From: a virus
Length of the DNA stretch: 39,422 nucleotides
IMG/VR virus record: IMGVR_UViG_3300030390_001549
Coordinates: 1-39,422 of that record
Reading direction: 5' to 3' (one strand)
The stretch's first letter is position 1; the number at the start of each line of letters is the position of its first letter. The notes beneath the pieces are model-generated. The model ran no database searches. It was not told the DNA's origin and saw only the letters and a list, made by a program, of their open reading frames with translations. This document shows positions 1-39,422 of this stretch, one piece after another. Both the position numbers and the translations under genes were made by a program.

Positions 1-2
1 AT

Positions 3-3000
3 GGGGTTAAATCTGATTTTAGTTATGGGCCTCGCCACTCTCGCTTTGTTGGAGGAGGTAATATGGGTTGGGATGCTGACAATTCTCAAGACCATGATGA
101 TAATATCCAGGGTAGGAATTTATACATGGAAGATAACACTGGTTCTATTAAAAAAACTTTTATTTGGGAGATTTTTGATAGAGGTGTAGAGAAACACGAT
201 ATTATACTGAAAGGAAACGGACAAGACCCAACTAGCTACATACATCACTCTAGTTTGATGGAGCAGTTAGCAGCGGGAGGAGCTACCCCTTTATATGACT
301 GGTATATATCCCCTTGGGTTCATTCAGGAGAATGGAGCTCAAGAGATGGCCAATTCACATGGGATTCTGAAAATATTAGTAATAATAATTATATGTCTTA
401 TGGAGGCTCTTCAGATGGAGGACTTCATTTTGTTAATGAGGTTGATAGTTTTATTAATTACTCAAGAGGTTTGTTAGCTTTAAGAAGTGATGATTTTTAT
501 TATCCATATCCTATTGGAGATGTTAATGGAGTAATGGATATGTGGGAAGTTGTAATAGATGTTGCTAGTATGAATAATGCTTTTATTGATGTTATTCAGG
601 GAACTCCAACAGATTCATCTATACCAACAGGTTTTAACAGTAACAGTCCACACAAAATAAGAACAGCTGGGGTATATAAATATTGTTTATCTGCTTTACA
701 ACATGGTAATCAGAGCCTTGCTCTTAACTGTCCTTCATCTGGGCCTGGAGCTTCTAATGAAATAGCTTACAATCCACTTCAAAACCAAGCAAACATATTG
801 AGAGCTTATAAAGATGATTCTCATTTACCAGCTGGTGTAATTATAAACTCAATAAAAATAACTAAAAAGAAACCAGTTTTTGCAACTGTTAATGTTCCTG
901 TTTTTCAAACTGGAGTAGCTTACAGTATAGATAAATATACATGGCATTATCTTGATGTAAAAGAAAGTGAGGGTGTTCCATTGTCATTAACTTATAGTGT
1001 TGGAGATTTAAAAGATATAGGTAAAAGAACGACTGGATATTCAAAAACATTTATAATACCAGCCAACAAACATAATAACGAGATTTTAAGCCCTATGATG
1101 GCTGTTGGAGCTGAAAGAGTTAAGATACATTGGATGAGAGCTAGAATAAAATGTAATGGAATAAATGTTTTCGGGGGGTTAATGCGTGTAGAAGAAGGTA
1201 ATACAGGTAAGGGTGGATTTTATAAATGCCATATAATACAAGATGAGATAGGATGGACTCAAGCTATAGATGATGATACTATTTGTGATTTAGCTTTAGA
1301 AGGCCCTGGTGGTATTTCTCCTCCTGAAGATAAAAGTTATAACACTATAATAAATAGTTGGGATGATACTGCTGATACAAGTGATTTCTTTTATGGTCTT
1401 GTTAATTATGGAGAATGGCAAGCTCAATCAGTAAACGCATCTTCTACTCACGATTATAGTCATAACTCTGCAGACTTTCATCCAGCAGTGTTCGCTAAAG
1501 CTATAACAGACAAGATATTTGATTCTAAGGGATACTCTATTGAAAGTAATTTCTTTAATTCTGACACATTTAAAAAACTTTGTCATCCTTGGGTTTCTGG
1601 AGAGGATTATACACAGGGAGATTTATTTGAATCTGAGGGAAGTCAAGCTGCTCATGTTAAATTAATATCAAAAACAGAAGCTGGCGGTAATTACTTCTCT
1701 GGAGGTAGGGTTAAAGCTGGTGGTGATGATAGAACTTGGTATCCAGACCTTGTTCCAGGAGTTGGTAATAATTGGACTACAAACTCTGCTACTGGAGGTT
1801 ACACAGCCCCTTTTACAGGAACTTATCATGGTACTATGAAAGCAACATTGTATATAAGTCAAAGCTGGGCTTCTAACGGCTCTTATATGGCTATGGATTT
1901 GGTAAAAAACGGCTCTTCAGTTACCTTAACTAACGGACACACTCTGGGATATGATAATATTATGAGAGACCCAAACGCACTACCATCTGTATTAGCGTAT
2001 CTAAGTGCTTCTAGGGCTGATAGTGGAATAGGAGGTGGATTAACAAAAATGATTGAGTTTTCTATAGATTTACAAGCTGGAGATAGGTTAGCTATGAGAA
2101 TGAGGGGTATTAACCTTTCAAATGCATGGGCTAGTTATCAAGACGCTTCTGATATGGAATTTGATGTTTTCCCAGTAGTAAGCTCAATAACCCCAGATAA
2201 AATTGTAAATTTAAGTAAGGTTCTTCCTTGTATGAAACAAATAGATTACTTAAAAGGATTAACAGAAATGTTTAATTTACAATGGACTGCAAATGAAGAA
2301 ACAAAAACTGTTTATTGTGAGCCTTATAATGATTTTTTCGGCTCAGGAAAAGTTTTAGATTGGTCTAAAAAATTAGATTACGAAAGTTGGAATGATAAAT
2401 TTATAATAGAACAATTAGCTAAGGAAGTAGAGTTTAAATACAAAGAAGATACGAGCGATAAGATAGTTGATAGTGTCTATCGTTGGAAAGAAAATAATGG
2501 TTATGATATAGAGCAGTCTCATATTGAGCTTAACGACCAAAAATTCAGAAAAGATAAAATGGAAATGGGAACAAAGGAGTTTTCAACAACAATAATGTTT
2601 AATGCTTATGGAACTGTCTCTAATCCACTTACTAACAGTTTAGGGTTTCGTTGGGGAGACTTAACTTGGACTGACCCCTCAAGTAATTGGAATAATCCTT
2701 TAATGCCTATAATGTGGAATGGGGATGATGGTCATATAAATACACAACAAAGACCTGAATTTAATATGGAAGAACCTAATTTTGATATGAGAATATTAAA
2801 TTATTATGGTAAAACTAATTGTGCTAAATACGACTTTGTAGACTCTTCCGCAAATATTAATGTTACAGATGAATACCCACATCTAGGTCATACTAATGAA
2901 TGGTTAAAGGGTACAGGTCAAATAGATGAATATAATATTTCTTGGGCAGATGAAGATGATGGAGTGGGCAATATAAGTCCAGGACTTTTTTCAAAATATT

Positions 3001-3617
3001 GGAGAATAGCATACCTTAAAATGAATGGGGGTTCAGCTTTAAGAACTTGTAAAATTAACCTTAACGCTAATGATATATCAGGTTTTGATTATAGAGATTT
3101 AATATTATTAAACATAGATGGGGTGGCTACATATTGGACTGTAAACTCTATAAAAGATTATAAGCCAAACAAAAATGAATTAACAACAGTAGAATTAATA
3201 GAATGGAAACAAGCTAAAGATTTTGGTAAATCAAGAACTAAATCAAGAATTTCTCAAAACTCTGAACCAAAGAAAATACAACTTATTTCTCAATCAAAAG
3301 AAAAGGGATTAGTTTTAAGAAACGATACATCAAATAAATCAGTAGGAACAGGAATAGCTTTTGGTAACGGAGTTGTAGCTAATGAAAACCAAACAGTTCT
3401 AGGTAATTATAATAAAACTAATAATACAGATATTTTACAGGTTGGAAGTGGTATTGATTCTCACAACAGAACAACAGCTTTAACTATTAAAGGTAATGGA
3501 GAGGTAGAGATACATGGAGGAGAATGTGCTGTTGAGGAAACAGATGGTATTATACATGATTTAGTTTATACAGACACTGATGGTAATATAAAAAAACTAT
3601 ACTTAAAAAAAGAATAA
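3..3617 (+). CDS. Tail hub/fibre protein, C-terminal 1204 residues (gene starts at 39317 across the window ends)
   Basis: The frame is open from base 3, before the first ATG at 63, and is in phase with the frame starting at 39317, so the whole protein would be about 1240 residues. It precedes the tape-measure gene with no gap and follows other tail genes. A middle part (roughly residues 700-900 of the ATG-63 form) resembles hub domains of Bacteroidota phage tails, including a stretch LPCMKQIDYLKGLTEMFNLQ. The last ~110 residues (GIAFGNGVVANENQTVLGN, then ALTIKGNGEVEIHGG) look like trimeric beta-structured tail-spike or YadA-head repeats. I infer a baseplate/tail-tip protein that may contact the host surface. 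The tail role is fairly sure; the exact role is not. Confidence 0.72.
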   Translation, partial: GVKSDFSYGPRHSRFVGGGNMGWDADNSQDHDDNIQGRNLYMEDNTGSIKKTFIWEIFDRGVEKHDIILKGNGQDPTSYIHHSSLMEQLAAGGATPLYDWYISPWVHSGEWSSRDGQFTWDSENISNNNYMSYGGSSDGGLHFVNEVDSFINYSRGLLALRSDDFYYPYPIGDVNGVMDMWEVVIDVASMNNAFIDVIQGTPTDSSIPTGFNSNSPHKIRTAGVYKYCLSALQHGNQSLALNCPSSGPGASNEIAYNPLQNQANILRAYKDDSHLPAGVIINSIKITKKKPVFATVNVPVFQTGVAYSIDKYTWHYLDVKESEGVPLSLTYSVGDLKDIGKRTTGYSKTFIIPANKHNNEILSPMMAVGAERVKIHWMRARIKCNGINVFGGLMRVEEGNTGKGGFYKCHIIQDEIGWTQAIDDDTICDLALEGPGGISPPEDKSYNTIINSWDDTADTSDFFYGLVNYGEWQAQSVNASSTHDYSHNSADFHPAVFAKAITDKIFDSKGYSIESNFFNSDTFKKLCHPWVSGEDYTQGDLFESEGSQAAHVKLISKTEAGGNYFSGGRVKAGGDDRTWYPDLVPGVGNNWTTNSATGGYTAPFTGTYHGTMKATLYISQSWASNGSYMAMDLVKNGSSVTLTNGHTLGYDNIMRDPNALPSVLAYLSASRADSGIGGGLTKMIEFSIDLQAGDRLAMRMRGINLSNAWASYQDASDMEFDVFPVVSSITPDKIVNLSKVLPCMKQIDYLKGLTEMFNLQWTANEETKTVYCEPYNDFFGSGKVLDWSKKLDYESWNDKFIIEQLAKEVEFKYKEDTSDKIVDSVYRWKENNGYDIEQSHIELNDQKFRKDKMEMGTKEFSTTIMFNAYGTVSNPLTNSLGFRWGDLTWTDPSSNWNNPLMPIMWNGDDGHINTQQRPEFNMEEPNFDMRILNYYGKTNCAKYDFVDSSANINVTDEYPHLGHTNEWLKGTGQIDEYNISWADEDDGVGNISPGLFSKYWRIAYLKMNGGSALRTCKINLNANDISGFDYRDLILLNIDGVATYWTVNSIKDYKPNKNELTTVELIEWKQAKDFGKSRTKSRISQNSEPKKIQLISQSKEKGLVLRNDTSNKSVGTGIAFGNGVVANENQTVLGNYNKTNNTDILQVGSGIDSHNRTTALTIKGNGEVEIHGGECAVEETDGIIHDLVYTDTDGNIKKLYLKKE

Positions 3618-6600
3618 ATGGCAACTACTATATATAAATTCCAATCAGATTTAAAGGGATTACAACAATTAAATAAAGGTCTAAAGGAAGCTAAAAGGAA
3701 TTTAGACGCTCTAAAAAGAGGAACTAAAGAATATGCAGCTGCCTCTAAGAATGTTGGAGGTATGACTAAATCTTTAAAAAATAATACTAATGCTTTAAAA
3801 CAAACAAGAACAGCTGCTAATCAATTAAATAATTCAGGTCGTGGCCTTATGACTACATTTAAGGGTGCTAGTGTAGCTATTATATCTGCATTTGCTTTTA
3901 GAGCTATAATGTCTGGTATGAGAGGATTGGTAACAATTTTTGCTAAATTTGAATCTCAAATGGCTGCTGTAAAAGCAATATCTGGAGCTTCAGATGAGCA
4001 GTTTCAAGAATTAGTTAAGAGTGCTAAAAAATTAGGAGAAACAACAGTTTTTACAGCGTCTGAAGTTGCTAATCTTCAAGAAGAACTTTCAAGATTAGGT
4101 TTTGCAGCTCCACAAATTATAGCTATGCAACAAGCTGTACTTAATTTAGCTGCCGCTACAGGAGAGTCTCTTGCTAAAGCTGCTGAAGTAGCTGGTTCTC
4201 AAATAAATGCTTTTGGACTTGAAGCTGAACAAGCGGTAAGAGTTACAGATGTAATGGGATTTTCTTTTGCTAATTCAGCTTTAAATCTTGAGAGGTTTAC
4301 ACAGTCAATGAAGTTTGTTGCTCCAGTAGCCAAGACAGCAGGTTTTACTATTGAAGAAACAAGCTCAATGTTAATGACTTTAGCAGATAATGGAATACAT
4401 GGTTCTATAGCTGGTAATGCCTTGAAGAATATATTTTTAAGACTAGGAGACGCTAACTCTAAATTAAATAAAAGTTTAGATGGAACTGTTCAAGGGTTGC
4501 CTCAGTTGATTAAAGAGATGGAACGGATGAATGCAGAAACATTCGGACTAACAGAAGCTACGGATTTATTAGACAAAAGGTCGGCTCCAGCTTTTTTAAC
4601 ATTACTAAGAAATATAGAGGGATTAAAAGATGCTAGTAGTGATATAAATTCTGTTGAGGGAGATATTAGTAGAATGGCTGATGTAAGACTTGATACATTA
4701 CAAGGAGATTTCACATTATTAAAATCCGCTACAGAAGGATTGGGATTAGCTGTAGGAGAATCTTTTAATTTTGAACTAAGAAAAGCCATCCATGGTTTAA
4801 CTGAATTTGTTAGGTCTATAGCTTCAAGTAAAAAAGCTATCGCTATTATAAAAACAACTATTTTTGCTCTTATAGGAGCTTTTAAGGTTTTCATGTTAAG
4901 ACTAGCTGCTTTAAAAGTTTTACAACTTGCTACAACCATATCAACGCTGAGAGCAGGGTTTGCTTGGAAGAGGTATTTGGTAAGCATAAGAATGGCTAGA
5001 ACTGGAACGACCCTTTTTACCCGAAGCTTACAAGGTTTGAGAGCAATGATTGCTAGTACAGGTGTTGGACTTTTAGTTGTCGCTGTAGGGGCTCTTGCTG
5101 CAGCTTTTATGAGTGGAAGTGATGAAACAGAAAAAGCTACTTTTGAACTTGAAAAACTGAATGAAGCTTTCGTTACATCTATAAGACAAACTTTAATATT
5201 AAATGAATTTTCTCAAGAAAGGCATGACCAGTTAAGAGAAATTAACGCTAGATATTCAGAACTTCTTGGTAATATAGATTTGGAGATTTTAAAAACAGAC
5301 CAGTTGCGTAAGGTTCAAGAAATTGCAAATGAAGTTACAGAGGAATCTATAGCTGTGCAGCTTAAAAAAGCTGAATTAGCAAAAACTATTGCTGATGAGG
5401 AAGAAAGGTTAGCGGGATTGGTGGAATCAGGAGAGGAAGATACATTTGTTATGATAGAAACGGGGAATAACGGCAATCAAATACCTGAGTCGTTCGCAGC
5501 GGATTTCGCACCAGATGGCAAGCTTTTTGGGTCTGACAATAATCAATTTGAATTTGTAGACGCAAGAGCAGATTATCTTGAGAAGATAGCATTGCAAAAA
5601 GAAGAGTTAGCAGAATTGGAATTAATACATCAACAAAAAATAGAAGTAGAAGCTGACGCTAATGATATATTACTTCATAATGGCATATCTTATAGGCAAT
5701 CGGTTAGAACAGGATTCCTTACTGAGTTAGAAGATTTCAGAACTAAAAATGGTTCTAAGCAAAAACTGATAATAGAGAACGCTAAAATTGAGTTAGAGGA
5801 TATGATTAGAGCTCAAGAGATTTTAGAACAAAAGACTTCAAACGCAGCAAACGCAGCTATAAGAGAATTAGAAATTGAAGAGTCTAAGGCAGGTAATATA
5901 CTTCTGATTGGAGATTTTAAAGTAAATTCTACTAATGAATATACCGACCTTACAACCAAGTCGATGGATAATGCTAATAAGCAACAAAAGAAGTTTGTAA
6001 AAGAATTTGAAGGTGATGCTGGTAAGATAAATGTAAAAATTTCTGAAATGAGAAAATTTGTTAGTAATCTTACTCAGATATTAGAAAAGAGTGGTAAAAC
6101 TTATGGTAGGTCTGCTCTTTCTGGATTTAGATTACAGAAAACAAAAGATAGATTAAAAGAATTATTAAAGGTTCAACTTTCTTATATAAACGATAATTTT
6201 GAAGCAGACTTGCAGGCAAATGAAAATTCTTTTAAAGCAAAACAAAAAAAATATGAAAGAGAAGAAGAGTTAATTGTAACTAACTTAAACTCTATACAAC
6301 AAATACAAAAGAAGGGTAAAAGAAAACAAATTATTGCAGATATAAAAGCTAACAGAAATAATTATGATGTTTTGAAAAACCTGGATGAGAAAGAGTTTAC
6401 TAGATTGATAACTAAGAAAAAAGCTAATTCTAAAGAGTTAGATAATTTATTAGACCTGATGCTTGCCGAGGAGGTTAGTAAGCAAGAAACAAACGAGCAG
6501 TTATTAGTTGAAATTGTAAAAGAATTTGAAAACAAAAAGAAAAAGATAAAAATTGCTGAAAGAGCTGAGATGGGTCAATTTGAAAGAGAAAGAGTAAGAC

Positions 6601-7646
6601 AAGGCGTAGATTTATTAGAAACAGACCTTTCAAATTTAAAAAGCAATCAAAAAAAGAGAATGGATTTAATGCAAGGAGACCATGATGAACAAGAGAGGGC
6701 AGACCAAGAGTTGTTAGATTTGGGAGAAATGAGGGAAATAGAGTTTAACAACAGGAAGAGAGCTAGAGCTGCAGAAATGAAATCTCAAGAACAAACCGAT
6801 AGAGATGAACAATTACAGAAGTTTTCAGAGATGTATTCAGGAATGGCTGATGTTGTTATGGCTGTAAGTGCTAATATAGCTCAAGGAAACATGGCAAGGA
6901 TAGAAGAGGAGCATACTAAAAGAACAGAAGATTTAAACAATCAGTTTGAAAATGAATTAGCAATAGCAGAGGAAGCTGGTGGAGATACGGAGGCTATGAA
7001 AAGGGCTCATGATAACAAGATGGAAGCCCTGGAGCTGCAGAAAGAAGAAAAGATAAGGATAATAAAAAGGAGACAGTTTAACCTAGAAAAAGCTAACAAC
7101 ATTGCTATGGCTCTTATTAATGGAGCTCAAGCTATTGCTAAAGTAACATCACAGACTGGTGTTGGAGCTATTATTGCTGCTCCTATTACATCTGCTTTAA
7201 TTGCAGCTCAAATAGCAGCTATAATGGCTCAAAGATTTACAGGAGCTAAGGGAGGTATTATACCTGGAGGAGATGATAAATTTGCTCAGGGAGGTATGGT
7301 TGTTGGGCCTAGTCATGCTAATGGAGGTGTTAAGTTTGCTGTAGGAGGTAGAGTATCTGAATTAGAAGGAGGAGAAGCTGTAATTAACAAACGCTCAACA
7401 GCTATGTTCCATGGTCAATTAAGTGCTATGAATCAAGCTGGAGGAGGTAAAAAGTTTGCTGTAGGTGGTATTACCCCAGGAACAAGAGCAGCTCTTGATG
7501 GAGCTAAGGGTAATTTTAGTGCTGGAGATATAGCTGAATTAATAAGCTCATCTATAAACTCACAGCAAGTTTATGTTAGTGAATCTGAAATAAGTTCTAC
7601 ACAATCAAATGTTGGAATTACAGAAAGTTTATCAAATTTATTTTAA
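3618..7646 (+). CDS. Tail tape measure protein
   Basis: 1342 residues, ATG directly after the stop of the hub gene. Residues ~105-300 match the TP901-type tape-measure core (FESQMAAVKAISG, then a long Ala/Gln-rich helical stretch with VFTASEVANLQEELSRLG). Hydrophobic segments lie near residues 403-435 and 470-493. Long charged coiled-coil regions fill most of 530-1180, and Gly-rich patches such as AKGGIIPGGDDKFAQGGMVV lie near the C terminus. The protein sets tail length and is passed toward the cell on DNA ejection, so a long non-contractile tail (siphovirus) is implied. It lies downstream of the tail hub, the reverse of the usual siphovirus order. Confidence 0.93.
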   Translation: MATTIYKFQSDLKGLQQLNKGLKEAKRNLDALKRGTKEYAAASKNVGGMTKSLKNNTNALKQTRTAANQLNNSGRGLMTTFKGASVAIISAFAFRAIMSGMRGLVTIFAKFESQMAAVKAISGASDEQFQELVKSAKKLGETTVFTASEVANLQEELSRLGFAAPQIIAMQQAVLNLAAATGESLAKAAEVAGSQINAFGLEAEQAVRVTDVMGFSFANSALNLERFTQSMKFVAPVAKTAGFTIEETSSMLMTLADNGIHGSIAGNALKNIFLRLGDANSKLNKSLDGTVQGLPQLIKEMERMNAETFGLTEATDLLDKRSAPAFLTLLRNIEGLKDASSDINSVEGDISRMADVRLDTLQGDFTLLKSATEGLGLAVGESFNFELRKAIHGLTEFVRSIASSKKAIAIIKTTIFALIGAFKVFMLRLAALKVLQLATTISTLRAGFAWKRYLVSIRMARTGTTLFTRSLQGLRAMIASTGVGLLVVAVGALAAAFMSGSDETEKATFELEKLNEAFVTSIRQTLILNEFSQERHDQLREINARYSELLGNIDLEILKTDQLRKVQEIANEVTEESIAVQLKKAELAKTIADEEERLAGLVESGEEDTFVMIETGNNGNQIPESFAADFAPDGKLFGSDNNQFEFVDARADYLEKIALQKEELAELELIHQQKIEVEADANDILLHNGISYRQSVRTGFLTELEDFRTKNGSKQKLIIENAKIELEDMIRAQEILEQKTSNAANAAIRELEIEESKAGNILLIGDFKVNSTNEYTDLTTKSMDNANKQQKKFVKEFEGDAGKINVKISEMRKFVSNLTQILEKSGKTYGRSALSGFRLQKTKDRLKELLKVQLSYINDNFEADLQANENSFKAKQKKYEREEELIVTNLNSIQQIQKKGKRKQIIADIKANRNNYDVLKNLDEKEFTRLITKKKANSKELDNLLDLMLAEEVSKQETNEQLLVEIVKEFENKKKKIKIAERAEMGQFERERVRQGVDLLETDLSNLKSNQKKRMDLMQGDHDEQERADQELLDLGEMREIEFNNRKRARAAEMKSQEQTDRDEQLQKFSEMYSGMADVVMAVSANIAQGNMARIEEEHTKRTEDLNNQFENELAIAEEAGGDTEAMKRAHDNKMEALELQKEEKIRIIKRRQFNLEKANNIAMALINGAQAIAKVTSQTGVGAIIAAPITSALIAAQIAAIMAQRFTGAKGGIIPGGDDKFAQGGMVVGPSHANGGVKFAVGGRVSELEGGEAVINKRSTAMFHGQLSAMNQAGGGKKFAVGGITPGTRAALDGAKGNFSAGDIAELISSSINSQQVYVSESEISSTQSNVGITESLSNLF

Positions 7647-7657
7647 AAAATTTAACT

Positions 7658-7894
7658 ATGTTTGCAGAGATAAGAAAATTAATACTACAGATATTTGTAG
7701 GTAAGGGTGTAAAATTAACATCAAAGAAGGTTTATAAGGACAGATTATCAATTTGTAGGTCTAACACTTGTAAGTCGTATAAAAACCCCTTAAAAGTGGG
7801 TTTATTTGAGAACTGCGGAGAATGTGGTTGTTTTTTAAGAATTAAAAACAGGATAGATGAGTTTTATATAGAATGTCCTAAAAAATTATGGTAA
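7658..7894 (+). CDS. Small zinc-ribbon-like protein, 78 residues
   Basis: Starts 11 bases after the tape-measure stop. Cysteines are placed as RLSICRSNTCKSY, then NCGECGCFL, then a late ECPKKLW. This pattern recurs in short proteins next to tail genes of Bacteroidota phages and probably binds one zinc ion. Function unknown. Confidence 0.7.
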   Translation: MFAEIRKLILQIFVGKGVKLTSKKVYKDRLSICRSNTCKSYKNPLKVGLFENCGECGCFLRIKNRIDEFYIECPKKLW

Positions 7895-7895
7895 T

Positions 7896-8159
7896 ATGTT
7901 TCATAAAATAAAATGGCATTACATATCTGAAAAAGCAAGAAATGTAGTGTTTGAAGATTTAAAACTATTTAACCAAAGGGGAGTTCAGGGAGTTAAAGAT
8001 AATAATGTTTTAGAAAGGCTTTTTGATGCGTACAATAATTATGTTTTTAATAAATACAAACAACGGCATTTAGGTTGTGGTTCTTGCGTTAGTCAAGTGA
8101 AAAATTTTTTTGAGAATGAATATTTAAAATTTGAAAAAAATAAAAATGCCAAACAGTAA
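7896..8159 (+). CDS. Hypothetical protein, 87 residues, with CGSC motif
   Basis: One base after the preceding stop, so probably translated from the same message. Contains a single HLGCGSCVSQVK cluster and is otherwise helical and charged. The CxxC could hold a metal or a disulfide. No family recognised. Confidence 0.6.
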   Translation: MFHKIKWHYISEKARNVVFEDLKLFNQRGVQGVKDNNVLERLFDAYNNYVFNKYKQRHLGCGSCVSQVKNFFENEYLKFEKNKNAKQ

Positions 8160-8457
8160 AAGAGTTATATCTGAGTTTCAAGATTTAATGAAAAAAGAAT
8201 GTGAAAGAAGGTGGGGAGAAGAGTTTACTTCAAAAGACTTTACTTATCATTTGGTTGAGAATGGTATAATATCCCCAAAAACATTAAGGAATTATATGAT
8301 GTTCGTAGATTTTGATATATTTTTAATTGATAATAGTGGTCATATAGGTAATACTTTTATTGACTTATCTATTAAACATAATCTTTCTGAGAAACAATGT
8401 AGGAATATTATATACAAACAAAGATATAAGTTTTTAAAAGAGACTAATATTATCTAG
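8146..8457 (+). CDS. Hypothetical protein with C-terminal helix-turn-helix-like segment, 103 residues
   Basis: The ATG at 8146 overlaps the preceding gene by 14 bases; a TTG at 8131 would add five residues but is less likely. The C-terminal part (DLSIKHNLSEKQCRNIIYKQ) has the spacing of a helix-turn-helix, suggesting DNA or RNA-polymerase contact, but this is inference. Last rightward gene before the convergent replication operon: its 3' end overlaps the end of rusA by 24 bases on the opposite strand, with no room for a terminator. Confidence 0.65.
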   Translation: MPNSKRVISEFQDLMKKECERRWGEEFTSKDFTYHLVENGIISPKTLRNYMMFVDFDIFLIDNSGHIGNTFIDLSIKHNLSEKQCRNIIYKQRYKFLKETNII

Positions 8458-8844
8458 TTCGTAAAACTCAACAAAACCTTCACTGCCCCAAAATTTTTGT
8501 GCATATACAGTATGAACATGAGAATCTTCTTTAAGAAAAGCGTCCATTAATCCTTTTAACAAATTATCTACATCTGGTCTTTGTTTATGTGGTGTATATA
8601 ACATTTTTGCTTTCTTTTTAACACTCCAAGATTTAGGCATAGGTATAAAAAACTTAACATATATTTCTTCTTTTAATTCAAAGTTATTTTGTTTACCCCA
8701 ATGTTTAATATCATCTTTATAGCTCCAGTACCTTAAAACTACAGGCCTTTTTTTCCAAGTATCCGCTTTAGTCATTCTTGGTTTAGATACAGCAGTTTTA
8801 GGATACCTAATCAAGAGCTTTCTTTTTAAAATTTTCATGTTCAT
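8434..8844 (-). CDS. rusA: RusA-family Holliday junction resolvase
   Basis: 136 residues. Residues 89-103 (RPDVDNLLKGLMDAF) are the RusA catalytic signature, with Asp91, Asp93 and Asp101 in the metal-binding positions and Asp107 in the following EDSHV. A basic N-terminal half precedes it (RYPKTAVSKPRMTK). RusA enzymes cut four-way junctions as dimers; in phages they resolve recombination or replication branches before packaging. Last gene of the leftward operon; its start overlaps the preceding gene by 38 bases. Met1 or Met3 could be the start. Confidence 0.88.
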   Translation of the reverse strand: MNMKILKRKLLIRYPKTAVSKPRMTKADTWKKRPVVLRYWSYKDDIKHWGKQNNFELKEEIYVKFFIPMPKSWSVKKKAKMLYTPHKQRPDVDNLLKGLMDAFLKEDSHVHTVYAQKFWGSEGFVEFYELDNISLF

Positions 8845-9058
8845 CAGATATAGGTTGTGTTAATATCTCTAACCTATCTGTATCATCATAAACCAATCCA
8901 ATAAATCTTAATTTACCGCTTTTCTCAATTTTTTTTATTTCCTCTTGCAGGCCCTTAACTCTAAAAAACCTTCCTCCGTTTGCATTACCAGCAATATTAA
9001 GGTCTATTAAAACTCTAAATTTTGATTTAGGGTCTATTATCTCGGCTTTTTCTTTCAT
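8807..9058 (-). CDS. Hypothetical protein, 83 residues
   Basis: Basic, mixed alpha/beta composition, no motif I recognise. It overlaps rusA by 38 bases and the 57-residue zinc protein upstream by 32, a compact arrangement typical of this operon. Confidence 0.6.
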   Translation of the reverse strand: MKEKAEIIDPKSKFRVLIDLNIAGNANGGRFFRVKGLQEEIKKIEKSGKLRFIGLVYDDTDRLEILTQPISDEHENFKKKALD

Positions 9059-9200
9059 TGTTTTCTTTTTTTAATTTTAATTTTCTCTCATATTTATCAA
9101 AACATCTTGCGTGAACCGCTTTTTTATCGCTTGTTCCTCTCCAATTACAAGAACATCCTGTTAGTTTTTTATCACACTCAGCACACTTTATCTCAGTCAT
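9027..9200 (-). CDS. Small cysteine-rich protein, 57 residues
   Basis: Translated by hand: ATG at 9200, TAA at 9027-9029. It begins MTEIKCAECDKKLTGCSCNW, with a further Cys in ARCFDKY; five cysteines and a His suggest a zinc knuckle. It overlaps the DUF3310 gene by 8 bases and the 83-residue gene by 32, filling what would otherwise be a 134-base gap. Function unknown. Confidence 0.62.
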   Translation of the reverse strand: MTEIKCAECDKKLTGCSCNWRGTSDKKAVHARCFDKYERKLKLKKENNERKSRDNRP

Positions 9201-9510
9201 CACCCCTCTCTATTTTATCTAATTCAAATTGTAAATGAGCTATAGCTTTTGTTAAACACTCTACAGGAGTATCATGTTTACGATATGCTCGTAAGATGTA
9301 TGTAGTGGCGGTAGCGAGGTGATATGTTAAATCAAAGTTATCACATACTTTTCTAGCTTCATAACCTTCTTTTCCCTTATAGTATTCAGGAATCCTACTA
9401 TCGTTTTCTATACCTCCTGACCTTGTTTTACCATCATATTGGTCATTTGTTGTGCTCATATTTCTATCAACTTCGTAATAATGTTTACTATGAGATTTCT
9501 TTGGTTTCAT
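9193..9510 (-). CDS. DUF3310 protein
   Basis: 105 residues. Residues ~42-102 (PEYYKGKEGYEARKVCDNF, then YHLATATTYILRAYRKHD, then AIAHLQFELDKI) follow the DUF3310 pattern: short xxYY start, helix with the R-A-x-RK turn, then a helical hairpin. The family is widespread in phages, is sometimes labelled nucleotide kinase in annotations, and has no settled function. Its place in a replication operon fits a role in nucleotide or DNA metabolism. Confidence 0.8.
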   Translation of the reverse strand: MKPKKSHSKHYYEVDRNMSTTNDQYDGKTRSGGIENDSRIPEYYKGKEGYEARKVCDNFDLTYHLATATTYILRAYRKHDTPVECLTKAIAHLQFELDKIERGDD

Positions 9511-9679
9511 ATTCTTCTAATTTATCTATTAATTGTTGGGGAGTATATATTTTTAGTTTATCAGTATAGCTTTTATATATTTGTGTAAACTCTTTCTTTT
9601 CCTCATTATAAGTCCAAAATGTTTTTACTCTATTATCTATCTGTTTGTTTAATATCTTTTTTATGTTATTATATTTCAT
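9488..9679 (-). CDS. Hypothetical protein, 63 residues
   Basis: Lys/Glu/Tyr-rich small protein beginning MKYNNIKKILNKQ; overlaps the DUF3310 gene by 23 bases. No recognised domain. Confidence 0.55.
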   Translation of the reverse strand: MKYNNIKKILNKQIDNRVKTFWTYNEEKKEFTQIYKSYTDKLKIYTPQQLIDKLEEYETKEIS

Positions 9680-9690
9680 TTTTTTATTTT

Positions 9691-9720
9691 AAATGGCCTG
9701 AGAAATTGCTTTTAATAGCG
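9691..9720 (+). repeat. Single copy of the AAATGGCCTGA repeat
   Basis: AAATGGCCTGAGAAATTGC followed by TTTTAATAGCG. The left 15 bases equal units 1 and 2 of the array at 26698; the right half resembles units at 29880-29941. It lies between the 63-residue gene and the 27-residue frame in the leftward operon and overlaps the end of the latter. It reads as the + orientation although the surrounding genes are on the minus strand, so it is not simply part of a translation leader. Confidence 0.8.
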
Positions 9721-9795
9721 ATTATAATTTTCATCTACATAAAGTAAAGTAAATACTCCCCAACCAATCCACGATAATATTAAGCTTATTCCCAT
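9712..9795 (-). CDS. Possible 27-residue membrane peptide
   Basis: ATG at 9795, TAA at 9712-9714, two bases after the methylase stop. The product is MGISLILSWIGWGVFTLLYV plus a short polar tail: one hydrophobic span. Its end overlaps the AAATGGCCTGA repeat. Too short for certainty; operon position and composition are the only support. Confidence 0.4.
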   Translation of the reverse strand: MGISLILSWIGWGVFTLLYVDENYNRY

Positions 9796-9797
9796 AT

Positions 9798-10616
9798 TTA
9801 ATAATTCATAATTAATAATTCAGTTCCTTTGTTCTGTTTCTTACCTTTTGTTGCTCCAGCTGCTTTCGTAAACTCTCTTTCAATCCAAGTGTATTTATCT
9901 TTCGGCAACCATTCAGAAAGTAAGGGGAAGTCGTAATATGACAAAGCAAATCTACCTATTAATTGTCTTAACATATCACACAACATTTCGTGGTCGTTTC
10001 TATCAAAATCATGATTAGAGTAATAGTTTTCTGTTTTCCAGTATGGAGGGTCTATATAGAAGAATGTTTTAGGAGAATCATACTTTATAAGACACTCTAA
10101 GTAATTAACATCTTCTGCTGTAGTTATTTTAGTAAGTCTCTTTAAAACATCTCCTTTTCTCAATCTATTTATTAAGGCATCATATTTACTACCATACATA
10201 CCTTTTAAGTCAATGAATTTACTTTCTAGTATCTTACTACCACTAAACACTTGAGTAGCACAATAAGCGTATTGAACAGCTAAATCAAAATCTCCTAATT
10301 CAAAATTACACCCTTGTGTAGCTATTGTATTTAAGTTGTTCTGGAACTTTTCAAATAAGTCTTTTTGTTGTGATGGATGTTTAGATAATTCAATATCTAA
10401 TTTTAAGGGGTCTTTCATACATTCAAATAAATTTGCCATAAACCTATTTTTATCATTGTAAATAACTTCTTTTAGGTTTGGTTTATCGTGTATATCTCCC
10501 TTAACATATACCCAAAAAGCTCCTCCGAACACCTCTACATAAGTTTCTATGTCGTTAGGTATATGTGAGCCAATCCATTTAGCCATTCGGCTCTTACCTC
10601 CTATATAGCTAATCAT
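9798..10616 (-). CDS. D12-class DNA adenine N6-methyltransferase
   Basis: 272 residues beginning MISYIGGKSRMAKWI. Residues 27-36 (VEVFGGAFWV) correspond to the S-adenosylmethionine-binding FxGxG motif, and residues 189-192 (DPPY) are the catalytic motif; together they mark the Dam/D12 family. It would methylate adenine in DNA; the target sequence cannot be read from the gene. No partner nuclease gene is nearby, so self-protection against host restriction is the likely role. Overlaps the preceding small membrane protein by 8 bases. Confidence 0.9.
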   Translation of the reverse strand: MISYIGGKSRMAKWIGSHIPNDIETYVEVFGGAFWVYVKGDIHDKPNLKEVIYNDKNRFMANLFECMKDPLKLDIELSKHPSQQKDLFEKFQNNLNTIATQGCNFELGDFDLAVQYAYCATQVFSGSKILESKFIDLKGMYGSKYDALINRLRKGDVLKRLTKITTAEDVNYLECLIKYDSPKTFFYIDPPYWKTENYYSNHDFDRNDHEMLCDMLRQLIGRFALSYYDFPLLSEWLPKDKYTWIEREFTKAAGATKGKKQNKGTELLIMNY

Positions 10617-10785
10617 CTATTCTATCTTTAGTCTCAACATTAAAAGATTCGTTATATATTCTAGTCTCTCTATCTTCATCCTCTTTTTTAATGTTATTAT
10701 CTATTCCTTTTTCTAGCTGGGTTACCACATACATTCCTAATATGAACCCAACTATAAATGTTATTAACGATAATGTTATTTCCAT
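10609..10785 (-). CDS. Small single-span membrane protein, 58 residues
   Basis: ATG at 10785, TAG at 10609. Residues ~3-22 (ITLSLITFIVGFILGMYVV) form one membrane span, followed by an acidic/basic tail of ~35 residues expected in the cytoplasm. It starts 3 bases after the HTH gene ends and overlaps the methylase start. Function unknown. Confidence 0.6.
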   Translation of the reverse strand: MEITLSLITFIVGFILGMYVVTQLEKGIDNNIKKEDEDRETRIYNESFNVETKDRIDD

Positions 10786-10788
10786 TTT

Positions 10789-11004
10789 TTATTCTATTAT
10801 TTTGTATTCTGAAAAATTAACTTTTTCTCCAAACCTATTAAGACTTATTTTTGTTTTTGAATTTATATTATAACCCTCTTCCTTTAAATTAAAAATAACC
10901 GCAGCTAATCTCATTATACCATAATCATTAAAAGCATCTAATGGAGTTATAGATTTGTATTGATGTAAGTGTCTTATTACCTTTTGTTTTTGATTTAATT
11001 TCAT
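10789..11004 (-). CDS. Helix-turn-helix protein (HTH_39-like), 71 residues
   Basis: The start is set at MKLNQKQKVIRHL (11004), because a promoter ends only ~26 bases upstream and a longer frame would start inside it. Residues ~5-45 (VIRHLHQYKSITPLDAFNDYG, then MRLAAVIFNLKEEGYNI) match the short winged-helix family Pfam calls HTH_39: helix, SITPLDA turn, recognition helix, wing. It is first in the methylase sub-operon and has its own promoter, so it is a good candidate for a phage transcription regulator. Confidence 0.75.
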   Translation of the reverse strand: MKLNQKQKVIRHLHQYKSITPLDAFNDYGIMRLAAVIFNLKEEGYNINSKTKISLNRFGEKVNFSEYKIIE

Positions 11005-11029
11005 TTTTGTTTTTTTAGTTAATTTAATA

Positions 11030-11061
11030 CAATATAACAAATAATTTTTTTAATAAACAAG
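11030..11061 (-). promoter_or_regulatory. Leftward promoter for the HTH/methylase genes
   Basis: On the minus strand CTTG (11058-11061), a 21-base spacer, then TATATTG (11030-11036), followed by the A-rich leader AACTAAAAAAACAAAA before ATG at 11004. Spacing equals the Bacteroidota -33/-7 arrangement and the other promoters in this window. Confidence 0.7.
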
Positions 11062-11062
11062 T

Positions 11063-12757
11063 TTATAACATACTTTTTTGTATTTCCTCCATGTAACTTT
11101 TATCATCAAGATGTTCTCCAAGCTCAGAATATCTACCATTTTGTAAATTATATTTGAATTGGCATTCACCTAATTCTCCAATGTGCCTAAACTTTATTTT
11201 TTGAACATAAACACTTGTGCTTTTACTCTTAAAATCTCTATAAACAGTCATTCCATTATCTACTTGATTATAAAAATTAGCAGAACCAGCAACATCATAT
11301 AGTGTAGGAACTTCATATAATCCATCATCTCTTTTATTCATTTTCCTAGGGTGAGCTACTAAAAATATATGTATATCATATTTTTGTTTAAATATAGTTA
11401 GTTTGGTTAAAAATTCATTTATATAATTTGTTTCGCTACCACTACCAATATTTGACTGTATCTTATTATAAGGGTCAATAATCAAGGCATTTATACCATG
11501 TCTTTTTATTAAAGCTTTTGCTGATTCTAATATAGCGTCAATAGTAAAAACATCTCCATCTGGTCTTATCCAATGATAATGATTAGATATAAAATTCTTA
11601 GCATATTGTAATTCTGTTTTAGTCATTCTTTGGTATTGCGTAATCTTTCTAAAAGATTTACCAGTAAATTTTTCAGCTAATACAGAAAAGTGTAATTCTA
11701 AAGGAAAGTGCTCAGGACTAAAAACTCCAAACTTCCATCCATGTTGAGCTGATAATCTCATACAAACATGCTCAAGAAAATTTGATTTACCATGAGTAGG
11801 AACTCCAGTAATAACAGTTAATTGAGAACTTGCAAAACTAAAAAGATTATCAAAAGCAGGATGACCTATAGTAACTCCTCTTTGTAATCCTGTTTCATAT
11901 AATTTATCTATATCAACATCAAAAGAATCAACTCCTAAAACTCCTTCAAGCGGATATATTTTAGATGTGTCTATACAGTTATTAATACCCTTAGCTTTAT
12001 ATTTAACTAGAACATCATTAATATCTTTACAATCATCTGGATAAGAAACTCTATAACAAATATCTCTACCTATTCTTCTTGAAATCTCTTCTTCTAATTT
12101 TTTTCCAGGCTTATCATTATCTACAGCTATGTAAACTTTCTCTAAATTATCAGGAAAGTCTTTTAGGTATTCCATTTTAAGATTACTTGCTCCATTAGGA
12201 ACTGAAACACAATTTTTATATCCAGCTTCATAAAAGGCTAGTTTATCCATTTCTCCCTCTACAATTATAGCCCACTTACTTCCCACTAAATCATCTAATC
12301 CATACATGATTTTCTCAGCGTCTTTTACTAACTTAAAGTTTTTAGCTCCATCCCTATATTTTATATTTACTAATTGACTATCTCTAAAGTAATTAAATTG
12401 TATTGTGTTTGTTTCTTTTGAAACTTGTGGCATATATTCTTTTCCTTCTGATATTCTATTAACTAATAAAGTTTTTTCAGATATGCCTCTATTAGAAAAC
12501 CAATCTAATAATTGTTTAGAATATTTACTTTTATTATTTTTTAATTTCGGTCTTATATAAACTTTTTCCATATAATCGTTTTCTTTTTTAAGATAACCCT
12601 TCCATCCACAATTATGACAATTCCAAATTCCCTCATCAATATTAACAGACAAACAAGCTTCTGTTTTCTTTCTTCTTTCATGAGAACATTTTGGGCATGT
12701 TGTTTTAACTTGTCCTGAGCTCTTTTTAATTTTTATGCCATAATCGTAAAAATTCAT
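11063..12757 (-). CDS. Bifunctional DNA primase-helicase (T7 gp4-like)
   Basis: 564 residues with three parts in order. (a) Zinc ribbon with Cys21, Cys24, Cys47 and Cys50. (b) Toprim primase core with VEGEMD at 166-171 (catalytic Glu167) and DND at 213-215. (c) DnaB/RecA-type helicase with Walker A GVPTHGKSN at 318-326 and Walker B ALIIDPY at 424-430. It would unwind the fork 5'-3' and lay primers. No phage DNA polymerase was found, so it probably works with the host replicase. Abuts the replication-initiator gene (TAATG-type junction). Confidence 0.93.
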   Translation of the reverse strand: MNFYDYGIKIKKSSGQVKTTCPKCSHERRKKTEACLSVNIDEGIWNCHNCGWKGYLKKENDYMEKVYIRPKLKNNKSKYSKQLLDWFSNRGISEKTLLVNRISEGKEYMPQVSKETNTIQFNYFRDSQLVNIKYRDGAKNFKLVKDAEKIMYGLDDLVGSKWAIIVEGEMDKLAFYEAGYKNCVSVPNGASNLKMEYLKDFPDNLEKVYIAVDNDKPGKKLEEEISRRIGRDICYRVSYPDDCKDINDVLVKYKAKGINNCIDTSKIYPLEGVLGVDSFDVDIDKLYETGLQRGVTIGHPAFDNLFSFASSQLTVITGVPTHGKSNFLEHVCMRLSAQHGWKFGVFSPEHFPLELHFSVLAEKFTGKSFRKITQYQRMTKTELQYAKNFISNHYHWIRPDGDVFTIDAILESAKALIKRHGINALIIDPYNKIQSNIGSGSETNYINEFLTKLTIFKQKYDIHIFLVAHPRKMNKRDDGLYEVPTLYDVAGSANFYNQVDNGMTVYRDFKSKSTSVYVQKIKFRHIGELGECQFKYNLQNGRYSELGEHLDDKSYMEEIQKSML

Positions 12758-13398
12758 TAAAATACCATGTTGTCAAATCCTTCTCCAGTAAAACCTCTAT
12801 TAGATTTATTTTCATATTCATCATCCCAACATCCTTGATTTAACCAAGTTAAAGGGTTTTTTCTATATATTGTATCAGTAGAGTGTAAAATATATTTCTT
12901 TGCAGATTCTACGCATTTAATACAAGTCTCCTCATCTAATTTCATGAATTTTGTCTTACAAGCTTTCAATCCTATCTTCTTTCCGTATATATCCCAAAAT
13001 TGATTAAAAAGCTTTTCTTTATTATTATTATTAATAATTTTATTATTATATGTAGCGTTTTTGCTTATAGGGTCTAAGCGTTTTTGCTTAGGGGGGTTAA
13101 TGTTTTTGCTTATACCCTTATTAACAATTTTTATTATTCTATTTTCAATAACATTATTTTCGTTCTTAATTATCTGCACTTTAATAAACCCAAACTTAGA
13201 TAAATTACTTATACATTTACTTATAGTTTTTCCATGTCTATCAAAAAGACTTCCAAAATAATTATTAGTTGCCCAACAATAACCCTTATGATTACATAAA
13301 CAAGTTATCTCTGCGTATAACAATCTTTCCATAGGAGATAGTTCTTTACAGTATCTAACCTCAGCTGGTAATATTGCATAGTAATTAGGTTTTTCCAT
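12757..13398 (-). CDS. Replication initiator-like protein with N-terminal winged helix
   Basis: 213 residues. The first ~75 (YYAILPAEVRYCKELSPMER, then YAEITCLCNHKGYCWATNNY, then KTISKCISNLSKFGFI) follow the HTH_36 fold of phage and plasmid initiators. An Asn/Lys-rich linker (~100-128) leads to a C-terminal domain (FWDIYGKKIGLKACKTKF, ending NPLTWLNQGCWDDE) like that of phage primosome/initiator proteins. Its stop meets the primase-helicase start, suggesting joint synthesis and that it loads that helicase. A terminator-like hairpin lies just upstream. Confidence 0.75.
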   Translation of the reverse strand: MEKPNYYAILPAEVRYCKELSPMERLLYAEITCLCNHKGYCWATNNYFGSLFDRHGKTISKCISNLSKFGFIKVQIIKNENNVIENRIIKIVNKGISKNINPPKQKRLDPISKNATYNNKIINNNNKEKLFNQFWDIYGKKIGLKACKTKFMKLDEETCIKCVESAKKYILHSTDTIYRKNPLTWLNQGCWDDEYENKSNRGFTGEGFDNMVF

Positions 13399-13408
13399 AT
13401 TAGTTGTT

Positions 13409-13487
13409 AAAAAAAAAGGAGGGAGTTAGAAATTTAAAGAAAAAAATATATAACGCTTATTATTTATTTTTAGTTAAACCCCCTCCT
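13409..13487 (-). terminator. Long-loop hairpin with T9 tract (terminator or attenuator)
   Basis: On the minus strand AGGAGGGGGTT (13477-13487) pairs with AACTCCCTCCT (13417-13427): 11 base pairs with one G-U, closing a 49-base loop, then nine T (13409-13417; the last overlaps the stem). It lies between the SSB-like gene and the initiator gene, so it could reduce transcription into the initiator and primase genes. The very long loop makes it weaker than a normal intrinsic terminator. Confidence 0.55.
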
Positions 13488-13497
13488 AGTTTATTTA

Positions 13498-13773
13498 TTA
13501 AAATGGTAAATCATCTTTCTTTTCAAGTGGTTTAGTTGCTCCCCCACCTGTTTTAGTTGGTTTCCATGTATCAAGATAAGCATAATGAGTTATACCAGTA
13601 TCAGAAGCTTCCTTTCTTTTTGCAACGATTAGGTTTACCCATCCGTTTTCAGTAAGGTCTTTTAATTGATTAATAAAGTCATCAGTTTTAATATTTAACT
13701 TTAGTTGTGTTCCTCCATTATCAAAGACTTTCTCCTTAATAATCATTCCATTTACATACTTTTTTTCTTCCAT
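13498..13773 (-). CDS. Putative single-stranded DNA-binding protein
   Basis: 91 residues ending KKDDLPF: the acidic DDLPF tail is the protein-recruiting tip of bacterial SSBs (usually DDDIPF). Before it come ~65 residues of beta-type sequence and a Gly/Thr/Lys linker. At 91 residues it is shorter than the usual SSB, so the OB fold would be compact. Its position between replication genes fits. The tail is seen directly; the fold is inferred. Confidence 0.7.
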   Translation of the reverse strand: MEEKKYVNGMIIKEKVFDNGGTQLKLNIKTDDFINQLKDLTENGWVNLIVAKRKEASDTGITHYAYLDTWKPTKTGGGATKPLEKKDDLPF

Positions 13774-13789
13774 TTGTTTTTGTTTTTAA

Positions 13790-14191
13790 TTAATATTTGA
13801 GTAGTTTGTATTTTAAATCTTTTAAAGTCTTTTCCATGCTATCTATTTGCGTTTTAACTATTTGTAACTGCATGTTAGTCATAACATTTTGTGTTTTCAT
13901 TATATTTGTGCATTTATCAAACATTCTTTTATAATTAGGCCAACATTTATAATTACCCTCCCAAGACTTTCCGTAATATACAACTGAAGAATGGTTTCTA
14001 TTAATAATCTGCCCAATTCTTTTAAATCTAATATTATATTCTTGTCTTAATAATACCCCTAAAATATTTCTAGCTATAGCTATTTCTTCTTTTCTATTAT
14101 TTGAACGCAATGTTTCATAACTATATCCACTAGCTTTTTCTACTACCCTCAAGATAGTTTCCTCATCGCTATTTAAAGTAATTTCTTTCAT
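13790..14191 (-). CDS. Stand-alone DnaA domain IV protein
   Basis: 133 residues. Residues ~15-80 match the DNA-binding domain IV of DnaA: the KEEIAIARNILGVLLRQ helix, FKRIGQIINRNHSSVVYYG in place of the DnaA signature IGRxFGGRDHTTVxHA, with His66 at the signature position. There is no ATPase domain. The last ~45 residues form a likely coiled coil. It probably binds DnaA-box-like sites in phage or host DNA, to direct initiation or to compete with host DnaA. Overlaps the next upstream gene by 23 bases. Confidence 0.8.
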   Translation of the reverse strand: MKEITLNSDEETILRVVEKASGYSYETLRSNNRKEEIAIARNILGVLLRQEYNIRFKRIGQIINRNHSSVVYYGKSWEGNYKCWPNYKRMFDKCTNIMKTQNVMTNMQLQIVKTQIDSMEKTLKDLKYKLLKY

Positions 14192-14714
14192 CTGTTAATT
14201 TGTTTGAATTAGTATATATATCTTTTAATTGTTTTAAATTGATTTTATTTTCTAAATAAAATAAGTATTTAATAAATCTTTCTTTATTGTTAATAATATC
14301 TAAATACATTTCATCTTCATTGTCTAAACATTCAGTTATTTTTAAATTACATTTTTTAAAACAAAATTCTAAATTTTTTGTAATTAAAGTGGTTCTTCCT
14401 AACCTTTCACCTAAAAATCCTAAAGCATCCCATTTGTTATCTCTATAATACATGACTGGATATTCTGCCCAAAAAACTTCTGGGATAGCTGATAAAAATA
14501 AAATATAATTTTTAATTGGTATGTAATCTAAATTTTTTATTAAATCATTTTTAAAGAAAACATTTGTCATAACTTTTAAAGTTGATGTTACCTCTCTAAA
14601 ATTATAATATTTATTTAAAGATACCTTTTCTAAACATTTTATTATATTGTTTTCTTGGGTCTTTTGGATTATTATTTTCTCTGAGGTCTCGTATAATCTT
14701 CTCCGCTTCTTCAT
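14169..14714 (-). CDS. Hypothetical protein, up to 181 residues
   Basis: The ATG at 14714 gives a 104-base overlap with the upstream gene, unusually long; the only other in-frame ATG (14570) would remove KCLEKVSLNKYYNFREVTST, a stretch that looks like conserved protein. The true start may be a non-ATG codon between them. The body is Lys/Leu/Asn-rich with IPIKNYILFLSAIPEVFWAE and LGFLGERLG. No family assigned; placed in the replication operon. Confidence 0.6.
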   Translation of the reverse strand: MKKRRRLYETSEKIIIQKTQENNIIKCLEKVSLNKYYNFREVTSTLKVMTNVFFKNDLIKNLDYIPIKNYILFLSAIPEVFWAEYPVMYYRDNKWDALGFLGERLGRTTLITKNLEFCFKKCNLKITECLDNEDEMYLDIINNKERFIKYLFYLENKINLKQLKDIYTNSNKLTDERNYFK

Positions 14715-14877
14715 AGGTTAATTTTTCAATATCTAAATTTACATAATTTATATTAGCAGATGAGGTTATTAAAAGAGACTCTATTGAACTTATTTGAATA
14801 AGAGTGCATGGTTCATCTTCTAATATCTCATCAATCCAATCTTTACTTTTTGAAGTCATCACTTTCATCTTCTCCAA
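14611..14877 (-). CDS. Hypothetical protein, 88 residues
   Basis: The C-terminal part (LTYEEAEKIIRDLRENNNPK) resembles a short helical motif at the end of many small Bacteroidota phage proteins (E-x-A-x-x-I-I-x-x-L followed by NPxD). Overlaps the upstream gene by 35 bases and the downstream frame by up to 104. Start may be Met1, Met4 or Met7. Confidence 0.6.
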   Translation of the reverse strand: MEKMKVMTSKSKDWIDEILEDEPCTLIQISSIESLLITSSANINYVNLDIEKLTYEEAEKIIRDLRENNNPKDPRKQYNKMFRKGIFK

Positions 14878-15226
14878 AGAAACCTAATTCATAGAACCCA
14901 GCTAGTTTTAACACAATTCTACTCATAGCTCTTTTTTCAGCCATAGCTACAGGATAAGCGTTTCTATTGTTTTTAGGACTAGCCTCTCCGAATGTTTCCA
15001 TTTTATTATCTCCCATTGTTCCGAACGCTTTTATTAAACAATGAGAATGGTCATCAGATAAATTTACTATAGAATATTGAATCTCTATTTTACTAGCCGC
15101 TTGTATCTTATCAATACCAGCTCTTGTAATAATTGTGTAATGTTGATGTTTAAAAACATCCTCTTGTACTAAATTATTTGCTGTAAATAATCTCCTAAGA
15201 GTTTCTTTTCTTGTTTCTTGTTCCAT
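14843..15226 (-). CDS. Unknown protein, possible single-strand annealing/recombination protein
   Basis: 127 residues. Beta-rich middle (AASKIEIQYSIVNLSDDHSH and following), a polar loop, then a helix AYPVAMAEKRAMSRIVLKLA and an acidic end FFGEDESDDF. A sheet followed by an Ala/Lys/Arg helix that selects KRA/R residues is reminiscent of Rad52-superfamily annealing proteins (ERF, DUF1071), and the operon also encodes RusA and an SSB-like protein. The similarity is weak and by eye only; treat as unknown. Confidence 0.55.
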   Translation of the reverse strand: MEQETRKETLRRLFTANNLVQEDVFKHQHYTIITRAGIDKIQAASKIEIQYSIVNLSDDHSHCLIKAFGTMGDNKMETFGEASPKNNRNAYPVAMAEKRAMSRIVLKLAGFYELGFFGEDESDDFKK

Positions 15227-15374
15227 TTTTTTTATTTGTTTTAGTTAATAATTCTTTTAAGTCTTTTGTTTCAGTTCTCATATCTTGAGCTAAATAATGT
15301 AACTCTTTGTAATATGTTTCGTAAAACTCTTGCTCTTGTTGGTGTTGAGCAAACACTTCCTTCATTTTTCCCAT
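15195..15374 (-). CDS. Small helical protein, 59 residues
   Basis: ATG at 15374 (or 15365), TAG at 15195. MGKMKEVFAQHQQEQEFYET followed by a Lys/Leu-rich helix: a likely coiled coil. Overlaps the next gene by 32 bases; preceded by the TAACTAAAAACTAAAAA leader. Function unknown. Confidence 0.55.
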   Translation of the reverse strand: MGKMKEVFAQHQQEQEFYETYYKELHYLAQDMRTETKDLKELLTKTNKKNGTRNKKRNS

Positions 15375-15377
15375 TTT

Positions 15378-15575
15378 TTAGTTTTTAGTTAATAATTTAT
15401 TGTATTTATCTATCACTTCTTTAAATCTTTCAAATCCTTTATAAACTCCAGTAATTCTAATATAAAATATTTTAAAATATCTTTTATATATGGCAGACTT
15501 TTCTCCATCACTTAATATAGTGTATCTTTCTATAGGTAGATTATTTGAAGCCCATTGTATTGTAATTATTTTCAT
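15378..15575 (-). CDS. Hypothetical protein, 65 residues
   Basis: Basic, aromatic-rich (KRYFKIFYIRITGVYKGFER). Starts one base after the stop of the preceding gene and ends three bases before the next small gene. It ends KLLTKN, over the TAACTAAAAAC-type leader of the next gene. No domain recognised. Confidence 0.55.
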   Translation of the reverse strand: MKIITIQWASNNLPIERYTILSDGEKSAIYKRYFKIFYIRITGVYKGFERFKEVIDKYNKLLTKN

Positions 15576-15576
15576 A

Positions 15577-15918
15577 TTAAAATACTACAGTTAAGGTTTT
15601 TGTTTGAAAATCCACTTGTAAATCATCAGGATTAATTTCATCTCCCCACTCTAAATTTACTTCTGTGCTTAATACCCACTCATCATCATCAGAATTTATT
15701 TCTATTTTCTGCATTTCATCTTTTATTTCTCCCCAATGATTAACATAAACATATCCAGATACCTTAGTAGCATAAACTGATATATCTTTAACTCCCCAAC
15801 TTCTCATTTCTGTGTCAAATTTCCATTCTATTTCAAATGTTCCCTCTGTATCAATGTTGTGTTTTGATTTAATAAAAATTGAAACTCTGTTGCCTGAAAC
15901 TTTTGATGTAAAATCCAT
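15577..15918 (-). CDS. First gene of the leftward operon, hypothetical, 113 residues
   Basis: A longer frame starting at 16044 is open, but a promoter at 15950-15981 lies inside it, so the start is taken as ATG 15918 (MDFTSKVSGNRVSIFIKSKH), preceded by AAAACTAAAACAAAACTAAAT. The protein is beta-rich and acidic (EINSDDDEWVLSTEVNLEWG). As the first gene it would be made early and in quantity. Function unknown. Confidence 0.65.
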   Translation of the reverse strand: MDFTSKVSGNRVSIFIKSKHNIDTEGTFEIEWKFDTEMRSWGVKDISVYATKVSGYVYVNHWGEIKDEMQKIEINSDDDEWVLSTEVNLEWGDEINPDDLQVDFQTKTLTVVF

Positions 15919-15949
15919 ATTTAGTTTTGTTTTAGTTTTTAATATACTA

Positions 15950-15981
15950 CAATATAAAGAATAATAATTGTAACTGCCAAA
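15950..15981 (-). promoter_or_regulatory. Main leftward early promoter, TTTGGCAG class
   Basis: On the minus strand TTTG (15978-15981, within TTTGGCAG), 21 bases, TATATTG (15950-15956). The identical TTTGGCAG box and spacer length occur at 26580, 27053 and 28364 on the plus strand, so the replication operon and the accessory block share a promoter class. It is divergent from the head-gene promoter at 16029-16072. Confidence 0.8.
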
Positions 15982-16028
15982 TGATATTGAAAGAAAATTC
16001 TTTTTATTTCCATTATTAACTATTTTTA

Positions 16029-16072
16029 TTCCAATAATTTCCAAACTATTAATTTTTTAATGCATTATATTG
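16029..16072 (+). promoter_or_regulatory. Late head-gene promoter with tandem TTCCA boxes
   Basis: TTCCA at 16029-16033 and 16039-16043 (period 10), 22 bases, then TATATTG at 16066-16072. There is no TTTG at the -33 position. The start codon is only 4 bases past the -7 element. At 32315 and 35339 the boxes are 12 bases from TATATTG; here the distance is exactly one helical turn more. Confidence 0.7.
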
Positions 16073-16076
16073 TATT

Positions 16077-17075
16077 ATGAATTGGTATAATATTAAAAAT
16101 GTTGCCGAAAGTAATACTACTGAGGTAATGATATATGATGAAATTGGTTTGTATGGGGTAAACGCCAAGTCTTTTGTAGAAGAGATAAAAGAAATTCCTA
16201 AATCTAAGTCCGTTCTTTTAAGGATAAATTCGCCAGGTGGTTCTGTTATAGATGGTTTGGCTATCTATGATGCTGTAAACAGATTACCACAAAAGGTAAC
16301 TTCTCGTATAGAGGGAATCGCTGCGTCTATGGCTAGTGTTATTGCACTTGCTGCTGATGAAGTGGTTATGAGTGAAAACTCACTCTATATGATACATAAT
16401 GTATGGGGAGGAGAAGTTGGAGATTCGGATGATTTACGCAAAGCTGCTGACCTCATGGATAAAATGAGTGATAGGCTTGTTAATATATATGTATCAAAGA
16501 CAGGAAAATCAGAAGAACAAGTCCGTTCATGGATGGATGAGGAAACTTGGTTTGATAGTTTTGAAGCATTTGAGTCTGGTTTTGTAAATAGTATAGAAGA
16601 ACCAATTAGAATGGCTGCTAAATTTGATATAGACAAGTACGATTATAAGAATAAGTTTCTTGTAAATAAATTATTTAATAACAATAAAAAAGAAAATCAA
16701 ATGGAAAAAGAATTTGAAAATTTAAAATCTTATATTTCTGAACTTTTTAATAAAAAGGCAGATGTAAAAGAGGTTAAAATTCTTGACAACGAAGAAGTGG
16801 TTGAAAAAATGAAGTCTTTAGAAGGTTCTATTGAAGAGTCTAATAAAGCTGTATTAGAATTAACTGGTTCTATTGTTGAAAAGGATGGATACATCGCAAC
16901 TTTAACTGAAGAGCTTGAAAGCTACAAAACTAAGGAAGCGAAAATGGAGGGAACTCCAAGTGATGTTGTTCCAGCAAAAGACCCTAACCCTACTCCAGAA
17001 AATAAAGAGGAGTCTGTATGGGATGTTTATGCTAACTCTATCGCTGATGATAAAAAAGTTTACTTTAAAAATTAA
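16077..17075 (+). CDS. ClpP-type head maturation protease with C-terminal scaffold region
   Basis: 332 residues. Residues ~15-175 are a ClpP/S14 fold: NSPGGSVIDG (51-60), nucleophile Ser84 in GIAASMAS, His107 in LYMIHNVWG, Asp154 in SWMDEETWF. After a Lys/Asn linker (~190-208) comes a ~124-residue acidic coiled coil ending in a polar tail. The enzyme would trim capsid and scaffold proteins in the prohead. An ATG at codon 209 with an A-rich leader may yield the scaffold alone. The start codon sits at the expected transcription start of the promoter at 16029-16072. Confidence 0.9.
   Translation: MNWYNIKNVAESNTTEVMIYDEIGLYGVNAKSFVEEIKEIPKSKSVLLRINSPGGSVIDGLAIYDAVNRLPQKVTSRIEGIAASMASVIALAADEVVMSENSLYMIHNVWGGEVGDSDDLRKAADLMDKMSDRLVNIYVSKTGKSEEQVRSWMDEETWFDSFEAFESGFVNSIEEPIRMAAKFDIDKYDYKNKFLVNKLFNNNKKENQMEKEFENLKSYISELFNKKADVKEVKILDNEEVVEKMKSLEGSIEESNKAVLELTGSIVEKDGYIATLTEELESYKTKEAKMEGTPSDVVPAKDPNPTPENKEESVWDVYANSIADDKKVYFKN
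16701..17075 (+). CDS. Possible internal scaffold protein, 124 residues (same frame as the protease)
   Basis: In-frame ATG at 16701 preceded by AATAACAATAAAAAAGAAAA, which resembles the leaders of independent genes here. The product (MEKEFENLKSYISELFNKKA onward) is a coiled-coil acidic protein as expected for a capsid scaffold; the nested arrangement parallels lambda C/Nu3. Inferred from the leader and domain boundary only. Confidence 0.4.
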   Translation: MEKEFENLKSYISELFNKKADVKEVKILDNEEVVEKMKSLEGSIEESNKAVLELTGSIVEKDGYIATLTEELESYKTKEAKMEGTPSDVVPAKDPNPTPENKEESVWDVYANSIADDKKVYFKN

Positions 17076-17095
17076 TAAATTAAAAATAATAAAAA

Positions 17096-18103
17096 ATGGC
17101 AAATGTAATTAACTCAAGTTTAACATGGGCACAAGAAGATGCTGTAAAGTATTTTCTTCAACCTTTGTTTTTCGAGAATGACTCCCTAAAAGGGATTGAT
17201 GTTATTTCAGATGTATCTGGTGGTTCTATTAAATTAGACAGATATACTTCTATTAAAGACATCACAAAAACAATGGGTACAGGCTCCTTTACTGCTGATG
17301 GTACTCAATCTGCAAACACTAATGTTACTTTAACTTTAGATAGATTAGAAGTTGAGCATGCTCAACAAGCTCATCAATTATTCTCTCATATTAAATCTCA
17401 ATTACTTAAAAAAGGTGTAAACAGAGCTGATATGACAGGAACTATATTTCAAGAAATTGTTTCTGAAATAGTTATGCAAGGTATCGCTAGAGATTTCTCT
17501 ACATTATTATGGTGGGGAGATAAAAATAATGGTTCTGGAACAACAGCTCTTACTAATGGTGTTTGGAAAACATTAGATTTAGCTGTAGTTGCAACTACTA
17601 TAACTTTAGCTACTCATAGAGTTGTAGGAGTAAACGCTCTTACTAACCTAGAAGCTATGTTAGCTCTTAGAAATAATGAGTTAGCTGCTGCTGACAACCA
17701 AGTTATCTACTGCTCAAGAGCTTTCGCTGATGACTACGCTTCAAGATTAAGAGCTGCTGGTACTCATGTTGCTGCTTACGCAGACTTACAAGATGGTATC
17801 TCTAACCTAAGATTTAATGGTGTTCCTTTAATGGTTACTCCTTCTTGGGATGTTGATATAACTAATCATCACGGTGCATTAGCTGCTATGGCGGGTGCTT
17901 CTGCTCCTGACGCTGCTGCTGATACTCAAGCTGCTATCTGGACTGCTTCAGGAAACATTACTGTTGGTACAGATTATGAAGCTCAGGATGTTGATATGTG
18001 GTACAATAAAGATGAGAAAGAAAACAGATTCAGAATGATATACTCTATGGGGGTTGCTATTAAAGAGCCAACTATGTGTATAATGAGTGTTGAAACTGCG
18101 TAA
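17096..18103 (+). CDS. Major capsid protein
   Basis: 335 residues beginning MANVINSSLTWAQEDAVKYF, immediately after the protease/scaffold gene. Sequence such as GVPLMVTPSWDVDI and the Ala/Leu-rich central helices fit an HK97-fold capsid protein of the Bacteroidota phage type. Codons are strongly biased to the preferred A/T-ending set, as expected for the most abundant protein. A GC-rich hairpin follows the stop. Identification rests on order, length and composition rather than one diagnostic motif. Confidence 0.82.
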   Translation: MANVINSSLTWAQEDAVKYFLQPLFFENDSLKGIDVISDVSGGSIKLDRYTSIKDITKTMGTGSFTADGTQSANTNVTLTLDRLEVEHAQQAHQLFSHIKSQLLKKGVNRADMTGTIFQEIVSEIVMQGIARDFSTLLWWGDKNNGSGTTALTNGVWKTLDLAVVATTITLATHRVVGVNALTNLEAMLALRNNELAAADNQVIYCSRAFADDYASRLRAAGTHVAAYADLQDGISNLRFNGVPLMVTPSWDVDITNHHGALAAMAGASAPDAAADTQAAIWTASGNITVGTDYEAQDVDMWYNKDEKENRFRMIYSMGVAIKEPTMCIMSVETA

Positions 18104-18117
18104 CAATTAATATATCT

Positions 18118-18149
18118 TAATGGGGGGGTAACCCCCCTAAAGATTTTTT
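18118..18149 (+). terminator. Intrinsic terminator after the capsid gene
   Basis: GGGGGG (18122-18127), loop GTAA, CCCCCC (18132-18137), then TAAAGATTTTTT. A six-pair all-GC stem in this AT-rich genome, 15 bases after the capsid stop; probably partial, letting some transcripts continue to the next gene. Confidence 0.75.
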
Positions 18150-18174
18150 ATAACAATTTAAAAATAATAAAATA

Positions 18175-18867
18175 ATGGGTTTATCAAAAGGACACGCAAT
18201 TATATGCTGTGATAGAAACCGAAGAGGTGGATTGAAGAGAATATGGTTGATGGAAAAACAATACCTTACTACTGCTGTGTTATACAATGTTGCAGGAGAG
18301 GGGCCTGGTAATGATACTATCGGGGGAGAAATTAAAGCGTTTGATTCTACTGGAGCGGCAGCTAGTACGCCACTAACAACAGATAACGCTGCTTGGTTTG
18401 AGTTTGAATTTGACAGAGGAACTGCTGGATTTAATGCAAACGCAACTAGAGAGAATGGTTCAACACTTGTAAATGTTGAATTAGAGTTTTATGTACCAAA
18501 AATCACTGAAGAAATTAATGGAATACTTAGACAATTAACTGAGTCTTGTGGTGTTTTCGCTATATGCGAAACATACGCTGATGATTGTGATGACGCTGCT
18601 CCAGAAACTTACTTCTTCCTTTTAGGATACGATAAGGTATTTGAGGACAAAGCTTATATGGAGTTCTCTTCTGGTGAGCAAACTACAGGAATGGGATTAC
18701 AAGATGCAAATGGATGTACTGTTAAATTAGCAGGAGTTCAAGCTGAGTATCCAAGAGAAATCATGATATTGCTTAACGCTACTACATCTGCAACAGGTTC
18801 AAATACTGACTGGGTTGATATGTTCCAGCCAGTAATTGGTACAACATTGGGGTGGCAAACTGTATAG
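18175..18867 (+). CDS. Probable major tail tube protein
   Basis: 230 residues. Contains WFEFEFDRGTAGFNANATRE, VNVELEFYVPKITEEINGIL, YFFLLGYDK and GLQDANGCTVKLAGVQ. This succession (interface strand, helix, short strands, Asp-x-Asn-Gly-Cys-Thr-x-x-Leu hairpin) is what I expect of tail-tube proteins in Bacteroidota phages. It sits between two intrinsic terminators, as an abundant structural protein with its own message level. A head decoration protein is the alternative. Confidence 0.55.
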   Translation: MGLSKGHAIICCDRNRRGGLKRIWLMEKQYLTTAVLYNVAGEGPGNDTIGGEIKAFDSTGAAASTPLTTDNAAWFEFEFDRGTAGFNANATRENGSTLVNVELEFYVPKITEEINGILRQLTESCGVFAICETYADDCDDAAPETYFFLLGYDKVFEDKAYMEFSSGEQTTGMGLQDANGCTVKLAGVQAEYPREIMILLNATTSATGSNTDWVDMFQPVIGTTLGWQTV

Positions 18868-18880
18868 TTTCTAATTAATT

Positions 18881-18912
18881 ATAATAAAAGGGGGTTAATC
18901 CCCCTTTTTATT
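18881..18912 (+). terminator. Intrinsic terminator after the tail-tube-like gene
   Basis: AAAAGGGGG (18886-18894), loop TTAAT, CCCCCTTTT (18900-18908), then TATTATATATTT. Nine perfect pairs flanked by A and T tracts, so it could work on both strands. Confidence 0.85.
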
Positions 18913-18935
18913 ATATATTTGTAAAAAAATAATAA

Positions 18936-19184
18936 ATGAAAAAATTTAATAAGGATTACTTTTTATCTAATGATAATGATGTAGTTGTTTATGGTAGACA
19001 TACTATAGAGGTAGGTTTTGATTCAAATTTAAGCACAAAGGTTATAAATATATTATATAATATGGGTAAACCTTATATTATAGATGAAAATAAAGAAGCA
19101 CCAAAAACAAAAAAAGTAATATTAGATGAGCCGAAAGAGTCAAAACAAAAAACAAATAAATACTCAAAGAAAACAAAGTCCTAA
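18936..19184 (+). CDS. Hypothetical protein, 82 residues
   Basis: N-terminal ~50 residues are mixed (KDYFLSNDNDVVVYGRHTIE); the last 30 are Lys-rich and disordered. It overlaps the portal start by 59 bases. The small size and position between tail tube and portal suggest a minor structural or assembly factor, but nothing diagnostic is seen. Confidence 0.6.
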   Translation: MKKFNKDYFLSNDNDVVVYGRHTIEVGFDSNLSTKVINILYNMGKPYIIDENKEAPKTKKVILDEPKESKQKTNKYSKKTKS

Positions 19185-20424
19185 GATATTAGGATACAGC
19201 TTTTCTAAAGATGTATCAAGAGAAGTACCAAAAGAACCATCCATCAACACTACGCTAAGAGATGAGTGGATTCCTTTTGGCATTAATAATTTATTTCCTC
19301 AAGAATTAGCTGAGCTATCAAGGTCTGCTTCTACTCATAGAGCTATACTTAGCACTAAAGTTACATTTTCAATAGGAGAAGGATTAAGAACAAATCAAGA
19401 GGATTTGTCTAAATACCTAGAAGATGTTAATGCTTTTGGGGAGTCTATGGATGATGTTGCTAGAAAGGTTATGAGTGATTACTGGAAGTTTGGTAACGCT
19501 TATATAGAGGTTGTTACTGGAGATGGTTATTGTAATTTTTATCATCAAGACGCTAGTACAGCTAGAGTTGAAAAAAAGGGTAAGGATATATTATTACATC
19601 CTGATTGGGAACACGCTAGAAGATACCCAGATGAGATGAGGAAACTTCCTATATATCCTAATTTTAAGAAGCAAGATAGATTATATAGGACTATCATACA
19701 TCTAACTGATTACGAAAGCACATACTATTATTATGGTATGCCAGATTACTGTGCAGCTTTAGACCACATTAAAATAGCAAATCAGATAGGAGTTTATAAT
19801 CTTACTAGGTTTAAAAATGGATTTATGCCTTCAGCTATCATTGAGCTTTCTGCTGATATGGCTGAATCTGAAGCACAAGACTTTATAGATGACGCTGTTT
19901 CTAAACTAACTGGAGCTGGAGATAATTCTAAAATATTATTTATCGCTAAGAATGGTGATGGAGACGCTACAAATGTTCAGGTAATTAACGATACAAGTGA
20001 TGGTTCTTTTATGGAACTACAAACAATAACAAACGACAATATAATTTCAGCTCATAGATGGAATCCAGCTCTTTCTGGTATTCAGGTTGCAGGTCAATTA
20101 GGAAATAACCAACAAATACTTACTGCTTATGATATAGCAATGAGTACAGTAATTAAAGAACCTCAACAAATGTTCTTGAAGATTATAAAAAAGATATTAA
20201 AAATTGAGAAGGGATACGAAACTTCTGATTTGCATTTTTACACAAAACCTCCTGTTTCTTTATTAGGAGCGATAAATCCAACAGAGTATATATCTATACA
20301 GGAGGGGAGAAAAATATTTAACTTACCAGAATTAAGCGATGAAGAGATGAAAAAATTAGTTGAAGAAAAAACAATAAATAAAAAAGAAAATGGCACTGAT
20401 AACTCCAGCGGAAACGATAACTAG
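19126..20424 (+). CDS. Portal protein
   Basis: 432 residues. Features of siphovirus portal proteins: DEWIPFGINNLFPQELAELS at the N terminus, DYWKFGNAYIEVVTGDGY (wing), then SAHRWNPALSGIQVAGQLGN and a helical stem to ISIQEGRKIFNLPELSDEE. It forms the 12-subunit ring through which DNA enters and leaves the head. The connector gene starts inside its end. In most phages portal precedes protease and capsid; here it follows them and is far from the terminase. Confidence 0.85.
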   Translation: MSRKSQNKKQINTQRKQSPKILGYSFSKDVSREVPKEPSINTTLRDEWIPFGINNLFPQELAELSRSASTHRAILSTKVTFSIGEGLRTNQEDLSKYLEDVNAFGESMDDVARKVMSDYWKFGNAYIEVVTGDGYCNFYHQDASTARVEKKGKDILLHPDWEHARRYPDEMRKLPIYPNFKKQDRLYRTIIHLTDYESTYYYYGMPDYCAALDHIKIANQIGVYNLTRFKNGFMPSAIIELSADMAESEAQDFIDDAVSKLTGAGDNSKILFIAKNGDGDATNVQVINDTSDGSFMELQTITNDNIISAHRWNPALSGIQVAGQLGNNQQILTAYDIAMSTVIKEPQQMFLKIIKKILKIEKGYETSDLHFYTKPPVSLLGAINPTEYISIQEGRKIFNLPELSDEEMKKLVEEKTINKKENGTDNSSGNDN

Positions 20425-20872
20425 GGCGTTTACAAACGCCAACATGGATACTCACTTAATAAAAGACACTTTTATTGAGATAGCTGAGTTAAATCATATT
20501 AAACCTTTTTTAGGAGAAGATTTATATAACGCTGTTGCTGGTGGTCAATATGTAACATTAGTAAATGATTATATAAAAGATTATCTAGCTTTTTGTGTAA
20601 AATTTGAGGTTTTACCAGATATAACATATAATACAACTTCTCAGGGTGTTGTAGAAAACCTTGCTGACTTTACAAATCCAGTGAGTGAAAAGAAATTAAA
20701 TTATCTAAGACAAGAAACATATAAAAAAGCAGAAACATTTAAGAAAAAAATGCATTTATATTTAGATGATAACTCAACACTATATCCTGATTGGTCTGGA
20801 TGTGGATGTTGTAGTAAGTGTAGTACAGGAGGTAGCACTGTTAGTAAAAGACATGGAATTATAACTTATTAA
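20390..20872 (+). CDS. Head-tail connector protein (DUF6712-like)
   Basis: 160 residues, ATG at 20390 within the end of the portal gene (35-base overlap) behind AAAAAAGAAA. The beginning (LITPAETITRAF, then NHIKPFLGEDLYNAV) resembles the helical head-completion proteins of Bacteroidota phages that dock on the portal ring. A Cys-rich patch (SGCGCCSKCSTGG) near the C terminus is unusual for this family. Confidence 0.65.
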   Translation: MALITPAETITRAFTNANMDTHLIKDTFIEIAELNHIKPFLGEDLYNAVAGGQYVTLVNDYIKDYLAFCVKFEVLPDITYNTTSQGVVENLADFTNPVSEKKLNYLRQETYKKAETFKKKMHLYLDDNSTLYPDWSGCGCCSKCSTGGSTVSKRHGIITY

Positions 20873-20874
20873 AC

Positions 20875-21906
20875 ATGAAACATCACAATAATTTAGAAGA
20901 TTCACAAATTCACAAACCTAAAGGGTTTAGTGGAGCAAACAATAGAAGTTTGCCTATTAAAAATGCTTCTGGTAATTTAGAGTGGGAGAAATGTAATTAC
21001 ACAACATCTCTACTTATTACTTGTGTAGCTGATGTGGGGGGTAATTTACATCATTCATATTTTTCATTGTGTAGTAGTTATGACGCTGCAAAATACGCTG
21101 TATATTTACAAATAACAGACACAGTTGTAATGGCAACCCCTACTGGTTATGATGGAGTTATAGCTGCAAATGTTTCTGCTACTGGAGTTAATTCAACAGC
21201 TACTAATATAGGAGACGCTATACAAACTGTTTTAAACGCTCATTCTGATTTTACAGCAAGTGATAATAATGCTGGTGCGGTAACAGTTACAGGATTAACT
21301 ACAGCGACAAACGCTTATGACAATGATACTGGATTCGTTTTTGCTTCTACTCAAACAAAAGTTACAAGTGAAGTTTTAACAACTGATTCATCAGGTAATA
21401 TAGTTTGGAATAGCCAAACTAACTTATTAAGTGATACGATTGAGTTTCAGGGTTATGGAGCTTTAAATACTAACTACTCTATATTAAGAGGTTTTGAGAA
21501 TAACCAAGATGGTAGGTTTGGTATAGATTTTGGTTCGGCTGATAATACTGATGATATTAGTCCTCAAAATGCTTTAAGGAGTGGTAGGTTTATAGCAGCT
21601 AGAGATTACACTCTTAATCGTTGGACTGGAGTGCTTTCAAATACAAATTCAGATATTTGTACGATAGAACTATGGAGGGTAACTCCAGTAGATGATTCTA
21701 ATGTAGCTTTATCTATGACTGTATTAAAATCCCTTGCGGTAACTGGTAAAGGTAATGATAAAATGAGAACATTTGACTTAGATTTAACAGGAGAAGCTAA
21801 TAGAACAATAACTAAGGGAGATATAGTTATTTTTGCAGCTAAGAATGATGATGGGTCATCAACTTTTTTCTTAAACTCAAGTCTTAGATTAGAGTATAAA
21901 ATATAA
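20875..21906 (+). CDS. Head- or neck-fibre-like structural protein
   Basis: 343 residues. The N terminus (HKPKGFSGANNRSLPIKNASG) resembles the anchor segment of fibre proteins in marine Bacteroidota phages. Residues ~100-155 (NIGDAIQTVLNAHSDFTASD, then GAVTVTGLTTATNAYDNDTG) match a small beta domain recurrent in phage and flagellar surface proteins. The last ~150 residues are beta-rich. It sits after head genes, suggesting a capsid-attached fibre or receptor-binding protein. Confidence 0.6.
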   Translation: MKHHNNLEDSQIHKPKGFSGANNRSLPIKNASGNLEWEKCNYTTSLLITCVADVGGNLHHSYFSLCSSYDAAKYAVYLQITDTVVMATPTGYDGVIAANVSATGVNSTATNIGDAIQTVLNAHSDFTASDNNAGAVTVTGLTTATNAYDNDTGFVFASTQTKVTSEVLTTDSSGNIVWNSQTNLLSDTIEFQGYGALNTNYSILRGFENNQDGRFGIDFGSADNTDDISPQNALRSGRFIAARDYTLNRWTGVLSNTNSDICTIELWRVTPVDDSNVALSMTVLKSLAVTGKGNDKMRTFDLDLTGEANRTITKGDIVIFAAKNDDGSSTFFLNSSLRLEYKI

Positions 21907-21941
21907 TAAATAATTAATAACAACAATAAACATAAATAAAA

Positions 21942-22394
21942 ATGGCAACAACAGTAACGGACGCAAATTTAACAGTAACTATCACAGATAGTGTTACTCT
22001 TAATGGGCAATCTTATGGTAATACAAATACCCTGACTGTAGCTAGTATTGATGAGGTTTATAACAGAGTTGTAGAAGTTCCTATTTCTGCTTTTACTGCT
22101 ATACTTCAACTTGGCTCAACAGGACAAGGAGCTTTAACAGCTGCTAATGTAAAGTATATCAGAGTAACTAATTTAGATGACACTAACTATGTTAATTTAA
22201 AAGTATTTGGAACAGATACTATGGTAATTAAACTTGAAGCAGGTAAATCTTTTATATTAGGAGGTGTAAATTTTGATGCTATTGCAAGTGCGGATATAGC
22301 TCAGGGAGCAGTTTCTCATAACTCTGCTTTTGTAATATCAGCAGAAGCTGCAGTAGCTCCTTGTGATATAGAAGTATTTGTAGCATCAGTATAA
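21942..22394 (+). CDS. Small structural protein, beta-rich, 150 residues
   Basis: Thr/Val/Ala-rich beta sequence with KYIRVTNLDDTNYVNLKVFG and KLEAGKSFILGG, a pattern seen in short proteins that follow phage fibre genes. Probably a capsid decoration or fibre accessory protein. Its stop overlaps the start of the next gene (TAATG). Confidence 0.6.
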   Translation: MATTVTDANLTVTITDSVTLNGQSYGNTNTLTVASIDEVYNRVVEVPISAFTAILQLGSTGQGALTAANVKYIRVTNLDDTNYVNLKVFGTDTMVIKLEAGKSFILGGVNFDAIASADIAQGAVSHNSAFVISAEAAVAPCDIEVFVASV

Positions 22395-22555
22395 TGCCCG
22401 CTAAAATGGTAAATGAAATAGGAAGTGTTTTGGGATTAAACACTGTAACTTTAGCTATATCTTTTACAGGTATAGAGATGGTTCTTAAAATAATACTTTT
22501 ATTAGTTTCAATAGTATATACTGTTTCACAGATAATTAAGAGTAGGAAAAAATGA
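22394..22555 (+). CDS. Small membrane protein, 53 residues, possible holin
   Basis: ATG at 22394, TGA at 22553-22555, overlapping both neighbours. Residues ~15-48 (VTLAISFTGIEMVLKIILLL and onward) give one or two short membrane spans with a basic tail KSRKK. Translational coupling to the next gene, a probable cell-wall enzyme, makes it a holin candidate, although a better holin match lies at 24995. Confidence 0.55.
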   Translation: MPAKMVNEIGSVLGLNTVTLAISFTGIEMVLKIILLLVSIVYTVSQIIKSRKK

Positions 22556-23178
22556 TTTCATTAACCCATAAATACTACAGGGAGTCAATTCATAAGGCTA
22601 TGTTAGAAAAGGGTTATAAGTATTTTACTTCTAATAATTATGATGTAAACATTATAGGCATAAGAAATTCTAATACTAATGGTAGTGTTACGAATAAGTT
22701 TGATGACACAATAACTATATCGTTTAAGGATGAAAAAGGTGTTTGGAATTATAATGAATATAATTGTACTACAGACCCTGGAGATGATTGGATGGAAAAC
22801 CCTTGGATAGACAAGATAGGTTGTGCGGTATTAAAACCAGGACAATATAGGGGTTCTCATAAACTTAGACTACATGGAGGTAAGTATTTAGCTTTAGGGC
22901 AAAAAGAACCAGTAACAGTGTATAGGGATAATAATAGAAATGATAAGTATGAGTTTGATGAATCAACTTGTGATACAGGAGTTTTTGGTATAAATATACA
23001 TAGAGCTACAGCTTTAGAAGGGAAAACATCTACCTATGTAAATAAATGGAGCGCTGGTTGCCAGGTTATAGCTTCAAATGATGATTGGTATGATTTCCTT
23101 GGTATATGTGAAAAAGCAAAAGAAGTTTGGGGTAATTCATTTTCTTATACACTTTTAGAAAGTAAAGACTTAATGTGA
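22552..23178 (+). CDS. Putative cell-wall lytic enzyme with YkuD-like active site
   Basis: 208 residues. GVFGINIHRAT (His150) followed by NKWSAGCQVI (Ser167, Gly169, Cys170) is the H...SxGC arrangement of the L,D-transpeptidase/YkuD fold. In phages such domains can cut peptide bridges of peptidoglycan. No signal peptide is seen, so release would need a holin; small membrane proteins flank it on both sides by overlapping starts. The active-site pattern is visible; substrate and direction of reaction are inferred. Confidence 0.6.
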   Translation: MISLTHKYYRESIHKAMLEKGYKYFTSNNYDVNIIGIRNSNTNGSVTNKFDDTITISFKDEKGVWNYNEYNCTTDPGDDWMENPWIDKIGCAVLKPGQYRGSHKLRLHGGKYLALGQKEPVTVYRDNNRNDKYEFDESTCDTGVFGINIHRATALEGKTSTYVNKWSAGCQVIASNDDWYDFLGICEKAKEVWGNSFSYTLLESKDLM

Positions 23179-23501
23179 TGGCAAAAGAATTAAATGAGGA
23201 TACAACATTTAAAATGAGTATCAAAACTATAGGTATGATAGCTGCAGGTATATTTGTAGTTGTAGGTGGTTGGTATTCTCTTATGCAAGAAATACAAGAA
23301 GCTAAAGAAACTCCAGTTCAGATAGATGTTAATATTCTTAAAGATGAAATTCTTAAAGAAATACCAAAATCTGAAATAACTAGAATGGAGTTTGATATGA
23401 AAGACCAAATGATTAGACAAACTATAATAAATACTCAGTCAGATATAGAAGAGATGAAAAAAACTCTTGAAAAGATAGAAGATAAGCTATATAACAGATG
23501 A
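23178..23501 (+). CDS. Membrane-anchored coiled-coil protein, possible holin/spanin part
   Basis: ATG 23178 overlaps the enzyme stop (TGATG); a GTG three bases earlier is possible. Residues ~12-36 form one membrane span (IKTIGMIAAGIFVVVGGWYS) followed by ~70 residues of acidic/basic coiled coil. One span with a long coiled coil resembles inner-membrane spanins or haemolysin-XhlA-like lysis helpers. Confidence 0.6.
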   Translation: MAKELNEDTTFKMSIKTIGMIAAGIFVVVGGWYSLMQEIQEAKETPVQIDVNILKDEILKEIPKSEITRMEFDMKDQMIRQTIINTQSDIEEMKKTLEKIEDKLYNR

Positions 23502-23848
23502 GTTTAGAAGGTAAAATATTTATAACTTATATTATGTTTATTTTATTATTATTATCATCTACTGGAGCTTTTAGTCAAGTGGTAGTAACTCATTTTAATG
23601 CTGCTTGGAACGAGCCTAATAAATCAGAGTGGGTTGGAGAATTAACAGATTGTGAGATTACTTATGTTGATATATCTGGCAGTCCAAAAATACAAAAGAA
23701 ACATAATGTTACAGTTTTGCCTACAATTATTATTTTTAAAGATGGAGAAGAGATTAATAGATGGGAAGCAGATTTAAGTTTTAAAATATCAGCTACAAGA
23801 GAGGAGTTACAAGATTATGTTAATGAATTAAAAAAAGATAAATATTAA
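23498..23848 (+). CDS. Exported thioredoxin-fold protein lacking the CxxC motif
   Basis: 116 residues, overlapping the previous gene by 4 bases. Residues 1-26 form a signal peptide with cleavage likely before Gln27. The mature part follows thioredoxin: VVTHFNAAWNEPNK where WCxxCK is expected, a central TYVDI strand, then VTVLPTIIIFKDG with the cis-Pro at 75. Both redox cysteines are replaced (Asn38 and Pro40), so no disulfide chemistry is expected; a binding or chaperone role in the periplasm is inferred. Confidence 0.7.
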   Translation: MSLEGKIFITYIMFILLLLSSTGAFSQVVVTHFNAAWNEPNKSEWVGELTDCEITYVDISGSPKIQKKHNVTVLPTIIIFKDGEEINRWEADLSFKISATREELQDYVNELKKDKY

Positions 23849-23850
23849 AT

Positions 23851-23937
23851 ATGAAAGCAAAAATATGTAAATTTATAAGAATTATAACTTTTAATAGAGT
23901 TTGTTTAGGTTGGTGTAGTTACAAGTGTTCTAAATAA
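23851..23937 (+). CDS. Cysteine-containing mini-protein, 28 residues
   Basis: ATG at 23851, TAA at 23935-23937, overlapping the next ATG by one base. MKAKICKFIRIITFNRVCLG then WCSYKCSK: four Cys and a strongly basic, hydrophobic composition. It fills the gap between two exported proteins; coupling to the next start is the main support. Confidence 0.45.
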   Translation: MKAKICKFIRIITFNRVCLGWCSYKCSK

Positions 23938-24992
23938 TGAAAAGAATAATATTACTAATTTTAGTTTTATTATCATTAAGCTCTAGTGCTCAACTTTTTA
24001 AATATTCCACATTTTATATCTCAGGAAGTGTAGAGTCTCCCTTGGTGGAGAAAGAGAGGTACATGATGGATAGAAATACTGGAGAATTAACTGATTTAAC
24101 TATGGTTAATCCTTATAATTATGAAATTAATTTAGGGTTAAGAAAAATAGCAAGGTTTGGATATGAAAACAAAGCTAAAAGGTTTTATGATGGTTCTGAA
24201 AATAATATCAGTTCTAGTGCTAGTATTGGCGCTGTTAATGGTGGCGAGTATTTACTATCCTGTAGTTTTGTTCGTGATAGGGGTAGAGAATTTATTAACC
24301 AAGAATATTGGTACAGATATGTAGGTAATTACTTTATGGTTAAGGGGGAATATACAGACAACCAAGAAATAAAGCTAAAAACATTTGGAGGGGATGTTCG
24401 TGGTAAAATTAGTGTTGGTGGATTTGATTTTTCTACTGGTATTAAACATAGAACTCATCCAGTTTATGGTGTAAATCCCTTTATGGATAATTTTGATTTA
24501 AGTACAGACCCTTGGTGGAATGTAGCTTATGACCTAGGATATACAGATGAGTATTATTATGTAGATGGAGAGGGTAATGGAGTTGATGATTGGTATGATT
24601 ACTCTAATTGGAACTGGTATGATGCAGATGGAACACAAGTAGCTATCACAGACCAGGAATTTATGAAGTATGAGTTTGGAAACTCTGTTTCTGAATATAA
24701 CAAACAACAGTTAGATAGTTTAGGGTTACAACAAGAGCTGTCTCTTGTTATAGGGTTATCTTATTATTATTACAAACCAAAATTCTGGGCTCACGCTTGG
24801 GGAGATGTTATGCCTAAACACAAAGGGTTATCAGATTATTCTTATGATGAAGATAATATAGATTTTGATATAGGAGTAGTTTTAGGAGTTAAAGTAACAA
24901 AACAAATAGGAGTTTTTATAGAGGGTAGGTGGAAAAGGTATTGGGATATAGACAATTATGAATTTAAAACAGGAATAAATTTTAGACTTTAA
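23937..24992 (+). CDS. Exported outer-membrane beta-barrel-like protein
   Basis: 351 residues. Signal peptide at 1-18 with the ...SSA/Q cleavage typical of Bacteroidota. The rest alternates polar and hydrophobic residues in short strands (NPYNYEINLGLRKIARFGYE, ELSLVIGLSYYYYKPKFWA, VFIEGRWKRYWDID) and ends in a final strand FKTGINFRL, as barrel proteins do. An acidic Trp/Tyr/Asp-rich middle (~190-240) could be a surface loop. Within the lysis block it could weaken the outer membrane, or coat the cell against superinfection. Confidence 0.65.
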   Translation: MKRIILLILVLLSLSSSAQLFKYSTFYISGSVESPLVEKERYMMDRNTGELTDLTMVNPYNYEINLGLRKIARFGYENKAKRFYDGSENNISSSASIGAVNGGEYLLSCSFVRDRGREFINQEYWYRYVGNYFMVKGEYTDNQEIKLKTFGGDVRGKISVGGFDFSTGIKHRTHPVYGVNPFMDNFDLSTDPWWNVAYDLGYTDEYYYVDGEGNGVDDWYDYSNWNWYDADGTQVAITDQEFMKYEFGNSVSEYNKQQLDSLGLQQELSLVIGLSYYYYKPKFWAHAWGDVMPKHKGLSDYSYDEDNIDFDIGVVLGVKVTKQIGVFIEGRWKRYWDIDNYEFKTGINFRL

Positions 24993-24994
24993 TT

Positions 24995-25390
24995 ATGAGT
25001 ATATTAGGAACAATATTTAGTGGCGGAGCTAAAGATTTAGTAGAGGGTGTAGGTGGAGTTATAGATGATTTACATACGAGTAAAGAAGAAAAGCTTGCAG
25101 CTGAACAAAAGATAAAAGAATTGATAGCTTCTTACCAAACAAGTTTAGAGAAAGAAATCTCTTCAAGATGGGATTCGGATATGAAATCAGATTCTTGGTT
25201 GAGCAAAAATGTAAGGCCTTTAGTGTTGATATTTTTAGTAATATCTACAGTTTTATTAATATTTATTGACGCTGGGGTTATTAATTTTGTGGTAGAAGCT
25301 AAATGGACTGACTTACTTCAGTTGGTGTTAATAACTGTTATAGGAGCTTATTTTGGAGGTCGTTCTTTAGAGAAAGCAAAGAAAAATTAA
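24995..25390 (+). CDS. Holin of the GTA 3TM family
   Basis: 131 residues. Amphipathic N-terminal helices (~1-60), then WLSKNVRPLVLIFLVISTVL and LLQLVLITVIGAYFGGRSLE: the SKxxRP entry to the first span and the AYFGGRSxEK end are the hallmarks of this holin family. It would permeabilise the inner membrane to release the lytic enzyme. Two spans are clear; a third is doubtful. Confidence 0.8.
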   Translation: MSILGTIFSGGAKDLVEGVGGVIDDLHTSKEEKLAAEQKIKELIASYQTSLEKEISSRWDSDMKSDSWLSKNVRPLVLIFLVISTVLLIFIDAGVINFVVEAKWTDLLQLVLITVIGAYFGGRSLEKAKKN

Positions 25391-25420
25391 CATCTGGTTG
25401 TTCAAAAGATTAAAAAAATA

Positions 25421-25453
25421 TTCCATTTTGTTCATTATTTTTGTTTTATATTG
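25421..25453 (+). promoter_or_regulatory. Late-class promoter before the metallophosphoesterase gene
   Basis: TTCCA (25421-25425), a variant TTCAT exactly 10 bases on (25431-25435), 11 bases, TATATTG (25447-25453). The imperfect second box and spacer one base shorter suggest a weaker member of the TTCCA class. Confidence 0.5.
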
Positions 25454-25477
25454 TATTATTAACTAAAATTATAAATT

Positions 25478-26563
25478 TTGGGAAAAAGATTAAGATTGTC
25501 AGATGAAGAGGTTAATCTGATATACAAAAGTAGAGCTGGAGAGCTCTCTAACCTCAACTATAACCTATCTCACAACTCAGCATTAGATGAGCACTTACAA
25601 GAAAGAGGTATAGACAAGAAAGATGTTGTCTCTGTTAAACATTGGCAGAATATGAGTGGAGAACTTCGTTTTTCAGTTGTTACAAAGACAAATATAGTAG
25701 ATGAGAAAGATGTTTTTAATAATGTTATAAATCTTATTGAAGATTATTCTCCAACCTATCCTAAAATTAAACATAAAAAAGGAGAAAACTTATTAGTTAT
25801 AAATCCAGCTGATGTGCATATAGGTAAATATGCAAATCAAGATGAGACAGGGGAGGAGTACAACATGGATATAGCTGTAGAAAGGGTTTTAACGGGTGTT
25901 AGTGGTCTTATTAGTCAATCTAAAGGGTTTAGTATAGATAGAGTGTTATTTTGTATAGGTAACGATATTCTTCATGTAGATAATGTATATAACACTACCA
26001 CAAAAGGCACTCCACAAGATTGTGATGGTAAATGGTGGGAGCATTACGAAGTAGCTTTACAAGTTTATGTTGGTTGCGTTGAAATGTTAAGAGAAATTGC
26101 ACCAGTAGATTGTATTCATTCAATGAGTAATCATGATTATCAAAGTGGATTCCATTTAGCTCATGCTCTAAAAGCTTGGTTCAGGAATTGTGATGATGTT
26201 ACTATTGACGCAGGTGTATCTCATAGAAAATATTATAAGTATGGAAGTAATCTTATAGGTCTTGAGCATGGAGATGGAGCTAAAATGGATAAGCTTCCTT
26301 TGTTAATGGCACAAGAAAAACCTCAAGATTGGGCTGATACTACTCATAGATATTGGTATTTACATCATATTCATCATAAAGTTAAGCATAAATGGCTTGA
26401 CGCAAAGGATTTTATAGGGGTTACAGTAGAATATATGAGGTCTCCTAGTTCTAGTGATAGTTGGCATAAAAGAAAGGGGTTTTCTGGAGTTCCTAGAGCT
26501 GTAGAGGGATTTATTCACAACAAAGAAAGTGGTCAAGTAGCAAGATTAACACATTATTTTTAA
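25478..26563 (+). CDS. Calcineurin-like metallophosphoesterase
   Basis: 361 residues starting at TTG 25478; the next in-frame ATG would remove 58 residues including a plausible N terminus, and a promoter ends 24 bases upstream. Metal-binding motifs in order: DVHIG (112-116), GNDILH (161-166), SNHD (217-220), GLEHGDG (~257-263), and HHIHHKVKH near the C terminus. The family includes SbcD/Mre11-type nucleases and other phosphodiesterases; the phage members have unknown substrates. Monocistronic: own promoter, and the sRNA promoter starts 17 bases after its stop. Confidence 0.82.
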   Translation: MGKRLRLSDEEVNLIYKSRAGELSNLNYNLSHNSALDEHLQERGIDKKDVVSVKHWQNMSGELRFSVVTKTNIVDEKDVFNNVINLIEDYSPTYPKIKHKKGENLLVINPADVHIGKYANQDETGEEYNMDIAVERVLTGVSGLISQSKGFSIDRVLFCIGNDILHVDNVYNTTTKGTPQDCDGKWWEHYEVALQVYVGCVEMLREIAPVDCIHSMSNHDYQSGFHLAHALKAWFRNCDDVTIDAGVSHRKYYKYGSNLIGLEHGDGAKMDKLPLLMAQEKPQDWADTTHRYWYLHHIHHKVKHKWLDAKDFIGVTVEYMRSPSSSDSWHKRKGFSGVPRAVEGFIHNKESGQVARLTHYF

Positions 26564-26579
26564 ATTTTATTGTAATTTG

Positions 26580-26611
26580 TTTGGCAGTTCCATTTTTTAT
26601 ATGTTATATTG
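26580..26611 (+). promoter_or_regulatory. TTTGGCAG-class promoter for a small RNA
   Basis: TTTG (26580-26583, part of TTTGGCAG), 21 bases, TATATTG (26605-26611). Spacing and -33 box identical to the main leftward early promoter. The expected start of transcription is near 26618, and the next terminator begins 41 bases later with no ATG between. Confidence 0.78.
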
Positions 26612-26617
26612 TATTAG

Positions 26618-26692
26618 TTTTGTTTGAAAGGTCGCCAGGCCTTACAAGTTAGTTAGTTGAAAGGAGGGGTTGTTCCCTCCTTTCTTTTTTTT
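26618..26692 (+). ncRNA. Candidate ~75-nt small RNA complementary to the accessory-gene leaders
   Basis: Bounded by the promoter at 26580-26611 and an intrinsic terminator. Predicted parts: an unpaired 5' end; hairpin AAGGTC-GCCA-GGCCTT (26628-26643, with one G-U); unpaired ACAAGTTAGTTAGTT (26644-26658); terminator stem. The unpaired AGTTAGTTAGTT (26647-26658) is the exact complement of AACTAACTAACT in leaders at 30291, 30559 and 30774, with 9-11 bases matching at 27091, 28402, 29322 and 31122. The hairpin-seed-terminator layout is that of bacterial regulatory RNAs. No open frame is present. Start is inferred from promoter geometry (plus or minus 3 bases). Confidence 0.6.
26659..26692 (+). 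terminator. Strong intrinsic terminator of the small RNA
   Basis: GAAAGGAGGG (26659-26668), loop GTTGTT, CCCTCCTTTC (26675-26684), then eight T (26685-26692): ten perfect pairs. It also catches any read-through from the metallophosphoesterase gene. Confidence 0.92.
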
Positions 26693-26697
26693 GGCGA

Positions 26698-26791
26698 AAA
26701 TGGCCTGAGAAAATCGCATTTAGGCGGGGAAAATGGCCTGAGAAAATCGCATTTAGGCGCGTAAATGGCCTGAGTATTCGCTCTTTAGGCG
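26698..26791 (+). repeat. Array of three AAATGGCCTGA repeats
   Basis: Units at 26698-26726, 26731-26759 and 26763-26791; starts 33 and 32 bases apart, i.e. three helical turns. Units 1 and 2 are identical over 29 bases (AAATGGCCTGAGAAAATCGC then ATTTAGGCG); unit 3 differs in the middle. Each unit has a short inverted repeat GCCT...AGGC. The 3-4-base gaps rule out CRISPR spacers. Together with the small RNA and the following promoter this array fills the gene-free stretch 26564-26907. Confidence 0.85.
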
Positions 26792-26847
26792 TAGTTATCT
26801 TTTTCTTTTATTTAGAATAAATATAAATTAAATAAATATTAAAATTT

Positions 26848-26881
26848 ATAGCGCGTTATTAAAAAACTATTCCTTATATTG
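26848..26881 (+). promoter_or_regulatory. TATAGCGCG-class promoter of the accessory block
   Basis: TATAGCGCG (26848-26856) then TATATTG at 26875-26881. The same TATAGCGCG and following (T)TATTAAAAAA occur at 30235, also 27 bases before a -7-like element. TATAGCGCG overlaps where the -33 box should be, so it may be an operator or a replacement -33. Confidence 0.5.
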
Positions 26882-26907
26882 TATTATACTAACTTAAAAA
26901 CAAAACT

Positions 26908-27051
26908 ATGTGGGAAACAAAATACTTTAATACACAAAAAGAAGCTCAAAAATTTATGATAAATTATCAATTTATTTATAGATTTCAAATGATATTTGTA
27001 GAAAATGGATATGGGGTAGAATATAAAAAACTTAAAAATAACTATCTATAA
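26908..27051 (+). CDS. Hypothetical protein, 47 residues
   Basis: ATG 26908 behind ACTAACTTAAAAACAAAACT; TAA at 27049-27051. MWETKYFNTQKEAQKFMINY then aromatic-rich. The promoter of the next gene begins one base after its stop. No family recognised; the leader supports translation. Confidence 0.6.
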   Translation: MWETKYFNTQKEAQKFMINYQFIYRFQMIFVENGYGVEYKKLKNNYL

Positions 27052-27052
27052 A

Positions 27053-27121
27053 TTTGGCAGATTAAAAAATTATGCTTTATATGTTATTATAACTAACTTA
27101 AACTAACTAAAAACAAAACAA
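27053..27121 (+). promoter_or_regulatory. Duplicated promoter-leader cassette, copy 1
   Basis: TTTG (27053-27056, in TTTGGCAG), 21 bases, TATATGT (27078-27084), then leader AACTAACTTAAACTAACT and AAAAACAAAAC before ATG 27122. The 42 bases from TATATGT through the leader (27078-27119) recur without change at 28389-28430. Confidence 0.75.
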
Positions 27122-27337
27122 ATGAAAACAAAACAAACTTCAAGAATTAAAGAACCTCAACACAGAAAAAGACAAAACATATTTTGGGAACACTATACTA
27201 TCAAAGAAGTAGCTGATGTATTTACTGATACATTTAAAGAGCAAATAACTGATTATTTAATATCCTATGGGTTAGAGCCTTCTGATGATAATGTAGATAA
27301 GGTTATAAAAGAAATTAAAAATATATATAAAAAATAA
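27122..27337 (+). CDS. Hypothetical protein, 71 residues
   Basis: Basic N terminus (KTKQTSRIKEPQHRKRQNIF) followed by helical sequence with EVADVFTDTFKEQITDYLIS. No assigned family. First gene behind the first duplicated promoter-leader cassette. Confidence 0.62.
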   Translation: MKTKQTSRIKEPQHRKRQNIFWEHYTIKEVADVFTDTFKEQITDYLISYGLEPSDDNVDKVIKEIKNIYKK

Positions 27338-27341
27338 AATT

Positions 27342-27446
27342 ATGGAAAAAGAATGTTGTATATGTAGGGATAAGTTTACACCTACAAATGAAAATGGGGA
27401 AACAAGACAATGTTGTAAAGAATGTATAATAGAATTTAATAAATAA
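27342..27446 (+). CDS. Zinc-finger mini-protein, 34 residues
   Basis: ATG 27342, TAA 27444-27446. MEKECCICRDKFTPTN, then TRQCCKEC: two CxxC pairs spaced as in a four-cysteine zinc finger. Four bases after the preceding stop. Such miniature fingers often bind host or phage nucleic-acid enzymes; here function is unknown. Confidence 0.6.
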   Translation: MEKECCICRDKFTPTNENGETRQCCKECIIEFNK

Positions 27447-27458
27447 AAATAAATAACT

Positions 27459-28070
27459 ATGAAAAACAAAACAGAATTTAGTTTAGAATTTGGTGGTTTT
27501 TATCATTCTATACACTCTAGTATATTAGATAGTAATTTAGAGTATATTTTAGAAGAAAATGGAAATGCTGTATCTGAAATTGAGCAATTTAATGAGGATA
27601 ATGTAGATTGGAAGAAAACGCATGAAAATTATGCTAAGAATTATTTAAGAAGTTTTTGCAATTTAATAGATATGAAATTAGAATATATAAAATTATGGAG
27701 CCCTGATTATTATAATTTTCAAACTGATAAAATAGTTTGTGAAATAAATGACACTAATTATAATGATTTGAAACACTCTTATTGTAATGATAATGATTTC
27801 GTTAAGTGGCTTAATGATATTAGCAGAAGTAGAGATGGTTTTCAGTCTTTTTATAGTGGTATTGATGAAGTAAAAAAAGAGCCTAGTATTTTAATGGAAT
27901 ATATTTTTCAGTATATTATTTGGCATGATGGAGCCGAGCCTTATGATAGTGAAGAATTACAAAATGAAATAATTGAGAATATAAATTGTAATGGAGGTGC
28001 TGAAATATATTTTAATAAAGCAAAAGAAAAGCATTTTCAAACTAATGGATTAGATAATGATAGCTTATGA
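27459..28070 (+). CDS. Acidic hypothetical protein, 203 residues
   Basis: The largest gene of the accessory block. Starts MKNKTEFSLEFGGFYHSIHS. By rough count acidic residues outnumber basic ones about two to one, giving a strong negative charge, as in DNA-mimic inhibitors of restriction or other DNA-binding enzymes; this is only a composition argument. Ends ATGA-coupled to the next gene. Confidence 0.68.
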   Translation: MKNKTEFSLEFGGFYHSIHSSILDSNLEYILEENGNAVSEIEQFNEDNVDWKKTHENYAKNYLRSFCNLIDMKLEYIKLWSPDYYNFQTDKIVCEINDTNYNDLKHSYCNDNDFVKWLNDISRSRDGFQSFYSGIDEVKKEPSILMEYIFQYIIWHDGAEPYDSEELQNEIIENINCNGGAEIYFNKAKEKHFQTNGLDNDSL

Positions 28071-28336
28071 GTTATATTGATGAGAATAATCCAGCTTATT
28101 TTAATGGCAATAATGTATCGTGCAAACTTTGCAATAATGATGCTATAAATTTAGATGAATATTGTGAAAAACATCAAAGATGCTATTTTTGTGGGGATAA
28201 TGATAATTGTAATTGTGAACAAGAAATGAAATTGATTTCTGATTGCTGCAGTGCTAAAATAGATAATGATATTGGTATTTGCTATGATTGCAAAGAACAT
28301 TCTCAAAGTGCATGGGATGCTTATGTAGATGTATAA
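28067..28336 (+). CDS. Multi-cysteine zinc-binding protein, 89 residues
   Basis: ATGA overlap with the preceding gene. Cysteines form at least three pairs (SCKLCNN, RCYFCGDNDNCNCE, then SDCCSAKI and ICYDCK), enough for two or three zinc sites. Probably an adaptor that binds protein or nucleic acid. Made in step with the acidic 203-residue protein, so the two may act together. Confidence 0.65.
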   Translation: MSYIDENNPAYFNGNNVSCKLCNNDAINLDEYCEKHQRCYFCGDNDNCNCEQEMKLISDCCSAKIDNDIGICYDCKEHSQSAWDAYVDV

Positions 28337-28363
28337 TAAAAAAACAAAATAAATAACAAAACA

Positions 28364-28431
28364 TTTGGCAGTCTCAAATATTAGCTGTTATATGTTATTA
28401 TAACTAACTTAAACTAACTAAAAACAAAACT
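28364..28431 (+). promoter_or_regulatory. Duplicated promoter-leader cassette, copy 2
   Basis: TTTG (28364-28367, in TTTGGCAG), 21 bases, TATATGT (28389-28395), then the same leader as copy 1 up to ATG 28432. The spacer between the boxes differs from copy 1 while both boxes and the leader are identical, which argues for selection on the boxes or gene conversion of the leader. Confidence 0.78.
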
Positions 28432-28614
28432 ATGGAAATTACAAAAGAGCAATTTAATGAGTACAAAGAAGTGCAAGAAATGGGAGCATACAATATGATG
28501 AGCCCTCAAGCTAGAGAATTGACTACCTTGTCAAAACAGGAGTGGATTTTTATAATGAAGAATTATGAGCAACTCGTGCATCTTATATATTATCCTATTG
28601 ATGGTAAAAAATAA
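28432..28614 (+). CDS. Hypothetical protein, 60 residues
   Basis: MEITKEQFNEYKEVQEMGAY with NMMSPQARELTTLSKQEWIF: a short helical protein with the MxxxxAxELTxLxKxE pattern I associate with small Bacteroidota phage proteins of unknown role. Behind promoter-leader copy 2. Confidence 0.66.
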   Translation: MEITKEQFNEYKEVQEMGAYNMMSPQARELTTLSKQEWIFIMKNYEQLVHLIYYPIDGKK

Positions 28615-28618
28615 AACT

Positions 28619-28744
28619 ATGAAAAAAGAAAAGTATTGCCCTAAATGTGATAGCAAATTAGAGGTAGAAAAAGAAAAAGAAATAAATTACCCTTATGTAT
28701 GTAAGGATTGTGATGAAAACTTTTATGAATTTGAAATTAAATAA
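28619..28744 (+). CDS. Zinc-ribbon mini-protein, 41 residues
   Basis: ATG 28619, TAA 28742-28744. YCPKCDSKL and YVCKDCDENFYEF: two CxxC knuckles ~18 residues apart, a zinc ribbon as in transcription-related small proteins. Four bases after the preceding stop (AAACT leader). Confidence 0.65.
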   Translation: MKKEKYCPKCDSKLEVEKEKEINYPYVCKDCDENFYEFEIK

Positions 28745-28768
28745 TAACTAAGTAAAAAAAACAAAACT

Positions 28769-29086
28769 ATGAAAAATTTAAGAAACAAAATTGAAAAAGC
28801 TATAATTAGACAAGAATTGTCGTATCGTGGCGGAGGTATTGAAATTGATTTAACTCCTTTTGGATTTAAAGATGAAATGATGACTGCATACCAAAATTAT
28901 CTAGGAGGCGGTATGCTAGGTAGAATTTGTAATGATTGCACTATAATAGAGTGGCAATGCGATGATGATTTGATGATGATTTCAGAAGAATTATCTAAAT
29001 TTATGCATGAATTAACTAATCCTGATTGTGAATGGGCTGGTAGCGATTTTATAGGTAATTTAAACAGGCCAGTAGCTGCATATTAA
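28769..29086 (+). CDS. Hypothetical protein, 105 residues
   Basis: Acidic, with MKNLRNKIEKAIIRQELSYR at the start and a C-terminal SDFIGNLNRPVAAY. Leader TAACTAAGTAAAAAAAACAA before the ATG. No family recognised. Confidence 0.66.
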   Translation: MKNLRNKIEKAIIRQELSYRGGGIEIDLTPFGFKDEMMTAYQNYLGGGMLGRICNDCTIIEWQCDDDLMMISEELSKFMHELTNPDCEWAGSDFIGNLNRPVAAY

Positions 29087-29112
29087 ATTTTAATAACTAA
29101 CTAAAAAACAAA

Positions 29113-29331
29113 ATGAAAACGAAAAATGAAAAAATAGTAGAGAAAGAGGAAAATAGTAGAAAAAGAGGAAAAATTATTCCACGACAAATTATTATTCCTG
29201 TATGTTATTCTCAAGATGAAGAAACAGGAGAAGTATATTATGATTTTGAAAACATGGCTTTTGAGTTTAAATCTAGCCTATCTAATTTAGATGATAGCGT
29301 AACCTGCTCGGTAGAAATAATAACTAACTAA
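29113..29331 (+). CDS. Hypothetical protein, 72 residues
   Basis: Basic N terminus (KEENSRKRGKIIPRQIIIPV) and acidic C-terminal half. The last codons (ITN-stop) lie inside the TAACTAACTAA leader of the next gene. Confidence 0.62.
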   Translation: MKTKNEKIVEKEENSRKRGKIIPRQIIIPVCYSQDEETGEVYYDFENMAFEFKSSLSNLDDSVTCSVEIITN

Positions 29332-29343
29332 AAAAACAAAACT

Positions 29344-29550
29344 ATGGATATTACAAATATGATGGGAGCCTTTTTGATACTAGGAGATATGCAAAACTAT
29401 GATAGTAAAGAGGATAAACTTAAATATAAGGAAAAGATTGTATTCTCTACTATGAGGGCTAAGATACCTGATTGGCAACCCCCTAGAGATTGGGATAATA
29501 TAAGTATAGATGATAAATTAACTAGATTAGAAAAATTAAAAACTATATAA
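29344..29550 (+). CDS. Hypothetical protein, 68 residues
   Basis: MDITNMMGAFLILGDMQNYD, charged helical remainder. Ends in a TAATG junction with the next gene, implying coupling. No family recognised. Confidence 0.6.
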   Translation: MDITNMMGAFLILGDMQNYDSKEDKLKYKEKIVFSTMRAKIPDWQPPRDWDNISIDDKLTRLEKLKTI

Positions 29551-29789
29551 TGGAAATAAATAAAACTAAAGAAGAATTAAAGGATTTGATACAAAAACTT
29601 AATAAGGATGATTTTAAGAAGTTTTGCGACAACTATAGTGTAGATGGTAGTAAATTTGAATTGATTGAGCAGTGGGTAGATAAAATGGATGATGAGGATG
29701 ATTTGAAGGAAGTTATAACTGAAATACATTTTAATAGCGTATCTGATTTTTTTAATGATGCTATATTTGGCAAAGAAAATAAAATATAA
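29550..29789 (+). CDS. Hypothetical acidic protein, 79 residues
   Basis: Helical, Asp/Glu/Lys-rich (LIQKLNKDDFKKFCDNYSVD). Coupled on both sides by one-base overlaps. No family recognised. Confidence 0.6.
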   Translation: MEINKTKEELKDLIQKLNKDDFKKFCDNYSVDGSKFELIEQWVDKMDDEDDLKEVITEIHFNSVSDFFNDAIFGKENKI

Positions 29790-29881
29790 TGGAAGAATTT
29801 TATAGCGTATTTAATTTTTGGCTTTATTTTTGGATAATAATTATATTCTTTGCTATGTGGGGATTATTTGATAGCATATAA
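29789..29881 (+). CDS. Membrane mini-protein, 30 residues
   Basis: ATG 29789, TAA 29879-29881. MEEFYSVFNFWLYFWIIIIF followed by FAMWGLFDSI: one membrane span. Overlaps the previous stop by one base and runs into the second AAATGGCCTGA array. Confidence 0.5.
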   Translation: MEEFYSVFNFWLYFWIIIIFFAMWGLFDSI

Positions 29882-29973
29882 ATGGCCTGAAAAATTTGTT
29901 TTATAGAGCGTAAATGGCCTGAAGATTTGCTTTTATAGTGATTAAATGGCCTCGCTTGATTTCCTTTTATGCG
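29880..29973 (+). repeat. Second array of three AAATGGCCTGA repeats
   Basis: Units at 29880-29910, 29912-29941 and 29944-29973, starts 32 bases apart, matching the pitch of the array at 26698. The left 10 bases AAATGGCCTG hold in two units (AAATGGCCTC in the third); the right ends (TTTTATAGAGCG, TTTTATAGTG, TTTTATGCG) vary around TTTTATAGCG. The array closes the gene block that the first array opens. Confidence 0.8.
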
Positions 29974-30119
29974 TTCCTCTGCTTTTGGCGGGGGTTCGCT
30001 TTTTCGTTTTGTGTTTTGTGGTCTGCTGTTTTGTGGTCTGCTGTTTTGTTTTGTGTTTTGTTATTCATATAAAAACATATAACAAAATAAAATTGATATA
30101 TAAAAGAATATATATATAA
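29946..30119 (+). CDS. Questionable 57-residue hydrophobic frame
   Basis: Begins at the ATG inside the last repeat unit and reads MASLDFLLCVPLLLAGVRFF, then VLCFVV/CCFVV-type repeats, then a basic tail. The FVVCC repetition comes from a DNA direct repeat (TTTTGTGGTCTGCTG, 30015-30043) in T-rich sequence, where hydrophobic codons arise by chance. No A-rich leader. Listed because it could be a membrane peptide; more likely non-coding. The rest of 29882-30316 holds AT-rich sequence and a promoter. Confidence 0.2.
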   Translation: MASLDFLLCVPLLLAGVRFFVLCFVVCCFVVCCFVLCFVIHIKTYNKIKLIYKRIYI

Positions 30120-30234
30120 ATATTAAAATATTCTTATTTCCTTATTTAGAATGGTTATAAACTACATTCTTAACTTACTCATATTCAATCAGTTATAAAT
30201 TAAATTAAAAATAAATTAAAAATATTTGTATTTC

Positions 30235-30269
30235 TATAGCGCGTATTAAAAAAATACTTCTTTTATTTG
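30235..30269 (+). promoter_or_regulatory. TATAGCGCG-class promoter of the second accessory segment
   Basis: TATAGCGCG (30235-30243), TATTAAAAAA, then TTTATTTG (30262-30269), which fits TAnnTTTG at seven of eight positions allowing for the Ns. Geometry equals that at 26848-26881. The leader AACTAACTAACT (30291-30302) follows. Confidence 0.5.
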
Positions 30270-30316
30270 TACCATCAAAACAAACTAATAAACTAACTAA
30301 CTAAAAAAACAAAACT

Positions 30317-30433
30317 ATGAACACAAAACAAAACACAATCAAAACAGACAAAACAGAGGCAGTAATTAACATTATTTATATTGCTGTTTCATTATCTCTT
30401 TTCATCTTTACAATTTATTCAGCAATACAATAG
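30317..30433 (+). CDS. Membrane mini-protein, 38 residues
   Basis: ATG 30317 after AACTAAAAAAACAAAACT; TAG 30431-30433. Polar basic start (NTKQNTIKTDKTE) then one span (VINIIYIAVSLSLFIFTIYS). First gene behind the 30235 promoter. Function unknown. Confidence 0.58.
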   Translation: MNTKQNTIKTDKTEAVINIIYIAVSLSLFIFTIYSAIQ

Positions 30434-30437
30434 ACCT

Positions 30438-30572
30438 ATGACTTATAAAATAACATCATATAAAAAAGCAAGCGGCGTAAAAATTTATACTATTGAGAAA
30501 AATGGCACTCCATTAATACAAGGCAGCGACTATAACACAATATTGCAAAAATATAACAAACTAACTAACTAA
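30438..30572 (+). CDS. Hypothetical protein, 44 residues
   Basis: Start chosen at MTYKITSYKKASGVKIYTIE (30438), four bases after the preceding stop; a longer in-frame form would read through the membrane-protein gene. Beta-hairpin-like, ends LTN over the next leader. Confidence 0.58.
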   Translation: MTYKITSYKKASGVKIYTIEKNGTPLIQGSDYNTILQKYNKLTN

Positions 30573-30586
30573 CTAAAAACAAAACT

Positions 30587-30766
30587 ATGACCTTAAAAAG
30601 AAAAACTATAATTGAAAATATTTACAGGCTTAATTATGATGAGATAATAAATAAAGATAGCCATATTAAATGGCGCGAAATTTTACAATTTGTTGCAGAA
30701 TTAAATGATAAAGAACTTTTGCAATATTATATAAAAGAATTGCAGTATAAATTAGAAACAATATAA
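30587..30766 (+). CDS. Hypothetical helical protein, 59 residues
   Basis: ATG 30587 behind CTAACTAACTAAAAACAAAA; TAA 30764-30766. MTLKRKTIIENIYRLNYDEI, all-helical, charged. No family recognised. Confidence 0.6.
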   Translation: MTLKRKTIIENIYRLNYDEIINKDSHIKWREILQFVAELNDKELLQYYIKELQYKLETI

Positions 30767-30804
30767 ATAAATAAACTAACTAACTAACTAAAAACAAAAA
30801 CAAA

Positions 30805-31134
30805 ATGAACTTAATAGAAAAAGCATTTTTAAAGGCAACAGAACAAGAAGAACAAAAACGAATAAATTTAAAAAAGAAATATCCAAAATGGACATTCGTA
30901 AAAGCAAAACCAAATAAAACAAAACTAATTAAATGTAAGTATAAACTAGACCTTGCTAAATCAATATATAAATATTATAATACAGGCGAGAAAATAGCTA
31001 TACAATATAATAGAAAGCTTATCTATAATGGCATTATAAATTTTGAACTACAAACGGGCGGAACTTATGCGCAACAAAATAGTTATCTACAAATAACAAT
31101 TAATAAATTTGTCAATCAATTACTAACTAACTAA
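30805..31134 (+). CDS. Hypothetical basic protein, 109 residues
   Basis: Lys-rich N-terminal half (QKRINLKKKYPKWTFVKAKP) suggesting nucleic-acid contact; C-terminal beta region with GGTYAQQNSYLQI. Ends LLTN over the next leader. Uses GGC and GCG codons that are rare in the late genes. Confidence 0.62.
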   Translation: MNLIEKAFLKATEQEEQKRINLKKKYPKWTFVKAKPNKTKLIKCKYKLDLAKSIYKYYNTGEKIAIQYNRKLIYNGIINFELQTGGTYAQQNSYLQITINKFVNQLLTN

Positions 31135-31144
31135 AAACAAAACT

Positions 31145-31450
31145 ATGAAACTAACAGCAAAACAAAAAAGAAATATTAAAGAAATCGGCGTTTTTCCTAT
31201 GATTAGCAAGAGGAGCGGCCGCGCGGTAGCTAATCAATATAAAATCTATATTAATGGCGGCGTATTGTTTCAGTCTTATAATGTAATCATAGCCGCTAAG
31301 ATGGACGATGGCGGCGTCTATTTAGATGCCAACTACTGGGATTACAGCCGTACTACTGGGAAATATCGTAATCAATTCTTAAATGAATATATAGAGTATA
31401 CGCGCGAACAGATTAAAAACGGAACTTATAAACTAACTAATTTAAACTAA
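31145..31450 (+). CDS. Hypothetical basic protein, 101 residues, GC-richer codons
   Basis: MKLTAKQKRNIKEIGVFPMI, then SGRAVANQYKIYINGGVLFQ. Glycine is mostly GGC and a GCGGCCGC site lies at 31215-31222, unlike the rest of the genome, so it may be a recent arrival. Ends KLTNLN over the next leader. No family recognised. Confidence 0.62.
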   Translation: MKLTAKQKRNIKEIGVFPMISKRSGRAVANQYKIYINGGVLFQSYNVIIAAKMDDGGVYLDANYWDYSRTTGKYRNQFLNEYIEYTREQIKNGTYKLTNLN

Positions 31451-31461
31451 TAAATAAAACT

Positions 31462-31791
31462 ATGAAAACAAATAAAGAATTTACAAATATTGTCTTTGTT
31501 CTAGAATATGATAGAGACAAAGACAGACAGACACCGAACAAGATAGAGCGAACAAAGGAACTAATGAGAACAGCGGCGGCTTACGCATTCTGTAGCATCT
31601 CATTTTCTTGTGGTATAAATACAGACAAGGATACAATAGCAGAGTATAACACATATATAGATGTAAACGAAACCGACACAATAGCACTACTTAACGCAGT
31701 CGGGGCAATATGGGGTTCTTATGTTTATATGCAAGACAATAGACTAAAGAAATACAATCCTACTCTACCAGATGCATACAGGGAGAATTAA
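31462..31791 (+). CDS. Hypothetical protein, 109 residues
   Basis: MKTNKEFTNIVFVLEYDRDK, a helical RTKELMRTAAAYAFCSISFS and a beta end. It is the last gene of the block; an intrinsic terminator follows by ~32 bases. No family recognised. Confidence 0.62.
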   Translation: MKTNKEFTNIVFVLEYDRDKDRQTPNKIERTKELMRTAAAYAFCSISFSCGINTDKDTIAEYNTYIDVNETDTIALLNAVGAIWGSYVYMQDNRLKKYNPTLPDAYREN

Positions 31792-31822
31792 GAATATAAC
31801 TGATTAAATTATAAAAAGGAAT

Positions 31823-31853
31823 AAGAGGCGCGTCTAATGTAGGCGCGTCTTTT
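31823..31853 (+). terminator. Intrinsic terminator built from a direct repeat
   Basis: GGCGCGTC (31827-31834), loop TAATGTA, GGCGCGTC again (31842-31849), then TTTTATT. The octamer pairs with its own second copy with two G-U pairs in RNA; flanking AAGA/TTTT adds four more (one G-U). On the opposite strand the G-U pairs become mismatches, so it should act rightward only. Confidence 0.75.
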
Positions 31854-31863
31854 ATTATATATA

Positions 31864-32111
31864 TTCTATTTAACATAATAAATATTATAAGACAATAAGA
31901 ATAAAGAGGCTGTATATAGTACAATATAAGACAATATAAAAACAAATTAATAGTAGTATACTATAAGAATAAGATAGTTTGTTAGATGATATGTAAAGTG
32001 TATTTAATGAGGTTATAAGTATAACATACAGACAATCTATTTTACACGCATACAAAGGATATATTTCTATTTAACATAATAATTAAATAAGGTGATGTAG
32101 TACGATATAAG
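31864..32111 (+). repeat. Imperfect direct repeats in the gene-free stretch before the small terminase gene
   Basis: TTCTATTTAACATAATAA occurs at 31864-31881 and 32065-32082, and TAGTACRATATAAG at 31917-31930 and 32098-32111. No frame of useful length and no gene leader is seen between 31792 and 32370. A non-coding, repeat-bearing segment next to terminase genes is a natural place for a packaging signal or origin; which one cannot be told. Confidence 0.55.
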
Positions 32112-32224
32112 GACTTATAACGCTGTATGGTAGTAAGGTATCATTTAATAAAGTTATTGTCTTATATAGGATGTATGGAGGTGGTAAGGGTCTGATAATC
32201 AGAAAATAAAAAAGATTTGCGTAA

Positions 32225-32284
32225 AAAAGTTGTGATTTCCAGGAGGTCTAATATTCACACTAGATTTTCGTATTTTCAACTTTT
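32225..32284 (+). repeat. Nested inverted repeats upstream of the small terminase gene
   Basis: AAAAGTTG (32225-32232) pairs with CAACTTTT (32277-32284), enclosing TGTGA (32231-32235) and TCACA (32255-32259). A few bases on, TTACA/TGTAA forms another small hairpin (32286-32300). Possibly part of the packaging-site region or an operator for the adjacent late promoter. Confidence 0.45.
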
Positions 32285-32314
32285 ATTACACTTGATGTAA
32301 TATATTTCTTTTTG

Positions 32315-32348
32315 TTCCAAGTTATTCCAAATATATTTTGTTATATTG
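32315..32348 (+). promoter_or_regulatory. Late promoter of the small terminase gene, tandem TTCCA boxes
   Basis: TTCCA at 32315-32319 and 32325-32329 (period 10), 12 bases, TATATTG at 32342-32348; no TTTG at the -33 position. Shares TTCCAAATAT and GTTATATTG with the promoter at 35339. Confidence 0.7.
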
Positions 32349-32370
32349 CATTATAAATGTAATTTGTATT

Positions 32371-32886
32371 ATGAATAAAAGAGACACTGATAGACAAGAT
32401 AAAAGAGATGCCAAGGAGGCTCAAAAAGAAGAAGATGTTGAGGTAATTAAATCTGTTGTTTCAAAGTATAATCCTAGTGATTTAAGTTTGGATAAAAGCT
32501 CAGGTAAAGCTACTACACTGGTTAGTTATAAAAGAACTACAGAGGTTGTGAAGTTGATTTTGAGAGGGATTAGGTTTACGGATATAATGGAGTATTGTGA
32601 GGCTCACTGGGGAATTAAGAGGAGAATGGCTAGTATATATTACAAGAAGGCATTAGAGAGCTTTGCTGACCAATTCGCTGCAGAAAGAGAATACGAAATG
32701 GATAAGCACGCTATAATGTTACAAGATTTATATAGTAAGGGCTATAAGTCTGGAGATTTGAATTTGTGTAGATTGTTGCTTCAGGATATAGCTAAAATGA
32801 AAGGAATTGTTGTGGATAGAGTAGATGTAACTTCGGGAGGGGAGGGTTTTGTTTTTAATTATAAACCCCCAAGTAGTGAGGATTGA
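32371..32886 (+). CDS. Terminase small subunit (putative)
   Basis: 171 residues from ATG 32371; a longer frame from 32338 would start inside the promoter. Polar charged N terminus (DRQDKRDAKEAQKEED), then a helix-turn-helix-like LILRGIRFTDIMEYCEAHWG with IKRRMASIYYKKAL, and a helical C terminus, the layout of small terminases that recognise the packaging site. Upstream of the large terminase by two genes. The family match is by layout, not by a strict motif. Confidence 0.62.
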   Translation: MNKRDTDRQDKRDAKEAQKEEDVEVIKSVVSKYNPSDLSLDKSSGKATTLVSYKRTTEVVKLILRGIRFTDIMEYCEAHWGIKRRMASIYYKKALESFADQFAAEREYEMDKHAIMLQDLYSKGYKSGDLNLCRLLLQDIAKMKGIVVDRVDVTSGGEGFVFNYKPPSSED

Positions 32887-33019
32887 ATATAATATCGCCC
32901 TATAATATACTTTAACAATCTCTATCAACACTGCGTGTTAATATTTCTTGATAAAGGAGTGTTATATTTTTATAAGGATAATATATAAGATGCAAATATA
33001 ATAAAAAAAAATGAGATAG

Positions 33020-33052
33020 TTTGGAAATAAAAAGAATAAATTAATAACTTTG
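33020..33052 (+). promoter_or_regulatory. Canonical Bacteroidota promoter
   Basis: TTTG (33020-33023), 21 bases, TAACTTTG (33045-33052): a full match to the TTTG / TAnnTTTG consensus, the only one in the window. It lies 16 bases upstream of ATG 33068 and should be read by the host polymerase without phage help. Confidence 0.85.
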
Positions 33053-33067
33053 TAAAATAATAATAAA

Positions 33068-33670
33068 ATGGCAAATAACATACATAAATTTTATATACTA
33101 ACAAGAGAACCTAGTCCTTTTGGTAACGCTTCATCTGTATCAACAGTAAGAAGAAGAATAAGTAGAGGAGAAACTAAATCTGGAACTTCAAAATTAAGAA
33201 AATATGACCCTGTGTCAGATTCTATTAATGAAGAAGAAGTAAAGATTGATAAAGTAAAATTAAATCCAGGAGAATTATCAGAAGAATTTTTAGATGGAGC
33301 TACTGTTCGTTGGACTGTAACTATTAATGGTAGAGAACATACAGTAGTTGATAAAATAACTATGAAAGAATTAAAACTACTAACTACAGCAGGTTTTACT
33401 GCTGGAATAAACGCTTATAACACTATATCAAGTAATGTATCTTACAGAACTAATATTGAAGATTTTGATGCCGCTGTAAATCCTATTTCAGCAACCTTTA
33501 CTTACGCTGAATTTATAACTATGATTCAAAAAGGTAGGAACACTCAATTAGATTTTCTTACTGAAGTTCTTTTTAAAAGAAATATTGGTTTAGAGTGGAC
33601 TGAGGATTCTCTAAGAAATGTAATAGCAGAAAAGGTATCAACTAATTTACCTCTTCATGTAACCTTATAA
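33068..33670 (+). CDS. Unknown protein with its own strong promoter, 200 residues
   Basis: MANNIHKFYILTREPSPFGN start similar in style to the capsid gene. Mixed alpha/beta with GATVRWTVTINGREHTVVDK and FITMIQKGRNTQLDFLTEVL. No family recognised. A canonical promoter and the position between the terminase subunits suggest an abundant product: either a structural protein or one needed at once after entry. It is the main unassigned gene of the structural region. Confidence 0.68.
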   Translation: MANNIHKFYILTREPSPFGNASSVSTVRRRISRGETKSGTSKLRKYDPVSDSINEEEVKIDKVKLNPGELSEEFLDGATVRWTVTINGREHTVVDKITMKELKLLTTAGFTAGINAYNTISSNVSYRTNIEDFDAAVNPISATFTYAEFITMIQKGRNTQLDFLTEVLFKRNIGLEWTEDSLRNVIAEKVSTNLPLHVTL

Positions 33671-33688
33671 TAATAAATAATTAAAATA

Positions 33689-34003
33689 ATGGCAGAAAAA
33701 ACAAGTAACTTAGTAAACAAAAAAATAGATGTAGATGTTTTAAAAAACAGACTAAATCAAGCAAGCGATGAATTTAAAGATGAATCTTATAAAATAAATT
33801 TAAAAAGTATTAAGAGCCTTAATTGGATTGCTTGGATTTGGGGAGTTCCTGTGTTTATATTAGCCTTTCCTTTTATAATTGGTTATCTTTTGTCTAATTA
33901 TATAGAGGGAAAGTTAAAAACTATATTTAAAGTATTTAAAAAACTTACTTATGCTTTAGTAAGAGATGTTAAAAATTTTATAAAATCAAAATTTGGAAAT
34001 TAA
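33689..34003 (+). CDS. Membrane protein, 104 residues
   Basis: A helical basic N-terminal half, then one or two spans at ~48-72 (LNWIAWIWGVPVFILAFPFI), then a Lys-rich amphipathic end. It overlaps the start of the large terminase by 11 bases. Function unknown; could be an anti-superinfection or membrane-targeting protein. Confidence 0.62.
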   Translation: MAEKTSNLVNKKIDVDVLKNRLNQASDEFKDESYKINLKSIKSLNWIAWIWGVPVFILAFPFIIGYLLSNYIEGKLKTIFKVFKKLTYALVRDVKNFIKSKFGN

Positions 34004-35312
34004 TTTTAAACCAACCCCAAAACAACATAACGCTTGGGAGTATCTTCACGACAAAGAAACAAGTGAAATACTTTTTGGAGGGAGTGCGGGGGGAGGCAAA
34101 AGCTACTTTGGAGCCGCTTTTTTACTATACTCCTGTTTAAGATACCCAGGAACTCGTTGGTTAATGGGGCGTGCTGTTCTGAAAACTCTAAAAGAAACAA
34201 CATTAAACTCTTTTTTTACTGTATGTTCCGATTGGGGTGTTAAAAAAGGTGAAGCTTATAAATTTAATGCCCAAAGTAATGTTATTGAGTTCCTAAATGG
34301 AAGCACCATTATACTCAAAGACCTTTACCAGTATCCCGCTGACCCCAATTTTGATTCCCTGGGTTCGCTAGAAATTTCGGGCGCATTTATAGATGAGGTG
34401 AATCAATGTACTGAAAAAGCAAAGAATGTTGTTGCTTCAAGGATAAGATATAGACTTTCTGAGTATGAACTACGCCCAAAGGTTCTTATGTCGTGTAATC
34501 CAGCAAAAAACTGGGTTTACGACTTCTATAAAAGTTGGAGAGATGATACTTTACCATCCCACAAAAAGTTTGTTCAAGCTAAATTAGCTGACAATCCACA
34601 TATTTCCGAGTTTTACGAAGAGCAATTAAGGAAACTAGACCCTGTTTCAAGAGAAAGATTATTACATGGTAACTGGGAATATGATGAAGGTAAGGACAGA
34701 TTGTTTGATTATGAAGCTATATTGTCTGTTTTTACCAATTCTTCAGTAAAAAATGAAGGAGAAGAGTATTATTTATCTTGTGATGTTGCTTTACTAGGTT
34801 CTGATAAGTTAGTAATCTGTGTTTGGAAAGGAATGGTAGTTGAAGAAATTGTAACAAAAGATAAAACATCTGCTGATAATGTAGAGTCATTGATTAGAAA
34901 TTTAGCTGAAAAGTATAATATACCTAGGAAAAACATAGTAATTGACTCAGATGGTGTTGGTCAATACCTTTCTCATTACATGAAAGGGGTTCAACCCTTT
35001 GTAAATAACGAAAAAGCTTTAAATAAAGAGAATTACCAAAATTTAAAGACACAATGCTTCTATAAACTAGCAGAACAAGTAAATGTAGGTAATATTTTTA
35101 TAAAAGAAAATGATATTGATATAAGAAACAAAATAATTGAAGAATTAGAAGTTGTTAGAAGGAAAAACATGGATATGGATGGAAAACTTGCTATTTTATC
35201 AAAAAAAGAGATGAAAATAATTTTAGGGCACTCTCCAGACTATGCAGACGCCCTGATGATGAGAATGAGGTATTTATTCAAGAATAATAATAGAATTTTA
35301 GCTTGGGGTTGA
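33993..35312 (+). CDS. Terminase large subunit
   Basis: 439 residues from TTG 33993 (MEINFKPTPKQHNAWEYL); the TTG lies inside the end of the preceding gene. Walker A GSAGGGKS at 30-37, Walker B AFIDE at 131-135, and RNase-H-like nuclease acids in LSCDVALLG (~265), VIDSDGVGQYL (~315) and SPDYADALMM (~425). It drives DNA into the prohead and cuts the concatemer. The use of TTG and overlap may hold its level low relative to the upstream protein. Confidence 0.95.
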   Translation: MEINFKPTPKQHNAWEYLHDKETSEILFGGSAGGGKSYFGAAFLLYSCLRYPGTRWLMGRAVLKTLKETTLNSFFTVCSDWGVKKGEAYKFNAQSNVIEFLNGSTIILKDLYQYPADPNFDSLGSLEISGAFIDEVNQCTEKAKNVVASRIRYRLSEYELRPKVLMSCNPAKNWVYDFYKSWRDDTLPSHKKFVQAKLADNPHISEFYEEQLRKLDPVSRERLLHGNWEYDEGKDRLFDYEAILSVFTNSSVKNEGEEYYLSCDVALLGSDKLVICVWKGMVVEEIVTKDKTSADNVESLIRNLAEKYNIPRKNIVIDSDGVGQYLSHYMKGVQPFVNNEKALNKENYQNLKTQCFYKLAEQVNVGNIFIKENDIDIRNKIIEELEVVRRKNMDMDGKLAILSKKEMKIILGHSPDYADALMMRMRYLFKNNNRILAWG

Positions 35313-35338
35313 TAAATTATGAAAAAAGTAACTTTTTG

Positions 35339-35372
35339 TTCCACAAACTTCCAAATATTTTTCGTTATATTG
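35339..35372 (+). promoter_or_regulatory. Late tail-gene promoter, tandem TTCCA boxes
   Basis: TTCCA at 35339-35343 and 35349-35353 (period 10), 12 bases, TATATTG at 35366-35372; no TTTG at -33. ATG follows after 4 bases, as at 16077, so the message is probably leaderless. Confidence 0.7.
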
Positions 35373-35376
35373 TAAT

Positions 35377-35784
35377 ATGAAAGAAATAGCTGATATATAT
35401 TGTTTAAACAAAAGGCATACAGAAATAGTATTTAGTTTTCTTTGTGATTTACAATCTGTAATTGATAAGTCAGTTTCTCATGATAAAAGATGTGAAAAAT
35501 TTGATACAGTTGTAGAGCAAATAATAGTGGTTCATAATGGAATAGGTATCTTATCTTTAGATGGAGAAATAACTAAAGATGAATGGTATTTATCATTACC
35601 TAATAATTTATATTGGGCTACATTAGGATTCTTCGCTTCCTTAGATGATGATAAAGAATCTCCCTTACTAGATATTTACAAAGAAGAAGCTTTAAATGTA
35701 ATAGAAAAACATATAAAAAAATTAAAAAACTCTCTTATTGTGCAGTCTATTACTGATGGAGAAAATATAAAAAACTTAAATTAA
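35377..35784 (+). CDS. Hypothetical protein, 135 residues
   Basis: First gene of the tail operon, helical and acidic (DKRCEKFDTVVEQIIVVHNG, LYWATLGFFASLDDDKESPL). It meets the chaperone gene in a one-base overlap. No family recognised; a head-tail or tail assembly factor is likely from position. Confidence 0.62.
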   Translation: MKEIADIYCLNKRHTEIVFSFLCDLQSVIDKSVSHDKRCEKFDTVVEQIIVVHNGIGILSLDGEITKDEWYLSLPNNLYWATLGFFASLDDDKESPLLDIYKEEALNVIEKHIKKLKNSLIVQSITDGENIKNLN

Positions 35785-36419
35785 TGGATACTTTAATATT
35801 AAACAAACAAGAGGTTGATATTCCTACAGGATGGTTTGATGTAACTTTTGATAAATTTATTAAATTTAACAGTTTAATCAAACATATAACTGAAAAAACT
35901 GAAGAATTAGATGAAATAGAGCAAACTTTAAGTAATTTAAAAGAAAACACAAAGATATTGTCTTTTTGGACTGATAAAACAGAAGAAGAAATATCAATGT
36001 GGGATTTAGAGGACGCTCATAAGGTTATGGAGAAAATAAACTTTACACAAGAACAATATAATCCAATATCTATAAATTCTTTTACTATAGGTGAAGATAC
36101 CTTTCATTTACCTGAAGAGTTTATGGGTAAATCTTCTTTTGGTAGATATATAGAGGCTGAACAGCTAGAAATGCATCAATCTTTAATTGAAAAAGGTAAT
36201 TTAGATTATTTACCTAAACAAATAGCTATTTTAGCTAAAAAAGAAGGGGAAAAAGAGAAGTTAGATGATGATTTAATAGACAAACGAGCTGAACAATTTA
36301 GAAAACTAGATATGGCAACTGTTTGGGATGTTGGTTTTTTTTTGCAGAAGTTAGAGCAAAAGTACATGATTCATTCCCTAATCTCGCAGGTGGCAACGGA
36401 GACGCAAAAGCATCAATAG
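35784..36419 (+). CDS. Tail assembly chaperone, unshifted form
   Basis: 211 residues: MDTLILNKQEVDIPTGWFDV start, helical body with YLPKQIAILAKKEG and RAEQFRKLDMATVWDVGFFL. This is the pattern of gpG-type chaperones in Bacteroidota phages. Codons for Gly184-Phe185-Phe186 run over GGTTTTTTTTTG (36333-36344), a T9 slippery run that permits a -1 shift into the extension frame. The unshifted product ends 25 residues after the slip site. Confidence 0.75.
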   Translation: MDTLILNKQEVDIPTGWFDVTFDKFIKFNSLIKHITEKTEELDEIEQTLSNLKENTKILSFWTDKTEEEISMWDLEDAHKVMEKINFTQEQYNPISINSFTIGEDTFHLPEEFMGKSSFGRYIEAEQLEMHQSLIEKGNLDYLPKQIAILAKKEGEKEKLDDDLIDKRAEQFRKLDMATVWDVGFFLQKLEQKYMIHSLISQVATETQKHQ

Positions 36420-36625
36420 CAGCTAAAAACACTGTTAATGGTTATGGTTGGTTAAATTCTTTGTATGATGTAGCAAAAGATGGGGTTTTTAATAGAAATT
36501 GGGAGTATAATCCAGTAGAAAGTGTTTTGATAACTAATTTATATGAAGTTTTAACATATTTAAGTTGGAAAGCAGCATGTAATGAGTTTGAAAAACAATT
36601 AAGTGATTTACATTCAAAAAAATAA
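36335..36625 (+). CDS. Frameshift extension of the tail assembly chaperone (gpGT-like)
   Basis: Frame -1 relative to the preceding gene, open from the T9 run to 36625. A slip on TTT-TTT (36336-36341) gives a fusion of ~280 residues: 186 from the first frame, one Phe, then 93 beginning AEVRAKVHDSFPNL. The extension has no good start of its own (its first possible codon is a TTG 21 bases before the slip). A 1-base homopolymer error would look the same, but the G/GT shift is expected at this site in siphoviruses. Confidence 0.7.
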   Translation, partial: FFFAEVRAKVHDSFPNLAGGNGDAKASIAAKNTVNGYGWLNSLYDVAKDGVFNRNWEYNPVESVLITNLYEVLTYLSWKAACNEFEKQLSDLHSKK

Positions 36626-36632
36626 AAATTAA

Positions 36633-36695
36633 ATGGCTAAAAAGAGAAAATACAAGAAAAAGAAAAAAGAAACTAAAAAAACATATAAAAAATGA
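36633..36695 (+). CDS. Poly-lysine micro-protein, 20 residues
   Basis: ATG 36633, TGA 36693-36695: MAKKRKYKKKKKETKKTYKK, 12 Lys and one Arg of 20 residues. It overlaps the next gene by ATGA and starts 7 bases after the chaperone extension, so translation is plausible as a coupler or as a DNA/RNA-neutralising peptide. A-rich sequence could give this by chance. Confidence 0.4.
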   Translation: MAKKRKYKKKKKETKKTYKK

Positions 36696-37399
36696 GCACA
36701 TACAACCCAAATTATAATTTAACAGCTTTATTAACAGATTTTAAAACATGCGCAAGTTCTGCTGGGTTTTGCACAGTTAAATTCGGTAAAGCAAGCGCTA
36801 TAAATTTTGACCATAATATTTGTTATGATTTATTAAATATTGGATACCCAAGAACTACTATAGCTGAAGGAATTAGAGAGGTTTATACCTTTAATTTAGT
36901 ATTAGCAAGACCAGTTAAGTCAGGTAGTACACAAGGAGTACAATTATTTGATGATGATGTTGCTGCTATAATGTCTGAGCTTGAAGTAAAACTTTGGAAT
37001 ATGCTAGGTTGTCTTGCTTTAGGTATTAGTGGTGGTGGAGGTTGTAGAGCTCATATACCTAAACATAAAATACAAATAATTAGAGATAAGGGAACTTTTA
37101 ACGACAACTTAGTAACTCTTCAAGTGCAATTTGACGCTATAGCTAATATAGCTGTAACAGTTGAGCCTTGTGGTGGTGGTGGTGGAACTGAACCTGATGA
37201 TTGTAATGACCCTTGTGCTCAATTCTTTGGTGGTTGTGGATGCACAGACCCTACAGCTATTAATTATGACTCTACAGCTGGAGTTGATGATGGAACTTGT
37301 TGTTATAATGACGCAGACCCTGGAAGTGGAGACCCTTGTGATGATGGTTCAACAACATTCCCTCCAACATTCCCAAGTAGTCAAACTCAAAATCCTTAA
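36692..37399 (+). CDS. Tail structural protein with a Bacteroidota surface-protein motif
   Basis: 235 residues. Residues 1-155 form a compact domain (TFNLVLARPV, FDDDVAAIMSELEVKLWNML) probably of tail completion or minor tail type. After a Gly-rich hinge (161-166) comes a Cys/Asp-rich end: CNDPCAQFFGGCGCTDPTAI, NYD and VDDGTCC, then a Pro-rich tail. GCTDPTAxNYDxxAxxDDGTC (183-203) is the repeat of secreted and gliding-related Bacteroidota proteins, here one copy. It may bind calcium or display on the virion surface. Confidence 0.65.
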   Translation: MSTYNPNYNLTALLTDFKTCASSAGFCTVKFGKASAINFDHNICYDLLNIGYPRTTIAEGIREVYTFNLVLARPVKSGSTQGVQLFDDDVAAIMSELEVKLWNMLGCLALGISGGGGCRAHIPKHKIQIIRDKGTFNDNLVTLQVQFDAIANIAVTVEPCGGGGGTEPDDCNDPCAQFFGGCGCTDPTAINYDSTAGVDDGTCCYNDADPGSGDPCDDGSTTFPPTFPSSQTQNP

Positions 37400-37401
37400 T
37401 A

Positions 37402-37908
37402 ATGATAGATTTGGGGAGTGTAAAGATATTAAACAACCTAGCGGCTGAAGCTGTTATAAAAAGATTAAAAACTCAACTTTCTACCCCTAGGCCTGGAAGT
37501 GCAAAACCAATGAATAATTGGAAATCTTTAAGTAAAAGCCTTGAGTTTAAAGGAGGTGAGGCTTGGTTTTCTGAGGTTCGTATAGAGGGAAATGATTATG
37601 GTATGTATCTTAATGAAGGTATTAATAATATTCCTTTTACTAGAGGTAGTGGAGTTGCTCATAGTGCTTATATAGGGATGTTACAAATATGGGCTGTTAA
37701 GAAATTTGGAGTTAATATGGCTAAAGCAAAACAAATAGCTTTTGCTGTAGCTACTAATCAACAAAAAAAATCTAGCTCTCCTGATAATCCTGGATGGGTA
37801 AACGAAATAGATAATGAATTATCAGATATAATAGGTGAAGAACAGTTACAAAATTCATTTTTTATGATTGAAGGAGAGGTTAATAATTTACTAAATGTAA
37901 GAATATAA
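37402..37908 (+). CDS. Tail completion/minor tail protein (HK97 gp10-like)
   Basis: 168 residues with YGMYLNEGINNIPFTRGSGV and a C-terminal helical region. The Y-x-x-Y-x-N/E-E-G pattern followed by a basic loop is characteristic of gp10-type neck or tail proteins. Order (chaperone, minor tail, distal tail) agrees. Similarity judged by eye. Confidence 0.5.
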   Translation: MIDLGSVKILNNLAAEAVIKRLKTQLSTPRPGSAKPMNNWKSLSKSLEFKGGEAWFSEVRIEGNDYGMYLNEGINNIPFTRGSGVAHSAYIGMLQIWAVKKFGVNMAKAKQIAFAVATNQQKKSSSPDNPGWVNEIDNELSDIIGEEQLQNSFFMIEGEVNNLLNVRI

Positions 37909-37909
37909 A

Positions 37910-39313
37910 ATGATAACAATAATAAAAAACTTAGATAGTACCTTTTATTCTGTATATAGACCTATAATAGTTAAATGTCATGACGCTAGTAGTGATACAG
38001 CTTTTTTAAGAGGAGAGCTTCTTGTGGAAAGTCCTTTGTTTAGCGGAACTTATGTTGCAAGCGGAATAATTATAAATGGTTATGAATCAAGTAACTCAAC
38101 AACTACTTATGAGTTTAATCTAATGGAACACTGCAGACCTTATGTTGGGAAGGGAATATCGCCTTTAATAAGTTATGGTATATTTTTTGCTCCAGGAGAT
38201 TTTGATATTAGAAAATTCAAATTAAATATTTGGGCTGTAAAATATTCTTCTGGATTACATGGGCAGCTTTATGATGATACAGATAATATTAGAACAACAA
38301 AAGACTTTACAGGATTACCAACAGTAACTACTGATGAATACTCTATGAATCATAATGATGATTGGGATGTAGTGGATAGATTGGTTTTAGGATATAATAA
38401 CCCATCCTTCAATCCAAATAGTCATCAACCATTAACAAATGCTCCCAATAGAGATTATGGATTTAATATTGATAATTTTGGAGCTCATCAAACTATAAAT
38501 AGTAATGACTTTCCGTTTGATTCTATATACCAACCTGTGAATTTTACGCCAACTCACACTAATCTTATGATAGCTTATCTTGTTAAAAACAAAGCTAATC
38601 AAACTTGGCATTCTGTGTTTATACCTATAACTAATATAGTTGGTACTGGAGGTCAATTACTAAGGATTCCCCTACATCCAACTACTATAGAAATGATGTA
38701 TCTATTGGTTCATGGTGTTGCATTAAATAAATTTCTTGATGCTTCAGGTAATTTAATAGCTGACGCTTTTTTTGTTATGCCTTTTATTAGTAGTGCTAAC
38801 GGAACAAATGCTCTTCACTGGACTAAATCAGATGGAACTACCTATAGGTATAGAAGTTACGCTTTAACAGATAAGGAACATAACGGAAAATGCCAAAGAA
38901 AGAAATTCGTTTTTGAAAACATGAAAGGAGGTTTTGATTGGTTTAACTGTTACGGAACAAACACGAAGAGTGTTTCTAACACTGGAGAAACATACGAAAA
39001 TCATCAACATCAGCTGTTAAGAGGTTTTCATACTAAACAAAAGTTATGGACTAAAAGAACAGATACATACAAGGTTATTACTCAGCCTCTTTCTACAGAA
39101 AAATCTAAATGGCTACAAGAATTAATTACAAGCCCTAAAGTTTGGGTTCAAGAAGCTGTTATAGATGGTGAATCATCTTCGGTTGGAGACTATTATTTGA
39201 GACCGATAGTAATAAATGATGGAGATGTTCAAATACACAACACAGAAGATAATGTTCATTATGTTGAGTTTTCATATACCTTATCAACCCCAATATCAAC
39301 ACAAAGAGGATAA
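37910..39313 (+). CDS. Distal tail/baseplate protein, 467 residues
   Basis: Beta-rich throughout. The C-terminal third (KKFVFENMKGGFDWFNCYGT, KVWVQEAVIDGESS, VEFSYTLS) has the alternating strands of distal-tail or baseplate hub proteins. It precedes the hub/fibre gene by 3 bases. Exact family not recognised. Confidence 0.58.
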   Translation: MITIIKNLDSTFYSVYRPIIVKCHDASSDTAFLRGELLVESPLFSGTYVASGIIINGYESSNSTTTYEFNLMEHCRPYVGKGISPLISYGIFFAPGDFDIRKFKLNIWAVKYSSGLHGQLYDDTDNIRTTKDFTGLPTVTTDEYSMNHNDDWDVVDRLVLGYNNPSFNPNSHQPLTNAPNRDYGFNIDNFGAHQTINSNDFPFDSIYQPVNFTPTHTNLMIAYLVKNKANQTWHSVFIPITNIVGTGGQLLRIPLHPTTIEMMYLLVHGVALNKFLDASGNLIADAFFVMPFISSANGTNALHWTKSDGTTYRYRSYALTDKEHNGKCQRKKFVFENMKGGFDWFNCYGTNTKSVSNTGETYENHQHQLLRGFHTKQKLWTKRTDTYKVITQPLSTEKSKWLQELITSPKVWVQEAVIDGESSSVGDYYLRPIVINDGDVQIHNTEDNVHYVEFSYTLSTPISTQRG

Positions 39314-39316
39314 AAA

Positions 39317-39422
39317 ATGGCTGAATCAATATTAGAACAAAATGTTATACTAGAAATAGCTGAGTCAGTAGGAACAGATGATATATCTACTACCATACAA
39401 ACAGGAACTCAGGTAGTAAGAA
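39317..39422 (+). CDS. Tail hub/fibre protein, first 35 residues (continues at base 3)
   Basis: ATG 39317, three bases after the previous stop, reading MAESILEQNVILEIAESVGT and on to the window end with no stop. The last base plus bases 1-2 make codon 36 (AAT), after which the frame runs into the large tail gene at the left end. Supports a circular map. Confidence 0.7.
   Translation, partial: MAESILEQNVILEIAESVGTDDISTTIQTGTQVVR

Follow-up and report, generated by a model that had tools for sequence, protein, structure and literature searches.

We asked whether the short untranslated segment between an exonuclease gene and a block of small accessory genes in a phage genome encodes a regulatory RNA, and on which genes such an RNA would act. 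The initial annotation had read this segment as a probable phage small RNA whose seed is complementary to a leader shared by the accessory genes, a small-RNA reading that is largely supported by the sequence comparisons below. On these comparisons, the locus probably encodes a base-pairing small RNA that acts in trans within a lineage of flavobacterial phages and would lower expression of the accessory block by pairing with its leaders. It has its own promoter, an intrinsic terminator, no conserved reading frame and a co-varying seed (the 3' segment only).

The window, that is, the whole 39,422-nt stretch of DNA analysed, comes from a virus record of 39.7 kb and encodes tape measure, portal, protease and terminase proteins. 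It is a flavobacterial-type phage, and the related viruses are a marine bacterial virus family. Its promoter boxes and its A-rich leaders without Shine-Dalgarno sequences are consistent with flavobacteria (PMC9723704; PMC6847099), and the single genome match to its exonuclease is a Flavobacteriales bin. The exonuclease is matched by 1,577 phage records, every one below 60% identity; in GenBank, no near-identical phages were found, only distant exonuclease relatives. None of the 10 accessory proteins encoded at 26908-31791 had a Pfam match, and one alone among those searched had a PHROG match. Many related contigs (L096, L124, L128 and similar ones) begin 1-2 kb ahead of the terminase gene, so that a physical genome end perhaps lies near position 32000 of the window.

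The RNA unit and its predicted target leaders are listed in Table 1. The promoter was present at the claimed place, with the expected 21 nt between TTTG and TATATTG. Its -7 box fits the TAnnTTGY class mapped in Flavobacterium psychrophilum (the SM5 box, position -12 to -5; PMC9723704), which places the 5' end of the RNA near 26616. The terminator was likewise found where it had been proposed, with its eight T, although its stem counted 11 pairs and not the 10 claimed; terminator-like sites in the 10 kb numbered 8 vs 2.1 in shuffles. As the initial annotation had stated, there is no ATG between promoter and terminator, and in relatives no reading frame is conserved, with a chance ATG in single phages only. 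Both pairing segments are mostly single-stranded. A search of Rfam gave no family match to the RNA, with none above the gathering threshold.

Table 1. Predicted RNA unit, neighbouring gene and predicted target leaders in the window.
Feature	Positions	Strand	Remarks
DNA-repair-type exonuclease gene (PHROG 704)	25478..26563	+	constant left neighbour of the RNA unit
RNA promoter	26580..26612	+	TTTGGCAG box 26580-26587; -7 box TATATTGT 26605-26612
Predicted small RNA, ~77 nt	26616..26692	+	untranslated; downstream of exonuclease gene
5' pairing segment AGUUUUGUUU	26616..26625	+	complementary to AAACAAAACU adjoining start codons
Central hairpin, core GGUC-GCCA-GGCC	26623..26648	+	
3' pairing segment	26642..26661	+	contains AGUUAGUUAGUU (26647-26658); co-varies with own accessory leaders
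Intrinsic terminator	26659..26692	+	11 pairs, 4-nt loop (26659-26684), eight T (26685-26692)
Predicted target leader, gene 26908	26883..26909	+	pairing scan
Predicted target leader, gene 27122	27094..27121	+	pairing scan
Predicted target leader, gene 28432	28405..28431	+	pairing scan
Predicted target leader, gene 28769	28745..28768	+	pairing scan
Predicted target leader, gene 29113	29088..29113	+	pairing scan
Predicted target leader, gene 29344	29321..29343	+	pairing scan
Predicted target leader, gene 30317	30291..30316	+	joint best site in the window, -20.5 kcal/mol
Predicted target leader, gene 30587	30562..30586	+	joint best site in the window, -20.5 kcal/mol
Predicted target leader, gene 30805	30777..30805	+	pairing scan
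Predicted target leader, gene 31145	31121..31144	+	rank 3, -19.0
Predicted target leader, gene 31462	31431..31461	+	rank 5, -17.2

The element AGTTAGTTAGTT occurs once on the + strand (26647-26658), and its complement AACTAACTAACT stands upstream of genes 30317, 30587 and 30805, as had been reported. The motif AACTAACTAA had 15 matches vs 0.31 expected: all 14 copies on the + strand lie just upstream of small genes, and the single match on the - strand is the RNA itself. A second complementarity had been missed by the initial annotation. The predicted RNA begins with AGTTTTGTTT, the reverse complement of the leader half that abuts the ATG, AAACAAAACT. An exact reverse complement of AAACAAAACTA is given by TAGTTTTGTTT (26615-26625), and ACAAAACTATG was counted 7 times vs 0.02 expected, every time at a start codon. 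The RNA 5' end is thus complementary to the AAACAAAACT-AUG end of the same leaders, so that pairing in the window is two-part and collinear, the 3' segment facing the distal and the 5' segment the proximal leader half, with the hairpin looped out. This arrangement held in 9/9 leaders above threshold. It was found in only part of the leaders of related phages, and we did not retain it as a rule for the whole clade.

A pairing scan, in which the full RNA was folded against both strands of the window in 11-base steps, ranked accessory leaders as all of the top 8 non-overlapping sites and 11 of the top 16, centred 3-17 nt upstream of the start codon. These include four leaders beyond those initially listed (26908, 28769, 29113 and 31462). 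Nine of the 11 automatically called leaders fell within the top 0.2% of 3,519 background windows. In the related phage L010, 6/6 leaders were in the top 4%; each of the remaining relatives tested had between one and three leaders that stood out, and several that did not. The shuffled controls that the initial annotation had suggested favoured the real RNA body, which was equalled in its pairing with the window leaders by 1/300 dinucleotide-preserving and 0/300 mononucleotide shuffles.

For comparison, exonuclease relatives were drawn from viral contigs, and the RNA unit was present in the closest group, in about 18 related phages, once per contig and 33-55 nt past the exonuclease stop; no second copy was found elsewhere in the contigs checked. 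Its elements followed in the order TATATTGY, GTTTTGTT (or a variant of it), in most cases a hairpin, then a segment rich in U, A and G, and finally a terminator. The terminator was retained, as was TATATTGY upstream of the RNA in the relatives examined (as a consensus only), and this preservation of the promoter-terminator unit bears out the proposal of a separate short RNA. The 5' segment reads GUUUUGUU or GUUUUGAU in nearly all relatives. The hairpin varies in sequence (in three relatives ATAGTAAATCTTACTAT, ATAGTGTTTCGCACTAT and ATAGTAATTATTACTAT) with pairing mostly kept; its fold statistics are modest (mean z -0.94 over 12 groups) and it is absent in G004/G007, and we regard the central hairpin as weakly supported. 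Broad promoter-pattern scans of all viral contigs added one new member alone (L246), collection-wide pattern scans found no RNA unit outside this closest group, and a DNA search of viral contigs with the exact seed and terminator returned no match.

The initial annotation had held that related phages keeping the leader while losing the RNA would refute its reading. Such cases exist in part: the RNA is absent at the locus in one close lineage (L009, G017) and in more distant lineages, distant exonuclease relatives have CTAACTAAAAACAA-type leaders and no RNA at the locus, and A-rich leaders with CTAACTAAA occur in phages without the RNA. Since leaders without the RNA exist, the leader motif is independent of the RNA, and it is the RNA that follows the leader.

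We then compared, in 12 phage groups, the pairing energy of each RNA 3' segment with each phage's accessory leaders, called by a fixed rule. After removal of row and column effects, own pairs were better by 1.7 kcal/mol (z -4.2, P 5e-5). When sisters were averaged into nine lineages, 9/9 showed an own advantage (z -5.0, exact permutation P = 1.1e-5), and the result persisted when the window was left out (P 1e-4), when hand-chosen segments were replaced by the whole RNA minus its terminator, and under other leader limits; alternative sister representatives gave weaker co-variation (P 0.0003-0.023). No own advantage was seen with the antisense of the leaders (z -0.6), random windows (z -0.3), leaders elsewhere in the contigs (z 0.1) or shuffled segments (z near 0), and coding windows of the same genes gave a borderline trend (z -1.6, P 0.057). 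Sister phages compared mutually (L010/L016, G021/G022, G002/G003) showed no consistent own advantage, which indicates that the signal comes from deeper splits, about nine lineages only. Shared descent alone should not favour own pairs, we argue, because own and foreign pairs would have diverged to the same extent from their common ancestor. Examples of own pairs are AGTTTTAGTT with AACTAAAACT in L010 and TTGATTTG with CAAATCAA in G021. The 5' segment, also considered as a co-varying seed, is nearly constant and showed no co-variation. The seed-leader co-variation for which the initial annotation had proposed to look is thus seen for the 3' segment, which by these energy comparisons is co-evolving with the leaders of each phage's own accessory genes.

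These data also bear on a reading by chance and low complexity, in which the CTAA repeats act as stops in three frames and as A-rich enhancers, and the RNA resembles them through its composition. A period-4 TAAC repeat does yield stops in all frames, and CTAA-type leaders occur in phages without the RNA. However, shuffles of the same composition fail, and co-variation stands without the window and without CTAA repeats, as in the own pairs of G014 (ATTTTAAGTTA with TAACTTAAA) and L099 (GTTAATTGAT with ATCAATTAAC), making this explanation extremely improbable. In the window, TAAC repeats (27101-31440) place stops in all three frames right upstream of the leader, and some upstream genes terminate within them; these stops could insulate swapped accessory genes.

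Another candidate target was the leader of the replication initiation gene, located after ssb, which the RNA might mainly control in the way that plasmid antisense RNAs control rep. It was considered because including the G-rich terminator arm put it in first place in three phages: in G004, G007 and G018 it is the best genome site besides the RNA locus, and G018 and the G014/G016/G006 group have seed-matching rep leaders in common. That match, however, comes largely from the terminator arm, which is already engaged in a stem of the RNA itself. When energies with rep leaders were compared across phages, no clear own advantage emerged. Taken as a class, leaders beyond the accessory block had none either (z 0.1), and the top sites of the window scan do not include the rep leader. 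As main target it fails the own-versus-foreign comparison, and we hold this alternative to be very unlikely. Between the ssb-like gene and the replication initiation gene (12757-13398), the minus strand carries a long terminator-like hairpin with a T run (13399-13497), found in the window and in many relatives with the rep leader directly after it; attenuation of rep is possible there.

Instead of a free RNA, the segment might be an untranslated leader or attenuator belonging to the accessory operon that follows, given its position ahead of the block, its matching orientation and the terminator at its end. Yet the first accessory genes have their own promoters past the terminator in the window and in most relatives checked, and an attenuator, though some read-through into the block may occur, leaves both the co-variation and the complementarity to leaders kilobases away unexplained; we judge an attenuator very unlikely. 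The initial annotation had further assigned the RNA and the accessory genes to one promoter class within a feed-forward circuit. In the window, the TTTGGCAG box is indeed common to the RNA, two accessory promoters and also the leftward replication operon, but the -7 boxes differ: the RNA has TATATTGT, and the accessory promoters at 27078 and 28389 have TATATGTT. Among relatives, the RNA is preceded by a TATATTGY promoter, mostly with no TTTG box, and the accessory genes by one that combines TTTG with TATATG. A feed-forward circuit across the group is not supported by this comparison of promoters.

For the trans-acting small RNA favoured here, the pairing suggests a mechanism. In the window, the distal AACTAACTAACT part of each leader (about -28 to -11) would be bound by the 3' segment and the AUG-proximal AAACAAAACT by the 5' segment, the RNA hairpin being looped out between them. 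The resulting duplex would cover the A-rich leader and block ribosome entry or initiation, so that a single RNA could lower expression of all genes in the accessory block together. In F. johnsoniae, leaders with little structure and with adenines at -3, -6, -12 and -13 promote initiation (PMC6847099). Because ribosomes of flavobacteria initiate on A-rich, unpaired leaders and do so without Shine-Dalgarno pairing, a duplex would be expected to block initiation, and because pairing from about -28 to the start codon covers the initiation-favouring region, repression of translation is the likeliest effect. The pairing is A/U-rich and may need an RNA chaperone. Co-variation indicates pairing and not the sign of its effect, and the constant 5' GUUUUGUU segment could have another partner; the RNA might thus protect or activate accessory mRNAs, or the leaders might be decoys titrating it from another (host) target. 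The leaders, however, are A-rich with no evident blocking hairpin to open, and the pairing covers the start region, so that an effect of this other kind seems unlikely.

Several phage RNAs resemble the predicted one. P22 sar, which blocks translation initiation, lambda OOP and P1/P7 c4 are short phage antisense RNAs pairing with phage mRNA (PMC12197685). They share with the window RNA its small size, phage origin and complementarity to phage mRNA, but each is described for one target and is usually encoded opposite or adjacent to it, whereas the window RNA has its own promoter and matches about eleven leaders over 4.5 kb. It lies on the + strand like these targets and overlaps none of them, which separates it from cis-antisense RNAs of the sar and OOP type. 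PreS of lambda and VpdS of VP882 are trans-encoded phage small RNAs described as Hfq-dependent, and PreS targets a host gene (PMC12197685). Base pairing in trans is common to these and the window RNA; unlike PreS, its evident targets are the phage's own accessory leaders. Chromosomal small RNAs of Bacteroidota, for example in B. thetaiotaomicron, are also base-pairing and belong to the same phylum, but they are host-encoded, and an Rfam search found no sequence relation. Plasmid copy-number antisense RNAs resemble the window RNA in having a lineage-specific antisense code and, possibly, in controlling replication, although in the window the rep leader is not a supported target. A limited open-access search found no description of a phage RNA targeting a whole accessory block via a common leader with lineage-specific co-evolution. 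The locus is accordingly best classed as a predicted phage-encoded base-pairing regulatory RNA, whose apparent block-wide targeting via a common co-evolving leader is unusual.

Control of phage accessory genes is generally ascribed to promoters. In this case, sequence evidence points to one RNA linked with a leader that about eleven small genes, all of unknown function, have in common, and this in a bacterial group in which ribosomes initiate without Shine-Dalgarno pairing. If true, this would be a block-wide post-transcriptional switch and a handle on when accessory genes are on, and own-versus-foreign pairing tests could find others in phages. A more speculative extension, which we think rather unlikely, is a private RNA code per lineage, akin to plasmid incompatibility groups. 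The RNA would co-evolve with a leader that a shifting set of accessory genes has in common, a newly gained gene would be brought under control once it adopts that leader, and the RNA of one phage would have little effect on co-infecting relatives.

Two further features of these genomes were observed. In the relatives searched, the RNA terminator is followed directly by an intergenic repeat of 22-33 nt, present in one to five copies, which in the window lies at 26698-26790, 29880-29945 and 9691. Its sequence is phage-specific (AAATGGCCTGAGAAAATCGCATTTAGGCG in the window, AATTGGTAACAGCTTTGCTCTT in G004, AAATGAACGCTAATATCTCTCTTTA in L010), and it is perhaps a regulator or origin site. In addition, TATATTGTA promoters at 16065-16079 and 35365-35379 stand ~3 nt upstream of two ATGs, one belonging to the head protease gene (16077) and the other to the gene that follows the terminase (35377); the transcripts of both genes are apparently leaderless, unlike those of the leadered accessory genes.
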